Of a DNA stretch of 64,000 bases, positions 1-64,000 are shown one piece after another. A program made the translations under genes and the position numbers. This DNA comes from Ignavibacteriales bacterium (GTDB lineage: Bacteria > Bacteroidota > Ignavibacteria > Ignavibacteriales > Melioribacteraceae). Below the pieces are notes generated by a model. The model was given only the letters and a program-made list of their open reading frames with translations, was not told where the DNA came from and did not search any database. Position 1 is the stretch's first letter, and every line of letters begins with the position of its first letter. The stretch is from contig JAPLFG010000003.1 of assembly GCA_026390795.1 (NCBI GenBank), forward strand, positions 2,232,001 through 2,296,000. The letters are read 5' to 3'.

Positions 1-705
1 GTAAAACTTGCAAATACAATCTTGCACAATCCTGTTAAAATAGTAGTAACCCCGGAATCACCAACAGTGGAAGCAATTCAGCAAGGAATCTACTATGTAG
101 CAAAGGCCAATAAGAAAGCTCTGCTTATTCATCTGTTGAAAGATCCGTCCATTGCATCGGCTCTTGTATTCACCCGAACTAAACATGGGGCTGATAACGT
201 GGCCAAAGTTTTGAATAATGCGAAGATACAAGCGGAGGCTATTCATGGTGATAAAGCACAAAACGCACGTCAGCGAGCGTTGAACAATTTTAAGACTAAG
301 CAGACAAGAGTTTTGGTAGCAACAGATATTGCAGCGCGAGGAATTGATATAGACGAACTTTCGCATGTAATAAATTTTGAAATTCCAAATATTCCGGAAA
401 CTTATATCCATCGAATTGGACGAACCGGGAGAGCGGGATTAGGCGGAGTAGCCCTTTCACTTTGCGATTCGGAAGAAAGAGCATACCTTAGAGAAATAAA
501 CAAACTTATTTCAAAACCAATACCGGTTATTGAAAATCATCCATACGTTCTTACGGAGTGGGTTTGGGAAAATCCAAAACAGTTAGTTGATAAAACTGAT
601 CACGCAAGATCAAAAACAAAAAAGATTTTCGGCGCTTCGGCTTCAAAACCAAAACGAACCAGAAGAAAAGAAAGCAAAGTTTGGAATAATAGAGGAAGAG
701 GTTGA
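1..705 (+). CDS. rhlE: DEAD-box RNA helicase, RhlE type (C-terminal part, 5' end outside window)
   Basis: The reading frame is open from base 1, so the start and the N-terminal RecA domain with the DEAD motif lie before the window. What is present is the second RecA-like helicase domain: [13 protein letters not shown] (motif IV region), [14 protein letters not shown] (motif V) and [12 protein letters not shown] (motif VI, with the ATP-contacting arginines). A basic tail of about 50 residues ([19 protein letters not shown]) ends the protein, as in RhlE-type helicases that use such tails to hold RNA. The likely role is ATP-dependent unwinding of RNA in ribosome assembly or RNA decay. The next gene follows after three bases. 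The DEAD-box family is clear; the RhlE subgroup is less sure because half the protein is missing. Confidence 0.9.
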
Positions 706-708
706 TTC

Positions 709-903
709 TTGGAATCAAGAAGCCGTCAGAATATTAAGAAAGGTTTGCATGTAGCCATCGTACTTAAATCAGATCAGCGGAGTCAAAAACTAACGGAAGG
801 CTTTGTGAAAGATATTCTTACAAATTCTTCCAACCATCCTCATGGAATTAAAGTGCGCCTTGAAACCGGTGAAGTCGGACGCGTACAAAAAATAATTGAG
901 TAG
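709..903 (+). CDS. ywbE: YwbE family protein (DUF2196)
   Basis: This is a 64-residue protein. The conserved family core is visible: RQNIKKGLHVAIVLKSDQRS, then the run KLTEGFVKDILTNSSNHPHG followed by IKVRLETGEVGRV, which spans nearly the whole YwbE/DUF2196 fold. The start is TTG at 709, three bases after the helicase stop, with an AGAGG sequence about ten bases upstream, so the two genes are probably co-transcribed. The family is small, soluble and of unknown biochemical function; the predicted small beta-barrel-like fold has suggested nucleic-acid binding elsewhere, and helicase linkage fits that, but this is inference. The length is normal for the family. Confidence 0.85.
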   Translation: MESRSRQNIKKGLHVAIVLKSDQRSQKLTEGFVKDILTNSSNHPHGIKVRLETGEVGRVQKIIE

Positions 904-939
904 TACGCATTTAATTCATTACCGGCTTGTCAACAAAAA

Positions 940-1023
940 TTAGAGATCGATTGCAGAAGAATGATACAACTCAAGACGCTGCTTATTTATTCCCGCATCA
1001 TTTAAGTATTCATCAAATGTCTT
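940..1023 (-). pseudogene. Relic of an ABC-F ATPase C-terminus
   Basis: Read on the minus strand these bases give a 27-residue stretch beginning KTFDEYLNDAGINK and ending LELYHSSAIDL followed by TAA. The intact ABC-F gene at 1657-3288 ends MTFDEYLNDAGIKK...LELYHASAIDL. The relic is therefore a diverged second copy of that gene's last 27 codons. It starts at the codon immediately after the TGA stop of the membrane-protein gene at 1024-1521 and is in the same frame. No start codon or other ABC-F sequence is attached. It is a leftover of a duplication, or a target-end duplication created by an insertion. Confidence 0.85.
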
Positions 1024-1521
1024 TCACCCATATATTTTATTCTCCTCATTATTTTTTTGATAGACTGCTTTAACGAGTAACTGCTTTACATACATTCCAA
1101 GAAAAGAACCGGCTACAAGAATCACAGCTACTGTAGTCGATAAAAAGTTTTCCCAATCGGCAGCATTTGCATGAAGATTTGTATTAAGTAATACTGTCTC
1201 GAATGTTAAAAATACCAGATTAGTAGCTACAGCGAAAGATAGTAAGGACATGTATGAATGTGCTACTTTTGGTGAATAGGTTTTTAGACCATACCAGGCT
1301 ATGTAAGCATTGAAAAGTAATAGCGGCACTTCGTAAAGATGAAAAATAATATTGCACCATAATTGATCTCTGCAGCCATCGCATAATGTCCACGGATGAC
1401 CCATGAGATAAGGAATGTGTGTTACAATTGCTCCGTACAAAACTACTATGACTGTTATCCATGAATATATTTTTACCCAACGGGCTGCTTTTAGCCATTG
1501 TGGATTTAATTTATTTTCCAT
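1024..1521 (-). CDS. Small four-helix membrane protein of unknown function
   Basis: I do not recognise the family. The 165-residue product has four likely membrane helices, roughly residues 15-38, 55-80, 88-112 and 125-148. A short loop between helices 1 and 2 carries three cysteines (LCDGCRDQLWC), which could form a disulfide or bind a metal. A TTG fifteen bases upstream (1536) extends the frame, but ATG at 1521 is preferred because GGAG sits about eight bases before it. The gene ends directly against the relic of an ABC-F tail, and the intact ABC-F gene lies 135 bases upstream on the same strand, so this gene may be the cargo of an insertion at the ABC-F 3' end. Confidence 0.65.
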   Translation of the reverse strand: MENKLNPQWLKAARWVKIYSWITVIVVLYGAIVTHIPYLMGHPWTLCDGCRDQLWCNIIFHLYEVPLLLFNAYIAWYGLKTYSPKVAHSYMSLLSFAVATNLVFLTFETVLLNTNLHANAADWENFLSTTVAVILVAGSFLGMYVKQLLVKAVYQKNNEENKIYG

Positions 1522-1656
1522 CAGATTTTTCTCCAAAAATAATTATTGAAACAATCTGTTTGTTAATGAAAATTGGTGGAGGATCAGAAAAGGAAATAAT
1601 AAGAGACTTGATTCATATCGAATATACAGTAATTATTATTTGTATATCAATTAAAA

Positions 1657-3288
1657 TTATAAATCTATCGCTGAGGCATGGTACAGTTCAAGATGCAGCT
1701 TCTTTATTCCGGCATCATTTAAGTATTCGTCAAATGTCATTCGTTTATCAATAATTCCCGAAGGTATAATTTCTATTATTCTTGTTGCAATTGTATGAAC
1801 GAACTGATGATCGTGAGAACTAAAAAGTACGGTTCCGGTAAAATCGATTAGACTGTTATTAAGCGCTGAGATTGCTTCCAAATCAAGGTGATTCGTCGGT
1901 CCGTCAAGGATCAGAACGTTCGCACCGGTTAACATCATCTTTGCAAACAAACAACGCACTCGTTCTCCGCCGGAAAGTACACTAGCTTTCTTCAAAGTTT
2001 CTTCTCCGCTAAAGAGCATTCTTCCAAGAAAACCCCTTATATATGTTTCATCTTTTTCTTTTGAATACTGACGCAGCCAGTCAATAAGATTCAAATCGAC
2101 GTCGAAAAATTCAGCATTGTCTTTTGGAAAATATGCGAATCTAGTCGTAGCTCCCCAAATAAAGTTTCCCTTATCTGCCTTCTCTTTGCTTGTAATAATA
2201 TTAAATAAGGTCGTTTTTAGTAAATCATTGGGACCGACAAACGCAATCTTATCACCTGTATCAACTTTGAATGTAAGATTGTTCAAGAGAATTTCTTCAC
2301 CGTAATTCTTTGTGAGGTTATTGATCTCAAGTAAATTATTGCCTGCTTCACGCTCCGGCTTAAAAGCAATGTAAGGCATTTTACGCGAAGAAGGTTTGAT
2401 GTCTTCGAGTGTAAGATTTTCAAGCTGCTTTTTTCTTGATGTTGCTTGCTTAGATTTAGATGCATTGGCGCTGAAACGAAAAATAAATTCTTGCAGTTCA
2501 GCTCTCTTTGCTTCTATCTTTTTATTTGAATCCTTTGCCTGCTTTGCAGCTAGCTGACTGCTTTCCAGCCAGAAATCGTAATTGCCTGTGTACATTTGAA
2601 TCTTCCCGAAATCAATATCTGCTATGTGCGTACAGACTTGATTAAGGAAATGTCTATCGTGAGATATTACAATTACAGTATTTTTAAATTTTTCAAGAAA
2701 ATCTTCGAGCCAACCGATTGAAATAATATCAAGATGGTTTGTTGGCTCATCCAGCAATAAGATATCCGGATTTCCGAATAAAGCCTGTGCCAGAAGGACT
2801 TTCACCTTTTCATTACCGGTTAATTCTTTCATCAATTTTGTATGCTGTTCGTCGCTGATTCCAAGACCGCTCAGTAATTCGGCAGCTTCTGATTCTGCTT
2901 CCCAGCCGTACATCTCTGCAAATTCTCCCTCAAGTTCAGAAGCTCTGATTCCATCCTTCTCGCTGAATTCAGCTTTGGCGTATAATGTATCACGTTCCTC
3001 CATAACAGAAAAAAGTTTCTGATGCCCCATCATCACAGTTTTTAAAACCTGGTATTCATCATATTCAAATTGATTTTGTTTCAAGGTCGTAAGTCTTTCA
3101 CCGGGTGTTACAATTACGTCTCCGGAGCTTTGCTCAATTTCACCCGAAAGAATTTTTATAAAAGTAGATTTGCCCGAGCCGTTAGCGCCGATAATACCGT
3201 AACAGTTTCCCGGTGTAAATTTCAAATTTACTTCTTCGAATAACGTCCGTTTACCGAATCTAAGAGACAGATTGTTTGTGCTTATCAT
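1657..3288 (-). CDS. ybiT: ABC-F family ATPase, YbiT/YkpA type
   Basis: This 543-residue protein has two ABC ATPase domains joined by a basic linker and no membrane helices, as in ABC-F translation factors that act in the ribosomal E site. The linker segment FIFRFSANASKSKQATSRKK is characteristic of the YbiT branch. Domain 1 has Walker A GANGSGKST, Walker B LLLDEPTNHLD and switch ISHDRHFL, but its signature is LTGNE instead of LSGGE. Domain 2 has an intact signature LSGGE, but a degenerate Walker A (GPNDLLKTT) and LDGPTNHLD with glycine where the catalytic glutamate is expected. Because ABC sites are composite, all three defects fall into one ATP site. The gene is monocistronic-looking on the left-going strand. 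The family assignment is firm; the ribosomal target is inferred. Confidence 0.92.
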   Translation of the reverse strand: MISTNNLSLRFGKRTLFEEVNLKFTPGNCYGIIGANGSGKSTFIKILSGEIEQSSGDVIVTPGERLTTLKQNQFEYDEYQVLKTVMMGHQKLFSVMEERDTLYAKAEFSEKDGIRASELEGEFAEMYGWEAESEAAELLSGLGISDEQHTKLMKELTGNEKVKVLLAQALFGNPDILLLDEPTNHLDIISIGWLEDFLEKFKNTVIVISHDRHFLNQVCTHIADIDFGKIQMYTGNYDFWLESSQLAAKQAKDSNKKIEAKRAELQEFIFRFSANASKSKQATSRKKQLENLTLEDIKPSSRKMPYIAFKPEREAGNNLLEINNLTKNYGEEILLNNLTFKVDTGDKIAFVGPNDLLKTTLFNIITSKEKADKGNFIWGATTRFAYFPKDNAEFFDVDLNLIDWLRQYSKEKDETYIRGFLGRMLFSGEETLKKASVLSGGERVRCLFAKMMLTGANVLILDGPTNHLDLEAISALNNSLIDFTGTVLFSSHDHQFVHTIATRIIEIIPSGIIDKRMTFDEYLNDAGIKKLHLELYHASAIDL

Positions 3289-3770
3289 TTATTCTATTCA
3301 ATATTTTGTTTCGAAAATAGTGAGCTGTTTCTGCCAAGTTGCATAATTTTTTTGACTTGTTTACCACGGGAACTATTTGCATAAATAAGTATTTGCAAAG
3401 ACGAATAAGATTGGTTAAGTCAGGTTAATCTTGAAAAATGATGAGAAAAGAAACAAGAATTTTTTCGTTTAGGAGTGTTCTTATTCAAAACTCCGGTACA
3501 AAAATACTAAATAATTCGGTTGGTCACAAAACAGCAGCAGCTTATCAAAGCATATTATATTTCACCTGGACCTAATGTACTTTTGAAAATCTCAAAAAAA
3601 TTCCGGTTCATGTAAAATCGGACTAATCTATTCATTCGGACTCGAGCATTAACTGAAATAAAGGCGGAAAAAATTGAAATCTATTTTGCAAATAAACGGA
3701 ATTATATTTTTTATCTGCTTATTTTCAGTCTATGTTTTAATAGAAAAATTCAATTAATGAGGAGTAATGA
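3289..3770. other. Divergent intergenic region before the hexose operon
   Basis: This 482-base gap separates the leftward ABC-F gene from the rightward permease and must hold both promoters. Visible elements are a direct repeat GGTTAA at 3413-3418 and 3423-3428 (10-base period, one helical turn), two TATTTGCA copies at about 3374 and 3390, and a short open frame at 3674-3757. The direct repeats are candidate regulator sites. I see no RNA gene or repeat element. Confidence 0.4.
3674..3757 (+). CDS. Possible 27-residue single-span membrane peptide
   Basis: A short frame starts with TTG at 3674 behind AAGGCGG about seven bases upstream, and stops with TAA at 3755-3757, 13 bases before the permease ATG. 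The product is basic at the N-terminus (MKSILQ), has one hydrophobic stretch (GIIFFICLFSVYVLI) and ends EKFN, which is the pattern of a small membrane peptide. It may be a real small protein, a leader peptide for the permease, or chance. Nothing but the ribosome-binding site, topology and position supports it. Confidence 0.3.
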   Translation: MKSILQINGIIFFICLFSVYVLIEKFN

Positions 3771-5090
3771 ATGGCTTCTATTGCGCCGGCGTCAACCAAA
3801 AGTAGAACAACAAACCGCGAACAAAATTATAATTTCGCTCTTACGGTTCTTACCACGCTCTTTTTTATGTGGGGATTTATTACCTGCTTGAATGATATTC
3901 TCATTCCTCATTTAAAAGCAATTTTCACTTTGAATTACACACAGGTTATGCTTATCCAGTTCAGTTTTTTTACTGCTTACGCGATAATATCGATACCCGC
4001 TGGAATGATGGTTGAAAAGATCGGTTATAAAAATGGAATTATAATCGGATTAATTACGGCAGGTATCGGCTGTTTGCTTTTTTATCCCGCCGCTGCATAT
4101 CAATCTTATATAATGTTTCTCGGTGCATTATTTGTACTTGCAACAGGAATAACACTTCTTCAAGTTGCCGCAAATCCATATGTAGCCATACTTGGTAAAC
4201 CGGAAACAGCATCGAGCCGGTTAAATTTATCTCAAGCAATTAATTCCTTGGGCCATACAATAGCACCTTATTTTGGGTCTCTTATTATTCTGGCAATTGC
4301 AGTAAAAACTGCGGAAGAACTGAAGTCGATGAATACAACTGAATTGAATGCATATCGGTTAGCGGAAGCCAGTGCGGTTCAGGTTCCGTACCTTGGATTA
4401 GCGGCAGTACTATTTGTAATTGCTGCGATTTTTGCAATTATAAAATTGCCAAAGATTGAAGCGTCCGAAATATCGGCAAGCGGTGATGACGGGAAAAATT
4501 ATCATGATTTGCATGACAGTGCATGGGGTTATAAACATCTTGTTTATGGTGCGGTTGCAATTTTTCTTTATGTCGGTGCCGAAGTTTCTATCGGTAGTTT
4601 TTTAGTCAATTATTTCGGTCAGCCGTTTATTGCCGGCTTAAAAGATTCAGACGCCGGTAAATATGTCTCTTTTTATTGGGGCGGAGCGATGGTAGGAAGA
4701 TTTATCGGCTCGGTTGTCCAAAGAAAAATTAATCCGGCAAAGGTTTTGGTTTTTAATTCTTTCTTTGCTTCGGCACTCGTAATAATTTCAATGCTCACAT
4801 TTGGTCATGTTGCAATGTGGGCAATTCTTGCAGTCGGATTTTTCAATTCAATAATGTTTCCAACAATTTTTACACTTGCGATTGATGGTCTTGGAAAACA
4901 TACCGGTCAAGCATCCGGAATTTTGTGTACGGCAATAGTTGGCGGCGCAATTCTTCCGGTAGTACAAGGATTCTTTGCAGATAATATCGGAATCCACCAC
5001 GCATTCTTTGTACCGGTTCTTTGCTATATATTTGTTGCTTATTACGGGTTAAAAGGACATAAACCATCATACATTACTGCTAAGGCATAA
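3771..5090 (+). CDS. gluP: Glucose/galactose or fucose permease, FHS family MFS
   Basis: The 439-residue protein has twelve predicted membrane helices and the features of the fucose-galactose-glucose:H+ symporter (FHS) branch of the major facilitator superfamily: [19 protein letters not shown] in helix 1, the conserved segment [13 protein letters not shown] (helix 4-5) and [13 protein letters not shown] in the second half. It imports a hexose with protons across the inner membrane. ATG at 3771 has a good ribosome-binding site (GAGGAG). The ROK kinase begins two bases after its stop, so uptake and phosphorylation are coupled in one operon. Which sugar is carried (glucose, galactose, fucose, mannose or N-acetylglucosamine) cannot be told; the kinase partner makes glucose, mannose or an amino sugar more likely than fucose. 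Confidence 0.88.
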
Positions 5091-5092
5091 CT

Positions 5093-6055
5093 ATGAATAC
5101 AAGAATTGCAATCGGAATTGATGTTGGCGGAACGAACACAGTTTTCGGTTTTGTAGATCAAGAAGGCAACTGCATCTATGAGTCATCAATACCCACTCAT
5201 TCGGAACAAAATGCAAATCAATTATTCGAAAGATTGTTTTTGAATATCAATAACGATTTCAAAAAATTTTCCGCTGAGTATAAATTAGTCGGTATCGGTA
5301 TAGGGGCGCCAAATGCTAATTATTATAATGGCACGGTGGAACTTCCTCCGAATTTAAATTGGGGAAAGGTGAATGTTATTGAATTGGTAAAGAAATATTC
5401 TTCTCTTCCAGCCGCAATTACAAATGATGCAAACGCTGCTGCGATAGGAGAAATGCTTTTTGGTGCGGCAAAAGGAATGAAAGATTTCATTGTGATAACA
5501 CTCGGTACAGGTCTTGGAAGCGGAATTGTTGTTAACGGAAAACTTGTTTACGGCGCAGACGGATTTGCCGGAGAGATCGGTCATACAATTGTGGATATGA
5601 ACGGCCGGGAATGCGGCTGCGGAAGAAAAGGTTGTCTTGAAACTTATGCCTCCGCTACCGGAATACGCCGGACTGTTTTTGAATTAATGGGCACAACAAA
5701 TATTCCGAGCGGACTTAGGGGAATCAGTTTCAACCAACTGAGCGCAAAAGATATTGCCGATGCGGCAACTCGGGGAGACAAACTGGCATTAAAAGCATTC
5801 GATTACACAGCAAAAGTGCTGGGATTAAAACTTGCCGATGCTGTTGCACATCTTAGTCCGGAAGGAATAATTCTATTCGGAGGACTCGCACTTTCCGGAG
5901 ACTTGATATTTCTTCCAACAAAACATTACATGGAAGAATTCATGCTGAACATATTCAAGGACAAGGTGAAACTTCTGCCATCGGCATTGCCTGGTGCACA
6001 CGCCGCAGTCTTAGGTGCCAGTGCATTGATATGGAATGAATTGAACAAAACTTAA
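5093..6055 (+). CDS. ROK family sugar kinase (glucokinase-like)
   Basis: The 320-residue protein has the ATP phosphate-binding motif GIDVGGTNTVFG at residues 8-19, ITNDANAAAIGE with the catalytic aspartate near residue 107, ITLGTGLGSGIV, the sugar-binding GEIGH, and the ROK zinc motif CGCGRKGCLE (CxCGxxGCxE). There is no N-terminal winged helix, so it is a kinase, not a ROK repressor. It phosphorylates a hexose at C6 in the cytoplasm with ATP. It sits two bases behind the FHS permease, which fits import followed by trapping. Glucokinase is the default call; fructokinase, allokinase and N-acetylmannosamine kinase share this fold. Confidence 0.88.
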   Translation: MNTRIAIGIDVGGTNTVFGFVDQEGNCIYESSIPTHSEQNANQLFERLFLNINNDFKKFSAEYKLVGIGIGAPNANYYNGTVELPPNLNWGKVNVIELVKKYSSLPAAITNDANAAAIGEMLFGAAKGMKDFIVITLGTGLGSGIVVNGKLVYGADGFAGEIGHTIVDMNGRECGCGRKGCLETYASATGIRRTVFELMGTTNIPSGLRGISFNQLSAKDIADAATRGDKLALKAFDYTAKVLGLKLADAVAHLSPEGIILFGGLALSGDLIFLPTKHYMEEFMLNIFKDKVKLLPSALPGAHAAVLGASALIWNELNKT

Positions 6056-6089
6056 TTGATGAGACTCAATTTCTTGCATCATTGAAATA

Positions 6090-7214
6090 TTAAGATGCTT
6101 TTCGAATAATCTGATTATTGTAGATATCAATTAACTGAGATGTAATAAAATCGTTACTAAAGTATTTCACTGCTCTCTTTCGAGCGGCATTCCCAAAACT
6201 AAATCTTTTTTCCGGATGAGTAATTAGTTCTGAAAGTTTCTCTGTAAGGTCGTGGTAGTTTTCATTCTGGAATAAAAATGAAGTCTCTTTATCAACAGCA
6301 ATATCAAGTACGCCATCGGAATTTGAACATACAGATGGTAATTTCATACTCATTGCTTCGACTAATGCCAAACCAAATGCTTCCGCATGAGAGGGGAAAA
6401 CAAAAATATCGAGTGATGCTAATACTTCCGGTATATCATTCCTGAAATCTGTGAAAATTACTTTTTCGTCTAATCCCAAATCCGAAGCCATATTTTTTAT
6501 TTCTTCTGCATATTGATCTTCACCTTTACTGGGTCCTCCCACTACAAGAAATTTAATATTCTTAAAAAGTTGGATTAACTCGTGAGCTGCCTTTAAGAAT
6601 TCTTCATGCCCTTTGCCCGGACTTAGTCGAGCGTTCATACCGATTAAAAGATCATCTTCGCCAATATTAAATTCATCTCAGATACTGCATTTATCTATTC
6701 CTTCCGGATTAAATTTTTCCACATCAATTCCATTGTGGAGCAGTATAATTTTTCTATCCAAAAGTGGAGTAGTGTCAATAAGGTTTTTCTTAATCACTTC
6801 ACTAATTGCAAGGGCAAGATTCACGCGTTTATAAAGCCATCTGTGCATGAAATCTTTTTTAACAATGTACGATCCAACATGCTTTGTTAAAATCAAAGGG
6901 GGTTTAAGTGATGAAATTTTTAGCGCTGGAACGATCAGCCATAAATCTCGCGAAGCTTCAACATGGATTAGATCATATTTCCTAGTTTTTAAGATTTTGT
7001 TGAGTTTTACAATTTGAACGGGACTAAAATAATTTGAGAATTCAAGCCGGCAAGTTGGAACATTCCGTTTTTCGGCTTCAAGATGAAGTGGAGAATTCGG
7101 AAAACATAAGATATCAACTTCAAATCCGGATTCTATTAGTATCTCCACTGTCTGGAGCGAATACATTTCTAATCCGCCCCAACTTTGAGAAAGACATGTT
7201 ATTAAAATTTTCAA
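6090..7214 (-). pseudogene. GT4 glycosyltransferase interrupted by an in-frame stop
   Basis: Two open pieces in the same frame (TTG at 7214 to a TGA at 6678-6680, and on to the stop at 6090) together make one 374-codon GT-B glycosyltransferase. The N-terminal half has the acceptor-side Rossmann fold (SQSWGGLEMYSLQTVEIL); the C-terminal half has the GT4 donor-sugar domain (MNARLSPGKGHEEFLKA, IFVFPSHAEAFGLALVEAMS with the conserved EAFGLALVEA glutamates). Only one codon, TGA between KCSI and DEFNIGED, breaks it. The damage could be a recent nonsense change, a sequence error or, less likely, readthrough. The family transfers sugars from nucleotide donors to cell-surface glycans or lipids. No other surface-polysaccharide genes are adjacent. 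Confidence 0.85.
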
Positions 7215-7487
7215 TTTAGCAAGTTTCTATTAATCGTGGAATTATTCGTGACACTTTTAGATGTTCCTTAATAACAAAAGGTTTAAAACCGGAATGACAA
7301 ATATTTTCTGATTAATCGTGGATGAGTAAATTCGGGAGATTTTTAAAAACGATCTGCATACAAAAGAAATAACTTCAATATTCTGTGCGATGTAACACGA
7401 AAAATAAGTTTCTTGATATCTAAGTGAAAAATTTGGAGAAGTGTAATTTTGAATGGAAAATTAATTATGAAGATGAATGTGATAATC

Positions 7488-8036
7488 TTAACGAAGTGCC
7501 AGATGCGGCTGGTGATTATAGACTCTGTCTTTAACCACGAATGTTGTGAAATCGACTTTTAGATTTCTATGCAGGAGAATATCATGACCGAGGCAAATTC
7601 CCATCAACAAAACAAACTCTACTTCTTCGGCTTCAAGCTGCTGTGCTTGCCCTATCGGATTACAAGAAACATTATGGTTGGAACTTGATGTATTGATTTC
7701 GTTTTGAGATAATCCGCCTACAGTACAGGAAACGGTTATAAGCTTTAATCCTTCTTTCCAAAAAATATCCTTAAGAACCTTAGCGTCTTGTTCCATTCCG
7801 TAACAGTATGCCAGACCAATTTTTGCATAGTTCATTGATTTGATGAATTCGATTATCTCCTGCAATCTGGATAATAAACCGGCTTTCCCATTATCTACCA
7901 AGGCAGCAGAAGATCTAACAATCTGTTGATTTTCGGATTCTTTGTAATCGGAAAGTAAATTGTCAGTCTCAAATTTCTCGGTTCCGCAAGAATCTGTAGT
8001 CCGGCAATATTTTGGAAAACATTGAACACAATCCAT
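7488..8036 (-). CDS. DUF1847 family cysteine-rich protein
   Basis: The 182-residue protein begins with a cysteine cluster (CVQCFPKYC then C at residues 3, 6, 11 and 17) that looks like a metal site. It continues with IGLAYCYGMEQDA, the conserved CNPIGQAQQLE segment and a C-terminal VEFVLLMGICLGHDILL...FVVKDRVYNHQPH, all typical of DUF1847. The family occurs mostly in anaerobes and has no assigned reaction; the conserved cysteines suggest a redox or metal role. It stands alone between the broken glycosyltransferase and thioredoxin on the same strand. ATG at 8036 gives the expected N-terminal cysteine motif, so the start is well supported. Confidence 0.8.
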   Translation of the reverse strand: MDCVQCFPKYCRTTDSCGTEKFETDNLLSDYKESENQQIVRSSAALVDNGKAGLLSRLQEIIEFIKSMNYAKIGLAYCYGMEQDAKVLKDIFWKEGLKLITVSCTVGGLSQNEINTSSSNHNVSCNPIGQAQQLEAEEVEFVLLMGICLGHDILLHRNLKVDFTTFVVKDRVYNHQPHLALR

Positions 8037-8264
8037 AATTAAGATTCCGGATACTGTTGAGTGTATAAATTTTGTAAGGACAAGTAAATTTCTTCTTTAC
8101 AGTTTATTTTTCTTGATAATTACTTTATTTATCACAAATGGAATGATCTTGAAGAGTCTAGATTTTTCACAATTGAGAGTCCCTTTATTTGGCAAATGTA
8201 GGAACAACTTCTAACGCAGCAGAAAAGAAAATTGAATTCGTATTCTGCTAACCGAGATTTCGGA

Positions 8265-8636
8265 TTAGCTTACAGCAGTAATGGTAACAGCTAATTCCTG
8301 CTCAATAATTTTTTCTATCTCTTTTTTGGGTAATGCACCCATCGCCATTTTTGGATCTCCTTTAACCGGAATGAAGAGTAATGACGGAATACTGCGAATA
8401 CCAAATGCAGCTGATAACTCTTGTTCTTCATCGGTATTCACTTTGTAGAAGTTCACTTTTCCTTCATAATCATTAGATAGTTCATCCATGACCGGGCCTA
8501 CCATGCGGCAAGGTCCGCACCAAGGAGCCCAAAAATCGATTACAGCAGGTAGAGTGCCTTCAAATTTCCATTCTTGATTCTTTTCGAAATCGAATATTTT
8601 TTCTAAGAATGTTTGTTTTGTTAAATCTTCCACCAT
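8265..8636 (-). CDS. trxA: Thioredoxin
   Basis: The product is 123 residues, a normal single-domain thioredoxin. It has FWAPWCGPCRMVGPVMDEL with the redox-active WCGPC near residues 40-44, YKVNTDEEQELSAAFGIRSIPSLLF with the cis-proline, and KKEIEKIIEQEL at the end. It reduces disulfides in cytoplasmic proteins, taking electrons from thioredoxin reductase. An upstream ATG at 8726 would add 30 residues unlike any thioredoxin; the ATG at 8636 has AAAGGG about nine bases before it and is chosen. No reductase gene is adjacent. Confidence 0.93.
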   Translation of the reverse strand: MVEDLTKQTFLEKIFDFEKNQEWKFEGTLPAVIDFWAPWCGPCRMVGPVMDELSNDYEGKVNFYKVNTDEEQELSAAFGIRSIPSLLFIPVKGDPKMAMGALPKKEIEKIIEQELAVTITAVS

Positions 8637-8839
8637 CACATTTTCCCTTTGTCTAATATTATTGTTGATTTTGTTTTCTGTCCCAGGATCATAATGTTTT
8701 TTATAATCTTCAATAATTGGATGCATTATATGGGAGAAAGATTCAGTTTATTCTTAGTCGAAAAATTAGTTTGCTTTGTTGAGAAGGGAAGTCGACAAAT
8801 TATAAGAATGATCAAGATTCTTACTAATTCCAATTCACT

Positions 8840-10114
8840 TTATTTTAATTCGCCGGTTGCTTTTTGCAAACGTACGTATGCTACCTGATAATCATACAAT
8901 GCCTGCACATACAATATTTGAGAATTCAGCATTGTTACTCTTCCGTCTGTAATTTCGATTGGACTGCCAACTTCCTGTTTGTACCTTGCTTCCGCAAGTC
9001 GTAAAGTTTCTTCAGCCTGTTCCAATAACGATTTTGTCGCATCAATTTTAGCAATGGCTAATTTTAAATTTGCATATTGCTGCTGAACATCAAGATCGAT
9101 CGCTTGTGTAACATAATCCAATTGAGCTTCCGCATTTTTATAATTTGCTCGCGCCAAATCGATTCCGGCATCTAAAGAGAAGCCCTGGAATATTGGAAGA
9201 GAAATTGAAATACCAAGATTCCATGAATTCAAAAAGTTTTCACTCAATGAAAATGTTCTCCAGTTATATCCGCCGGAAAGATTTATTGAAGGAAGATTGG
9301 CTGTCCATGCAGAATTAAGGAATGAGTTGCTTGCCTCCATCCTGAACTTAGCACCAATGAATTCCGGGCGATTTTCTCTTGCGTTGCTAAGCGCGTTTTC
9401 CAAACCGATACTTTCTTTAGTGATTTCCAGATTGTCTTTTAACTTGAAATCCACCGGTAATTTCATGTTCAATACATTCTCTAACTGCAGTTTGCTCACT
9501 AAAATATTATTGTCCGCGTTAATTAAATTTAAGCGCGCATTTGCCTCATCGGTTTTGGCTTTGAGTACATCGAATTGCGGTTTCTTTCCAACATCAAAAA
9601 AACTCTGTGCTTGTTTTAAATGTTCATCGGCTTGATTCAAGGATTCCTGGCTTGCATTCTTTATACGTACTGCCAATAAATAATTAAAATATGTTACATA
9701 TGTATTAAGAATTAAATTTTGTTTTGATAAAGTTAGATCTTGTTCTGATGCGCTTTTCAAATCGGAAGTACCGGATAACCGTGTGTAAGATTTTCCAAAA
9801 TCGAAAATTAGCTGCTGAAGCTGAAAACCATATGAATAGTTTTCATAAGTGGCTTCCCGAGCCGTCGGACCTACGAAAAAATTTCCTCCGTTTCTATTCC
9901 AGCCTGAATTAAATGTAACCTGGGGAAAAAGAACTGATCGTGTGCTCGTTAAGTTAGCAGATGAAGCTTCATAATTACTTTCTGCAATTTTTATTTGCGG
10001 ATTATTTTTTAAAGAGATCTCAATACATTTCTCAACTGTGAGTGTATCGGTTTGCGCCTGGGATAAATTAACTGCGAATAAAAAAGCAAAAATTAATAGA
10101 AGGTATTTATTCAT
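8840..10114 (-). CDS. TolC-like outer membrane efflux protein
   Basis: The 424-residue protein carries a Sec signal (MNKYLLLIFAFLFAVNLSQAQ, cleavage likely after SQA) and two outer-membrane-efflux-protein repeats of long alpha-helical coiled-coil hairpins rich in Ala, Asn and Gln, for example SLNQADEHLKQAQSFFDVGK and ATKSLLEQAEETLRLAEARY. It would form the trimeric outer membrane exit duct. An ATG at 10126 is also possible, but ATG at 10114 has a better upstream AAGTGG and puts the signal peptide at the true N-terminus. It overlaps the last bases of the RND gene by eight bases, so translation is coupled, and it is the third gene of the MFP-RND-TolC operon. Confidence 0.93.
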   Translation of the reverse strand: MNKYLLLIFAFLFAVNLSQAQTDTLTVEKCIEISLKNNPQIKIAESNYEASSANLTSTRSVLFPQVTFNSGWNRNGGNFFVGPTAREATYENYSYGFQLQQLIFDFGKSYTRLSGTSDLKSASEQDLTLSKQNLILNTYVTYFNYLLAVRIKNASQESLNQADEHLKQAQSFFDVGKKPQFDVLKAKTDEANARLNLINADNNILVSKLQLENVLNMKLPVDFKLKDNLEITKESIGLENALSNARENRPEFIGAKFRMEASNSFLNSAWTANLPSINLSGGYNWRTFSLSENFLNSWNLGISISLPIFQGFSLDAGIDLARANYKNAEAQLDYVTQAIDLDVQQQYANLKLAIAKIDATKSLLEQAEETLRLAEARYKQEVGSPIEITDGRVTMLNSQILYVQALYDYQVAYVRLQKATGELK

Positions 10115-13100
10115 ATCCACTTTCATTATTTAAATTATTTTTCTTTTTACCGAATCTTTCTTCAAAAAGTGTATAAAGAGTTGGTACAAATAGTAAAGTA
10201 AGCATAGTCGAAACTGTTAGTCCTCCTATAACCGCAATTGCCAACGGAGCCTGGGATTTTTCTCCTCCCATCCCCAATGCTAATGGAATTAATCCGAGCA
10301 CAGTTGCAAGTGTTGTCATTAATATTGGTTTTAATCTTGTCTTGCCCCCTCGTATTACAGCTTCATGTAATTCCATTCCCGTTTTACGCAATTTGTTTGT
10401 ATAATCAACCAATAAAATTCCGTTCGATACTACAATCCCGATCATCACAATAACGCCTTCAAATGAAGTAACGGAAAGAGTTGTGTCTGTTAAGAAAAGT
10501 GCCCAAACAACTCCGATCATTCCCAATGGTACGGTAAACATTATAATAAATGGATCGATTAGAGATTGAAATTGAGAAGCCATTACCATGTAAACAAGAA
10601 GGATAGCTAAGATTAAAGCTAAACCAAGATCACTAAATGTTTTGTTCTGTTGTTCAACATTTCCGCTCACTTGTACTTGAAACCCGGTTGGTATTTTAAT
10701 GTTTGCTAGTTTATCATTAATATCTTTTGATATACTCCCTAAGTCTCTCCCCGTGTTGTTTGCCGTTACTTCAACAATTCTTTCCTGGTATCGTCTGTCT
10801 ATCTGAATTGGAGATTTAACTAATTTGACATCAACCAGATTTGATAATTTTATTAATTGGCCTTGCGTATTCACAACACTAAGATTTTTAATATCATCAA
10901 TTTTATCACGATAGTCTTCCGCCATTCGGACTAAAATATTATACTGATTTCCTGTATTCGGATCCGTAAATATTGACGCTACAGACCCGGAGATTGCAGT
11001 AGTTATTGTATTCGAGATTTGAGAAACGCTTACGCCGAGGGCTCCGGCTTTTTCACGATTGATAGAAATATTTAATTCAGGTAAATTCAATTCTCGAGTG
11101 ATCTGCGCATCTGTTGCACCGGGTGTTGATTTTACTATCTCATAAATTTGCTGACTTAATTTATTTGCCGTCTCAAAATCATGACCGCTGATTATAATAT
11201 CTATCGGTGCGGATGATCCGAAGTTGAGAAGAAATTTTAAAAATCCTCCGGGATTAATAAATATCTGCGCACCTGGTAAAGAGGATAATTTCGGTCGCAT
11301 TGTTTTTACAATATCAAAAACAGATCTATCCCTTTCATCCGGAGGAGTTAGAGAGACGGTTATATTTGCTGCATGCCCTCCTGAATTACCTCCAAATGGA
11401 TTCCCGCTTTTTGCGGAGGGCACTCCGATGTCAGAAATAACAGTCTTGACCTCCGGCACATTTTTTCTGATTATTCCTTCAATTTTTTCAACAAGTTTTT
11501 CGGTCTCTTCTATCCTTGTTCCGACCGGTAATCTTGCATTTACTGAAAATTGACTTTCATCTGTATCGGGGAAGAATTCTGTTCCAACAAATTTGAAAAG
11601 GATGAATGAAATAATTGCAAAACCAATTACGCTAAATATTACCAGGCGTTTATGTTTTAATGCTTGTGTTAGAGTCCGTTGATAAGAATTATCGATTTTC
11701 TCTAATAAATTCTTGAAATAAATCTGGATTCTGTGAGTTAATTTTTTCGAATCAGCATCGCTTTCTCGTTCGGCTTCTAAATAATTATAACAGAGCAATG
11801 GTGTAACCGTTCTCGAAACAAAGAATGAGGCGAAAAGCGCTACCGTAATTGTTATGACTAATGGAAGAAATAGAAGTTTTGCAATACCTGATAAAAACAC
11901 TACAGGAAGAAAAACTATTACAGTCGTAAGAGTTGAAATGAAAATTGGCGAGGCAACTTCCGAGGCGGCATCTAGAGTTGCCTGCATTTTCGATTTACCT
12001 TCGGCTTTTCTAGATCCGTAATGCCGGCTGATTGCTTCCAATTCAACAATAGAGTCATCCACAAGCCGTCCGATTCCTAGCGCAAGTCCTCCGAACGTCA
12101 TAATGTTGAGTGTTGTACTGCTGAAGCGGAAGAAAATAAATGTTACAAAGATCGAAAGCGGAATGGCGAGAAAAATAATTATTGCACTACGTGAATTTCT
12201 GAGGAATATTAAAATAACAAGCGTTGCTAAAAAAGCTCCCAGAATTGCTTCCTGCATCAAACCGCTAATTGATTGCTTAATATAAAGACTCTGGTCGGTT
12301 CCCAGAGATGCTTTAATAGATGGTGGAACATCTCTTAGTTGAGTAAGTGCTTTGACAACCGCATCAACAACTTGAACTGTATTTGCACCTGAAGTTTTCT
12401 GTACGCGTATTACAACTCCTTCTTTACCGTTATTTCGTATTACTTCTGTTTGTTCCTGATACGAATCTTCTACAAAAGCAACATCTCTAATTCTTACTGC
12501 GACACCATTTTGATTCTTTACAACTATATCACCCATTGGTTGAACAACATTAAATTGGCTTTCTGTTTTTAACGAATAGTCAAAAACTCCCGATTTAAGA
12601 TCACCCGAAGGAACAATTAAGTTTGATGACGACATAGCTTGTGTAATTTGTTGCAATGATAAGCCAAGGGCATCTAATCTGTTTCGATCTACCTTTATAT
12701 GAATTTCGCGAATTCTACCGCCGGTCACTTGCGCGAATGCAACACCCGGAATGTGTTCAAGTTGTGGTTCAATTACGTTATATGCTAAGTCGTATAATGC
12801 TCTTTGATCCAAATCCCCGCTGAGTGCAATTGTACATACGGGAATGTTTGTTATATCAAATCGAAGAACAAGTGGTTGAGAAGCAGAAGTCGGAAGGAAA
12901 TTTAAAACTCTATTTACTTTCTGAATTACATCTATCAACCCAACGTCTGTGTTTGCATCCCAATTAAAATAAACACGAAGCGATGATACACCTTCTCTTG
13001 TGGTTGATTGAACGTAACTAACATTATTAGTTGAACTCACGGCCCGTTCCATTGGAACAGTGACGGTTTGTTCCATATCTGTTGGACTGGCGCCGTTATT

Positions 13101-13250
13101 ATAAGTGATTACACTTACTACCGGAATCTGTATGTTCGGCAGCATATCGATGGGCAATTGAACAAAAGAAACAAATCCCAAAACAAAAACAGCAATAGCC
13201 ATCATTAATGTTGTAATGGGATATTTAAGTGCAAACCTGGTCAGCCACAT
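10107..13250 (-). CDS. RND efflux transporter, HAE1/AcrB family
   Basis: At 1047 residues this has the full length of an inner membrane RND pump. It starts with helix 1 and the conserved FVQLPIDMLPNIQIPVVSVIT, and shows two large periplasmic loops (after helices 1 and 7) and twelve helices. The proton-relay segment GGLALGIGRLVDDSIVELEAI in helix 4 keeps both aspartates, although RL replaces the usual LL, and the helix 10-12 region has GVIVMIGIVVSNGILLVDY. It uses the proton gradient to export drugs, dyes, detergents or lipids through the TolC partner. The MFP gene is three bases upstream and TolC overlaps downstream. The substrate cannot be read from sequence. Confidence 0.95.
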   Translation of the reverse strand: MWLTRFALKYPITTLMMAIAVFVLGFVSFVQLPIDMLPNIQIPVVSVITYNNGASPTDMEQTVTVPMERAVSSTNNVSYVQSTTREGVSSLRVYFNWDANTDVGLIDVIQKVNRVLNFLPTSASQPLVLRFDITNIPVCTIALSGDLDQRALYDLAYNVIEPQLEHIPGVAFAQVTGGRIREIHIKVDRNRLDALGLSLQQITQAMSSSNLIVPSGDLKSGVFDYSLKTESQFNVVQPMGDIVVKNQNGVAVRIRDVAFVEDSYQEQTEVIRNNGKEGVVIRVQKTSGANTVQVVDAVVKALTQLRDVPPSIKASLGTDQSLYIKQSISGLMQEAILGAFLATLVILIFLRNSRSAIIIFLAIPLSIFVTFIFFRFSSTTLNIMTFGGLALGIGRLVDDSIVELEAISRHYGSRKAEGKSKMQATLDAASEVASPIFISTLTTVIVFLPVVFLSGIAKLLFLPLVITITVALFASFFVSRTVTPLLCYNYLEAERESDADSKKLTHRIQIYFKNLLEKIDNSYQRTLTQALKHKRLVIFSVIGFAIISFILFKFVGTEFFPDTDESQFSVNARLPVGTRIEETEKLVEKIEGIIRKNVPEVKTVISDIGVPSAKSGNPFGGNSGGHAANITVSLTPPDERDRSVFDIVKTMRPKLSSLPGAQIFINPGGFLKFLLNFGSSAPIDIIISGHDFETANKLSQQIYEIVKSTPGATDAQITRELNLPELNISINREKAGALGVSVSQISNTITTAISGSVASIFTDPNTGNQYNILVRMAEDYRDKIDDIKNLSVVNTQGQLIKLSNLVDVKLVKSPIQIDRRYQERIVEVTANNTGRDLGSISKDINDKLANIKIPTGFQVQVSGNVEQQNKTFSDLGLALILAILLVYMVMASQFQSLIDPFIIMFTVPLGMIGVVWALFLTDTTLSVTSFEGVIVMIGIVVSNGILLVDYTNKLRKTGMELHEAVIRGGKTRLKPILMTTLATVLGLIPLALGMGGEKSQAPLAIAVIGGLTVSTMLTLLFVPTLYTLFEERFGKKKNNLNNESGYE

Positions 13251-13253
13251 ATT

Positions 13254-14360
13254 CTACTTTGCTATTTTAACTTTCATTTTGTCTTTTATTAATGTCTGAC
13301 CTACAAAAACAATTTTACTCTTCTCGTTCAAACCCGAAAGTACTTCAACCACATCATCCATTCGTAACCCAATTTTAATATATCTTTTCGATACGGTTGT
13401 ATCCGGGTTGAGTGTAAAAACATAATCTCCTTTATCATCATTTAAAGCAACTTCAGTAGGAATTACCTCGGAGTTGATTTTTTTTTGTGTTATCAATTGA
13501 ACTGTAACAAACATTCCCGGTTTAAGGAAACCGCCGGGATTATCAATTGCAATTTCAACAGGCATTGTGCGTGTAGCTAGGTCAATTGACTGGCTTATTC
13601 GATTTATTCTTGCGTTAAATATTTTGTTTGGTACCGCATCGGCTGTAAGGATTACATCTTTAATACCGGATAAATAAGGAACGGCACGTTCGGGAACATT
13701 TACAATTGTTTTTAAATGATCAACGTTCATCAAAACAAATAATACCGAACTTTGATTGTTTTGTGTAGAAGACACATACGAGCCTGGATCAAAAAATCTT
13801 TTTGTAATAGTTCCGGCAAAAGGTGCGGTAATCTTACAATAACTTAATTGTGTTATGGCGTTATTGAAAGTAGCCTGTGCGGCTGCTTTCTGAGCTACGG
13901 AAATATCAAATGCTGCTTTAGCATTATCTAGATCTTGCTGGGCAACAAGTTTTTGATCGAATAGTTTTTTATTTCTATCATAATTTAGTTTCGAGTTCTC
14001 ATTATTCGCTTCCGCCTGCATTAAATTAGCTTTTGCAAGCTTAGCATTTTGTGAATAGATGGTTGTATCAATTAAAGCAAGTAATTGATTTGCCGAAACC
14101 CGGTCGCCGATATCAACAAAATTCCTTTCAATATTACCGTTTACTTTAGAAAAAATATTCGCTTGTTGAATTGGGGCTACATCTCCGGTGAGAGTTTCAC
14201 TTTTTTGAATTTCCTTGATGGCTGGCTCTCCAAGTTCTACAACCGGCTGGGGAATCGGTCGTTTTGATGAATCGCCGGATGCGATTTTAACTATGAATAT
14301 CATCGTTAAAAGTAGAATCACACTTCCGATAAGCAAATATGATTTTTTGGTAAAATGCAT
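13254..14360 (-). CDS. RND periplasmic adaptor (membrane fusion protein)
   Basis: The 368-residue adaptor has an N-terminal membrane anchor (residues 9-27, SYLLIGSVILLLTMIFIVK), a split lipoyl domain (ANIFSKVNGNIERNFVDIGD and ITAPFAGTITKRFFDPGS), a coiled-coil hairpin of about 80 residues between them, and beta-barrel and membrane-proximal domains ending IGLRMDDVVEVLSGL. It bridges the RND pump to the outer membrane channel. It is the first gene of the operon, with ATG at 14360 behind AAGGAAG, and the pump follows three bases after its stop. There is no regulator gene next to it. Confidence 0.93.
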   Translation of the reverse strand: MHFTKKSYLLIGSVILLLTMIFIVKIASGDSSKRPIPQPVVELGEPAIKEIQKSETLTGDVAPIQQANIFSKVNGNIERNFVDIGDRVSANQLLALIDTTIYSQNAKLAKANLMQAEANNENSKLNYDRNKKLFDQKLVAQQDLDNAKAAFDISVAQKAAAQATFNNAITQLSYCKITAPFAGTITKRFFDPGSYVSSTQNNQSSVLFVLMNVDHLKTIVNVPERAVPYLSGIKDVILTADAVPNKIFNARINRISQSIDLATRTMPVEIAIDNPGGFLKPGMFVTVQLITQKKINSEVIPTEVALNDDKGDYVFTLNPDTTVSKRYIKIGLRMDDVVEVLSGLNEKSKIVFVGQTLIKDKMKVKIAK

Positions 14361-14620
14361 CTTACTTCCTTTTTACAATGTCAATGTATATAACAAAATA
14401 CTCTGGAAAAGGTTTCCTTTCTCAAGATTTTATCAACTAGAGGTCGACTATTTGAAAGTAGTAAGATGAAAATTGAATTTGAATTTATGCTTATTGATGG
14501 ATGCCTTAATTGATATTTTATTTAGAGGAGATCATAAGTTTTGAATCGGATTTAAAAAGAGCATTTTTAGAATTAAGGTAGTCTGTCATATGCCAATTAA
14601 GAAAATAGATGAAACTATTC

Positions 14621-15370
14621 CTATTTCTTGTCCAGCCAATCAAGTAGCCCATTAATAAACGTTAGAGGATTCGGCGGGCATCCGGGAATGAAGAGATCAA
14701 TTTTATTCTTCGTTAAAAATTCTCTTTCAAGCACATCCGAATTTTGAAATATACCGCCGGAAATTGCACAAGCCCCGAAAAGAATAATTATTTTCGGATT
14801 TGGAACTGCTTCAAAACAAATATCTGTCGGCTTTGCCATATTTTTTGTAATTGGTCCGGTTAGAACAACTCCATCTGCATGACGGGGCGAAGCAACAAAT
14901 TCAATCCCATAACGTCCCATGTCAAAATTAACATTGCTAAGAGCATTAAGTTCAAGTTCACATCCATTGCAGCCGCCGGCAGAAATCTGACGGAGCTTTA
15001 GCGACTTACCAAAATACTTTCTTATTTTTTCCGAAGCTTTTTCAGGAGTAATTTTATTCGCTTCTTTTGTAACTATAAGTTGCTCTGCAGAACTTGCCGA
15101 TAAATGATAATCGTTCGTAAAATGAATTATTTTTTCGGGACAAGTTTCTTCACAAAGCGGACAGAATACACACAGCCCCAAATTAATTCTAACAGGATTC
15201 AATTCTATCGCATGAGTAGGACAAACTTCAGCGCATTTACTGCAGTTATCCAAACATGGTTTATCCGCAATCGAAGGCAAGCCGCGATATAAGGGCGGAA
15301 ATTCAACATGTCTAACATCATGAACGATCGGATCGCCCTGAAGTATTCTAATTTTTATTGCATCATTCAT
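14621..15370 (-). CDS. Ehr complex small subunit: ferredoxin plus NuoB-like domain (HyfI type)
   Basis: The 249-residue protein fuses two domains. The N-terminal part has two [4Fe-4S] motifs (CSKCAEVCP near residues 42-50 with an extra Cys before it, and CVFCPLCEETCP). The C-terminal part is a NuoB/HycG-type small subunit with SAGGCNGCELELNAL, LFGACAISGG and FIPGCPPNP, which together supply the four cysteines of the N2-like proximal cluster. It would relay electrons between a soluble donor and the site at the large-subunit interface on the cytoplasmic face. It is the last gene of the operon, 35 bases after the large subunit. In HyfH/HyfI systems these two domains are often separate genes; here they are one chain. 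Confidence 0.88.
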   Translation of the reverse strand: MNDAIKIRILQGDPIVHDVRHVEFPPLYRGLPSIADKPCLDNCSKCAEVCPTHAIELNPVRINLGLCVFCPLCEETCPEKIIHFTNDYHLSASSAEQLIVTKEANKITPEKASEKIRKYFGKSLKLRQISAGGCNGCELELNALSNVNFDMGRYGIEFVASPRHADGVVLTGPITKNMAKPTDICFEAVPNPKIIILFGACAISGGIFQNSDVLEREFLTKNKIDLFIPGCPPNPLTFINGLLDWLDKK

Positions 15371-15405
15371 AAGTAATATCTTGATGACTTTAGAAACATA
15401 AATTT

Positions 15406-16884
15406 TTAGAGATCGTGCCCTGCATAAGATAAATCAAAACTTTTATTGCAAAGTGGAAAATCCGAAATGGCTGTTTTGTGTAAAACTAAACTTAACCCAT
15501 ACCAATTATTGAATGAAGGATCTTTGATTTTATACAATGATAAATTTCCGTTCTTATCTGTGAATACCGTATGAACAATTTCTCCACGCCAGCCTTCGGT
15601 GATTGAAATAACTCCTTTGTTTGGAGCAATTTGTTCAACATTGGATTTTATTCCACCTTGAGGAAGATTTTCTAATTGATCATTAATAAATTTTAGCGAT
15701 TCATCTATTTCCAATGCTCGTAAGCGGGCGCGTGCAAAAACATCTCCGCTTGATAAAGTTAATAACGACACCGGATTGTAACGGTAAGCACCGTACGGAA
15801 ATTGGATTCGTGCATCATTCTCAATTCCGCTCGAACGAGCTGCTAGACCCACCATCCCAATTTGTTGAGCTAATTCTTTTGAGATGACTCCGGTATTCTC
15901 AAATCTTGTTAAAACGCCTGTTGAAGAAAATAAATATTCATTTATCGCGGCAACATCATTTTTTATGATCTGAAGATTTGCTATTGTTTCTTTAATTATG
16001 TCATCGTTATAATCGAAGCGAACACCGCCATAAACGAATAAACCCCTCCCGAATCTTGATCCGCATAATAATGCAAGACTATTTATTGCGAGTGTCCGAA
16101 GTCTGCCGTACGAAGATGAAACCAATGAAAATCCAATATCGTTGGCAACTCCGCCTAATCCGGATAAATGCATGGCAACTCGTTCAATTTCTTCTGCAAT
16201 AGAACGAATTACTTGCGAACGCAAACTAACCTGTGTGTTAGATAAATTTTCCAATGCATTACAGTGTGCATGAGTATGACCAATAACAGTATCTCCTGCA
16301 ATTGATTCTGAAAGAATAATTCTTTGTTCCAAATTTGATCTTAATAATAATTTTTCAATTCCTCGATGCTGGTAGCCCAAATTAATTTCAAGATTATATA
16401 CCAATTCTCCGTGGCATTGAAAGCGAAAATGTCCCGGCTCGATAACACCGGCATGAATTGGACCGACAGCAACTTCATGAATTTCTTCTCCTCCCAAACT
16501 GTAAAATTTATATGGCTTGTCTCCCAAAATAAAATTTTGCTTTCTAACCGGTCTAAGCCACGGATGATTTAATGGCAGATATCCATAATTTTCAGCTAGC
16601 TCACATTCAAAGTAATTAGTCTGTGGAAATTCATTTGCCCAGCTTTCAAATTGAAGACTATGTTCATCAAATTCTCCGCCGATTATATGAATCATCGAAG
16701 AATCCAACTCTGCAAATAAAGCTAATAATTTTTCAGGATGAGTTTTATCAATTGGAAAGAGGCCGATCATTCTGTTACCGTTAGATAATTCCTCTAAGAC
16801 TGTATCTCTGAAATTTTCTCTTTCCTCAAAAGGAATTACGGCTAGATCGAATGACTGGTTATTTTGAACTTCGAGCGGTATCAT
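15406..16884 (-). CDS. Ehr complex large subunit, HyfG/HycE-like without NiFe cysteines
   Basis: The 492-residue protein joins a NuoC-like N-terminal domain (about residues 20-110) to a NuoD/HycE-like large subunit (VGPIHAGVIEPGHFRFQCHGE, LGYQHRGIEKLL). In group 4 NiFe hydrogenases the metal is held by VCGICGFAH and DPCxxC. Here the matching segments read IAGDTVIGH and DLSYAGHDL, so all four cysteine ligands are gone while the fold signatures remain. It therefore cannot hold a NiFe site and belongs with energy-converting hydrogenase-related (Ehr) complexes, whose reaction is unknown. It overlaps the upstream membrane subunit by four bases, indicating translational coupling. Confidence 0.88.
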   Translation of the reverse strand: MIPLEVQNNQSFDLAVIPFEERENFRDTVLEELSNGNRMIGLFPIDKTHPEKLLALFAELDSSMIHIIGGEFDEHSLQFESWANEFPQTNYFECELAENYGYLPLNHPWLRPVRKQNFILGDKPYKFYSLGGEEIHEVAVGPIHAGVIEPGHFRFQCHGELVYNLEINLGYQHRGIEKLLLRSNLEQRIILSESIAGDTVIGHTHAHCNALENLSNTQVSLRSQVIRSIAEEIERVAMHLSGLGGVANDIGFSLVSSSYGRLRTLAINSLALLCGSRFGRGLFVYGGVRFDYNDDIIKETIANLQIIKNDVAAINEYLFSSTGVLTRFENTGVISKELAQQIGMVGLAARSSGIENDARIQFPYGAYRYNPVSLLTLSSGDVFARARLRALEIDESLKFINDQLENLPQGGIKSNVEQIAPNKGVISITEGWRGEIVHTVFTDKNGNLSLYKIKDPSFNNWYGLSLVLHKTAISDFPLCNKSFDLSYAGHDL

Positions 16885-18335
16885 AAATTCATACCAAAAT
16901 CTTTTGTTATACTAATTATGTTTTGATAAATAACATCCGGTGAAAGAACGGATATTGTTGTTAAAAGAATTAAAAGAAGAATTACAGTCAAGTGGATAAA
17001 ATCAAAATGTTCAGTTCCTGCTTCAGAATTATCGTCATTGTTTTTTTTATAAAGCATAGAGAAAATGATCTTGCCCATATTAATAAAAATAAAAAGAAGG
17101 AAGAACATTGTTAATACTAGAAGAGCCGGTTTGTTAGAAAAGAGCATTCCTTCAAATATTTTTATTTCACTGAAAAATATTCCGAACGGTGGAATTCCCG
17201 AGATTCCTAAAAAAGCCAAAAGAAATAACCAGCCTGTCTTCGGCATTCTATTTAAAACTGATGAAACCTTTGAGACTTCTCTTGTTTTGTATTTACTATG
17301 AATATTACCTGCTGTAAGAAACAAAATTACTTTCATTATTGAATTATAAATTGCATGATACATCGCACCAACGAATGCCAACCCGCCAATTCCTATTCCT
17401 AAAGTTATTAATCCCAAATGTTCAACACTGGAATATGCGAGCATTCTTTTATAGTTGGTTACTTTGAACATGAAAACAAATGCTACAAAAAGTGAAAGCA
17501 ATCCACCGATAATGAGAATCACTTTAGCAAATTCAAATGAAGATGTTGGTTGAATAATTTGAAAAATTCTGAGAACACCCATCAACGCAGTTAAACGAAG
17601 AGAGCCGGACATCAAAGCTGCAATCGGACTTGGCGCATTGCTGGTAGCATCAATATCGCCGGAATGCATCGGCGCTATTCCTATTTTTGTGCTTAATCCA
17701 ACAAAGATAAATATGAAACTTGCTTTCAACCAGATTGGATTTAACTGCTTAGCATTTTTAATAAATTCCCAAAAGTATAATTGTTTTCCTTCGAGCATAG
17801 AACCTTTGGCTGAAAGAGTTAAAAAGAGGATTCCAATAAATGCAAACGCAATTCCTATTGATACCAAGAAAAGATATTTCCACATTGCTTCCAGTGCTTC
17901 TTCGTTGCGGTAAAAATAGATTAGAGGTGCAACACTTAATGTAGTTGCTTCTGCTGCAACCCAATACATTCCGAAATGATTGCTTAACATTGCCGCGGAA
18001 TTTGCGGTCAAATAAAAATTAAGAAGTACGAAGTATAACTGTTTACTCTTTTCGGCTTGAGGTGTAACCGGTCTTTTCAAGTATGAGAACGAAACGAGAA
18101 CAACCCAGAAATAAACATTTGAAAGAATCAGAATGAAAAATTTGCTGAGTGAATCAACGCCGAAGAAGAACGGTAAATTTGGATGGTAGTACCCAAGAAA
18201 AACGCTCAACGACAAGATTAAATGCAGAATACTAACAGACAGTGAAGCGGTATACTGTAGGCGGAGATTCTTTACTACATAACAGAATAGCGATGCTATC
18301 AGCGGCAGCAATATAAAAATGAAAAACTCGAACAT
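16881..18335 (-). CDS. Ehr antiporter-like membrane subunit, HyfF type (NuoL/M/N family)
   Basis: The 484-residue protein has about fourteen membrane helices of the Mrp/NuoLMN family. The conserved glutamate of helix 5 is in YWVAAEATTLSVAPLI and the discontinuous-helix lysine in GLSTKIGIAPMHSGDIDA; the second half has LAYSSVEHLGLITLGIGIGG and GISGIPPFGIFFSEIKIF. It should form one of the ion-pumping channels of the membrane arm. It overlaps the previous gene's stop by one base and the large-subunit start by four bases. Whether it moves protons or sodium cannot be told from the visible residues. Confidence 0.88.
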   Translation of the reverse strand: MFEFFIFILLPLIASLFCYVVKNLRLQYTASLSVSILHLILSLSVFLGYYHPNLPFFFGVDSLSKFFILILSNVYFWVVLVSFSYLKRPVTPQAEKSKQLYFVLLNFYLTANSAAMLSNHFGMYWVAAEATTLSVAPLIYFYRNEEALEAMWKYLFLVSIGIAFAFIGILFLTLSAKGSMLEGKQLYFWEFIKNAKQLNPIWLKASFIFIFVGLSTKIGIAPMHSGDIDATSNAPSPIAALMSGSLRLTALMGVLRIFQIIQPTSSFEFAKVILIIGGLLSLFVAFVFMFKVTNYKRMLAYSSVEHLGLITLGIGIGGLAFVGAMYHAIYNSIMKVILFLTAGNIHSKYKTREVSKVSSVLNRMPKTGWLFLLAFLGISGIPPFGIFFSEIKIFEGMLFSNKPALLVLTMFFLLFIFINMGKIIFSMLYKKNNDDNSEAGTEHFDFIHLTVILLLILLTTISVLSPDVIYQNIISITKDFGMNL

Positions 18336-18973
18336 CAGTCTTTTAACCTCCCTAGTGCGGTAACTTCAAATCCCTCTAAGGTGGTACTGATTTTATTTAA
18401 TGCAATGCCCATTAAAAAAACAACTACAAACACATCAAGTAAGGTTCCTAATTCAATCATCATCGGGAGTTCTGAAGCAACGGCAGTTCCGAATAAGAAA
18501 ATCCCGTTTTCTAAAATTAAAAAGCCGGCTACGTGAACAATTAATTTTTTCCTAAACATTATTATATAGATACCAATTACAATCGCAGAAAATCCGCTTG
18601 CAAAAGGAATCACATTCAATTCAGTGCTTTTGGAAAGAATGTTTGAGAAAACAAATATTATAACCATTGTGATAATGACAAGTAGTAAAAATGAAAATTG
18701 CTGAATGGTCGGATCTATCACTCTCTTAATATCGAGATCAAGAATAATTTTATTTATGTATCTGGGAATAAGATACACTTTAACAAGCAAGATTGTAGCC
18801 GGAAGGATTATTCCAAAAATGGAGAAAGGGTAAATGAACGGAATCACAATTATTACAGACAAGAGCACGCCTTGTATCTGCAAGACGGTTACATATCCTT
18901 TTACTCTCGAAGTAATAGCTACATAAAACAGCGATAGACAAAAAAGAATGCTTAACACATTTCCCATATTCAA
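18335..18973 (-). CDS. Ehr membrane subunit, HyfE type (NuoK-like)
   Basis: The 212-residue protein is very hydrophobic, with about six to seven helices. The C-terminal half carries the NuoK/MrpC-like segment VHVAGFLILENGIFLFGTAV with the conserved membrane glutamate, followed by ELPMMIELGTLLDVFVVVF, which is typical of HyfE. In complex I the equivalent glutamate is part of the proton path beside the quinone chamber. It lies one base after HyfC and overlaps HyfF by one base. The length matches E. coli HyfE (about 216 residues). Confidence 0.86.
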   Translation of the reverse strand: MNMGNVLSILFCLSLFYVAITSRVKGYVTVLQIQGVLLSVIIVIPFIYPFSIFGIILPATILLVKVYLIPRYINKIILDLDIKRVIDPTIQQFSFLLLVIITMVIIFVFSNILSKSTELNVIPFASGFSAIVIGIYIIMFRKKLIVHVAGFLILENGIFLFGTAVASELPMMIELGTLLDVFVVVFLMGIALNKISTTLEGFEVTALGRLKD

Positions 18974-18974
18974 C

Positions 18975-19916
18975 TCATTTTGTAAAAGTATAGATCAACA
19001 AATTCAGTATTCCAATTGCCGTCGCGAATAAAAGGTATTGCGGAATATTCTTCATCTTAAATCGCGATGTTATTGTTTCGACAATTGCCAAAGTTAGAGA
19101 TAGAATGATACTACCTACTATAAAAATTACTATTCCGAGCACATAACTTTTAGCGCTGAACGGATAGAAAAATGATATCTCAAGAATGGCATAAATAAAT
19201 AGTTTTATATAACTCGCGTATAAATAAAGGAACAAATCTAATCCGGAATTATCCAGAATCATCACTTCATGAATCATTGTAAGTTCAAGATGTGTATTCG
19301 GATCATCAACCGGCATTCGTGAACATTCGGTTATTGCGAGTATGAAGGCGGAGATCGAACATATTATTATAAAAACGATGTACGAAATATTATCTAATCT
19401 AATCGAATGATAGATATCATAAATAGAAGTTAGCCCGCTTATAAATGCGACACTTCCGAGAGTGAAAAAGAAAATCGGCTCGGCAAACAGTGCAAATGTC
19501 GCTTCACGTGAAGCGCCCATTCCTTCAAATGAACTTCCGATATCCATAGCCGCTAATATTTGGAAGAATCTTGCAAGTCCCAGCGTATATGCGAATAAAA
19601 TTATATCACCGTTAAAACTGATCAACGGTTTCCAATAACCGATTGGAAGCATCGCGGCTGCAACAATAATCACAATAAAATTTATGAGTGGCGAAATCTG
19701 ACTTATAAAAGATGAACTCTTTGCGTTGATTGTTTCCTTTTTGAAAAGCCGAAGCAGATCATAATACGGCTGCAAAATTGGAGCGCCAATTCTGCCTGTC
19801 AAAATTGCTTTTTGTTTGTTGATAAAACTGGCGAATAAAGGAGCAATTCCGATGATCACAAAAATTGATATTAGTCCTTGTAAAACTTCTATATCCATAA
19901 GAATGCTATGAAACAA
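18975..19916 (-). CDS. Ehr membrane subunit, HyfC/HycD type (NuoH-like)
   Basis: The 313-residue protein has eight helices and the NuoH family signatures: RIGAPILQPYYDLLRLFKKE in the first cytoplasmic loop, ECSRMPVDDPNTHLELTMIHE (the acidic loop that faces the hydrophilic arm) and a matching C-terminal half. It anchors the catalytic arm to the membrane arm and carries the charged path linking redox change to ion pumping. The gene overlaps the end of HyfB by 28 bases and is followed by HyfE after one base. Confidence 0.9.
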   Translation of the reverse strand: MFHSILMDIEVLQGLISIFVIIGIAPLFASFINKQKAILTGRIGAPILQPYYDLLRLFKKETINAKSSSFISQISPLINFIVIIVAAAMLPIGYWKPLISFNGDIILFAYTLGLARFFQILAAMDIGSSFEGMGASREATFALFAEPIFFFTLGSVAFISGLTSIYDIYHSIRLDNISYIVFIIICSISAFILAITECSRMPVDDPNTHLELTMIHEVMILDNSGLDLFLYLYASYIKLFIYAILEISFFYPFSAKSYVLGIVIFIVGSIILSLTLAIVETITSRFKMKNIPQYLLFATAIGILNLLIYTFTK

Positions 19917-21880
19917 TAAATTATTATTATAACTAAAATGAAAGCGATGTAATACCTAATATCGGTCTGGCTTAGAAATTCTATTTTAGAAATCATTTTT
20001 CTCAAAAGATTGTACCCCGGTAGAATCATTTTGCTGTCAACTAAATCAGAGGAGTGACTTTCAAAACTAGATGGCTTGGGAAATACATGTTTTGATGAAT
20101 CGACTTTTTTATTATAGAGTAAAATAGTTTTAGGAATAGTATTGAGTTCATCTGCAAAGGATGATGCTGTGTATTGCATTCTTGGACTTTGATTTTCATA
20201 TCCGCATCCCCAGGCTGCCGAAGTTCTTCTTCCATACTTTTTCTGAATTTTGGCTTTTGCTAAATACAAAAGAACAACACCTAATGAAATTGAAGAAAAA
20301 ATAATCGTAATAGAGAGCCAATTCATATCTAATAGTGCGGATGAGGAATTTACGGGTACAAAACCATTGCTGATTACTTTATTTACTATTCCTATAATTG
20401 GCTGCGGGTAAAATCCAATTGCAATACAAAGTAACGCTAAAATTCCGAGAGAGATGTAATCAAAAACCGATGTGTGAAAATGCTTTACTTCTTTTCTTTC
20501 GGTTCCTAAAAACATTGTGGAATTAATTTTTGTAAAACAAGCAACTGCCAATCCGCCAACGAAAGCAAGTCCAACAACAAACAATAACATTAAAAGCGGA
20601 TAGTAATTTTTTAATTCTTTAGCAGTTTGGAAAAATCCGGTATATATAATGAACTCTGAAATAAATCCGTTAAACGGGGGAATGCCGCTGATTGCTATTG
20701 AGCCAATTAAGAAAAGTATGGCTAAATATTTTGCCCGATGAACAAGTCCACCCATCAATTCAATATTTCTTGTTCCCAGGTTTTGATAAATTACACCGCT
20801 GCCAAGAAATAAAAGACTCTTGAATATTGCGTGATTCAATGTATGCAGAAGAGCGCCGCCAAAACCGAGCACTGCTATTACAGGCAAATTATTTGCCGAA
20901 CCGATAAAACCGATACCGATACCGATTCCAATAATGCCGATATTTTCAATCGAGTGATAAGCGAGCAGTCGTTTAATATCATGCTGGGCTAATGCGTACC
21001 ACACTCCAAAGATTGCACTGAAGATACTTACAACAAGAATCAGCCAGCCGCACCATTCCGGAATTGGTTTTAAAAATTGAAATGTTCTAAGTATTCCATA
21101 AATGCCGGTTTTGATAATAACACCGGAAAGGAAAGCGCTCAACACAGTTGGAGCAATCGGATGAGCTTGCGGCAGCCAAAAATGAAACGGCATGAATCCC
21201 GCTTTTATACCAAAACCGACAAATGATAAAAGGAAAAGAATGGGAATAATGGTGGTCGTCGCTTCTGTTAAGTGATAATCGCTTAAAAACCAGCTGCCGG
21301 TTTGATGGTGAAGTAAAAAGAAAAAAATGTAAAGAATAAATACTAAAACGTGAGAGGCAACAAAATAATAAAAACTTCCTTTCTGAACTTCTTCTTTCTC
21401 TTTCTCCAACATCATTCCAAGGTAAGCCGACATACTCATGACTTCCCAGATAACAAGAAAGAGGATAGCTTGATTAGCAATTACAACAAACTGTGTTGAG
21501 ATAAGAATAATTGCGAATAAAACAACGAAACTTTTTACAGACCGCTTCTGATCAATGTAGTGCTGAAGGTAAGAGAAGTTATAGATAACAGTTGGTATCG
21601 CTACAAGCTGAATGATAAATAAAAAATAAAGTCCTAATCCATCCAGCCTGATCCAATTATTAAATAGCAAAGCTTCATTGCTTGAAAGCGGCATAGAAGA
21701 AAAAAGTCCGGATGATAAAGTTGAGGTGAGTCCTAATACTAACCCAACAAGCAGAATAATATTTGATGTTATAAATGATTTCTTTTCGTTTTTGAATACA
21801 GCCAGTGGAACAATCGCCAAAAATTGAATGACAAATGCCGGAATAAATAAATAATTCCCAAGTGTTAATAAGTTATTCAT
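19889..21880 (-). CDS. Ehr antiporter-like membrane subunit, HyfB/HycC type
   Basis: The 663-residue protein is the larger NuoL/M-like subunit. It has the helix-5 glutamate in LFLVIWEVMSMSAYLGM, the broken-helix lysine in FGIKAGFMPFHFWLPQAHP, the second lysine in LSGVIIKTGIYGILR and the histidine segment LLAYHSIENIGIIG, so the ion channel residues are kept. The tail has WGCGYENQSPRMQYTASSFA, diagnostic of HycC/HyfB rather than NuoL, and ends in a last helix. It follows the EIIA regulator after six bases and is the first structural gene of the complex. Confidence 0.9.
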   Translation of the reverse strand: MNNLLTLGNYLFIPAFVIQFLAIVPLAVFKNEKKSFITSNIILLVGLVLGLTSTLSSGLFSSMPLSSNEALLFNNWIRLDGLGLYFLFIIQLVAIPTVIYNFSYLQHYIDQKRSVKSFVVLFAIILISTQFVVIANQAILFLVIWEVMSMSAYLGMMLEKEKEEVQKGSFYYFVASHVLVFILYIFFFLLHHQTGSWFLSDYHLTEATTTIIPILFLLSFVGFGIKAGFMPFHFWLPQAHPIAPTVLSAFLSGVIIKTGIYGILRTFQFLKPIPEWCGWLILVVSIFSAIFGVWYALAQHDIKRLLAYHSIENIGIIGIGIGIGFIGSANNLPVIAVLGFGGALLHTLNHAIFKSLLFLGSGVIYQNLGTRNIELMGGLVHRAKYLAILFLIGSIAISGIPPFNGFISEFIIYTGFFQTAKELKNYYPLLMLLFVVGLAFVGGLAVACFTKINSTMFLGTERKEVKHFHTSVFDYISLGILALLCIAIGFYPQPIIGIVNKVISNGFVPVNSSSALLDMNWLSITIIFSSISLGVVLLYLAKAKIQKKYGRRTSAAWGCGYENQSPRMQYTASSFADELNTIPKTILLYNKKVDSSKHVFPKPSSFESHSSDLVDSKMILPGYNLLRKMISKIEFLSQTDIRYYIAFILVIIIIYCFIAFLWI

Positions 21881-21886
21881 TGATCA

Positions 21887-22561
21887 TTATTTTTCTTTGT
21901 CTCTCGTTTCTTCAATTTTACTTATTATATCTAAAATCTCTTGATAATTAAGGCGGTTTTCCAGAGCGAAGCGGAACGTTTCCTTTGACAATAAGAAACT
22001 CAAATGTGCAATCAAGCTTAAGTGTTGTTTAATTGTCTGCGAAATCAGAAGTATAAGGGTGTGCACCGGCTTGCCGTCAATCGATTTCAGATCGAGTGGT
22101 TTCTTCGGAAAGAAAAAATTTATGAGCGGTTTATTTTTACCTACCATTAATGGAACTCTCGGATGCGGCAGACTAATTCCGTTTCCTATTGCGGTGCTCA
22201 TTAATTCTTCTCTATTCTTAAGGAGCTGAATTATTATTTCCCGGTCTACGTTTTTTTCAAAATCAATTTTAGAAATCATTTGTTCTATATAAGATGTTTC
22301 CGAGAAAGTGCAGTTGTAATGAAATGATTCCCTGTCAAGCAAAGTATTTAGAGCTTTTATATGATATTCGCTTAATTTCTTATGGTCGGAAACATTGATC
22401 GGAAAATTACGCCCAAGAGCCCATTCAATAATCTGATGTTTATTAAAGAATACTTTTTCGTGAAGTATCTGGAAGGGGATCTCTTTCTTCTTAACTAACA
22501 GTTGAATTTCTTTTTCCGGTAGAATCAGCAGATGCGAAATATCTTTTATTGTAAGGTCCAA
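21887..22561 (-). CDS. HTH-EIIA (PtsN-like) regulatory protein
   Basis: The 224-residue protein has two parts. Residues 1-50 resemble an excisionase/MerR-type helix-turn-helix (TIKDISHLLILPEKEIQLLV then VFFNKHQIIEWAL). Residues 80-220 are a fructose/nitrogen-type PTS EIIA domain with the phosphorylatable histidine in ISLPHPRVP and the segment KPVHTLILLISQ. No sugar-transport IIB or IIC gene is near, so it is a regulator, not a permease part. It starts with TTG at 22561 behind GAGATGAGAG and leads the Ehr operon, six bases before HyfB. It may tie complex expression or activity to phosphotransfer state; that is inference. Confidence 0.82.
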   Translation of the reverse strand: MDLTIKDISHLLILPEKEIQLLVKKKEIPFQILHEKVFFNKHQIIEWALGRNFPINVSDHKKLSEYHIKALNTLLDRESFHYNCTFSETSYIEQMISKIDFEKNVDREIIIQLLKNREELMSTAIGNGISLPHPRVPLMVGKNKPLINFFFPKKPLDLKSIDGKPVHTLILLISQTIKQHLSLIAHLSFLLSKETFRFALENRLNYQEILDIISKIEETRDKEK

Positions 22562-22604
22562 TCTCTCATCTCAATTAACGTTAGTTTCATTTAGAATTAT
22601 TTCA

Positions 22605-22764
22605 AACGGGTTGTGTTAATTAAAAAATTTAGTGTAACAAACTGTTGAAACTGTTAAAAAAACTGTTTCATTGATTAACCCCGCGATTAATCGCGGGGTT
22701 AGAAACATAAAGCATAATGTTAGAACCGTTTTAACGGTGTACATACTAATTCATACAACGGGTT
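22605..22764. repeat. Interspersed hairpin-rich repeat, copy 1
   Basis: This 160-base unit recurs at 26773-26931 in the same orientation. Its ends are imperfect inverted repeats (AACGGGTTGTGTTAATT against the complement of AATTCATACAACGGGTT, 13 of 17). Inside are a perfect 24-base palindrome at 22677-22700 (arms AACCCCGCGATT) and a second one at 22725-22738 (ACCGTTTTAACGGT). It lies between the SulP stop (8 bases away) and the EIIA start, so it would be transcribed and could end or attenuate the upstream message. It resembles MITE or REP/BIME-type elements moved by a transposase encoded elsewhere. Confidence 0.85.
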
Positions 22765-22771
22765 ATTTCAA

Positions 22772-24487
22772 TTACTCTTTCATCTCTCTTTTAACGTGTG
22801 GTACAAAATCTTTTGGCCTTCCTAACATTGGAAGTCCAAGAATTTCTCGCGCATGGTCTAAAGCGTCATCAATGTTTCCGTAAATATTTTCTTCTCCTAC
22901 TAAATCAAAGATACCTGCTTGTGTCATCGCATACAATGGCTGTGTATGAACTCCCGAAAGGATTATGTGAGTTCCCTGCTTCTGGGCATCATTATAAAAG
23001 TCTTTAATTGTCTGCAGTCCGGTTGCATCAACCGCAGGAACATTTCTCATGCGGATAATTCTAACTTTCGGAGGTTCTTCAATTACACGCATTTCTTCTT
23101 TGAATTTAGAAGCGGCGCCAAAGAAGAAGGGACCATTAATTTCGAAAACTTCAACCCCAACCGGAATTAATTTTTTATCTATTGCATTAGCATCGGGCAG
23201 ATCATCCTCATCTTCTAATTCCCTTGTAATGACGCTTACGTTGGAAACTTCTGCCATCCGTTTCATAAAGAGTAATACAGCCAAAACCATCCCGATCTCG
23301 ATTGCGATAGTTAAATCAAAAATTACAGTTAAGAAGAATGTTGTGAGCAAAACTATAATATCACTCTTTGGACTTTTCAAAAGTGTTTTAAATGCGTGCC
23401 ATTCACTCATATTATAAGAAACTATAACAAGAATTGCCGCCAACGTTGCCATAGGTATTAACTTGGCATAACTGCCAAAGAAAAGCATAATTAGTAATAA
23501 AGTAATTGCGTGAATAATTCCGGCTACCGGTGTTCTTCCGCCGTTTTTAATATTTGTTGCTGTTCGTGCAATAGCTCCTGTAGCTGGAATCCCGCCAAAG
23601 AGAGGCGTAACAATATTAGCTAAACCCTGTGCTATCAATTCCATATTACTACGATGCTTCCCGCCAATCATACCGTCGGCAACTACAGCAGATAATAAGG
23701 ATTCAATCGCGGCAAGTAATGCAATTACTGTAGCGGGGGCAATCAAATTTTTAATAAGAGTTAAATTAATTGAGATTAGGTGAGGCGCAGGTAAGTTTGA
23801 AGGAATTTCGCCGTATTTACTTCCAATTGTATCAACCGGTAAATGAAACACCATGACTAGAACAGTTGCTACAATTATTGCAACTAATGAACCCGGTATT
23901 TTGTGTGTAAGTTTAGGCCAGAAAATCATTATTAATAATGATAGTAGCGCAATTCCTAATACGTAATAATTAATTGTTGGAACTGCACTAAAATATGCAA
24001 ACCATTTTTCATGAAACTCTGAAGGCATTTCTTTTATTTGCAATCCGAAAAAATCTTTTATCTGTGTTGAAAAAATTAATAAAGCTATACCGCTGGTAAA
24101 GCCAACAACGACGGGATAAGGAATAAATTTAATTAAAGAACCAAATCGTGCGAATCCCATAATCACTAAGATAATACCTGCCATTATAGTCGCAATGGTT
24201 AATCCTGTTACCCCGTAATTCTGTATTATTCCATAAACAATAATGATGAAAGCTCCGGTTGGTCCTCCGATTTGCACACGACTTCCGCCAAATACCGAGA
24301 TTATAAATCCGGCTATAATTGCGGTAATGATTCCTTTCTCCGGAGTTACCCCGCTTGCAATTGCAAAAGCAATTGCCAATGGAAGAGCTACAATTCCAAC
24401 AATAACTCCTGCGGTTGCATCTGCAATGAATTGTTTTTTATTATAATCTTTTAACGTCGTGAAAAGTTTTGGCTTTAATATTGGCAT
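22772..24487 (-). CDS. SulP family anion transporter with STAS domain
   Basis: The 571-residue protein has the SulP membrane domain (about residues 10-410) with [20 protein letters not shown] and the anion-site region [20 protein letters not shown], plus a C-terminal cytoplasmic STAS domain (about 435-550) with [17 protein letters not shown], where Thr occupies the phosphorylatable position. SulP carriers move sulfate, bicarbonate or dicarboxylates with H+ or Na+. An ATG at 24487 (one codon after a TTG) has AAAGGAT upstream. It runs in the same direction as the Ehr operon, with only the hairpin repeat between. Bicarbonate is an attractive substrate beside an anaerobic energy complex, but sulfate is equally possible. 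Confidence 0.9.
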
Positions 24488-24765
24488 CAATATCCTTTGT
24501 AGAAAATATGTTTCTGAAAAACGAGTGCAAATTTACTCATATAGTTAAATAAATGCTTTAATGATTTGGAATTCACAAAATTACCGGATTAACCTTAGTC
24601 TGCTTAATAAAAAATTTTTATTTGTATTTTTAATTAGGAAAAAAATGTGTGATGACTATTAACGAGGCGCCCACGTTTTCATTGAGGTGTGCGAAGCGAA
24701 GTTTAATATTCAAAAAATGAAATAAATTTTAAGACACTTATAAGATCATAAAAAGGAGTAATGAA

Positions 24766-25761
24766 ATGGAATACAGATATCTTGGCAATTCCGGATTAAA
24801 AGTATCAGCTCTTTCCTTCGGAGCGTGGGTTACATTCAGCGATCAGGTCGGAGAAGAAGTTGCGTGCAAATGTATGAAAGAAGCCTATGATGCAGGAGTT
24901 AATTTCTTTGATAATGCCGAAGTTTATGCGAACGGTGAAGCTGAAATAATGATGGGAAACATCCTAAAAAAGACCGGCTGGAAAAGATCTGATCTGATTA
25001 TTTCAACAAAATTATTCTGGGGCGGAAAAGGACCGAACGATACTGGACTTTCAAGAAAACATATTATCGAGGGAGCTGATGCAGCATTGAAAAGATTACA
25101 GCTTAATTATGTTGATCTGATCTTCTGTCACCGCCCGGATTTTCAAACACCAGTTGAGGAAACCGTGAGAGCAATGAATCACGTAATAAATCAAGGTAAG
25201 GCCTTGTACTGGGGAACGAGCGAATGGCCGGCGGAAAGAATTCTTGAAGCATACGATATTGCCAGAAGGGAAAAATTAATACCGCCTTTGATGGAACAGC
25301 CGGAATACAATATGTTCCGACGGGATAAAATTGAAAAAGAATTTCTTCCGCTCTATGAAAAATTTAAACTCGGAACAACAATTTGGAGTCCGCTTGCAAG
25401 CGGCGTATTAACAGGAAAGTATAATAACGGAATGCCGGATGCTACGAGACTATCGCTTCAAAGTTATGAATGGCTTAAAAATAATATATTCAATGAAGAA
25501 GGGAAGAAACGAATTGAAAAAGTAAAGAAGCTTGAACCGTTTGCAAAAGAGGTTGGAATTACACTTGCAGAGATGGGATTAGCATGGTGCTTAAAAAATC
25601 AAAATGTAAGCACAGTAATAACAGGTGCATCCAAACCTGAACAGGTAAAACACAATATGAAAGCGCTCGATGCTGTTCCAAAACTAACAGATGATGTTAT
25701 GAAAAAAATTGAAGAGATAATTCAGACAAAACCAAAACTTGAATTTGACTGGAAAGGATAA
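24766..25761 (+). CDS. Aldo/keto reductase, Kv-beta/YghZ type
   Basis: The 331-residue TIM-barrel oxidoreductase begins MEYRYLGNSGLKVSALSFG. The catalytic tetrad is visible: Asp and Tyr in FFDNAEVYANGEAE, Lys in LIISTKLFWGG and His in DLIFCHRPD. NADPH-binding residues lie near the end (ITGASKPEQVKHNM). The NDTGLSRKHIIEGADAALKRL segment and overall length match the Kv-channel beta-subunit/YghZ branch, which reduces aldehydes such as methylglyoxal with NADPH. ATG at 24766 is seven bases after AAGGAG. It is a single-gene unit, with a convergent gene downstream. Confidence 0.9.
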   Translation: MEYRYLGNSGLKVSALSFGAWVTFSDQVGEEVACKCMKEAYDAGVNFFDNAEVYANGEAEIMMGNILKKTGWKRSDLIISTKLFWGGKGPNDTGLSRKHIIEGADAALKRLQLNYVDLIFCHRPDFQTPVEETVRAMNHVINQGKALYWGTSEWPAERILEAYDIARREKLIPPLMEQPEYNMFRRDKIEKEFLPLYEKFKLGTTIWSPLASGVLTGKYNNGMPDATRLSLQSYEWLKNNIFNEEGKKRIEKVKKLEPFAKEVGITLAEMGLAWCLKNQNVSTVITGASKPEQVKHNMKALDAVPKLTDDVMKKIEEIIQTKPKLEFDWKG

Positions 25762-25892
25762 TTCTCCATCTCATAAAAAATCACAAGTATTGCTAATAAA
25801 ATAATGCGATAGGTATCAAAAAATACTTTATTATCAATACAACACGTAAGCTTGCTTGTGAATGGAAGTGTACTAAAAAATTTAGAAGTCGC

Positions 25893-26657
25893 TTAACGTA
25901 GACTTTGATTATTTTTTTTACCGGCATCTAGCTGCTGAATTTCGATAGAAAACGATTCGAGCTTAGAGATTGTGTATTCTTTTACCTCATGTTTCTCCCG
26001 TTTGGTATTAAGAATTACTCCAACTTTTAGATTGTTCTTGTTTGATAATTCTTTGTGCTTAATAAAAGAAAATACAGTACCGAGAAGTGATTGTAAAAGT
26101 CTTTTTAAATCTCCTACACCGGCTTTTGTTATTTCTTTGAAATCATCTTCGTCAATTAATACGGCACGCAACGATTTCGATCCATCATTTAATGTGTCAA
26201 ATATTTCATTTACCAATCTTTGTATGAATTTTAGAATATCCTCCTTCTCAAATTTTCTCTCTACAGAAATGGTCTCTTCAAAGTATGCTTTCATTTTAAG
26301 ACTCAGCATAAAATCTTTTATACCGGCTTTACTATCTTCAGAAACTTCTCTCTGAAATAAATATTTAAAATAAATTTCAATACTCTTTTCTTCCCGCCTA
26401 ATAGAGCCGTTCGCATTAAGTTGTATCTGGGTAAATGCATTAAAAACAAGATTAAAATTAATTTGATCATGAGAGTATGAAATAGTGGAATTTTCTGGAT
26501 CGATATTTTTTAAGTTAATCGAATCTTTCGAGATTTTTTTCACATCAGAGCGAATATCTTGAAAGATCTCCTTTGAATCAGCAATTTTTGTTTTTTGTAA
26601 TTCAAGCAAAGATTGCTGTATAGCTTTTATCTGGCTGGAATCGATTTTTACATTCAT
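25893..26657 (-). CDS. Hypothetical protein, 254 residues
   Basis: I do not recognise this protein. It is soluble, without signal peptide or membrane helix, and charged. The N-terminal third has helix-forming segments (IDSSQIKAIQQSLLELQKTK) and a beta-rich stretch (STISYSHDQINFNLVFNAFTQIQLN); the middle is helical and acidic; LKVGVILNTKREKHEVKEYTISK suggests more strands at the end. It ends with a lysine/asparagine-rich tail. Some of this resembles surface-appendage or flagellar-region hypothetical proteins, but no motif supports a call. The upstream side holds the second copy of the interspersed repeat. Confidence 0.65.
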   Translation of the reverse strand: MNVKIDSSQIKAIQQSLLELQKTKIADSKEIFQDIRSDVKKISKDSINLKNIDPENSTISYSHDQINFNLVFNAFTQIQLNANGSIRREEKSIEIYFKYLFQREVSEDSKAGIKDFMLSLKMKAYFEETISVERKFEKEDILKFIQRLVNEIFDTLNDGSKSLRAVLIDEDDFKEITKAGVGDLKRLLQSLLGTVFSFIKHKELSNKNNLKVGVILNTKREKHEVKEYTISKLESFSIEIQQLDAGKKNNQSLR

Positions 26658-26772
26658 AAGAAGAATTTTCTTTTATTATCGGTAAGAAATCAAAGAAGTG
26701 TAGCGCAAAAATAATATGAGTTGTTTTTTAAATTGCATGCGGTTTAAAAACGTAATGCTATTTAACTGTAAT

Positions 26773-26931
26773 AACGTGTTGTGTTAATTAAAACATATAT
26801 TCTACTAAACTGTTGAAACAGTTAAAAAAAGATTGTTTCATTTTAACCCCGCGATTCATCGCGGGGTTAAAAACATAAATCACAATGTAGAACCGTTTTA
26901 ACGGTTTACGTTCTAATTCACACAACGGGTT
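26773..26931. repeat. Interspersed hairpin-rich repeat, copy 2
   Basis: This 159-base copy of the element at 22605-22764 fills much of the 352-base gap between two divergent genes. The outer ends AACGTGTTGTGTTAATT and the complement of AATTCACACAACGGGTT agree at 15 of 17 bases. Three internal hairpins are intact: 26808-26823 (AACTGTT/AACAGTT), 26845-26868 (arms AACCCCGCGATT, one central mismatch) and 26891-26906 (AACCGTT/AACGGTT). Divergence from copy 1 sits mostly outside the hairpins. The remaining bases of this gap carry the promoter of the MscS-type channel gene. Confidence 0.85.
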
Positions 26932-27009
26932 GTAATAATATTCTTTAATATATTATTTTGATAATGTTAAAGGCATTAAAAGTGTTGATACCTGTATTGG
27001 GAGATAAAA

Positions 27010-28419
27010 ATGATCATTTCAAAGAACAAAATCGTAACAGTTTCTCTAGTACTCTTTTCTATTACATTATTTTCTATCATCAGCGGATTCTTCAAGATAT
27101 CCAGCAGTATTAATTCGGGTCTGGATATGGACGGTATATTTTATTATTCGACCAATATTATTTTGTGGCTTTCAGGTGCTTTACTGTTTAATACTTTTAT
27201 GCACAAAATTATTTGGGGCAAAATTTTTAAAACTTCAGCAGGTTCCAAAACACTTGGACTAATTGAGGACCTAACCGTTACCTTAATATATCTTATAGCA
27301 TTGTGGATCATAATTGTCGAAGTTTTTGATCAACCATTGACTTCTTCTCTAGCTGTTACATTTTTAATTCTCCTAGTGGTTATAACTTACTTAAGACCGA
27401 AAATTCTAAAGTACTTCAGCAAAGAATTTATAAGTACAACAAGACCATTTAAAATTGGAGATTGGATAAAACTTATAAATAAAAATGGTATTGATATAAT
27501 TTTTGGTGAGGTAATTCATTTTGATAGAATGGCAATCCAATTGAAAAGCGAAAGGGATACCTTCCTTTTATTCCCCAATAACCTGCTAGACGAATTTATA
27601 ATAGAAAATTACAGCAGAATTAAAAAAGAAAATCGATTTAGTGTAGTAATAAAATTAAACTCTGGTTTATCAATAGAAAGAGTCAAAAGAATTTTGTTTG
27701 CTAGTACCAAGCAGGCAATTTTAGAATTAAATAATCATGTTGCTGCTCAGCCGCAAATTATCGTAGGCAAAATGATGAAGAATACTATTGAATATAAAGT
27801 CAATTTTTGGATAATTCCGTGGAAACCCAACTCACCAGAAATTGCTACTGATTTTGTCCTGACTCAAATAATTAATAACCTAAAAATTGCCGGCATAAGA
27901 TTGGGGGCAAAGACTGATGAACCGGAAACTCATATTATTGAGAATGTTGCTCTTTTTGATTCATTAAGTGAAGAAGAATTGGAAAAACTTCATACGGAAT
28001 CAAAGCGGGAATTTTATACTGAAAGAACCACAATAATTAGGCAAGGGGAGAAGGGAAATTCCATGTACATTCTTGCCGAAGGATTATTAAAAGTATTCAT
28101 AAAAGCGGATAAGAATACAGATGAAGAAATAGAAGTTGGAATGATTACCCCGGGTCAATTTTTTGGAGAAATGTCTTTGTTCACCGGTGAAGAAAGATCT
28201 GCAACAATCTTAACTGAAACGGATTCTATTGTGGTTGAAATTACCAAAGATTCGTTAAAAAAGATTTTAGAAAACCGGTCGGAATTAGTTAATGAATTTG
28301 CTAAAATTATTGCCGAGCGGCAGAGTGGTAACATTCAAAAGTTGGAACGTTATAAGATCAAAGACGACTCATTTATCAAGAAAATTATTGTTAAAATAAA
28401 ATCCTTCTTTGAATTATAA
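27010..28419 (+). CDS. MscS-type channel with C-terminal cyclic-nucleotide-binding domain
   Basis: The 469-residue protein has four likely membrane helices (about residues 7-27, 45-65, 80-100 and 108-126), an MscS beta domain (TRPFKIGDWIKL, then LFPNNLLDEFIIENYSR) and an MscS C-terminal region to about residue 300. Residues 315-450 are a CRP-like cyclic-nucleotide-binding domain whose phosphate-binding cassette reads FFGEMSLFTGEERSAT, with the ligand-contacting Glu and Arg kept. This is the bacterial cyclic-nucleotide-gated (bCNG) branch of the MscS superfamily, thought to gate with cAMP or cGMP in the inner membrane. ATG at 27010 follows GGGAGAT. It is monocistronic. Confidence 0.88.
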   Translation: MIISKNKIVTVSLVLFSITLFSIISGFFKISSSINSGLDMDGIFYYSTNIILWLSGALLFNTFMHKIIWGKIFKTSAGSKTLGLIEDLTVTLIYLIALWIIIVEVFDQPLTSSLAVTFLILLVVITYLRPKILKYFSKEFISTTRPFKIGDWIKLINKNGIDIIFGEVIHFDRMAIQLKSERDTFLLFPNNLLDEFIIENYSRIKKENRFSVVIKLNSGLSIERVKRILFASTKQAILELNNHVAAQPQIIVGKMMKNTIEYKVNFWIIPWKPNSPEIATDFVLTQIINNLKIAGIRLGAKTDEPETHIIENVALFDSLSEEELEKLHTESKREFYTERTTIIRQGEKGNSMYILAEGLLKVFIKADKNTDEEIEVGMITPGQFFGEMSLFTGEERSATILTETDSIVVEITKDSLKKILENRSELVNEFAKIIAERQSGNIQKLERYKIKDDSFIKKIIVKIKSFFEL

Positions 28420-28426
28420 ATATCAC

Positions 28427-28455
28427 TTGACGAATTAATTATATTTATTTACAAG
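28427..28455 (+). promoter_or_regulatory. Candidate sigma-70-type promoter before the tandem repeats
   Basis: TTGACG at 28427-28432, a 17-base spacer and TACAAG at 28450-28455 place a transcription start close to 28461, the first base of the first C-rich repeat unit. The match to the -35 box is 5 of 6 and to the -10 box 4 of 6. It lies eight bases after the channel gene's stop and no coding frame follows, which favours a non-coding transcript. Confidence 0.4.
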
Positions 28456-28460
28456 AAATA

Positions 28461-28774
28461 AATCTTCTCCCCCCAGGTAGATCGTTCAATTAGAAGATCT
28501 TCCCCCGGATGAAGATTAATTTCAAGCAAGATTCATTTTATAATTTTTAGCTCCTGGTAAAAATTATATTTATCTACGAATTAAAAAATCTTCTCCCCCC
28601 AGGTAGTTCTTTCAATGAAAGATCTTCCCCCGTTTGAAGATTAATTTCAATCAAAATTCTTCTTAAAATTTTTAATTCAATAAAAAATTTATATTTATCT
28701 AAGAATAAAAAATCTTCTCCCCCCAGGTAGATCATTCAATTAGAAGATCTTCCCCCGTATTATGATTAAAATCT
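28461..28774 (+). repeat. Three tandem C-rich hairpin repeats (candidate multicopy sRNA locus)
   Basis: Three units start at 28461, 28587 and 28711 (periods 126 and 124; the third is cut short near 28774). Each begins AATCTTCTCCCCCCAGGTAG and about 40 bases later has GATCTTCCCCCG. In units 1 and 2 ATCTTC and GAAGAT pair around a CCCCGGAT or CCCCGTTT loop (28497-28516 and 28622-28641), so C-rich loops are exposed. Unit 2 also has TCTTTC-AAT-GAAAGA at 28608-28622. The AT-rich lead-in TATATTTAT(C/T)TA is repeated too. The array fills the gap between two convergent genes and encodes no protein. C-rich exposed loops could pair with Shine-Dalgarno sequences; strand and function are inferred. Confidence 0.75.
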
Positions 28775-28782
28775 TATTCACT

Positions 28783-29091
28783 TCAATTTCCCAATTGTTT
28801 GTCACATTCAGTATCATCATTCGAATCCCAGTCTTTTAATATCTTTTCCAAATTTGTGGAAAAAGAATCCAATGCTTCTCGATAATCTTTTATCCCTTCC
28901 ATTGTACTGCCTAAATCTGCAAGTTTTAACGAAATTTTCTTTTTAAAGTCCAACGCATTTTCATCAGACCCTAATTTTTCAAGAATGTTCTCCAAATCAT
29001 TTTTGATCATAAATGATAGGTCATCATCCTCAGGCGTAATTTTATTTTTTTCCCCTAAGGGGTCATTTTTATTCTCTTTTAGTAAACTCAC
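28783..29091 (-). CDS. Hypothetical protein, about 102 residues
   Basis: I do not recognise this protein. It is acidic, soluble and mostly helical (DLENILEKLGSDENALDFKKKISLKLADL, given here by its positions about residues 32-60), with a hydrophilic N-terminus and the end DDTECDKQLGN. GTG at 29091 is preferred to TTG at 29103 because GGGGG lies about six bases before it. That SD-like G5 run is complementary to the C-rich loops of the neighbouring tandem repeats. It lies downstream of, and on the same strand as, the signalling cluster, but a 530-base gap separates them. Confidence 0.5.
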   Translation of the reverse strand: MSLLKENKNDPLGEKNKITPEDDDLSFMIKNDLENILEKLGSDENALDFKKKISLKLADLGSTMEGIKDYREALDSFSTNLEKILKDWDSNDDTECDKQLGN

Positions 29092-29103
29092 GTTTACCCC
29101 CAA

Positions 29104-29634
29104 CTTGGTTTTATACAGATTATAGTTGATGTAATTCTATTCGCTATCATCTTTTTACTCACCTTTAAGGAGCAAATATATTTTTCTTCACATCTTGTAA
29201 CTCATCAAAACTTGTATAAAAATGAGAGAGAAATTGTATCTCTCTTTACTATTTTTTTAGCTATGAGCCAACCTTCCATTTGAACAAACTTCAAACCAAT
29301 TCCTTGCTTTACCTTTAGTAATTATTTCTCAATCTTTTCTGAAATCTCATTAATACTAATTCTGACTAAATGAATAAGTAGAGTCGAATTGTTCTTAGTC
29401 ATTTCTTTGTTATTCATTTTAAACTCGAAATCAATTGACACATCTTTTTTATGGTTCAATAATTCTCCTTATCCTATACATATATTCGATTGTTAGGAGA
29501 AAGTGTTAATAATCAATGTTGTAAGTGGGCTTTTCTTGTAGTAAACGGCTCTATTCTAGTGCGAAAATTATCAATTAATTTGGTCTATTCGAATGGATGG
29601 AAAATAAAGTCCCCCAATATTGAATTTTGGTCTA
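29104..29634. other. Non-coding gap with a hairpin and an orphan promoter-like site
   Basis: This 531-base gap holds no convincing gene. A 7-base-pair hairpin AGAGAGA/TCTCTCT at 29225-29245 is followed on the plus strand by TTTACTATTTTTTT and on the minus strand by CATTTTTAT, so it may be a weak two-way terminator for the kinase cluster. At 29435-29463 TTGACA, 17 bases and AATAAT form a near-consensus promoter on the plus strand with no plus-strand gene after it. TTTGGTCTATT occurs twice (about 29579 and 29626). Confidence 0.4.
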
Positions 29635-30012
29635 TTAATTTATTTCTCTTAGAATTCCGTTAGTATCTAAGTAATAATTTGGGTCGGAAATTTCTTCACA
29701 AATATTTGACAGATGAATCAGGTTGTCTCCTAGATTTTTAAAAATACTTTTGAACGCAACATCGCATTTTACTATGTCGTTTTGATGCAAGGTCGTTGAT
29801 ACTAATTCTTCTTTTATTTTTTTTGCCCGGGAATAAATAGACGATAAAGTTTTTGAATAGAGATCGTATTTAGATTGATCATCGGTATCTTCAAAAGTCA
29901 TCTCCTGAACCAAATTTAGAAGATATAAAGAGTGTTCTTCAAGATATGTTGCCAGCCCCATCAATTTGTTATATAAGTTTTGAGTGATGAATAAAATATC
30001 TTCCATTATCAT
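29635..30012 (-). CDS. Hypothetical helical protein in the signalling cluster
   Basis: I do not recognise this 125-residue protein. It is almost wholly alpha-helical with no signal or membrane segment (LFITQNLYNKLMGLATYLEE, LSSIYSRAKKIKEELVS, FKSIFKNLGDNLIHLSNICEE). A four-helix bundle is likely, so it could act as a partner or phosphotransfer-like adaptor of the kinase encoded six bases upstream, but there is no clear HPt histidine motif. ATG at 30012 is used; a second ATG at 30006 is possible. Tight spacing to the REC-kinase gene implies one transcript. Confidence 0.55.
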   Translation of the reverse strand: MIMEDILFITQNLYNKLMGLATYLEEHSLYLLNLVQEMTFEDTDDQSKYDLYSKTLSSIYSRAKKIKEELVSTTLHQNDIVKCDVAFKSIFKNLGDNLIHLSNICEEISDPNYYLDTNGILREIN

Positions 30013-30018
30013 TCCGTT

Positions 30019-31101
30019 TTATTTGGCTAATGGTATTCCAAATTCAAAAGCTGTATAAGATTTTTCTTTGCTATCAATTTTTATATAACCATTATTTAGC
30101 TCCACTATTTTTTTAACTATTGCTAAACCCAATCCTAATCCCTCAACTGTTTCATCTTCTTTTCCAAATTGATTAAAGGGGCTGATCTTTTCGATTCCGA
30201 TCAATTTGATCCCTTCCCCTGTATCTCTGACTATTGTTCTATAAAATTTTCCGTTCGATTCACCGGTAATATTAATGATGCTTCCATCTTTAGAGTATTT
30301 GATTGAGTTTTCGACAAGCTCATTAATAATAAATTCATAGTGCTGATCAGTTATATTAACGGTGTTATTTTCAAATTGGGACTCAAGATCATTGGCTCTG
30401 TTAAAGAGGGCAGCTTTTTGTGATATTCGCGATTTGAGAAAGTTATGATCAATTTGATATGAATTCCCTTTTGTTTTCAATAGAGTCTCGGAACCATTTT
30501 CATCCAGAAGTAATTCTGCATAGACCAATAGTTTTTCAACTCTTCTTAAAAGCCTGCTTCCCGAATTCATTATTTTATTTGCCATATCTGATAATTCCTC
30601 TCTCGTAAGCGATTCAATATCTTTAGAAATCATTTCGGAAAGACCTAAAATTGAAACTAGAGGAGTGCGTAATTCGTGTTGAACTCTTTTAACTAACGAG
30701 GATTTAAAAAGTTCATCGATTGATTGGTATTTCTCTTTTTTCTTGAAGCGTGATTCTATGGCAGATAAAAGATCGGAACATCTGTAAGGCTTTAGTAAAT
30801 AATCATCCGCACCAAGCGTCATTCCTTCCCTTATATCCTGAGGCTCGACTTTAGCTGAAAGAAAAATAAAAGGGATAGCCGACGTTAATGGATTATCTTG
30901 AAGTCTTTTCAACATCTCTAATCCATTCATCCCAGGCATCATTATATCGCTTAATATAAGGTCAGGCAATCTTTCCTGGGCAATATTATAACCTTCAAGC
31001 CCATCTTCGGCACTAAGAACTTCAAAACCCTCAGTTTCGAGTAAATCGCTAATGTTTTCTCTAATAACAGTTTCATCTTCAACAACTAGAATTTTCTTCA
31101 T
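30019..31101 (-). CDS. Hybrid response regulator-histidine kinase (REC-HisKA-HATPase)
   Basis: The 360-residue soluble protein has an N-terminal receiver (residues 1-120; acidic pair VEDE, phospho-Asp D52 in LSDIMMP, Lys in LLKPY), then HisKA with VQHELRTPLVSILGLSEMIS and an ATPase domain (N box NELVENSIKYS, G boxes DTGEGI and EGLGLGLAIVKKIVE). The receiver-first order means its kinase output is probably set by phosphorylation from another kinase, most simply the large PAS kinase upstream. ATG at 31101 follows GGAGGGG. A 136-base gap separates it from the LytTR regulator. Confidence 0.9.
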   Translation of the reverse strand: MKKILVVEDETVIRENISDLLETEGFEVLSAEDGLEGYNIAQERLPDLILSDIMMPGMNGLEMLKRLQDNPLTSAIPFIFLSAKVEPQDIREGMTLGADDYLLKPYRCSDLLSAIESRFKKKEKYQSIDELFKSSLVKRVQHELRTPLVSILGLSEMISKDIESLTREELSDMANKIMNSGSRLLRRVEKLLVYAELLLDENGSETLLKTKGNSYQIDHNFLKSRISQKAALFNRANDLESQFENNTVNITDQHYEFIINELVENSIKYSKDGSIINITGESNGKFYRTIVRDTGEGIKLIGIEKISPFNQFGKEDETVEGLGLGLAIVKKIVELNNGYIKIDSKEKSYTAFEFGIPLAK

Positions 31102-31237
31102 AAAGACCCCTCCGGTTCGTAATGCAAATATTCGAAGAGATCTATTAATTGTTGACAGTAAATGTTGCGGGAGAGTTATTAATGAAGCAAGCGGGATTAT
31201 TTGAGTGCGGTTATCTGCTTATTTTTAAAAAGAAAAC

Positions 31238-31999
31238 TCAAACAATATTTTGTCTGATTTTTGTTGAATATCTTTTACTAATTACAAACGGTTCGGCAAC
31301 GTGTTTCAAATAAATCAAAAAACTTGAATTATATGATTTTTCCATTTTGATTAAGAAATCAAGATTGGCGATTGTTGAGCGGTGAATTCTTAAAAAATTT
31401 TTACTTGGCAATAGTTTATCCCAACTATTAATCGATTTTCTTACAAGAAAGGTTTTTCCATCTACTAATTTCAATGAAGTATACTGACTTTCTGCCGAAA
31501 TGAAAATGATTTCGTTAATCTTTATTAAATGGGGTTTACTATTTACATTTACAAATATTTTGTCATCGTTTGTAAGACTTGTGGAAGAGTCCGTTTGTTT
31601 TGGATTTACAAAATCTCCTTTTAATGTTTGAACACGTTTTAAGCGTATATCAATTGATTTGAGCAAATCATCTGCTTTGAAAGGTTTAAATAAATAATCA
31701 TCAGCACCATTCAGCATTCCTTTCCTTATATCATCACGTTCAACCTTTGCCGTAAGAAAGATAAACGGGATTGATTTTGTAAATTCGTTTTGAGATAATA
31801 TTTCGAGAACACGGTAGCCATCTATTCCGGGCATCATTATATCGCATATTATCAAATCGGGTAATTCTTTAATTGCAGTTTCTATTCCTTCCTCGCCGTT
31901 CTTAGATGAAATAACGGTGTAGCTTTCTTCGGTTAGAAGTGTGGAAATATTTTCGCGCACCTTTTTTTCATCCTCAATGATTAATATTTTTTTATTCAT
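31238..31999 (-). CDS. LytTR family response regulator
   Basis: The 253-residue protein has a receiver domain (residues 1-122; IEDE, phospho-Asp D53 in IICDIMMPGIDG, Lys in LFKPFK) and a C-terminal LytTR DNA-binding domain (about 150-250) with INEIIFISAESQYTSLKLVDG and FLRIHRSTIANLDFL. It would be a transcription activator binding direct repeats as a dimer. Its start overlaps the last codons of the 1489-residue kinase by eight bases, so the two are a coupled kinase-regulator pair. Targets are unknown. Confidence 0.92.
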   Translation of the reverse strand: MNKKILIIEDEKKVRENISTLLTEESYTVISSKNGEEGIETAIKELPDLIICDIMMPGIDGYRVLEILSQNEFTKSIPFIFLTAKVERDDIRKGMLNGADDYLFKPFKADDLLKSIDIRLKRVQTLKGDFVNPKQTDSSTSLTNDDKIFVNVNSKPHLIKINEIIFISAESQYTSLKLVDGKTFLVRKSINSWDKLLPSKNFLRIHRSTIANLDFLIKMEKSYNSSFLIYLKHVAEPFVISKRYSTKIRQNIV

Positions 32000-34900
32000 C
32001 TTTTTTCCTAGGAAGTTTTATATTAAATGTAGTTCCTTTCCCAAGTTCAGAGAAATATTTAATTACACCATCATGTAAATCAACGGCTCTTTTAACAATA
32101 GAAAGTCCTAATCCCGTGCCTTCAATTTCGCCAACATTTTTAGTTCTATAAAATGGTTCGAAGAGATGAGTTTTGTCTTCCTCGGGTATTCCAATCCCCT
32201 CATCCTTTACATTTATAACGACACTATCATAAGTTGAGAAAACTAATAACTCTACTGTGCTTCCTTTTGGAGAATATTTGAAAGCATTAGAAAGAAGATT
32301 AGTGATTATAAATCGTATCAATTTTGGATCGAGTTCATAAATTTCTCTATCTGCCGTGTATTTGAAGATTAACTTATGGTTTTTATCTTCATTAAATTTT
32401 AACTCTTCAATTATATCCCAGCAGAAAAGATGCAAATCAATTTTAAGCGGGTTAAATATTATCTTTCCGCTTTCGGAACGGCTTATTGTTAAGACATCGT
32501 CAAGCAAGTCCGTCAAATATTCAATTGAACTCATAATTTTATCAGCATGTTCATTAAATTTTTCCTCACTCCATTTTTTCCCGTATCTCTTAATCAGTTC
32601 GGCCGAAGATAAAATGGAAGTTAGCGGAGTTCTGAATTCATGCGAAGCAATTGATATAAATCGTGTTTTGAGTTCATTAAGTTCTTTTTCCTTTTCTAAA
32701 GAATATTGGAGCATCATTTCAATTTCTTTTTCTTTCTCTATTTCTACTTGTAATTTTTTATTTATTCTATCAAGTTCCTTAGTCCTTGATTCTACCAAAT
32801 CTTCCAAGTGATTTCTGTGTTCCTGAAGTTCTATATCTGCTTTTTTATATTCCGTTATATCTCTAGTTATGCCAATAAGTGCATATGGTTCTCCATTTTC
32901 ATTTAAAACGGATGATGTGCTTAGCGAGATCGGGAAAACAGTTCCATCTTTTTTTCTATTTAGTAATTCACCAAACCAACCGTTTTGCAGAGTAGCATTT
33001 TTAATCATTTCAATTGATGGGTCCGGATTTGTGGATGCACGGACAAGTTCAATATTTTTACCAATTAATTCTTTTGTTTCGTATCCATAAGTTTTAATAA
33101 AAGATTCATTCACAAAAAGAATGTTGTTATTAATATCAGTTAAACTAATACAATCGCTTGTGCTTCTCACCGCTTGAGCCAGAAGATCTATAGTTTGTTC
33201 TGCATTTTTACGCTCGGTTATATTTTTGTCTGCACCGCGATATCCTAAAAAATTTCCATTTCCATCCAGCAAAGGAAGCCCGGAAGTTTCTAATATTACT
33301 ATACTTCCGTTTTTATGAACATTCGGATTTTCAAAATTTGCAATAGTTTCTTTTCTAGAAAAGATTCCAAATGCCGCTACAGTCATTTCAGCTTTTGCTT
33401 CAGGTGCAAAAAAATCGTAAAAGTGTTTTTGACCAATTACTTCTTCAGGTTTATAACCAAGGATATTCTCTACCATTGGACTGACGTAAGTGTATAATCC
33501 TTCCGTATCTACTTCCCAAATCCAAACGCCGGAACATTCCACAATCTGTTTAAAACGTTCCTCGCTTTCTCTCAAAGTTTCTTCAACTTTTTTACGCTCG
33601 GTAATATCCTGAAATATTTCAAGTACGGCTTTCTTGCCTTGGAAGACCATGCCGGTATGACTGATCTGAAAAGTTTTCTTGCTCAAGATATTTTCAGATT
33701 CAAGTTCCAGTGTCTCTCCTATTACAATATTCTTTTTTAAAGGGCATCCGCTACACTGTGTCTTATCGTCACGGTAGATTGCCCAGCATTTTTTGCCAAT
33801 GGCTTCTTCATCGAATAGCTTTTTAAAGCTGTCGCTCATAAATATAATAGTCCCGGTCTCATCAACTATGTTCATTCCAAACGGAATTGTTTTTAAAAGG
33901 GACTTATTAAATTCATAACTTTCTTTTAAAGCTTCTTCAGCCAGTTTTCGTTCGGTAACATCTTGAGCCATTACGAGCCGCGCAGCTCTTCCCTCATATT
34001 TTATTAAATGTGATATTATTTCTGCAAAGATGATTTCGCCATTTTTCTTTTTATGCCGCCAGATGCCCGCTCTATTAATCTCTTTGTATGTATTGGCGAT
34101 ATTTTCCAGAAGAGCTTTAATATCTTCTTCAGGATGAATATCTTTTATTGTCATATTCAAAAATTCATTTCTTGAATACCAGTAATGCAAAATAGCGGCT
34201 CCATTCACTTCAAGAAACGATAAATTCTCCAGGTCGTAAATCCACATTGGCTGAGGATTATTTTCAAATAAGTGCCTGTATTTATTTTCACTAGTTATCA
34301 AAGCTTCTTCAACTTGTTTGCGTTCTGTAATATCAAGTACTGCGCCGCATACAATTCTTTGATCGCCAGTATTTATTACATTCGTGCTTATCTCAACAAT
34401 CCTTTTGGTGCCGTCTTTTCTATTAATAATAAATTCGTCCGGACCGGTAGCTTTTCCGATCAAATTTTTGCCGAGAAGTAGCGCGGCTTTAATTTTTTGT
34501 TTCTGATCTAGAATTTTCAACTCAATAAAGTTTTTTCCAATTAGTTCATTACGGTTGTAACCCACTATCTTTTCGGCTTCCCGGTTGCCATAAAGAAAAG
34601 TTCCCGCAAAATCACTGTAATAGATTCCAATTTTTATATTCTCAACAAGCATTCTGAATTTATATTCAGAATCTTTAAGGGCTATTTCAAATTGTTTTGT
34701 TTTAGTGATATCCTGAACAATACCGAATGCAATCTTCTTTTCATTGTCATATTCTGCAATTGCGTGAATATCAATTACTTCTCCTGTATCAGCTTTTCTA
34801 ATTTTAAATTCAATGTCTAATGGATCACCATGTTTAATCAATTTGCTCAAAGCATCATCTAGTTTTGAGCGGTACTCATGCAAAGCCATTTTCTGAATTG

Positions 34901-36461
34901 TAGAGACTTTCCATTGTGTTCCTTTAAGACCATAGATTTTAGAAGCGCCTTCAGAAACCAACATATCGCCGGAGGCCAAATGATATTCCCAGTGTCCGGC
35001 TTTTGTTACAAATTCTGCTCTTCTTAATCTTGCTTCGCTCTTCCGGACAATTTTTTCAGAATTTTGTTCGTCAGATTTATTACGGAAGATTAAAACGGAT
35101 CCTTCAATTTTACCCAATTGATCACGAACCGGAGCACTGCTTTCGGTAATAGGAATCTCTTTTCCATTCCTTGAGATTAGGATGGTATGATTTGTTAGTC
35201 CGAAGGTCACTTTTTGGTTTAAAACTTTTGTAATTGGATTTTCGACTTTGTTACGGGTAACATCATCAATGATTGAAAATACTTCATCAAACAGTTTTCC
35301 TTTTGCATCATTCTCATTCCAGCCGGTTAATTCTTCGGCGGTATGATTCATTTGTTTTATTCTTCCGCCGATATCTGTTGTAATTACTCCATCGCCAATA
35401 CTATAAAGGATTGTTTTAAATTCTTCGTGAGTTTCTCTTAATTCTTTCTCTTTAGTAAAGAGGTCAATGTAAATATTTCGTTGACGGGTTCTGTAAATCA
35501 AGATTAATCCGCCGCTAACTAGAAGAATTAATCCGACTGTAAATATTATAATTGCAAGCGCTCTTAGATAAAGCTCTTTATAGACTTCACTTTGACTTAT
35601 CTGGGCTGTAATGTACCAGTTAGTTCCTGGAACCGGTGCGATGTACGAAAGAATCTCGTCATTGCCGTTGTAATCTTTCCCTTCATATATTCTATTATTT
35701 CGAAGAACTGCTTGAACCGCCGGATCATCTCTTTTGGATAAAGGTATGCGGTAATTTAGGTCTGCGTTTTTAAGATGGTTCAACTCACTAAGAAAAAGAA
35801 TACTATCGCCGTCTCTTCTAAAAATAAATGCTTCGGAGGTTGCACTAAATGAAAGCCGTGATTTTATTAATGGATACAAATACTCATTCGGATCTATACG
35901 AAAGACAAGTACTGCAACAGTAATTTTTTGATTGTTAATTATTGGCGCAATTATGTCGTAATGAATTCTATTATGAATAGCATCTTTATAAAGATCGGTA
36001 AATGTTAATTCTTTATTCTTTGATGCTTCCATTATTTTTAAGGAAGTAATAGAATCGATATTGGATAATTTATTATCTAGAGTTAACAGCAATTTCCCAT
36101 TAGGAGAAGAAATAAAAATATTTTCATATCTGTAATTTTGTTGGGTTAGACTTAATCTTTCGATCAATTCTTTCTTTAATAGTAGATTTGTTCTGTTGCT
36201 GACCCACTCTATAATTTTATTTTGAAAAAATGGGGATTGTGAAATAACGGTAACATCTGAAGTTTTATCTTTGCGCCAGTGCACAAGTTGCTGAATTTTC
36301 ATTTCTGCAATTGCTTGTATTTCGAGGTGTTTGCTTGTACGAATAGACTTTGATTCGAATGATAAATAAAAATATGCGCCGGATATAAGTAATACACTTA
36401 TAACACCGATTAGGGATAACACTTGCCATTTTCTAATTAATGGTTCAGATCCCTTTTTCAT
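31992..36461 (-). CDS. Multi-PAS membrane sensor histidine kinase
   Basis: At 1489 residues this is unusually large. It has a helix at about 14-33, a periplasmic Cache-like sensor (about 35-295), a second helix (about 298-322), then about seven PAS domains (near 342, 473, 598, 722, 847, 962 and 1092), a coiled coil, HisKA with IASHEFRTPLTSILSSAE and an ATPase domain (ITNLLSNAFKYSPKGS, DEGIGIPEED, EGTGLGLSIVKRAV). The fifth PAS has CSGCPLKKN with nearby cysteines, which might bind a metal or cluster. It should phosphorylate the LytTR regulator it overlaps by eight bases. It probably integrates an external ligand with several internal redox or small-molecule signals. Confidence 0.93.
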   Translation of the reverse strand: MKKGSEPLIRKWQVLSLIGVISVLLISGAYFYLSFESKSIRTSKHLEIQAIAEMKIQQLVHWRKDKTSDVTVISQSPFFQNKIIEWVSNRTNLLLKKELIERLSLTQQNYRYENIFISSPNGKLLLTLDNKLSNIDSITSLKIMEASKNKELTFTDLYKDAIHNRIHYDIIAPIINNQKITVAVLVFRIDPNEYLYPLIKSRLSFSATSEAFIFRRDGDSILFLSELNHLKNADLNYRIPLSKRDDPAVQAVLRNNRIYEGKDYNGNDEILSYIAPVPGTNWYITAQISQSEVYKELYLRALAIIIFTVGLILLVSGGLILIYRTRQRNIYIDLFTKEKELRETHEEFKTILYSIGDGVITTDIGGRIKQMNHTAEELTGWNENDAKGKLFDEVFSIIDDVTRNKVENPITKVLNQKVTFGLTNHTILISRNGKEIPITESSAPVRDQLGKIEGSVLIFRNKSDEQNSEKIVRKSEARLRRAEFVTKAGHWEYHLASGDMLVSEGASKIYGLKGTQWKVSTIQKMALHEYRSKLDDALSKLIKHGDPLDIEFKIRKADTGEVIDIHAIAEYDNEKKIAFGIVQDITKTKQFEIALKDSEYKFRMLVENIKIGIYYSDFAGTFLYGNREAEKIVGYNRNELIGKNFIELKILDQKQKIKAALLLGKNLIGKATGPDEFIINRKDGTKRIVEISTNVINTGDQRIVCGAVLDITERKQVEEALITSENKYRHLFENNPQPMWIYDLENLSFLEVNGAAILHYWYSRNEFLNMTIKDIHPEEDIKALLENIANTYKEINRAGIWRHKKKNGEIIFAEIISHLIKYEGRAARLVMAQDVTERKLAEEALKESYEFNKSLLKTIPFGMNIVDETGTIIFMSDSFKKLFDEEAIGKKCWAIYRDDKTQCSGCPLKKNIVIGETLELESENILSKKTFQISHTGMVFQGKKAVLEIFQDITERKKVEETLRESEERFKQIVECSGVWIWEVDTEGLYTYVSPMVENILGYKPEEVIGQKHFYDFFAPEAKAEMTVAAFGIFSRKETIANFENPNVHKNGSIVILETSGLPLLDGNGNFLGYRGADKNITERKNAEQTIDLLAQAVRSTSDCISLTDINNNILFVNESFIKTYGYETKELIGKNIELVRASTNPDPSIEMIKNATLQNGWFGELLNRKKDGTVFPISLSTSSVLNENGEPYALIGITRDITEYKKADIELQEHRNHLEDLVESRTKELDRINKKLQVEIEKEKEIEMMLQYSLEKEKELNELKTRFISIASHEFRTPLTSILSSAELIKRYGKKWSEEKFNEHADKIMSSIEYLTDLLDDVLTISRSESGKIIFNPLKIDLHLFCWDIIEELKFNEDKNHKLIFKYTADREIYELDPKLIRFIITNLLSNAFKYSPKGSTVELLVFSTYDSVVINVKDEGIGIPEEDKTHLFEPFYRTKNVGEIEGTGLGLSIVKRAVDLHDGVIKYFSELGKGTTFNIKLPRKKDE

Positions 36462-37228
36462 TAAAACTTACCTTCAAAATTAATTACTAGTCTTTCGTTA
36501 AATATTTGTCAAAAAAATCACTCTGCTGTTAAATCTTTACCGATTAATAAACTTTTTCGGTTCAACTTACAATACGGTATTATTATTAGTGTTCTGGGAA
36601 TGATAATATAGAAGTCGCTGATTCCTCCCACAGAAATGTTATTGAATTTGCTTAAAGCAAGTTTACAACGATAACAAATATTAACAGCATAATATTTTAA
36701 ATCTTTCATCGCTAATTCTAAAACTAAATTTTCAAATACTTTCAAAATTCTAGCTAAACGATGACCTAAAATAAATACTTCGGCTAATAATGAATAGCTG
36801 TCTTAAAGAATGAAGAAGTTCTATTACAGCAACTCTCAATTTTATCTGTTATTAACATTAATTGCAGCCGAATTTTTGAACGAATTTTGATAGCTCTAAC
36901 TATAAGTTAAGTGATAGTTACTCAAATTTCAAATACCCGAAAAGCTAAAAATAACATACTGATTAATACATTTTTAAAGATTGAGTTAGTTGTAAAAATA
37001 ACAACCGCTGGATTTCAGAATCAAAAAATAATTTGATCTAATGAATCTATTATTACTTCCAAACAGTTTGGTTGCTCAACCATGTGCGTTATCTATTCAA
37101 ACTTGCCAAGGCAAATTTTGATAATAGAACTTAGGTGTCCAAAGAAAGGATGGATTCCTATAAAAATAATTTCTATTTTCTTTGTGTAAGAGAGAAAATA
37201 AATTGTTCTTATCAGAAATGAGGGATTT
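36462..37228. other. Divergent intergenic region before the pyrimidine operon
   Basis: This 767-base gap separates the leftward kinase and the rightward mmsA gene. A perfect 12-base palindrome TTGCCAAGGCAA at 37103-37114 and a hairpin TGGTTG/CAACCA at 37069-37082 lie 115-160 bases before mmsA and are candidate operator or leader structures. The 75-codon frame at 36518-36745 has a TTG start without a ribosome-binding site and is not called. I see no repeat or RNA gene in the rest. Confidence 0.4.
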
Positions 37229-38683
37229 ATGAAGTACCCCGCATTAAAAAATTATATTGATGGAAAATATGTTTCCGGCAGCGGAACAGATTTAGAAGTA
37301 AACTCACCTTTAGATGGCTCTATAATTTCCACCGTACCAATTTCAAAATCCAAAGATGTTAATCAAGCTGTAATAGCCGCGCAAAGAGCATTCCCATCAT
37401 GGTCGGCAACACCAATCAAAGAAAGAGCACAAATATTTTTCCGCTACAAAACTCTTTTAGAAAAAAATATGAATGAACTTGCTTCATTGGTTCAAGAAGA
37501 GAATGGCAAAACAATTTCTGAAAGTATTGCCGAAGTTGAAAAAAGCATTGAAGTTACAGAGTTCGCATGTTCTATGCCTCAGATTGCCTCAGGTGAAATT
37601 TTGGAAGTAAGCAAGGGAGTTGATTGCCGGATTGAACATTGTCCAGTTGGTGTAGTTGCTTCTATTACTCCATTTAATTTTCCAAACATGGTTCCAAATT
37701 GGACTATACCTAATGCGCTTGTTCTCGGAAATTGTATGATCCTCAAACCATCAGAGCAAGTACCAATTAGCGCTAATAGAATTGCGGATCTTCTAAAAGA
37801 AGCCGGTTTACCCGATGGTGTTTTTAATATTGTACATGGAACAAAAGATGTTGTAGAAGCAATTTGCGACGATCCCGGGATTCAAGCCGTTTCGTTTGTT
37901 GGATCCACAAAAGTTGCTAAAATTGTCTATGCTCGTGCAACTTCAAATCTCAAACGCGCATTAACACTCGGCGGAGCTAAAAATCATTTAATTGTTCTTC
38001 CCGATGCAAATGTAAATATGACTGCATCAAATGTTGCGGCTTCGATGTCCGGTTGCGCAGGACAGCGATGTATGGCAGCATCTGCAATGGTTGCAGTCGG
38101 TTCCGTAGATCATATAATCGAACAGCTCGTTCTGGAATCGAAAAAAATTATTCCGGGAAAAAACCTTGGTGCAGTTATATCGCTTCAGGCAAAAGAAAGA
38201 ATCGAAAATTACATTACAGAAGCAGAACGCGAAGGCGCTAAAATTTTATTAGATGGAAGAAATTGTAAAGTCGTTGGCAAGGAAAATGGTTTTTATGTTG
38301 GTCCGACTGTAATCGATTTTGTTAGACCCGAAATGCGAATTGCGAAAGAGGAAGTATTTGGTCCTGTGTTAGCAATTATAAGAGCGGAAAATGTTGACAC
38401 TGCACTTTCGATACAAAACAGTTCTAATTACGGAAACGCTGCATCGGTATTCACGCAAAACGGCGGAATGGCTAAATACATCAGCGAACGTGCTAGTGCC
38501 GGAATGATCGGAGTTAATATTGGTGTGCCTGTTCCTAGAGAACCATTTTCATTCGGCGGCTGGAATGAATCTAAATTTGGAACTTGTGATATCACCGGTA
38601 AAAGTTCTATCGAATTTTGGACAAAACTGAAAAAGACAACTATAAAGTGGAATCCAGATTCAAAAGTAAATTGGATGTCTTAA
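37229..38683 (+). CDS. mmsA: CoA-acylating (methyl)malonate-semialdehyde dehydrogenase
   Basis: The 484-residue aldehyde dehydrogenase has the NAD-binding region (TPFNFPNMVPNWTIPNALVLGN, cited as positions about 143-164), FVGSTKVAKIVY, and GCAGQRCMAAS with the catalytic cysteine near residue 281. The GQRCMA context and the absence of the usual general-base glutamate segment are typical of MmsA/IolA, which uses CoA as acceptor. In this operon it should turn malonate semialdehyde from beta-alanine transamination into acetyl-CoA, CO2 and NADH, the last step of uracil breakdown. It is the first gene of the cluster, with AGGG before ATG. Confidence 0.9.
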   Translation: MKYPALKNYIDGKYVSGSGTDLEVNSPLDGSIISTVPISKSKDVNQAVIAAQRAFPSWSATPIKERAQIFFRYKTLLEKNMNELASLVQEENGKTISESIAEVEKSIEVTEFACSMPQIASGEILEVSKGVDCRIEHCPVGVVASITPFNFPNMVPNWTIPNALVLGNCMILKPSEQVPISANRIADLLKEAGLPDGVFNIVHGTKDVVEAICDDPGIQAVSFVGSTKVAKIVYARATSNLKRALTLGGAKNHLIVLPDANVNMTASNVAASMSGCAGQRCMAASAMVAVGSVDHIIEQLVLESKKIIPGKNLGAVISLQAKERIENYITEAEREGAKILLDGRNCKVVGKENGFYVGPTVIDFVRPEMRIAKEEVFGPVLAIIRAENVDTALSIQNSSNYGNAASVFTQNGGMAKYISERASAGMIGVNIGVPVPREPFSFGGWNESKFGTCDITGKSSIEFWTKLKKTTIKWNPDSKVNWMS

Positions 38684-38788
38684 AATACTAATTCATAATT
38701 GAGAATGTGGAATTCAAAATTTGAATCTATAGTAAGTTGTAATATTTTTTCTTGAATATTGATTATCCCAAAAAAGAAAGGTGCAAAA

Positions 38789-39658
38789 ATGAGTAGAATA
38801 GTTCGCGGAGGTTTAATTCAAGCGTCTCTCTCTATGTCAACCGAACAACCCATCGAAAAAATCAAACAATCAATGATTGAAAAGCATTTATTAATGATTG
38901 AGCAAGCCTCCAAAAAAGGCGTTCAAATTATTTGCATGCAGGAGCTTTTTTACGGGCCATATTTTTGCGCTGAACAAAAAACTAAATGGTATGCACTTGT
39001 TGAAAAAGTTCCTGAGGGACCAACAATTAAGTTAATGCAGGAAACCGCAAAAAAATATAATATGGTAATTGTAGCTTCGGTCTATGAAGAAGAAATACAA
39101 GGTGTTTATTATAACACCGCCGCTGTTATTGATGCCGATGGAAAATATCTAGGCAAGTACCGCAAGCATCACATTCCGCATTGCGATCCCGGATTTTGGG
39201 AAAAATTTTATTTTAAACCCGGCAACCTTGGCTTTCCGGTTTTCAAAACTGCTTATGCGGATATTGGTGTTTACATTTGCTACGATCGTCATTTCCCGGA
39301 AGGAGCGAGAATTCTTGGATTGAACGGAGCGGAAATTATTTTTAATCCTTCGGCTACTGTTGCCGGACTTTCAGAATATTTATGGGAACTTGAGCAGCCG
39401 GCTCATGCAGTTGCAAATGGATATTTTGTCGGCGCAATTAATCGTGTAGGTACTGAAGCTCCTTGGAACATTGGAGAATTTTACGGCAAAAGTTATTTCT
39501 GTACTCCTCGCGGAAAAATTATTGCACAAGCAAGTAGAGATAAAGATGAATTAGTAGTTGCAGATCTTAACCTTGATGAGATTCTTGAAGTAAGAAATGT
39601 TTGGCAATTCTATCGAGATCGCCGTCCGGAAACTTATGAGATAATTACGAAAGTATAA
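38789..39658 (+). CDS. Beta-ureidopropionase (N-carbamoyl-beta-alanine amidohydrolase)
   Basis: The 289-residue nitrilase-superfamily enzyme has the full catalytic triad: Glu in ICMQELFYGPYF, Lys in KYRKHHIPH and Cys in VYICYDRHFPEGAR. The FFxPGNLGFPVF and PAHAVANGYFVGAINRVG segments match N-carbamoyl amidohydrolases. It hydrolyses N-carbamoyl-beta-alanine to beta-alanine, NH3 and CO2. A TTG at 38759 extends the frame by ten residues, but ATG at 38789 has AAAGGTG just upstream and the family-like start MSRIVRGGLIQ. An AT-rich 15-base palindrome (ATTCAAA/TTTGAAT) lies at 38712-38726 in the gap after mmsA. Confidence 0.9.
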   Translation: MSRIVRGGLIQASLSMSTEQPIEKIKQSMIEKHLLMIEQASKKGVQIICMQELFYGPYFCAEQKTKWYALVEKVPEGPTIKLMQETAKKYNMVIVASVYEEEIQGVYYNTAAVIDADGKYLGKYRKHHIPHCDPGFWEKFYFKPGNLGFPVFKTAYADIGVYICYDRHFPEGARILGLNGAEIIFNPSATVAGLSEYLWELEQPAHAVANGYFVGAINRVGTEAPWNIGEFYGKSYFCTPRGKIIAQASRDKDELVVADLNLDEILEVRNVWQFYRDRRPETYEIITKV

Positions 39659-39697
39659 CGGAAGAAGAGAATTATTCATAACAAAGAAGGTGCTAAT

Positions 39698-41032
39698 TTG
39701 ACCCCTGAAGAAATTGTTGCAATCACTGCAAAGCATACTTATGGTACTTGGAGATTTCAGAAAAACTGGAATCCACTTTACATTGTTGATGCTGAAGGAT
39801 GTTACTTCACGGATTCATCCGGTAAAAAATATCTTGATTTTTCATCTCAGCTTATGTGTGTTACACTGGGACACAAAAACCAGGCAGTCATTAAAGCAAT
39901 TGAAGAACAAGCAAATAAACTGGCATATGCCGCTCCGGGATTTGCAACTGAAGTTCGTGCGGAATTAAGTAAACTATTACTCGAAGTTTTGCCAAAAGGA
40001 TTAGAGAAATTTTATTTTTCAACATCCGGAACAGAAGCAAACGAAGCTGCAATTAAAATTGCACGAATGTACACCGGCAAGTATAAAATTATTTCGAGAT
40101 ATAATTCATATCATGGCTCTACGGCCGCATCAATTGCCGCAACCGGAGATCCAAGAAGATGGGCAGTTGAACCATCCGGAAAAATTGACGGAGTAATTTT
40201 TGCGCCTGAATGCAATTGCTATCGTTGTCCTCTCAATCATTCTTATCCGGAATGTAATGTTGCGTGTGCGGATTATATTGAACATATGATTAAGAATGAA
40301 AGCAATGTTGCCGCAATTATTCTTGAACCTGTGGTTGGAACAAACGGAATTTTAATTCCTCCTAAAGAATATATGCCGCGCTTGCGAAAAATATGCGATG
40401 ATAATAACGTTTTGCTTATTGCAGATGAAGTAATGAGCGGATGGGGAAGAACAGGAAAATGGTTTGCGATGGATCATTGGAATGTTCAACCGGATATTCT
40501 TACTACGGCTAAAGGAATTACTTCTGCTTATGTTCCTCTTGGATTAACCGCAACTACAATGAAGATTGCCGATTACTTCAACGATCATTACTTTGCACAC
40601 GGACATACATATGAAGCTCATCCGTTAACTCTCGCACCTGCGATTGCGGCAATCAATGAGTTGAAGAATCAAAAATTAATTGAACGTGCAGTCGAGATGG
40701 GCGAATATTTAAACAAAAAGTTAATGGCGATAAAACCGAAACATCCTTCGATTGGGGACATAAGAGGAATTGGACTTTTCTATGCTGTTGAACTTGTAAA
40801 GAATCAAATCACAAAAGAATCATTTAATACAAAAGAAGATAAAGTAAACGGCAAGCCATTAATGGTTGATAAGGTCACATCCGAGATGATGAAACGAGGA
40901 GTATATATGCAGGGATGGGTAAGTCATTTTGTAATTGCACCCCCGTTAATCATAACTAAAGAACAGATTGATTCCGCTGTTCAAACATTGGATGATTGCC
41001 TTTCATTCGCTGATGAAGCTGTTATTAAATAG
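39698..41032 (+). CDS. Class III aminotransferase, probably beta-alanine:pyruvate type
   Basis: The 444-residue PLP enzyme has FYFSTSGTEANEAAIKIAR (PLP phosphate site), LLIADEVMSGWGRTG with the cofactor Asp, and the Schiff-base lysine in ILTTAKGITSAYVPLG. Position in the operon implies it removes the amino group of beta-alanine to give malonate semialdehyde, with pyruvate or 2-oxoglutarate as acceptor. A cysteine-rich insert, CNCYRCP then CNVAC near residues 170-190, is seen in a subset of class III enzymes and may bind a metal or cluster. The start is TTG at 39698 behind AAGGTG. Confidence 0.87.
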   Translation: MTPEEIVAITAKHTYGTWRFQKNWNPLYIVDAEGCYFTDSSGKKYLDFSSQLMCVTLGHKNQAVIKAIEEQANKLAYAAPGFATEVRAELSKLLLEVLPKGLEKFYFSTSGTEANEAAIKIARMYTGKYKIISRYNSYHGSTAASIAATGDPRRWAVEPSGKIDGVIFAPECNCYRCPLNHSYPECNVACADYIEHMIKNESNVAAIILEPVVGTNGILIPPKEYMPRLRKICDDNNVLLIADEVMSGWGRTGKWFAMDHWNVQPDILTTAKGITSAYVPLGLTATTMKIADYFNDHYFAHGHTYEAHPLTLAPAIAAINELKNQKLIERAVEMGEYLNKKLMAIKPKHPSIGDIRGIGLFYAVELVKNQITKESFNTKEDKVNGKPLMVDKVTSEMMKRGVYMQGWVSHFVIAPPLIITKEQIDSAVQTLDDCLSFADEAVIK

Positions 41033-41065
41033 TTTTTATTTATTTTTATAGAGAGGGTTTCTTTT

Positions 41066-42427
41066 ATGAAGAATATTGCCCCAGAACTTCCGGCAGAGCA
41101 ATACGAAAAAAACTTTGCCGAACTTCATCCTCCTTTTACTCACAACTCCGCCGTTATTGAAGCTAACCGTTGTCTTTATTGTTATGATTCACCTTGCATG
41201 AAAGCTTGCCCGACTCACATTGATATCTCGACTTTTATAAAAAAGATATCAACCGGCAATCTTCTTGGTTCTGCAAAAACAATTCTTCAATCAAATTGGG
41301 TCGCTTTGACCTGCGCAAAAGCTTGTCCGGTAAAAGTTCTTTGCGAAGGGGCTTGCGTTTATAATTCTAAAGATGAAAAACCGATTGAGATTGGAAAACT
41401 TCAACGGTTTGTAATTGATAATTATTTCGCGAAGGGGATGCCAACACTTTTTCAGAAGGCAAAGAAAAAAAGAAAAACAATTGGCATAGTTGGTTCAGGT
41501 CCTGCCGGACTTGCATGCGGGGCAGAACTTGCTCTCCTTGGTTATGATGTTACAATTTATGAATCGAGCGACGTACCCGGCGGTTTGAATACATGGGGCA
41601 TTGCGCCGTATAAAATGAGAAGAGAAGATAGTTTGAAAGAAGTAGAACTTGTAAAAAGTTTTGGTGTTGAAATTAAAACCGGAGTAGCAATTGGAAAGAC
41701 AATTCAAGTTGATGATTTATTAAGAAAACATGATGCACTTTTTCTCGGAGTTGGTTTGGGAGAAAGCCCTAAGCTTTCTTTACCGGGTGAAGAATTATCA
41801 GGTGTTATTGGAGCGCTTGAGTTTATTGAAAAAGTAAAAACAGAAAATTGGAAAGATGTACGTGTTGGTAAAAAAGTTGCTGTTATTGGGGCAGGTAATA
41901 CTTCTATTGATGCGGCAACGGAAGCAAAGCGTCTTGGTGCCGAACAAGTTTTTATTATTTACAGAAGAAGCAACGTTGAAATGTCTGCGTATGATTTTGA
42001 ATACGATCTCGCGAAGAAAGATGGAATTGTATTCTATTTTTTAACGTCACCTAAAAAAATTACCGGTGAAAAATTTGTTGAAGGAATCGAATGTTTAAAA
42101 ATGAAACTTGGAGAGCCTGATATAAAAGGGAAGAGAAGACCAGTTCCGGTTCCCGGTTCGGAATTTATTCTTCCGGTTGATATGGTTATTAAAGCTATCG
42201 GACAGGAAACCAAATCAAGTTTTTTAAATTCTATTTCCGGTTTAACAATTGATGATGAAGGCTGCGTTATTGTTGATCAAGAATCTTATCAAACAACCAA
42301 TCCCAAAATTTTTGCCGGTGGTGATTGCATAAACGGCGGCAAGGAAGTTGTAAATGCAGCATACGATGGAAAACGAGCAGCTCACGGCATTGATTCATTT
42401 TTATCGAGATCAAAAGGAGAGAGGTAA
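41066..42427 (+). CDS. preT: NAD-dependent dihydropyrimidine dehydrogenase, PreT subunit
   Basis: The 453-residue protein is a GltD-like flavoprotein. Residues 1-120 hold cysteine motifs for two [4Fe-4S] clusters (CLYCYDSPCMKACP, CAKACP with CEGAC). Next come the FAD fold (GIVGSGPAGLACGAELALLG) and an inserted NAD(P) fold (VAVIGAGNTSIDAATEAKRLG), closing with FAGGDCINGGKEVVNAAYDG. It takes electrons from NAD(P)H and passes them to PreA for reduction of uracil or thymine. PreA begins three bases after its stop. Confidence 0.92.
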   Translation: MKNIAPELPAEQYEKNFAELHPPFTHNSAVIEANRCLYCYDSPCMKACPTHIDISTFIKKISTGNLLGSAKTILQSNWVALTCAKACPVKVLCEGACVYNSKDEKPIEIGKLQRFVIDNYFAKGMPTLFQKAKKKRKTIGIVGSGPAGLACGAELALLGYDVTIYESSDVPGGLNTWGIAPYKMRREDSLKEVELVKSFGVEIKTGVAIGKTIQVDDLLRKHDALFLGVGLGESPKLSLPGEELSGVIGALEFIEKVKTENWKDVRVGKKVAVIGAGNTSIDAATEAKRLGAEQVFIIYRRSNVEMSAYDFEYDLAKKDGIVFYFLTSPKKITGEKFVEGIECLKMKLGEPDIKGKRRPVPVPGSEFILPVDMVIKAIGQETKSSFLNSISGLTIDDEGCVIVDQESYQTTNPKIFAGGDCINGGKEVVNAAYDGKRAAHGIDSFLSRSKGER

Positions 42428-42430
42428 ATA

Positions 42431-43750
42431 ATGGTTGATCTATCAATAAATTGCGGCGGAATAAAATCTCCAAATCCTTTCTGGCTTGCTTCAGCGCCGC
42501 CTTCGAATTCTGCTTACCAAAATTGCAAAGCATTTGAACAAGGCTGGGGTGGAACGGTCTGGAAAACTATCGGAGAACCGGTAATGAATGTTTTCAACCG
42601 TTACGGTGGACTCGATTATAACGGACAAAAAATTTTTGGATTGAACAACATTGAATTGATTAGCGACAGACCGATTGAAATTAATCTGAAAGAAATAGCC
42701 GAGACAAAAAAACTTTGGCCGGAACGTGCTGTGATTGTTTCATTAATGGTGGAATCGAAAAGAGAAACCTGGCATGAGATAGTAAAAAGAACAATAGATA
42801 CCGGTTGTGATGGGATCGAATTGAATTACGGTTGTCCGCACGGAATGAGCGAAAGAGGAATGGGTGCGGCTGTGGGACAAGTTCCGGAATATTGCCAGAT
42901 GATAACAGAATGGGTTACAGAAGTATCAACAATTCCTGTTATTGTAAAACTCACACCGAACATCAGCAATATTCAATTACCCGCAAGAGCGGCAAAAGCT
43001 GCCGGTGCAAATGCAATTTCTCTCATCAATACAATTAATAGTATCATCGGAATTAATCTTGATACGTTTGAGCTGCAGCCGAATGTCGGCGGTAAAGGCG
43101 GACACGGCGGATTTGCGGGGCCCGCAGTTAAACCAATCGCGCTGCATCTACTTTCTCAAGTTGCTATCGATCCCGAAGTCAATCTTCCTCTTTCAGGAAT
43201 TGGCGGTATCGGCAATTGGAGAGACGCTTTGGAATTTATTCTTCTCGGTGCGTCGAGTGTTCAGGTTTGTACCGCTGTAATGCATCATGGATTCAGAATA
43301 GTAGAAGATATGATTGAAGGCATGACCAACTGGATGGAATCGAAAGGATTTAGTTCGCTTGATCAAGTTAGAGGTAAATCTCTTCCCCGTATAAATGATT
43401 TTGGAAATTTTGATTTGTTGAATAAAACGATCGCTAGAATTGATCAATCAAAATGTATCCATTGCAATTTATGTTACATCGCTTGCGAGGATGCTGCCCA
43501 TCAATGTATCGATCTTACTCAGGTAAACGGATACAATCAAACTGTAGTAAGAGAAAATGATTGTGTCGGTTGTGCGCTTTGTTCTCTTGTTTGTCCGGTT
43601 GAAGGATGTATTTCTATGACAAGAATAGATGACGGCTCTGCATCAAAGACATGGAACGAACTTACGGAAGAGTTTAAGAAAAGCGGAAAACCATTGACGT
43701 GGGAAAACCTTGCAGAGTTTCAACATAAGCATGGAATAGAAATTCACTAA
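42431..43750 (+). CDS. preA: NAD-dependent dihydropyrimidine dehydrogenase, PreA subunit
   Basis: The 439-residue protein is an FMN TIM barrel of the dihydroorotate-dehydrogenase fold (WLASAPPSNSAYQNCKAFEQ at the start; LNYGCPHGMSERGMG; NTINSIIG; LSGIGGIGNWRDALEFILLG) followed by two [4Fe-4S] motifs (CIHCNLCYIAC and CVGCALCSLVCP). It reduces uracil and thymine to the 5,6-dihydro forms. In mammalian DPD the acid cysteine lies in GLACGQ; the same place reads GAAVGQ here. It pairs with PreT three bases upstream. A gap of about 515 bases holding an inverted-repeat cassette follows. Confidence 0.92.
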   Translation: MVDLSINCGGIKSPNPFWLASAPPSNSAYQNCKAFEQGWGGTVWKTIGEPVMNVFNRYGGLDYNGQKIFGLNNIELISDRPIEINLKEIAETKKLWPERAVIVSLMVESKRETWHEIVKRTIDTGCDGIELNYGCPHGMSERGMGAAVGQVPEYCQMITEWVTEVSTIPVIVKLTPNISNIQLPARAAKAAGANAISLINTINSIIGINLDTFELQPNVGGKGGHGGFAGPAVKPIALHLLSQVAIDPEVNLPLSGIGGIGNWRDALEFILLGASSVQVCTAVMHHGFRIVEDMIEGMTNWMESKGFSSLDQVRGKSLPRINDFGNFDLLNKTIARIDQSKCIHCNLCYIACEDAAHQCIDLTQVNGYNQTVVRENDCVGCALCSLVCPVEGCISMTRIDDGSASKTWNELTEEFKKSGKPLTWENLAEFQHKHGIEIH

Positions 43751-43754
43751 ACCG

Positions 43755-44250
43755 TTTAGCTGTCAGCGATCTGCTTTCAGTTTAATTTCTAAATGGTGAG
43801 AGATTACTAAATACAATAATGGGGTGTCTATGAAAGATTTTAGAAATTTAAAAGTTTGGGAATTATCCCACAAAGTTGCTTTATCAATTTATGATATAAC
43901 AGCTTTATTCCCGAAAGATGAAATTTATGGCTTAACAAGTCAGATTAGACGAGCAAGTGTTTCGATTCCAACCAATATTTCGGAAGGATGTGGAAGATAT
44001 TCAGATGCAGATTTTAAAAGATTTTTACAAATTGGCTTTGGTTCTGCCTGTGAGTTGGAATATCTCTTACTGCTTTCAAATGAATTGAAATATGTATCGA
44101 AAAAAGATTATGATCAGATAATCTCTGAAATTATTGAAGTGAAAAAAATGTTGAGTGGTCTAATCAAAAAGTTAAAAGAAAAATCATAAAGTATTCAGCT
44201 CTCAGCCAGCAGCTACTAGTTTTTCTGAAAGCTGATTGCTGATAGCTAAA
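43755..44250. mobile_element. Inverted-repeat cassette carrying a four-helix-bundle gene
   Basis: The ends at 43755-43780 and 44225-44250 are 26-base imperfect inverted repeats agreeing at 23 positions (right end CTGAAAGCTGATTGCTGATA then GCTAAA). The repeats themselves are built of AGCTGATTGCTGATAGC-like units, and further CAGC-rich sequence lies at 44197-44213. Between them is only the four-helix-bundle gene. The cassette sits inside the pyrimidine operon between preA and the dihydropyrimidinase gene, splitting otherwise tight spacing. No transposase is encoded, so it would move in trans or is a fixed relic. Confidence 0.65.
43830..44189 (+). CDS. Four-helix-bundle protein, 23S rRNA intervening-sequence (S23) family
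   Basis: The 119-residue protein starts MKDFRNLKVWELSHKVALSI, the hallmark of the family, and keeps FPKDEIYGLTSQIRRASVSI, PTNISEGCGR and LEYLLLLSNEL. The same fold includes Avd of diversity-generating retroelements. Members occur in 23S rRNA intervening sequences and, more often, as scattered single genes; their action is unknown, perhaps nucleic-acid binding as a pentamer. ATG at 43830 is the family start; a GTG two codons earlier is an alternative. No reverse transcriptase or rRNA is near. Confidence 0.92.
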   Translation: MKDFRNLKVWELSHKVALSIYDITALFPKDEIYGLTSQIRRASVSIPTNISEGCGRYSDADFKRFLQIGFGSACELEYLLLLSNELKYVSKKDYDQIISEIIEVKKMLSGLIKKLKEKS

Positions 44251-44265
44251 AGCAAGGAGTAAATC

Positions 44266-45654
44266 ATGTCATTACTAATTAAAAACGGTCGCATCATTAC
44301 TGCCGAACAAGATTATACTGCCGATATATTTATCGAGAAAGAAAAAATTTCAACAATTGGTCTATCTTTAAAGAGCGACGCAGATAAAACTATTGACGCC
44401 AACGGGAAGTATGTAATTCCCGGCGGAATAGATGTTCATACGCACCTTGATATGCCGTTTGGCGGAACAACCTCTTGTGATAATTTTGAAACTGGAACTC
44501 GCGCCGCAGCATTTGGTGGTACAACTTGTCTTATCGATTTTGCTACTCAGGCAAAAGGAACGAAAATGCGTACGGCATTAGATACATGGTGGAAAAAAGC
44601 TGAAGGTAAAGCTACAATCGATTACGGTTTTCATATGATCATAACGGATTTACCGGAAGCTGATCTTGGCGATATGAGTGATATGGTGCGGGAAGGAGTA
44701 ACTAGTTTTAAATTATTCATGGCATATCCAAATGTTCTTTTAGTTGACGATGCAACAATCTTCCGGGCAATGAAGCATACCGCAAATACCGGAGCTTTAG
44801 TTTGTATGCATGCCGAGAACGGCGGTGTAATTGATTTGATAGTTCAAAAAACTTTAGCTGAAGGAAAGACGGCACCGATCTATCATGCGCTTTCACGTCC
44901 TACGTCTGCAGAAGGTGAAGCAGTGAATAGAGCTATTGCTCTTTCTCAAATGGCAGGAGCGCCGGTTTACATTGTACATCTTTCATGTAATGATGCACTA
45001 GAAAAAGTTGCCGAAGCACGTGATAGAGGACTTCCGACTTTTGCGGAAACTTGCCCGCAATATCTTTTCCTTTCTCTTGATGATATGAACAAACCCGGAT
45101 TTGAAGATGCAAAACTTGTTTTTACTCCTCCGCTCAGAGAGAAATGGAATCAAGAAAAACTTTGGGCTGGACTTAAAAAGAATACACTTCAAATTGTATC
45201 AACAGATCACTGCCCGTTCTGTTTTCATGAACAGAAAGAGCTTGGTAAAAATGATTTTACGAAAATTCCAAACGGCGGACCAGGAATTGAACACCGGATG
45301 CAATTAATGTTTGACGGCGGTGTCAACAAAAACAAAATTACTCTTAATCGTTGGGTAGAACTCACATCAACTGCCCCGGCAAAAATGTTTGGATTGTTTC
45401 CGCGTAAGGGAACAATTGCACCCGGTTCTGATGCCGATATTGTTATATGGGACCCGGAAAAAGAACATATCATTTCAGCAAAGACACATCACATGGCTGT
45501 AGATTATTCAATGTTCGAAGGAAGAAAAGTTAAAGGTGATGCAGAAACTGTAATTTCGAGAGGCGAAATGATTGTAGAAAATAATAATTTTTTGGGTAAA
45601 GCCGGCAGAGGAAACTATCTAAAGAGAGACACTTACGGCAGCGCCTGGAAGTAA
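44266..45654 (+). CDS. hydA: Dihydropyrimidinase (D-hydantoinase family)
   Basis: The 462-residue amidohydrolase has the dinuclear metal site: HxH in GIDVHTHLDMPFGG, the carbamylated lysine in SFKLFMAYPN, His in VCMHAENG and VYIVHLSCNDALE, and Asp in VSTDHCPF. It opens dihydrouracil or dihydrothymine to N-carbamoyl-beta-alanine or its methyl form. With PreAT and beta-ureidopropionase it completes the reductive route. ATG at 44266 has AAGGAG upstream; these bases come just after the end of the mobile cassette, so the cassette does not disrupt the start. Confidence 0.93.
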   Translation: MSLLIKNGRIITAEQDYTADIFIEKEKISTIGLSLKSDADKTIDANGKYVIPGGIDVHTHLDMPFGGTTSCDNFETGTRAAAFGGTTCLIDFATQAKGTKMRTALDTWWKKAEGKATIDYGFHMIITDLPEADLGDMSDMVREGVTSFKLFMAYPNVLLVDDATIFRAMKHTANTGALVCMHAENGGVIDLIVQKTLAEGKTAPIYHALSRPTSAEGEAVNRAIALSQMAGAPVYIVHLSCNDALEKVAEARDRGLPTFAETCPQYLFLSLDDMNKPGFEDAKLVFTPPLREKWNQEKLWAGLKKNTLQIVSTDHCPFCFHEQKELGKNDFTKIPNGGPGIEHRMQLMFDGGVNKNKITLNRWVELTSTAPAKMFGLFPRKGTIAPGSDADIVIWDPEKEHIISAKTHHMAVDYSMFEGRKVKGDAETVISRGEMIVENNNFLGKAGRGNYLKRDTYGSAWK

Positions 45655-45660
45655 CCATAC

Positions 45661-45688
45661 TTGACATATTAAAATAATTCTCAATAAT
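45661..45688 (+). promoter_or_regulatory. Candidate sigma-70 promoter for the NCS1 transporter
   Basis: TTGACA at 45661-45666, a 16-base spacer and AATAAT at 45683-45688 match the consensus at 6 of 6 and 5 of 6 positions. The predicted start is about 28 bases before the transporter ATG at 45723. The transporter could thus be expressed separately from the upstream enzymes. Confidence 0.45.
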
Positions 45689-45722
45689 TATTTCTTATTC
45701 ATTTATTAATGAAAGGGAATCA

Positions 45723-47141
45723 ATGGATAATATTTCTTCCGGTAGTCTGGTTGAAACTGATCTTTCCGAACTTCATGATACAAGACTCTTCAATAAAGAT
45801 CTCGCTCCGACAAAAATAAATCAACGTACTTGGGGCACATATAATATCGCATCGCTTTGGATCGGCATGAGTGTTTGCATTACAACCTATATGCTTGCCA
45901 GCGGACTTATTGCTGGAGGTATGAATTGGTGGCAGGCATTAATGACAATTACTCTCGGAAATATTATTGTTCTTGTACCAATGGTTCTTAATGCACATGC
46001 CGGAACGAAATATGGAATTCCATTTCCTGTTCTTGCAAGAGCAGCATTCGGAACTCTCGGTTCAAATATTCCGGCATTACTGCGTGCGGTTGTTGCGTGC
46101 GGCTGGTTCGGAATTCAAACATGGATTGGAGGGCAGGCATTTAATTCACTCATAATTATAATTTTACCTCAATGGGCAGTTTTTTCATATGGGCCTGCAA
46201 TAGGCTTTATGATTTTCTGGGCAATGAATGTTTATTTTATTATCAATGGAATGGAATCAATCCGCTGGCTGGAAGCTCTCGGTGCTCCGTTTCTACTTGT
46301 TGTAGGAATTGCACTTCTAATTTGGGCTTACATTCAAGCAGGCGGTTGGGGACCAATATTGAATCAGCCTAGCAAATTTCAAACTGCAGGAGAGTTCTGG
46401 AGATTCTTCATTCCTTCGTTAACAGGTATGGTTGGATATTGGGCTACACTTTCACTAAACATACCGGATTTTTCCCGTTATGCAAAAAGTCAGAAAGCAC
46501 AGATACTCGGTCAAGCGATTGGTCTGCCGCCGACTATGGCATTATATTCATTTATCGGTGTTGCTGTAACTTCGGCAACAGTTGTTATCTTCGGTGAAGC
46601 CATTTGGGATCCGGTTCAACTCTTAACAAAATTTCACAATCCTATAATTGTAGTAATATCTTTATTGGCTTTAATGGTTGCGACATTAACAACGAATATC
46701 GCCGCTAATGTTGTTTCACCGGCGAATGATTTTGCAAATCTTTATCCTAAAAAAATAACTTTTATTCGCGGCGGAATGATGACGGCTATACTTGGTATTG
46801 TCATAATGCCGTGGAAATTATTATCGGACTATAGTGCATACATATTCGGCTGGCTGGTTGGGTATTCTGGATTCTTGGGACCGATTGCAGGTATTTTGAT
46901 TTGCGACTATTTTCTCATTAAGAAAAAAAAATTAAATGTTCTCGATTTATATAAAAGAAATGGAGAATACGAATTTTCGAACGGGTTTAATCTTAAGGCA
47001 ATCTATAGTCTGCTGGCGGGAATTTTTGTAGCTCTAATCGGTCTATTGGTTCCTTCACTAAGATTTTTATATGATTATTCTTGGTTTGTTGGTTTTGCCG
47101 TTTCATTTATTCTTTATTTAGTTCTTATGAGGAAGAGTTAA
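45723..47141 (+). CDS. NCS1 family nucleobase/hydantoin/allantoin transporter
   Basis: The 472-residue protein has twelve helices and NCS1 motifs: DLAPTKINQRTWGTYNIASLW near the N-terminus, GIPFPVLARAAFG, GWFGIQTWIGGQAFN and SLNIPDFSRYAKSQ. The family takes up uracil, thymine, hydantoins or allantoin with Na+ or H+. As the last gene of the pyrimidine cluster it most likely imports uracil or thymine. GAAAGGGAATCA precedes ATG. Hydantoin uptake is a real alternative because the dihydropyrimidinase also accepts hydantoins. Confidence 0.9.
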   Translation: MDNISSGSLVETDLSELHDTRLFNKDLAPTKINQRTWGTYNIASLWIGMSVCITTYMLASGLIAGGMNWWQALMTITLGNIIVLVPMVLNAHAGTKYGIPFPVLARAAFGTLGSNIPALLRAVVACGWFGIQTWIGGQAFNSLIIIILPQWAVFSYGPAIGFMIFWAMNVYFIINGMESIRWLEALGAPFLLVVGIALLIWAYIQAGGWGPILNQPSKFQTAGEFWRFFIPSLTGMVGYWATLSLNIPDFSRYAKSQKAQILGQAIGLPPTMALYSFIGVAVTSATVVIFGEAIWDPVQLLTKFHNPIIVVISLLALMVATLTTNIAANVVSPANDFANLYPKKITFIRGGMMTAILGIVIMPWKLLSDYSAYIFGWLVGYSGFLGPIAGILICDYFLIKKKKLNVLDLYKRNGEYEFSNGFNLKAIYSLLAGIFVALIGLLVPSLRFLYDYSWFVGFAVSFILYLVLMRKS

Positions 47142-47322
47142 GAATTCGTTATAAATTTAAAAATGGACTAAATGACTTAAAGGATTCATTTCGTTAAACT
47201 AGTTAGGTTTTTGGAAAATAAATTCATTAAGAATTACTAAAATGTTTTTTGTTTAAAAAAACAATAAGTTTAATGGTAATTAAAACGGATGATCTTCTGC
47301 TTTATTAGTTTTAGAGAGTCAT

Positions 47323-49572
47323 GTGAAAAAAATATCGCCATTATTAGAATCATCAAATATTTCCCCTAAGAAAATTCTATATATTTCCTTAACCATTACC
47401 TCTTTAATAATTTTTGTTTTTGGATATTTTATTTGGAGTTCAAATATAGATTTTCAAAAATTTGTCAATGTAGATCAAAATTTGAATAATCTTACCGGAA
47501 AGATTTTTTATCTAGACGAAGTATTAACTATGTCTGCCCGTTTAGCTGCAGCCTCTGGTGATTTAAAATGGGAAAAACGTTATAGAGAATTTGAACCACA
47601 GTTAGACTCAGCGATTAAAGTGTTGAAATCATTAGCTCCAAATGCATTTATAACGGAAGGAGCCGGACGTACAGATAGCGCAAATGTTAGATTAGTAGAA
47701 ATGGAAAATGAATCATTTAAAATGGTGAGTGAGGGTTCTCTTTCGAAAGCGGCTGGTATATTATCTAGTGAGGAATATAATAGAGAAAAAAATATCTATC
47801 ATGAGGGGCTTGAAAAAGTTATCAATAATCTTAGGGAAAGAACTGAAACTTCAATTGATAATAACCGCATTAGGTATCAGTGGGCCCTGGTATTTATTAT
47901 TATATCATTAATTACACTTATATTCGTATGGCTTGGTTCAATGGGTGTTATGAAGAGATATCTTACTCAAAGCAAACGAATTGAAAAAGCATTGAAAGAA
48001 AACGAACAAACTTACCGTACAATATTCGAAAGCTCTGCCGATGGAATGTTTTTGATGACAGATGTTTTCCGAGATTGCAACAATGCTGTTTGTAAATTAT
48101 TTAAATGCAAAAAAGAAGATATTATTGGTCATTCTCCCGCAAGTTTTTCACCGGATATTCAGCCGGATGGTAAGAATTCTTTTTATTCCGCAAGTGAAAA
48201 GATAGAAGCAGCATTAAATGGATTTCCTCAACGGTTTTATTGGCAGCATAAAACGAAAGATAATACTCTTTTTGATGCCGAAGTCTCTTTGAATGCGGTT
48301 ATAATCCGTGGTGAAAATTTAATTCAAGCTGTTGTTAGAGATATTTCTGAACGGAAAAAATCAGAAAAAATTCAAGAAGTGCTTTTTGAAATATCTGAAG
48401 CCGCCTACAGCGCTTCGGACATGTATTCATTATATAAAAAAATTCACGCAGTGGTTGGAACGTTAATGTCGAGCAAGAATTTTTATATTGCTCTCTACGA
48501 TGAAAAAACCGGTATGATTGAGTTTCCTTATTCCATTGATGAATTTGATCCGCCAAGACCAACTAGAAAATTTGGTACAGGTTTAACGGAATATGTTTTG
48601 CGGACGGGTCAAGCCGCTCTTCTAAATCAACAGAAAGATTTGGAATTGAGAAAGAAGGGAGAAGTTGGATTGAGCGGATCGCCAGCTGCTATATGGTTGG
48701 GAGTACCTTTAAAGATCGGAGGCAAATCCATTGGTGTTATAACAGTACAAGATTATGAAAATGAAAAAGCTTACGGTGAAGAAGAGATGCAGTTGTTAAT
48801 TTTTGTTTCAGAACAGATTGCACAGGTAATTGAACGGAAAAGAAATTCTTATGCGATAAAAAAATATACAGATGAGCTTAAACAACTGAATCAAACCAAA
48901 GATAAATTTTTCTCGATCATTGCGCACGATCTTAAAAATCCTTTTATAACAATTCTTGGCTTTTCAGATTTACTCCAATCAGATTATGATGAGCTTTCGG
49001 ACGATGAGAGAAAATTTTACATCCATGAGATGAAAAAATCAGCCGAAATTTCCTATCATCTTCTCCAAAATTTACTTCATTGGTCGCGCGCGCAAACAGG
49101 CAGGATTGAACTAAATCCGCAAAAGCTTGAGTTAATAAAAATAATTAATGAAAATTTCCTTCTATTAATAAAGACCGCGGAAAAAAAACAAATCAAGCTT
49201 TTACAGGAAGTTCCAGATGATTTATTTATACTGGCAGATGTGGATATGATGAATTCAATTATGCGGAATCTTTTGACTAATGCGATAAAATTCAGCCACA
49301 AAGGAGGAACCATTAAAGTAAATGCCGGGGTAGAAGAGAATTTCGTAGAAATCACGGTCACTGATAACGGGATTGGAATGAACCCAGCGACTATCGACAA
49401 CCTTTTCAAGCTGGATTGTACGCAATCAACTAGTGGTACTGAAAACGAACTTGGCACCGGATTGGGATTAATTTTGTGTAAAGAATTTGTTGAAAGGAAC
49501 GGAGGAAAGATAAGGGTTACAAGCGAAGTTGGTAAAGGAAGCAAATTTATATTCACACTTCCGTTAATTTGA
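47323..49572 (+). CDS. Membrane PAS-GAF sensor histidine kinase
   Basis: The 749-residue kinase has a helix at about 18-40, a helical periplasmic segment (about 45-185) that looks like a four-helix-bundle sensor, a second helix (about 187-208), PAS (about 225-345), GAF (about 350-505), HisKA with FFSIIAHDLKNPFITILGFS and an ATPase domain (MRNLLTNAIKFSHKGG, DNGIGMNPAT, ELGTGLGLILCKEFVE). The start is GTG at 47323; the overlapping ATG two bases earlier runs straight into TGA. No regulator gene is adjacent, so it is an orphan, perhaps sharing the REC-kinase at 30-31 kb. A second PAS-GAF kinase follows 89 bases later. Confidence 0.92.
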   Translation: MKKISPLLESSNISPKKILYISLTITSLIIFVFGYFIWSSNIDFQKFVNVDQNLNNLTGKIFYLDEVLTMSARLAAASGDLKWEKRYREFEPQLDSAIKVLKSLAPNAFITEGAGRTDSANVRLVEMENESFKMVSEGSLSKAAGILSSEEYNREKNIYHEGLEKVINNLRERTETSIDNNRIRYQWALVFIIISLITLIFVWLGSMGVMKRYLTQSKRIEKALKENEQTYRTIFESSADGMFLMTDVFRDCNNAVCKLFKCKKEDIIGHSPASFSPDIQPDGKNSFYSASEKIEAALNGFPQRFYWQHKTKDNTLFDAEVSLNAVIIRGENLIQAVVRDISERKKSEKIQEVLFEISEAAYSASDMYSLYKKIHAVVGTLMSSKNFYIALYDEKTGMIEFPYSIDEFDPPRPTRKFGTGLTEYVLRTGQAALLNQQKDLELRKKGEVGLSGSPAAIWLGVPLKIGGKSIGVITVQDYENEKAYGEEEMQLLIFVSEQIAQVIERKRNSYAIKKYTDELKQLNQTKDKFFSIIAHDLKNPFITILGFSDLLQSDYDELSDDERKFYIHEMKKSAEISYHLLQNLLHWSRAQTGRIELNPQKLELIKIINENFLLLIKTAEKKQIKLLQEVPDDLFILADVDMMNSIMRNLLTNAIKFSHKGGTIKVNAGVEENFVEITVTDNGIGMNPATIDNLFKLDCTQSTSGTENELGTGLGLILCKEFVERNGGKIRVTSEVGKGSKFIFTLPLI

Positions 49573-49661
49573 AATCGTATTTAATGACTTCGTTTATTAT
49601 ATCTTACTGGTATTCTATTTCTCAATTTTATATTCTGTAACAATTTTTACGCGAGAATGTC

Positions 49662-51428
49662 ATGAGCAATGAAAAATTATTTGAAGACGAAACAAAAAGC
49701 AAACTTGAACTTATTAAAGAGCTCAAAACACTTCAGTCCGAGATGAAGCTAATTGAAGCGAATCTGTTTAAAAACGGGAATAAAATTGAGCTTGCAGAGA
49801 ACGAAAAACGCTACCGTACTCTTTTTGAAAATGCTCCTGTTGGAATAGTTATGCTGGATCAAAATGACAGGGTATTGCAAATCAATAAAACATTTGAAAC
49901 GATTTTTCAATACTCACTTGATGAAATTCACGGTCACTACATTAATGATTTTATAATTCCCGATTCAAAAGTTGAAGAAGCTAAAACTCTCTCCTTCAAT
50001 ACGCTGCAGAAGATAGGCGCTAATAAAGAAACAATTAGAAAAAGAAAAGACGGAAGTTTTGTCCCGGTGCAAGTATTAGGCGTCCCTATAGAAATTAACG
50101 ATACACTAATCGGCATTTATGGAATGTATGTTGATATTACAGAAAGGAAGCAGACTGAAGAGAGACTTTTAAAACTAAATCGAATCTATGAAGTAACGAG
50201 CAACATTAACACAACCATTGTACATACATCGGATCAGAAATCATTATTTGATGAAGTTTGCAGAATTGCAGTTGATGATGGAAAGTTTATAATGGCCATG
50301 ATAGGATTGATCGATGAAGAATCTAAAAATATTATAAACGTCGCACACAATGGATTTACCGGCGATTATGTAAAAAATATGAATATTAATTTGAAAGATA
50401 AAAAATATAGAGACTGTCCAACAAATATTGCCGTGGAAACAAAAGAATACTGTGTCTGTAATAATATTGAAACCGATGTAAGAATGAAACTTTGGAGCGC
50501 ACTTGCGCTTAAGAATGGCTACCAATCTTTTTGTACAATACCGCTTATAGTGTTTGAAAAAGTGTATGGTGTTATTTATTTATTTAGTGAACAGAAATAT
50601 TTCTTTGACGAAGAAGAAATGCGCTTGCTGGAAGAAATGGCAATGGATGTCTCTTACTGCATCGAAAATATTTATAATGAAAAGAAACGAAAAAAAGCCG
50701 AAGAACAAATTTTGCTTGCAAAAGATAAAGCGGAAGAAGCAAATAGATTAAAAAATAGTTTTCTCGCAAGAATGTCTCACGAATTTAGGACGCCTCTAAA
50801 TGTTATTCTCGGCAGCTGCAATATTATTAATGAAACATACTATAAGTCGGCTACTGTGGAAACCAGAACAATTTTTGATACGATCGATGAAGAATGTTTG
50901 AGACTTCTTACGACTATGACCGAGATATTTGATATCTCAAGTATTGAATCGGGGAATTTTAAGATTGATCTTAAACCTATATCTCTTAATATGGCTGTTA
51001 AATTAAGCTGCCAAAATTTGAAAATTATGGCCGATAAGAAAAAATTAAATGTTGTAATGGAATTCCCGGATCCTGAAATTATTGTTAAAGGAGATGAATA
51101 CTGTCTGCATGGAGTTGTATTTAATCTTTTACATAATGCAATTAAGTTCAGTAATAAAGGGACAATCAAGATTACGGTTAGATATGATAATCAAAATGGA
51201 TTCTGCTCGATCTCCGACGAAGGATTAGGTATGTCTGAAAATTATCAAAAACATTTATTCGAAATGTTTAGTCAAGAAGATGTAGGATATTCACGCCCGT
51301 TCGAAGGAACCGGATTAGGATTAGCGCTCACTAAAAAATATATAGAATTGATGTTTGGTGATCTGGAAATAGACAGCAAAAAAAATGTTGGGACTACTGT
51401 CGAATTTAAAATTCCCTTGTTCAAGTAA
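49662..51428 (+). CDS. Soluble PAS-GAF sensor histidine kinase
   Basis: The 588-residue protein has no membrane helices. It has a coiled N-terminus, PAS (about 60-170; KRYRTLFENAPVGIVMLDQN), a GAF domain (about 175-340) with several cysteines (YRDCPTNIAVETKEYCVCNN) that might bind a metal or sense redox, HisKA with FLARMSHEFRTPLNVILGS, and an ATPase domain (FNLLHNAIKFSNKGT, DEGLGMSE, EGTGLGLALTKKYIE). It probably forms a pair with the membrane kinase just upstream. No receiver partner is adjacent. Confidence 0.92.
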   Translation: MSNEKLFEDETKSKLELIKELKTLQSEMKLIEANLFKNGNKIELAENEKRYRTLFENAPVGIVMLDQNDRVLQINKTFETIFQYSLDEIHGHYINDFIIPDSKVEEAKTLSFNTLQKIGANKETIRKRKDGSFVPVQVLGVPIEINDTLIGIYGMYVDITERKQTEERLLKLNRIYEVTSNINTTIVHTSDQKSLFDEVCRIAVDDGKFIMAMIGLIDEESKNIINVAHNGFTGDYVKNMNINLKDKKYRDCPTNIAVETKEYCVCNNIETDVRMKLWSALALKNGYQSFCTIPLIVFEKVYGVIYLFSEQKYFFDEEEMRLLEEMAMDVSYCIENIYNEKKRKKAEEQILLAKDKAEEANRLKNSFLARMSHEFRTPLNVILGSCNIINETYYKSATVETRTIFDTIDEECLRLLTTMTEIFDISSIESGNFKIDLKPISLNMAVKLSCQNLKIMADKKKLNVVMEFPDPEIIVKGDEYCLHGVVFNLLHNAIKFSNKGTIKITVRYDNQNGFCSISDEGLGMSENYQKHLFEMFSQEDVGYSRPFEGTGLGLALTKKYIELMFGDLEIDSKKNVGTTVEFKIPLFK

Positions 51429-51673
51429 AAGTTAAAAATATCTATAAGGTAACATCCATATAGAAAAATACACATGCCAATCGAAGATCAAAGACCCTTC
51501 CTTACCAACATATTTCAATACCAAAATCCTTAAACGGGATTTGTTTTCATCATCTGTTTCATAAAGAATTATATGAGGAGAATATTTTTTATCACTTATT
51601 CTGAATAAATAATTAATTTACAGTAGTTCATATCAATCAATAAAACAGAATTTCAATATTTCAAGGATTATAA

Positions 51674-52852
51674 ATGAAAAAAGTAGTGATAACACATGCA
51701 AAAAGAACTCCGGTTGGAGCGTTTAATGGCGCTTTAAGTTCTCTTTCCGCCCCCCAACTTGGCAGCATAGTAATAAAATCACTTTTGGATGAATCGAAAA
51801 TCGCACCGGAAATAATCAATGAAGTAATTATGGGAAATGTAATTACCGCAGGTTTAGGACAAGCTCCGGCACGTCAAGCAGCGCTCTATGCAAGTCTTCC
51901 GGAAAAGGTGGAATGCTTAACTATAAATAAAATGTGCGGCAGCGGTTTGAAAGCAATTATGCTTGCACATCAGTCAATAATGTGTGGTGATGCAGATATA
52001 ATTATCGCCGGCGGAATGGAAAGCATGTCTAACGCTCCCTACTTATTGCAGAATGCACGTAACGGTTATCGTTTAGGCAACTCTACAATTTTAGATTCAA
52101 TTTTGGTTGATGGTCTTACAGATGTTTATAATAATATTCACATGGGCAACTGTGCCGAATCTTGTGCAAAGGATTTCAATTTTACAAGAGAACAATTGGA
52201 TGAATTTGCAGTTCTTTCATACCAAAGAGCTATTAGTGCACAAAAGGAAGGTCGCTTTGTTGATGAAATTGTTGGTGTGAAAATAAAATCGAAAGGCGGA
52301 GAAGTAGTTGTCTCCAATGATGAAGAACCGGGAAAAGTTAATTTTGAAAAGATCTCTACTCTGCGCCCCGCATTCGATAAAAACGGAGTTGTTACTGCGG
52401 CGAATTCATCCAAACTTAATGATGGCGCTGCGGCGGTTTTAATTATGAGCGAAGAGAAATCAAAAGAATTGGGTTATAAACCATTAGTAGAAATTATTGC
52501 ACAAAGCTCTGCGGCAAAAGCTCCTATACAATTTACAACTGCACCGGCTGATGCAATTAATAAAGTGCTAAGTAAAGCAAAGTTGAAATTGACCGATATT
52601 GACTTATTCGAAATTAACGAGGCTTTCGCCGTAGTATCATTAGCGGTCAGTAAATTATTGGGATTAACTACAGAAAATGTAAATGTAAATGGCGGTGCCA
52701 TTGCTCTTGGTCATCCAATTGGCGCAAGCGGTGCAAGAATAATGACAACTCTTCTGTACGAGATGAAACGAAGAAATTCGAAATACGGATTAGCATCACT
52801 TTGTATCGGCGGCGGTGAAGCTTCTGCCGTTATTGTTAAACGTTACGAATAA
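51674..52852 (+). CDS. atoB: Acetyl-CoA C-acetyltransferase (thiolase)
   Basis: The 392-residue thiolase has the acyl-enzyme cysteine in TINKMCGSGLKAIMLA near residue 88, the histidine in GGAIALGHPIGASGARI and the second catalytic cysteine in LCIGGGEASA. It condenses two acetyl-CoA to acetoacetyl-CoA or cleaves it. No beta-oxidation partners are near, so the biosynthetic (short-chain) role is favoured; it could also draw on acetyl-CoA from pyrimidine breakdown. GGATTATAA precedes ATG. A terminator-like hairpin lies just after its stop. Confidence 0.92.
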   Translation: MKKVVITHAKRTPVGAFNGALSSLSAPQLGSIVIKSLLDESKIAPEIINEVIMGNVITAGLGQAPARQAALYASLPEKVECLTINKMCGSGLKAIMLAHQSIMCGDADIIIAGGMESMSNAPYLLQNARNGYRLGNSTILDSILVDGLTDVYNNIHMGNCAESCAKDFNFTREQLDEFAVLSYQRAISAQKEGRFVDEIVGVKIKSKGGEVVVSNDEEPGKVNFEKISTLRPAFDKNGVVTAANSSKLNDGAAAVLIMSEEKSKELGYKPLVEIIAQSSAAKAPIQFTTAPADAINKVLSKAKLKLTDIDLFEINEAFAVVSLAVSKLLGLTTENVNVNGGAIALGHPIGASGARIMTTLLYEMKRRNSKYGLASLCIGGGEASAVIVKRYE

Positions 52853-52877
52853 AAATAGATGAATAAAGTAGCTTGAC

Positions 52878-52897
52878 ACAAAGATTACGATCTTTGT
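52878..52897 (+). terminator. Hairpin between thiolase and pdxB
   Basis: ACAAAGAT at 52878-52885 pairs with ATCTTTGT at 52890-52897 around TACG, and T-rich sequence follows (TTACTCTTTATTTT). It reads as an intrinsic terminator of the thiolase message. It ends only 16 bases before the pdxB ribosome-binding site, and TTGACA at 52873-52878 overlaps its 5' arm, so it may also act as an attenuator or operator for pdxB. Confidence 0.55.
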
Positions 52898-52925
52898 TTA
52901 CTCTTTATTTTATAGGAATAAGAAA

Positions 52926-54059
52926 ATTAAAATTGTTGCCGATAATAAGATTCCATTTCTGAAAGGTGTTTTAGAACCTTATGCAAATGTTATTTATTTG
53001 CCTCCTAAAGAAATTACAAATGAAAACATTAAAGATGCGGACGCATTATTAATCAGAACTAGAACAATATGCGATTCTAAATTATTGGATGGAACCGATG
53101 TTAAGTTTATCGGAACAGCAACAATTGGTTACGATCATATTGACACGGCATATTGCGGCTCGAAAAATATAAGATGGATTAACGCTCCGGGTTGTAATTC
53201 ATCATCGGTTATGCAATATATAGCTTCTGCTTTGTTAACGCTCACCGAAAAAGAAAAGTATAATCTTCATGAAATGACAATCGGTATTGTTGGTGTCGGC
53301 AACGTAGGAAGTAAAGTTGCGCGGTTATCTAAAGCATTAGGAATGAATGTTTTTTTAAATGACCCGCCGAGAGAAAGAGAGGAAGGAAACGGAAAATTTG
53401 TTTCGCTTGATGAACTTATTATTCAAAGCAACATCATCACATTCCACACTCCGTTAATCAAAGAGGGTTTGGATAAGACATATCATATTGCTGATGATTT
53501 ATTCTTTGGCAAATTGAATGAAAAAAAAATATTATTCAATACATCACGTGGTGAAGTAGTAGACTCATCTGCATTAAAGAGTGCGATCAAAAATAAAATT
53601 ATCGTCAATTCTGTTATTGATGTTTGGGAACATGAGCCCAATATTGATCTAGATTTATTGAACTTGGTGGATATAGCTACACCTCATATCGCAGGATATT
53701 CAGCGGATGGCAAAGCAAACGGAACCGCAACTTGTGTAAGAGAAATTAGCTCTTTCTTTAATTTAGGTATTAGTAAAGAATGGTATCCTTCTTCAATGCC
53801 TCTTCCCAGTAATCCTAATGAATTAACAATTGATTGCCAAGGAAAAACAAATCAAGAGATTATTAAGGAAGTTATTCTTTCAACATATGAAATCTCAAAG
53901 GATGATGATACTTTTCGTAAATCTACTGATACATTTGAAAAGCAAAGAGGTGAGTATCCGGTACGCCGTGAATTCCCATTTTACCGGATCAAATTATTAA
54001 ACAGCACTCAAGATTTAAATATGACATTAACCGATCTTGGTTTTAATTTAGTAACGTAG
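52926..54059 (+). CDS. pdxB: Erythronate-4-phosphate dehydrogenase, apparent AUU start
   Basis: The 377-residue D-2-hydroxyacid dehydrogenase has the NAD motif GIVGVGNVGSKVARL, the catalytic Arg in FNTSRGEVVDSS, Glu in DVWEHEPN and His in DIATPHIAGYSADGKA, and the extra C-terminal dimer domain specific to PdxB. It oxidises 4-phosphoerythronate in the DXP-dependent vitamin B6 route. The N-terminal strand IKIVADNKIPF aligns with E. coli MKILVDENMPY, but codes from ATT at 52926; no ATG, GTG or TTG lies in frame between the stop at 52869 and a TTG at 52998 that would lose 24 conserved residues. AGGA sits eight bases before ATT. The length equals E. coli PdxB. Confidence 0.85.
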   Translation: MKIVADNKIPFLKGVLEPYANVIYLPPKEITNENIKDADALLIRTRTICDSKLLDGTDVKFIGTATIGYDHIDTAYCGSKNIRWINAPGCNSSSVMQYIASALLTLTEKEKYNLHEMTIGIVGVGNVGSKVARLSKALGMNVFLNDPPREREEGNGKFVSLDELIIQSNIITFHTPLIKEGLDKTYHIADDLFFGKLNEKKILFNTSRGEVVDSSALKSAIKNKIIVNSVIDVWEHEPNIDLDLLNLVDIATPHIAGYSADGKANGTATCVREISSFFNLGISKEWYPSSMPLPSNPNELTIDCQGKTNQEIIKEVILSTYEISKDDDTFRKSTDTFEKQRGEYPVRREFPFYRIKLLNSTQDLNMTLTDLGFNLVT

Positions 54060-54109
54060 TTCAAAAAAATATCAACTATGCTCTCTTCAAAATAAGGTGA
54101 AAACTGAAA

Positions 54110-56101
54110 ATGCAAACAAACATTACAAAACTTGCCGCAAACACGATTAGAATACTTGCCGCTGAAGGTGTACAAAAAGCTAACTCAGGTCATCCCGGAA
54201 TGCCGATGGGAATGGCTGATGTTGCCGTAATTCTTTATAGTGAATTTTTAAAACACAATCCCGACGAACCAAAATGGGCGAACAGAGATCGGTTTGTACT
54301 TTCTGCAGGTCACGGATCGATGTTGTTATACTCCCTTCTTTACATTAGCGGTTATGCGGTTACACTGGACGATCTAAAATCATTCCGGCAGTGGGGAAGC
54401 AGAACTCCCGGACATCCGGAATATGGTCATTTACCAGGAGTTGAAACTACAACCGGTCCTCTTGGACAGGGATTAGCCAACGGAATTGGAATGGCTATTG
54501 CTGCCAAGATGACTTCGGCAAGATTTAATGACGATAAAAATCAATTGCTCGGCAATCATTACGTCTATGGAATTGTCAGCGACGGCGATTTGATGGAAGG
54601 AATTTCTCACGAAGCGGCATCTATAGCCGGTCATTTGGGATTAGGAAACATAATTTATTTCTATGATGACAACAGCATCACTATTGAAGGTAAAACAAAT
54701 CTAACTTTTACGGATGATACATCAAAAAGATTTGAAGCTTACGGATGGCAGACAATAGAAACAAGTGCTTATGATCATGAAGGAATTCGTAACGCAATTA
54801 AAATCGCCCAGGACGAAAAAGGAAAACCAACTTTAATAATTACTAAGTCTCACATCGGTTTTGGAAGTCCTCATAAAGTTGATACACCCGAAGTCCATGG
54901 CTCTCCTCTAGGTAAAGATGAATTAATAGAAACAAAAAAGAATCTTGGATTTCCAATAGATAAAGAATTTTATGTTCCGGAAGAAACAAAAGAATTATTT
55001 GAGAGCAGAAAAAAAACATTAATTACTGAATTCAACACATGGAAGAAAGAATTTGAATTGTGGAGTAAAGAGAATCCGGATAAAGCGGAACTTTATGAAA
55101 AATATATGAGCGGCTGGCTGCCTGATAATTTATATGATGAATTATTAACCGCTGCGGGTAAAGAAGCAAACGCAACTCGAACTCTTTCAAGTAAAGTTAT
55201 TCAGAAGATTGCCGAATTGGTACCAAACTTTATTGGCGGTTCTGCAGATTTATCGCCTTCTACAAATACTTATATGAAAGCGTTCTCGGCAATCGATACC
55301 GGAAAATTTGAAGGAAGAAATTTTCATTTCGGAATTCGTGAGCATGCAATGGGCTCTATTGTTACTGGAATTATTCTTTATGGTGGATTTAAAGCATTTG
55401 GTTCAACATTCCTTGTCTTTTCCGATTACATGCGTCCTTCAATTAGACTTGCATCATTGATGAAGATACCTGCAATTTATGTTTTTACACATGATAGTAT
55501 TTTTGTTGGTGAAGATGGTCCGACTCATGAACCAATTGAACATCTAGCGGTTTTAAGAGCAATTCCAAATGTTACTGTCATACGTCCGGCTGATAGTTTT
55601 GAAACTGCTTCTGCATGGACTTATGCTCTTCAACATAAAGATGGTCCGATAGCATTGATACTAACCCGGCAAAAAATTGGTGTTATTGAATATTATTCAG
55701 GATTTGACCCGAAGGAATCAATGAAAGGCGGTTACATTATTTCGAAAGAAAAAGGAAAAACAATTGATCTAATTATTGCTGCGAGCGGTTCGGAAGTTCC
55801 GGTTGCAATTGCTGCTCAAAAAATATTGGAAGAAAAATTATCTGTACGCGTGATTTCAATTCCTTCAAAAGAAATCTTTGAAAGACAAAGTGAAGAATAT
55901 AGAAATGGTGTCGTTCCTTTAAATGTTCCTGTTGCAGTTGTTGAGGCGGCTTCAATGACTGGATGGGGAGATCTATTCCGAAGCAAGTTCTTGCCGATTG
56001 GAATGAATGGATTCGGCGCTTCAGCGCCTTATGAAATTCTTGCTGAAAAATTCGGATTCACCGGTGTACAAGTAGCAGATAAAATTAAAGCCTGGTTATA
56101 A
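54110..56101 (+). CDS. tkt: Transketolase
   Basis: The 663-residue single-chain enzyme has the thiamine-pyrophosphate domain (SGHPGMPMGMADV; GDGDLMEG as SDGDLMEGISHEAAS; DDNSITIEGKT), the pyrimidine domain (FHFGIREHAMGSI with the catalytic Glu; HDSIFVGEDGPTHEPIEHLA) and the C-terminal domain. It moves two-carbon units between sugar phosphates in the pentose phosphate pathway and also supplies erythrose-4-phosphate, the precursor of the PdxB substrate made 50 bases upstream, so these two genes make sense together. A strong terminator follows. Confidence 0.95.
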   Translation: MQTNITKLAANTIRILAAEGVQKANSGHPGMPMGMADVAVILYSEFLKHNPDEPKWANRDRFVLSAGHGSMLLYSLLYISGYAVTLDDLKSFRQWGSRTPGHPEYGHLPGVETTTGPLGQGLANGIGMAIAAKMTSARFNDDKNQLLGNHYVYGIVSDGDLMEGISHEAASIAGHLGLGNIIYFYDDNSITIEGKTNLTFTDDTSKRFEAYGWQTIETSAYDHEGIRNAIKIAQDEKGKPTLIITKSHIGFGSPHKVDTPEVHGSPLGKDELIETKKNLGFPIDKEFYVPEETKELFESRKKTLITEFNTWKKEFELWSKENPDKAELYEKYMSGWLPDNLYDELLTAAGKEANATRTLSSKVIQKIAELVPNFIGGSADLSPSTNTYMKAFSAIDTGKFEGRNFHFGIREHAMGSIVTGIILYGGFKAFGSTFLVFSDYMRPSIRLASLMKIPAIYVFTHDSIFVGEDGPTHEPIEHLAVLRAIPNVTVIRPADSFETASAWTYALQHKDGPIALILTRQKIGVIEYYSGFDPKESMKGGYIISKEKGKTIDLIIAASGSEVPVAIAAQKILEEKLSVRVISIPSKEIFERQSEEYRNGVVPLNVPVAVVEAASMTGWGDLFRSKFLPIGMNGFGASAPYEILAEKFGFTGVQVADKIKAWL

Positions 56102-56127
56102 AAAATATTCCTATTGATTCAAAATTC

Positions 56128-56167
56128 TCGAGTACGTCCCGGTTTTTTATCGGGACGTATGCTTGAG
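56128..56167. terminator. Strong bidirectional terminator
   Basis: A GC-rich hairpin, ACGTCCCG pairing with CGGGACGT around GTTTTTTAT, with outer CTCGAG/CTTGAG partly extending the stem, lies between the convergent transketolase and ene-reductase genes. It would end both transcripts. Confidence 0.8.
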
Positions 56168-56191
56168 TCTAACTCTCTAAAAATCAAAAAT

Positions 56192-57253
56192 TTATTTAGC
56201 TCTCAAATATTGCTTAGGCCATTCAACATCAACATTTAATTGTTTTGCAGCGTGGAGCGGCCAATAAGGATCTCTTAATAATTCTCGCGCAAGAAAAACG
56301 GCGTCGGCTTTGCCTGATGCAATAATTTGTTCCGCCTGTTCTGCCTGAGTAATGAATCCTACTCCGCTAGTAAAAATTTTTGCTTCATTACGTATCTTTT
56401 CAGCGAAAGGAATTTGGTAATTAGGTCCTGCGGGTATGACTGCTTTTTTAATATTACCGCCGCTCGAACAATCGATCAAATCGGCTCCTGCTTCTTTTAA
56501 TTTTTTTGCAAGTTGAACAGATTGATCAAGATCCCAGCCGCCTTCAACCCAATCTGTTGAAGAGATTCTTATAAACAACGGCAAATGTGTTGGAATAACC
56601 TCTCTTACTGCTTTAGTAATTTCAATTGAAAGTCTGGTTCTGTTCTCAAAAGATCCGCCGTATTCATCGGTTCGATTATTTGATAGGGGAGATAAAAATT
56701 CGTGAACAAGATAGCCGTGAGCCATATGAATTTCGATTATTTGAAAACCAGCTCTTATACTTCTTTCAGCTCCATTTTTAAATTGCATAATGATCTTCTG
56801 AATTTCATCTTTGCCCAATTTTTTCGGTTTAGGATAATCATCTGCATAAGGAATCTCACTAGGTCCTAAAGTTTGCCACCCGCCGTTCTTTTTTGTCACT
56901 TCTCCATTTCCATTCCATGGCGAATATGTTGAAGCTTTTCTTCCTGCATGTGCAATTTGAATTCCGGGCACTGAATTCTGTTCTTTTATGAAATCAGTAA
57001 TTTTCTTAAATCCTTCAACATGTTTTTCGCTCCATATGCCAGAATCTTCCGGTGAAATTCTTCCCTCCGGTGAAACAGCAGTTGCTTCAACAACAACAAG
57101 CGCGGCACCGCCAACCGCACGGCTTCCAAGATGAACAAAGTGCCAGTCATTCGGAGTCCCATCTTCACTTGAGTACTGACACATTGGAGAGACGAAAATT
57201 CGATTCTTAAATTCAATCTCCCGGATCTTTAACGGAGAAAAAAGTTTGCTCAT
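56192..57253 (-). CDS. NADH:flavin oxidoreductase, old yellow enzyme family (YqjM/NamA type)
   Basis: The 353-residue FMN TIM barrel has NRIFVSPMCQYSSEDG with the redox-tuning cysteine of YqjM-like enzymes, the substrate-binding pair in IEIHMAHGYLVHEFLSPLSN, NRTDEYGGSFENRTR, and the FMN-phosphate segment near VGFITQAEQAE and ADAVFLARELLRDP. It reduces activated C=C bonds with NADPH; the physiological substrate is unknown, and stress or xenobiotic reduction is usual. It is followed by the aminotransferase gene upstream on the same strand at a 50-base spacing. Confidence 0.92.
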   Translation of the reverse strand: MSKLFSPLKIREIEFKNRIFVSPMCQYSSEDGTPNDWHFVHLGSRAVGGAALVVVEATAVSPEGRISPEDSGIWSEKHVEGFKKITDFIKEQNSVPGIQIAHAGRKASTYSPWNGNGEVTKKNGGWQTLGPSEIPYADDYPKPKKLGKDEIQKIIMQFKNGAERSIRAGFQIIEIHMAHGYLVHEFLSPLSNNRTDEYGGSFENRTRLSIEITKAVREVIPTHLPLFIRISSTDWVEGGWDLDQSVQLAKKLKEAGADLIDCSSGGNIKKAVIPAGPNYQIPFAEKIRNEAKIFTSGVGFITQAEQAEQIIASGKADAVFLARELLRDPYWPLHAAKQLNVDVEWPKQYLRAK

Positions 57254-57303
57254 AATGTTATTCCGAATGTATAGTTTGTTTCTAAAATAAATTTACTTTT
57301 AAA

Positions 57304-58140
57304 TTATGAGTACAGTTTAGCAAATTCTTCTTGAAATAAACGGCAAATAGGTCCCGGTTTTCCATCGCTTACGAGTGATCCGTTTATCTCAATAACCGGC
57401 GTTAATTCGGTTGTAGTTCCGAGAAGGATGATTTCATTAAAGTCTTTTAATTCTGAAGTTGATACTGTTCTCTCTTCAATTTCAATTCCTAATTGGCTGC
57501 ATAAAGAGAGTACAACTTTGCGCGTTATACCGGCAAGAATAAAATTGTTTAACCGCGGTGTAATAAATAAATCTCCTTTTATAAAACAGACATTCGTGTG
57601 AGTCCCTTCGGTAATAATTCCGTTCCTATGAAAAATTATTTCCGAAAGTCCATTTTTAATAGCACGATTAGATGAAAGAAAATTTGGGATTAGAGAAGTA
57701 GATTTGATATCACACCGCATCCATCGTATGTCTTCTTCCACGCCGGCTCTAACACCATTTACCATATCATTCGTCTTAGCCGGATATTTTTCTACAGAAA
57801 TAAAAAATGTAACCGACAGATTTTCATTAAAAGAATGTCTGCGCGGATATTGACTTCCGCGAGTTACTTGCAGATATGCAATTGATAGTTCATCGGTAAG
57901 ATTATTGGCAGAAATAAGTTCATGAAGAACATCTTCCAGATTATCCAAAGGTGGAATCGAGATTTCCATCTCATTTAAGCTATATTTTAAGCGGTCAAGG
58001 TGAGCTTCCATCTTGAAAAACTTTTTTGGATAATATCTTATTACTTCATAAACGCCGTCAGAAAATTGAAATCCCCGGTCAAATGGAGAAATTGATGCTT
58101 CTTCCAATTGTAAAAATTTTCCGTTAAGGTAAACTAACAT
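57304..58140 (-). CDS. dat: Class IV aminotransferase, D-amino acid aminotransferase type
   Basis: The 278-residue fold-IV PLP enzyme has ISPFDRGFQFSDGVYEVIR at the N-terminus, the Schiff-base lysine in CDIKSTSLIPN, IITEGTHTNVCFIKG (PLP phosphate loop, Glu) and a C-terminal GTTTELTPV. The short length and EGTHTN motif favour D-amino acid aminotransferase over branched-chain aminotransferase; aminodeoxychorismate lyase is a further option. It would interconvert D-alanine and D-glutamate with their oxo acids for cell-wall supply. Confidence 0.85.
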   Translation of the reverse strand: MLVYLNGKFLQLEEASISPFDRGFQFSDGVYEVIRYYPKKFFKMEAHLDRLKYSLNEMEISIPPLDNLEDVLHELISANNLTDELSIAYLQVTRGSQYPRRHSFNENLSVTFFISVEKYPAKTNDMVNGVRAGVEEDIRWMRCDIKSTSLIPNFLSSNRAIKNGLSEIIFHRNGIITEGTHTNVCFIKGDLFITPRLNNFILAGITRKVVLSLCSQLGIEIEERTVSTSELKDFNEIILLGTTTELTPVIEINGSLVSDGKPGPICRLFQEEFAKLYS

Positions 58141-58170
58141 CTTTAACCGTCTTGTTTTAATTTTGAGAAT

Positions 58171-59268
58171 CTATTTTACTCTTACACGAGCAATTGCACC
58201 TTTGTCTCCCACAACAAAACAACTTCCGTCGCTTTTTGATATTCCAATGCTATTAAAACTTTGCGGATTAATCTGCGTCCATGTTTTCCCATCATCAACA
58301 GAATAATCGCTGCCGGAAGTTCCGCATGTTAAATAAAATTTATAAGTTGAATTCCATGCGACGCATGACCTAAATCCATTCGGCTGATTTTTCTCAACAA
58401 GCTGCCAGCTTAAACCGCCATCATCGCTTATTGCGCAATTCAAAGATTTATCTTTATCATTTTTATAATCTCCTCCGACAGCAACGCCGTATAAATCATC
58501 CTTGAAACTGATAGAAAAAGTGCCACACGATGAAGCTCCATTTTTAAGAGGCGTATAGATAGCTCTCCAATTTTCGCCACCGTCTTGCGACATAAATATT
58601 CTTGTTCTGTCTGCACCGCCGGCTCCGATCCACGCAAGATCTTTACCAGAAACGGCAATGGAACTTCCGCTGGCAGCAAATCCGCCTTCACCATCTAACG
58701 CAGGTGGAACATACAGTGATGGAATTTCTTTCCATGTATCTCCGCCGTCCTTAGTAGTAACAATATAGAACTTGCCGTCAATCGGGTCGCTGAAAGCAAT
58801 TCCATTTTTATCATTCCAGAATGCAATCCCATCAAAAAATATTTTTGCATCTCGATTCATATATCGTCTTTTCCAGGATTTGCCGCCGTCTATAGTTTTG
58901 AAAAAGAACGCAGGCGCGTCTACACTCATAATAATTGCAGTATTCTTATCAAATGCTTCTACATCTCTGAAGTCGAGAGTTTCAAATCCTTTTACTTTTC
59001 CTTCAGTCCAATTTTTCCCGCCGTCGGTAGTACGTAAGTATATTCCGTTTGATCCGCTTGCCCAGGCATTTAGTGAATCTATTACTGAAATTCCGCGCAA
59101 GGATGAATTAGTTTTAGACTTTAGCATCTCGTAACTGAAAGAAAGCACTCTCTTCTTCTCAATAACCACAGGAGGTTTTTCTTCTTCTTTTGGTTTCGGA
59201 ATCTCTTTTTGAGAGGTACATGAATAGAACATAACAGATGATATTAGAATGGATAAGAATAATTTCAT
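58171..59268 (-). CDS. YCF48/BNR-type beta-propeller lipoprotein
   Basis: The 365-residue protein has a lipoprotein signal (MKLFLSILISSVMFYSCTSQ, lipobox FYSC, Cys 17), a proline/glutamate-rich linker and about seven repeats with DGG-(K/E/L)-(N/S/T)-W signatures (TTDGGKNWTEG, TIDGGKSWKR, TKDGGDTWKE, SQDGGENWRA, SDDGGLSWQL, VDDGKTWTQI). Such propellers resemble photosystem II assembly factor YCF48 and secreted sialidase-like proteins. No catalytic sialidase residues are evident, so a binding or assembly role at the outer membrane or periplasm is likely. It is followed by the aminotransferase gene after 30 bases. Confidence 0.85.
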   Translation of the reverse strand: MKLFLSILISSVMFYSCTSQKEIPKPKEEEKPPVVIEKKRVLSFSYEMLKSKTNSSLRGISVIDSLNAWASGSNGIYLRTTDGGKNWTEGKVKGFETLDFRDVEAFDKNTAIIMSVDAPAFFFKTIDGGKSWKRRYMNRDAKIFFDGIAFWNDKNGIAFSDPIDGKFYIVTTKDGGDTWKEIPSLYVPPALDGEGGFAASGSSIAVSGKDLAWIGAGGADRTRIFMSQDGGENWRAIYTPLKNGASSCGTFSISFKDDLYGVAVGGDYKNDKDKSLNCAISDDGGLSWQLVEKNQPNGFRSCVAWNSTYKFYLTCGTSGSDYSVDDGKTWTQINPQSFNSIGISKSDGSCFVVGDKGAIARVRVK

Positions 59269-59383
59269 TTATTTCCCGTTATATAATGATCTGATATTTT
59301 TTATAATCTACAGTTAAAATATATTTTAATTTTTGTCTGCTATCCAAGTCTTAACTTAATTATTTATGGAATGACCAATAAAA

Positions 59384-60685
59384 TCAGTTGGTACTGCCGG
59401 GTAAAATCCTTTTGAAAGAAAAATTTTTGGTTATCTCAAGGAAGAGTATAAATAATAGAGGTACATATTCAATAATTAAAACAAGCCAATAGTCCTTCCA
59501 AATTCCGTATAACTGATAATTCAAAATAGTAAATACGGTTAGACTTCCCGCAGCTACATAATAAATTCCACTTCTCATTTTCGTTATTGGGAGTAAGATA
59601 GCTATCCAGGCAATATACCACGGGTGTACAACCGGGGAAAAGATCATTAGAAGCATAAGTGCGAAATAGATTTTCTCAATCAATTCTTTTTTCGAAAAGT
59701 ATATCGGCAAAAGCGAGATTACCAATAGTATCCCGCAGATCAATCGAGATGTTTGATTATTTGCAAAGAGTGTATTGAGAATATTGAATACAAATCCGTT
59801 GAAATACCAATTCTTGGTGAAGATGAAAAACGCTTCAAATGGATTTGTGGAGGCAATGTATGGTATGAATTGAACGAAGAATGCTATAAACGGAATCACT
59901 GCAATTTTTAGCTTATCCAAAATATTTTTTTCATTTAAGAAAAAGATCGGAATGATAACCAAGCCAACAGGTTTTATTGAGAGAGAAAGTCCAAGAAGGA
60001 TTGCTGAGAGAATTTTTTTATTGTCAAAATAAAAGTATAGCGAAAAGAGAAGAAGCGGCAAACCAAATCCATCCAAATGTGCATCAATTCCAAACTGAAA
60101 TAATGAAAGCGGACACAATGCATAAAGAAGTGAATACTTTAAATCAATTTTAAATTTTTTCGTTAAAAGAAATATTGCCGCAAGGGTTAGTATCTCAAAT
60201 AAGAAAAGCAAAAATTTATAACCCCAGACAGATTCTCCGCTTAGTTTATAACCGGTAAAGAAGAGCCACTGACTTAGAGGAAAATAGATCGTCTTCATCT
60301 CTTTGAAATTAAGTGCACCCGGCAATAGATCGGAATGGAATGAATTTAAATGTTCATCCGTCGGTGCATATAAATAAGGATTTATACTGTTTGCCTGAAT
60401 TTTGCCATCCCACATATAGCGGTACACATCATCCGAACCGATTGGAGTTGTTGAAATAAAACTCAAACGCAACAGCAAAGTGAAAAATACCAGCAGGTAA
60501 ACATTGCTAACATGAATCTCATTCTTGAAAATGTACCAGCTGATAATAAGATAGACTACCGAGGAGAAAATAAAAATTATTGTATATGAAATTATTGCCG
60601 TCAAGTTTAGAAAATGCAAACTCGCTATGGACGCCAACAGCAGCAACGAAGAAATGAAAAACAATATTTTATTTTTAGCAATCAT
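59384..60685 (-). CDS. GT-C type membrane glycosyltransferase (mannosyltransferase-like)
   Basis: The 433-residue protein has about eleven to twelve helices. The first periplasmic loop holds DDVYRYMWDGKIQ and NPYLYAPTDE, with acidic residues of the kind that bind metal or act as base in polyprenol-phosphate-sugar transferases, and PVVHPWYIAWIAILLP occurs late. This is the DUF2029/GT87-like or related GT-C group, which moves a sugar (often mannose) from a lipid carrier to a glycan or lipid on the outer face of the membrane. The acceptor is unknown. It diverges from the GH5 gene across 203 bases. Confidence 0.75.
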   Translation of the reverse strand: MIAKNKILFFISSLLLLASIASLHFLNLTAIISYTIIFIFSSVVYLIISWYIFKNEIHVSNVYLLVFFTLLLRLSFISTTPIGSDDVYRYMWDGKIQANSINPYLYAPTDEHLNSFHSDLLPGALNFKEMKTIYFPLSQWLFFTGYKLSGESVWGYKFLLFLFEILTLAAIFLLTKKFKIDLKYSLLYALCPLSLFQFGIDAHLDGFGLPLLLFSLYFYFDNKKILSAILLGLSLSIKPVGLVIIPIFFLNEKNILDKLKIAVIPFIAFFVQFIPYIASTNPFEAFFIFTKNWYFNGFVFNILNTLFANNQTSRLICGILLVISLLPIYFSKKELIEKIYFALMLLMIFSPVVHPWYIAWIAILLPITKMRSGIYYVAAGSLTVFTILNYQLYGIWKDYWLVLIIEYVPLLFILFLEITKNFSFKRILPGSTN

Positions 60686-60888
60686 TTCATAAAAGAATTT
60701 GATACAAGATAATCAAAACAACTTAAACCGTAAAAAGTATAATATGATTTTAGAAATGTTAATCAGCTTTATTTGGGCTTGTTTCGCTTTTTGTAACCTC
60801 AATAAATTACTTAGTATATTAATCATAGAAAACTTTTTGTTTGATCAAATCATTATTTTTTCAAATAATAGACTTTGGAAATTAAAGA

Positions 60889-62223
60889 ATGATAAAAATA
60901 ATTTTTGGCTCACTACTCGGCATATTGTTTTTATTTGAAGGATGTGCTTCAATGATTATAAACGAACCTAAATATATCCAGGTGAGCGGAAATCAATTTA
61001 CTCTTGGCGATAAACCGTATTACTTTGTCGGCACAAATTTATGGTATGGATGTTACATAGGATCTCCTGGCGTTACCGGTGATAGAGAAAGGTTAAACCG
61101 TGAACTCGACCGGCTTCATGAATTAGGAATAAATAATTTAAGAGTGCTTGCCGCTTCCGAAGACACGTATATTAAAAAATCATTACAGCCTACAATACAG
61201 CCAATGCCAGGTGAATATAATGAAGAACTTCTGGAAGGATTGGATTACTTGCTTTCAGAAATGGGCAAACGTGAAATGCATGCCGTTATATTCTTGAACA
61301 ATTATTGGGAATGGTCGGGAGGTTTTTCAGCTTATAATAAATGGTTCGGTGATGGAAAAATTGTTGATCCATATGATCCGAATCAGAGTTGGGGAGAATT
61401 CATGAATTACTGTGCGGAATTTTACCGGAATGAAAAAGCAAACGATCAATACAAAAAATTCATTTTCAAAATAGTTACTAGGGAAAACAAATATTCCGGG
61501 AAATATTATTATGAAGATCCCACAATAATGGCATGGCAGCTTGCAAACGAACCGCGTCCCGGAGTTGGTGATGAAGCGTTACCATATGTTGATTACTATT
61601 ATAAATGGATTGATGAAACTGCCATGTACATTCATTCCATTGATCAAAATCATTTAGTCTCTTCAGGGAGTGAAGGAGTTATTGGAAGTCTTCAGAATGA
61701 AGAAATATTCTTGAAAGCACATCAAAGTAAAAATATTGATTATCTGACATTTCATCTGTGGGCAAAAAATTGGGGTTGGTACGACCCTAATAAATCAGAT
61801 GAGACTTATCCAACAGCTGAAAAAAATGCCATGGAATATATAAATCAACATATTGAACTGGCACGTAAACTTAAAAAGCCGATAACGATGGAAGAATTTG
61901 GTCTTGGGCGTGATAGTGAATCTTACATCGCCGGTGATCCTTCAACAATACGGGACAAATATTTTGAGAAAATATTTGGAACAGTGTATGACAGCGCAAA
62001 AGCCGGTGCGCCAATTGCCGGATTAAACTTCTGGGCGTGGGGAGGAGAAGGTCGCGCTAAGAATGTTGATTTTGTCTGGAAAGCTGGAGACCCGTTTGTT
62101 GGTGATCCGCCTCATGAACCGCAAGGTGTTTATTCAATCTATGATACGGATTCAACAACGATTAAAATAATAAGTGATTTTGCGGACCGGATGAATAAAC
62201 TAAATGAAAAGATTAATAAATAA
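60889..62223 (+). CDS. Glycoside hydrolase family 5 lipoprotein, mannanase-like
   Basis: The 444-residue protein has a lipoprotein signal (FGSLLGILFLFEGCAS, Cys 19), then a TIM barrel with N-terminal FVGTNLWYG, the acid/base glutamate in IMAWQLANEPRPG and the nucleophile glutamate in KPITMEEFGLGRDSE. HLWAKNWGWYDP and LNFWAWGGEGR are typical of GH5 subfamily 7 beta-mannanase/mannosidase proteins. It would be an outer-membrane-anchored hydrolase for beta-mannan or mannosides. It stands alone, with no SusC/SusD pair, so it is not in a classical PUL. The ribosome-binding site is weak. Confidence 0.88.
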   Translation: MIKIIFGSLLGILFLFEGCASMIINEPKYIQVSGNQFTLGDKPYYFVGTNLWYGCYIGSPGVTGDRERLNRELDRLHELGINNLRVLAASEDTYIKKSLQPTIQPMPGEYNEELLEGLDYLLSEMGKREMHAVIFLNNYWEWSGGFSAYNKWFGDGKIVDPYDPNQSWGEFMNYCAEFYRNEKANDQYKKFIFKIVTRENKYSGKYYYEDPTIMAWQLANEPRPGVGDEALPYVDYYYKWIDETAMYIHSIDQNHLVSSGSEGVIGSLQNEEIFLKAHQSKNIDYLTFHLWAKNWGWYDPNKSDETYPTAEKNAMEYINQHIELARKLKKPITMEEFGLGRDSESYIAGDPSTIRDKYFEKIFGTVYDSAKAGAPIAGLNFWAWGGEGRAKNVDFVWKAGDPFVGDPPHEPQGVYSIYDTDSTTIKIISDFADRMNKLNEKINK

Positions 62224-62261
62224 TTAGTTATATAATTCTGTGTTAAAAATATAGTTCGGTT

Positions 62262-63053
62262 TTATTTATGAAATTGATTTTCGAATTTTTGATGAAGCGG
62301 TTTATCATGATATTTATCATGATCTATATCTAGAAGTTCTTCCTTGTCATATCCAGTTCTAATTTCTCTGATTGTAACGGTCATTGCAATTTCATCAACA
62401 GTATAAATTATTCTCCATGTCCGGTAAGCTAAAATATAACGACCGTTTTCCGCCTCAGAAATTCTTTTTCTAGTTGAATCTGTTGGATTAAATTCTAATT
62501 GAAGACGTGCAAAATCAATAAGATTAATATTAGCAATTTCTTTTAACCAATTGCATTGTACAACGGCTTGCGGTTGATAATAAACTTCGTAAATATTTTC
62601 AATTCCATTTTTTACCCAGCCAGTTGCCGCAAGGGGAAATGAATCTGAATAAGGAAGATACGGTTTGATGTCAATTACCGGACTTCCATCAAGAATGTCA
62701 GATTCCGAAATAAATATTTTTAAACCATCTACCTTTTCTAATTTAACACAGCTCATTCCTATTTGATTCGGTCTATAAGGCGCTCGCGATGCAAATACTC
62801 CGACTTTTTTTCTAGTATGTCTAGGCGGATTAACTAATGGTTTCCAGTTATTATTTAAATGAAATTGGTACAAAATCCAGAGCCGTTCAAAACCATCTAA
62901 ATCCTTTACTGCTTGCTCAAAATTACAATTGGGATTCAGCTCGATAAAAGAAATTTTTCCGCCGGCTAAAACACCTTGACGAGGAGTTTCATAACGGTAG
63001 ATAAGTTCAGAATGCAGATAGCCAATCGGTTCGATGATTATTTTTTGATTCAT
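62262..63053 (-). CDS. trmO: tRNA (N6-threonylcarbamoyladenosine37-N6)-methyltransferase TrmO
   Basis: The 263-residue protein belongs to the TsaA/YaeB family. It begins EPIGYLHSE and shows the SAM-binding beta-barrel residues in GFERLWILYQFH, the core ASRAPYRPNQIGMS and LDGSPVIDIKPYLPYSD, and a C-terminal domain (about 165-255). It methylates N6-threonylcarbamoyladenosine at position 37 of ACY-decoding tRNA-Thr. It is slightly longer than E. coli TrmO (about 235 residues). It is convergent with the GH5 gene, 38 bases away. Confidence 0.9.
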   Translation of the reverse strand: MNQKIIIEPIGYLHSELIYRYETPRQGVLAGGKISFIELNPNCNFEQAVKDLDGFERLWILYQFHLNNNWKPLVNPPRHTRKKVGVFASRAPYRPNQIGMSCVKLEKVDGLKIFISESDILDGSPVIDIKPYLPYSDSFPLAATGWVKNGIENIYEVYYQPQAVVQCNWLKEIANINLIDFARLQLEFNPTDSTRKRISEAENGRYILAYRTWRIIYTVDEIAMTVTIREIRTGYDKEELLDIDHDKYHDKPLHQKFENQFHK

Positions 63054-63278
63054 TAGAAAATTTTTAGATGAAAATTACAATTAAAAATTACTAACGGAAA
63101 ATCCAAGCTCGGTTGAAGAAAAATCTCCTCAGAAAGAGGTAACAATCGTAACATATTTTTACAACGCCTATCTACGTTTAATTAATGCGGTTATGGTTGT
63201 AGCGTCAAATTATTTATCAATCCTTACTCGATGCTTTGCAAGAATATGTTATTGCTTCTCATTTACTTCACTTTTTTT

Positions 63279-63294
63279 TGGTATACCCTTTGCT
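63279..63294 (+). promoter_or_regulatory. Candidate sigma-54 promoter
   Basis: TGGTAT, five bases, TTGCT fits the -24/-12 consensus TGGYAC-N5-TTGCW with one mismatch; the GG-to-GC spacing is exactly right. Transcription would begin near 63305, 28 bases before the response-regulator ATG at 63333. No enhancer-binding protein gene is in the window, so the activator is unknown. Confidence 0.55.
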
Positions 63295-63332
63295 AATATG
63301 ATAACAATTATAATCTATGGAGGAATAGAAAA

Positions 63333-64000
63333 ATGTCAAAGAGAATTTTATTAATTGATGATGAGCCATCCTTAAGAAGATCTATTTCAATCGGTTTAAA
63401 TCAAAGAGGTGTTGATGTTGAACTTTGCGAGAATGGAATAAGTGCATTGAACAAGATTGATCTCTATCAGAAAAATGAAGTTAATCTTGATACAATCGTT
63501 CTGGATATACAATTGCCGGATATTGACGGAATAAAGCTCGGTAAGATCATAAAAGCAAAATATCCTAATACTTCGATGATCTACATTACCGGTTATGCCG
63601 ACAAATTAGAGGAAACTGAAATTGACGATTTGAAAGTAGATGCATTTCTGGAAAAACCATTCGATGCAGACGAGTTGATGGTGGAGATAAACAAAATTTT
63701 AGATAAGCAGCCGAAACAACCCGTTCAAAGCCAAACAGCAAAAGAAGAAAAAAGAACTGCCGCAGCATATATGCTATTAAAGATTGATGAGAAAGCTGAT
63801 TTTTTTGAAATATATAAAAAGTTATATGCTATGGAAAATGTTTTGTATTGCGATGCAACACGCGGCGATATTGATATTTTTCTTCTAGTGCAAGCAGGCA
63901 CAATAGAAGAATGCAAAGAAATTTTTGAGAAAGAAGTTAAAATAATTGATGGATTAAAAGATGCAGAGTTTTTACCGATCGATGTACCTGTGTTAAATGA
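63333..64000 (+). CDS. Response regulator with C-terminal Lrp/AsnC-like domain (3' end outside window)
   Basis: The frame is open to the window edge, giving at least 222 residues. Residues 1-120 are a receiver: acidic pair IDDE, phospho-Asp D58 in IVLDIQLPDIDG, Thr in YITGYAD, Lys in LEKPFD. After a linker (KQPKQPVQSQT), residues 139-215 read AAAYMLLKIDEKADFFEIYK...LYCDATRGDIDIFLLVQ, which fits the Lrp/AsnC ligand-binding (RAM) fold. No DNA-binding domain is seen yet. GGAGGAA lies before ATG. The gene sits behind a sigma-54-type promoter. The receiver is certain; the RAM call is moderately supported. Confidence 0.85.
   Translation, partial: MSKRILLIDDEPSLRRSISIGLNQRGVDVELCENGISALNKIDLYQKNEVNLDTIVLDIQLPDIDGIKLGKIIKAKYPNTSMIYITGYADKLEETEIDDLKVDAFLEKPFDADELMVEINKILDKQPKQPVQSQTAKEEKRTAAAYMLLKIDEKADFFEIYKKLYAMENVLYCDATRGDIDIFLLVQAGTIEECKEIFEKEVKIIDGLKDAEFLPIDVPVLN

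Follow-up and report, generated by a model that had tools for sequence, protein, structure and literature searches.

What is the C-rich repeat that lies between two convergent genes in the window (the whole stretch of 64,000 nucleotides analysed here), and on which strand and on which target would it act? A preliminary description of the locus had proposed a tandem C-rich regulatory RNA. Selection on the element, its predicted fold, its novelty with respect to Rfam and its complementarity to a run of five G's (G5) ahead of the adjoining small gene speak for that proposal, whereas the promoter that went with it, and a broad set of targets, are not supported. We regard the element as real, constrained and uncatalogued; it is probably a regulatory RNA able to block the G-rich ribosome-binding site of the small gene, by a mechanism that we consider plausible.

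The array, its relatives and its conservation

The three-unit C-rich array is confirmed. Three tandem units of 124–126 bases do lie between the convergent genes (Table 1), with 62-nt cores that start 126 and 124 bases apart, and Tandem Repeats Finder gives a period of 125, 2.7 copies and 84% matches. Unit 1 reads, in order, AAATCTTCT, C6, AGGTAGATC, the inner loop, GATCTT, C5 and GAAGATT. The near-identity of the cores, with C6 and C5 at fixed places, proved true of all seven copies that we found. The ATCTTC/GAAGAT stem reported for units 1 and 2, which is the outer stem of the fold described below, is intact in both, and unit 3 shows it with two mismatched pairs. Unit 2 does carry the TCTTTC/GAAAGA form of the inner stem.

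We searched for the core by blastn over 96 genomes and with a covariance model built from the seven copies. The model search of relatives had been set beforehand as a check, and it found the core in three further genomes of the genus. The copies are thus distributed over four genomes of one genus, with three in the genome of the window (G000), two in G005 and one each in G010 and G001. With blastn at E up to 1, 93 of the 96 genomes gave a match; values of 4.4e-11 or better occurred just in these four, and the matches in the other 89 were at 4.4e-6 or worse, most among the matches listed being short ones that fall within the AT-rich portion of the query. The covariance model scored 80–91 bits in the same four among 79 genomes of the family, and among 164 genomes of the order it returned them again together with one match of 27.2 bits (G131). 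In an even sample of 395 phylum genomes it found the window's own genome and G010 alone, G001 and G005 being absent from that listing and taken as not drawn.

The G131 match and the weak model matches in five genomes of the family (G045, G007, G046, G006 and G013; 21.6–25.3 bits) do not have the two C tracts and were put down to chance. A search of genome contigs for the exact pattern returned nine stretches, of which two belong to the contigs of G010 and G005, while seven appeared by eye to be unrelated beyond the pattern, as did both stretches returned from viral sequences. G013 also has a hairpin, GGGGGAAG...CTTTCCCCC (L051, 342–369), just ahead of a putative gene that we take to resemble the one for ribosomal protein S10.

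Table 1. Features of the locus, in coordinates of the window.
Feature	Position	Strand	Remarks
MscS-like channel gene with cyclic-nucleotide-binding domain	27010–28419	+	convergent neighbour
Intergenic region holding the array	28419–28783		between the two convergent genes
Promoter-like TTGACG-N17-TACAAG	28427–28455	+	proposed in the preliminary description
Unit 1 core	28460–28521	+	90.6 bits
Unit 1 outer stem, 5' arm	28461–28467	+	partner arm 28511–28517
C6 tracts	28469–28474 (unit 1), 28595–28600, 28719–28724	+	
Unit 1 inner hairpin	28476–28503	+	
C5 tracts	28502–28506 (unit 1), 28627–28631, 28752–28756	+	
Unit 2 core	28586–28646	+	inner stem TTTC/GAAA replaces TTC/GAA; 80.4 bits
Four T's behind unit 3 outer stem	28707–28710	minus	
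Unit 3 core	28710–28771	+	two outer-stem mismatches (TATTATGATT); 86.7 bits
Small gene	28783–29088	minus	about 101 aa, helical; GTG start 29088–29086; proposed target
G5 in small-gene leader	29097–29101	minus	TTGGGGGTAAACGTG
Response regulator-histidine kinase gene	30019–31101	minus	leader GGAGGGG in the window, AAGGGGG in G001

No Rfam family reached its gathering score over the window, and a permissive Rfam search of 28380–28800 gave six hits (best E 0.63), all far under their gathering scores and none of them LhrC. The earlier view that the units have no kinship to a known RNA family is in line with this. An alternative is that the array works at the DNA level, as a protein-binding repeat or as a small mobile or REP-type sequence. 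Its short dyads (GATC...GATC and AATCTTC...GAAGATT) would fit, and so would the tandem copy number, which varies from one to three, with a duplication in G005 that takes in the end of the MscS-like gene. However, the dyad does not continue through the C tracts, because both tracts lie on the same strand; REP/RAYT sequences occur as dispersed copies, whereas the three strong core matches in the whole of the window's own genome are all within the array; and plasmid and phage collections gave no blastn match at E 0.01. We consider an action at the DNA level improbable.

Selection on the cores had been argued from near-identical cores set among drifting spacers. Within the window this contrast is modest, with cores 85–90% identical, the two full spacers 80% and shuffled spacers 63%, so that the window alone makes a modest case. 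The comparison across genomes is what bears the claim out. Among the three genomes with an MscS-like neighbour (G000, G005 and G010) the core is 84–92% identical, and four-fold sites of the adjacent MscS-like gene are only 39–58% identical, those of a better-conserved aldo-keto reductase gene nearby being at 54–61%; by this measure the core is under selection. The two G005 copies are 82% identical to each other, and comparisons with G001 give 78–84%. Since the small protein is just 50, 51, 35 and 36% identical to the window copy in its homologues, the alignments also indicate that the non-coding core is far more constrained than the gene that accompanies it. A neutral tandem duplication devoid of function could account for spacers that are 80% alike, which do suggest that the array is partly young, but not for a core conserved between genomes whose adjacent gene has diverged so far at four-fold sites, and we judge it very unlikely indeed.

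Predicted fold of the units

In the RNAalifold prediction an outer stem of 7 bp leads into an internal loop, which has C6 on its one side and three C's of the C5 tract on the opposite side, and beyond the loop lies an inner hairpin. The CCCC stretches had been assigned to hairpin loops. This assignment did not hold, as the prediction places them in the internal loop and a hairpin with CCCC in its loop comes out 5.5–9.5 kcal/mol worse in the five of seven copies where it could be imposed. A fold with exposed C tracts is, at the level of prediction, supported. Lone units on the + strand have z-scores from -1.65 to -5.67, six of the seven being below -2.6, and the predicted probability of being unpaired is at least 0.95 for C6 in six copies (0.67 in the remaining one) and 0.61 for C5 in six copies (0.91 in one). 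On the minus strand the seven lone units range from -0.29 to -3.38. For the whole array the z-score is -3.87 on the + strand, compared with -2.99 for the minus strand. In the minimum-energy fold of the array on the + strand units 1 and 3 pair together, and the centroid retains the own fold of unit 1. In all seven copies C6 follows CUUCU (CUUCA in G001) and C5 follows CUU.

The inner stem occurs as UUC/GAA, UUU/AAA, UCA/UGA and UUUC/GAAA, and pairing is possible in all six distinct versions. In a test that allowed one 1-nt bulge and whose null ignores the relatedness of the copies, shuffled loops matched the total of inner-stem pairing in 0.1% of trials. With random mutation of the consensus, this pairing survived in 19–43% of trials, as tested on three single copies. 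Covariation across the whole structure is weak, and this counts against a C-tract riboregulator: a formal count found 93.3% of cells paired and two double changes, a number attained by 32 of 500 shuffles. No compensatory change was found in the outer stem among the seven copies, and the stem is mismatched in two of them, at two places in unit 3 of the window and at one in the small-gene-proximal copy of G005. A G-to-A change at the foot of the inner stem in G001 produces an A–C break on the + strand and would leave a G–U pair on the minus strand. Conservation in homologues, which the preliminary description had named as the test of its proposal, thus applies to the C tracts, present in seven of seven copies, and to the inner stem, which can pair in all, but not fully to the outer stem.

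The small gene and its G5 leader

Searches of Pfam and NCBIfam at E 0.001 gave no match for the small protein; its structure model is poor (mean pLDDT 61.2), and two PHROG families were each matched by one of the five members, at E 0.005–0.008. At E up to 0.01 its gene is present in four of the 12 genus genomes, which are also those with strong core matches, and among the 79 family genomes its profile exceeds 130 bits in those four again, with weak matches (18.5–22.6 bits) in G022, G016, G107 and G045. The MscS-like gene was detected at E 1e-30 in three of the 12 genus genomes and not in G001, a draft that is 96% complete. Because G001 retains the core with no detectable MscS-like gene, gene content indicates that the element goes with the small gene and not with the MscS-like gene. 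From the small-gene stop to the nearest core end there are 11 nt in both G000 and G005; in G001 the distance is 48 nt, and in G010 an insertion brings it to 163 nt.

The insertion in G010 (L024, about 5680–5780) is an inverted repeat that starts with GTCATTCTGA and ends with CAGAATGACACC, parts the element from the small gene, and has the look of a repeat of the REP or MITE type. In G001 the small gene occurs twice in tandem (L026, 2495–2788 and 3197–3490) with the element in between, and downstream of the pair are genes that on reading look like those for CheW and a chemoreceptor. The window may also encode, on the minus strand at 29322–29459, a peptide of 45 aa whose TTG start is preceded by AAGGAG; this frame is located between the small gene and a gene for 125 aa.

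The position of the element also bears on a different reading, in which it would be a C-rich 3' UTR of the MscS-like mRNA, acting as a Rho entry site or a stabiliser with no target in trans. The first core begins 40–45 nt past the MscS stop in the three genomes that have this gene, and the C tracts are largely exposed in the predicted fold. Against this, G001 has the element without a detectable MscS-like gene, and Rho sites require a C-rich composition, not a near-invariant sequence, whereas the 62-nt sequence is nearly invariant here. We give this reading a small chance.

The G5 that had been noticed ahead of the GTG start of the convergent gene does exist, and it is kept in the small-gene leader of four out of four genomes. 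The leader is TTGGGGGTAAA in G000, G005 and G010, and TCGGGGGCAAA precedes one of the two G001 copies; the copy with G5 in G001 is not the one nearest the element, which lacks it, a point that counts against a riboregulator. None of the 46 other mechanically called ORFs of the window has G5 within 25 bases before its start. In a 400 kb sample of the genome plus the window, where starts were taken mechanically as the first ATG or GTG of ORFs of at least 120 aa and the small-gene start was chosen by comparison of homologues, 2 of 345 leaders have G5, that of the small gene included. In target prediction the duplex with the small-gene leader ranked 10th of 345 for the C6 site and third of 345 for the C5 site; the nine sampled leaders that outrank it for C6 also count against a riboregulator. 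The proposed complementarity of the C tracts to the G5 of the neighbour is supported by the conservation of this unusual leader in all four genomes. The leader of the MscS-like gene ranked third with C6 in the window and was rejected as a target, the match not being conserved in G005 or G010; this gene and the neighbouring aldo-keto reductase gene have ordinary GGAG-type sites.

There is no support for a broad family directed at numerous ribosome-binding sites with G5, since G5 before ATG is not enriched genome-wide (74 sites vs 82 for the reversed pattern). From the G-rich leaders given in Table 1, the linked response regulator-histidine kinase gene is a possible second target. Its match in G005 begins from residue 28 at contig base 3, the leader lying beyond the contig edge, and in G010 the best match reaches only 53% identity and is carried by a different contig. 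An undescribed family of tandem riboregulators, known so far from one genus, that would present two C tracts in an internal loop and be genetically linked to a gene whose G5 leader it masks, possibly with the kinase gene as a second target, is a reading that we treat as doubtful. The 3' end of the 16S rRNA is canonical (CACCTCCTTT), so that G5 could also be an ordinary, if unusual, ribosome site; as it can itself pair with the anti-Shine-Dalgarno (with one G–U), it may be conserved only in that capacity. Further runs of G5 in a TTGGGGG context are found at 27903–27907, inside the MscS-like gene, and at 29611–29615 (minus strand, intergenic), and could be chance occurrences or secondary pairing sites.

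Strand, mechanism and known systems

The TTGACG-N17-TACAAG sequence that had been read as a promoter is present, but promoter-like matches around it are not above chance: a scan of 28300–29300 found eight, vs 5.1 ± 2.6 in shuffles, and the proposed sequence is missing from the eight because its second hexamer fails the rule of the scan. Inspection of the flanks of the copies by eye established no shared promoter, and a scan of 28420–28783 found no intrinsic terminator between the convergent genes on either strand. Upstream of the small gene there is a terminator-like hairpin at 29224–29246, readable on both strands, and a TATAAAA box was seen by eye about 9 nt ahead of G5; on account of these two signals the small gene may be transcribed alone.

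The + strand is favoured by the better folding of lone units, by a C6 that is mostly unpaired in the prediction, and by the G5 leader. On that strand the element would be a conserved structured RNA in one to three tandem copies, each unit of which would form the outer stem and the inner hairpin and present C6 and part of C5 single-stranded in the internal loop between them. The RNA would start near unit 1 or, where the MscS-like gene is present, be the 3' end of its mRNA. In the cell, the C tracts would pair with the leader of the convergent small gene at its G5, in competition with the anti-Shine-Dalgarno of the ribosome; this would lead to repression, and additional copies would increase dose or avidity. 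Such a tandem C-tract riboregulator is supported here by the conserved core, the number of copies, the association with the small gene, the predicted fold and the conserved C-to-G complementarity. We favour it tentatively, at somewhat less than an even chance, as a riboregulator that would mask the G5 leader with an action like that of LhrC or RepG.

The minus strand could instead be the working one, the element then being a structured 3' end of the small-gene mRNA that serves processing, stability or termination and exposes G tracts. This strand is favoured by the T's after the stem, by the closeness and linkage of the element to the small gene, kept where the MscS-like gene was not found, and by the G–U pair retained in G001 where the + strand pair breaks. 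Three to five further T's follow the outer stem on the minus strand in six of the seven copies, which counts against the + strand reading; unit 2 has four of them and unit 1 just one before an A. With no ordinary intrinsic terminator between the convergent genes, and with a whole array that folds better than shuffles on this strand too, the outer stem and the T's could form a weak intrinsic terminator, perhaps aided by a protein or by a G-quadruplex of G5 and G6. However, a GC-rich stem with a short loop and a T run is not what this strand offers: a 7-bp AU-rich stem around some 43 nt, with the inner hairpin enclosed, makes a poor terminator and leaves the invariant G tracts of the loop unexplained. 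Further, in both arrays the copy closest to the small gene has a damaged stem, lone units fold less well than on the + strand, and in G010 an insertion separates the element from the gene. We hold a function of the minus strand to be rather unlikely, and even with that strand at work the element would be a constrained, uncatalogued sequence.

If the + strand reading is true, the array would be a multicopy C-tract regulatory RNA outside every Rfam family, and a clean case in which a regulator stays linked to its G-run target as the protein encoded by that target diverges. Little work on small RNAs came to light for the lineage, which the preliminary description takes to be Ignavibacteriota; a full-text search under that name returned no paper. 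Because C6 and G5 are both conserved, compensatory mutations could test the mechanism directly.

Judged by the features compared, the functionally closest systems would be LhrC and RepG, and the layout recalls the CcsR locus, the array being a member of none of them. LhrC1–5 of Listeria are described as multicopy RNAs of 111–114 nt with several CU-rich (UCCC) sites each, which bind a G-rich site upstream of the start codon and impede translation (PMC4132741). The array resembles them in having several UCCC-containing sites per RNA, with C6 and C5 predicted unpaired at 0.67–1.0 and 0.61–0.91 in seven of seven copies. It differs in that its C tracts lie in a predicted internal loop, its putative target is adjoining and convergent, it has no Rfam match, and no terminator was found on its C-rich strand. 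RepG of Helicobacter pylori has a C/U-rich single-stranded site, located in a terminator loop, through which it pairs with a homopolymeric run of G's in the leader of an mRNA; its target is a distant chemotaxis receptor gene in which the G-run varies in length (PMC8295292). The array shares a G-run in the leader of its putative target complementary to a C-rich site, with G5 present in four of four genomes and rare elsewhere (2 of 345 leaders). Unlike RepG, it is tandem in two of the four genomes, and its G5 is constant in all four.

Cuckoo RNAs carry a C-rich motif. At the CcsR locus several small RNAs lie in a row beside a DUF1127 small-protein gene with which they are co-transcribed (PMC10253847). 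Tandem units adjoin the gene for a short protein in both systems, but the C-rich strand of the array is antiparallel to the small gene, whose product, with no Pfam or NCBIfam match, shows no DUF1127. The usual loop motif of CsrB and RsmZ is A(N)GGA. Sponges of this type, which are mentioned in PMC4132741, display a repeated exposed motif. The minus strand of the array would likewise present G-rich loops containing GGA; what the array conserves, however, is the G5 and G6 tracts and not A(N)GGA.
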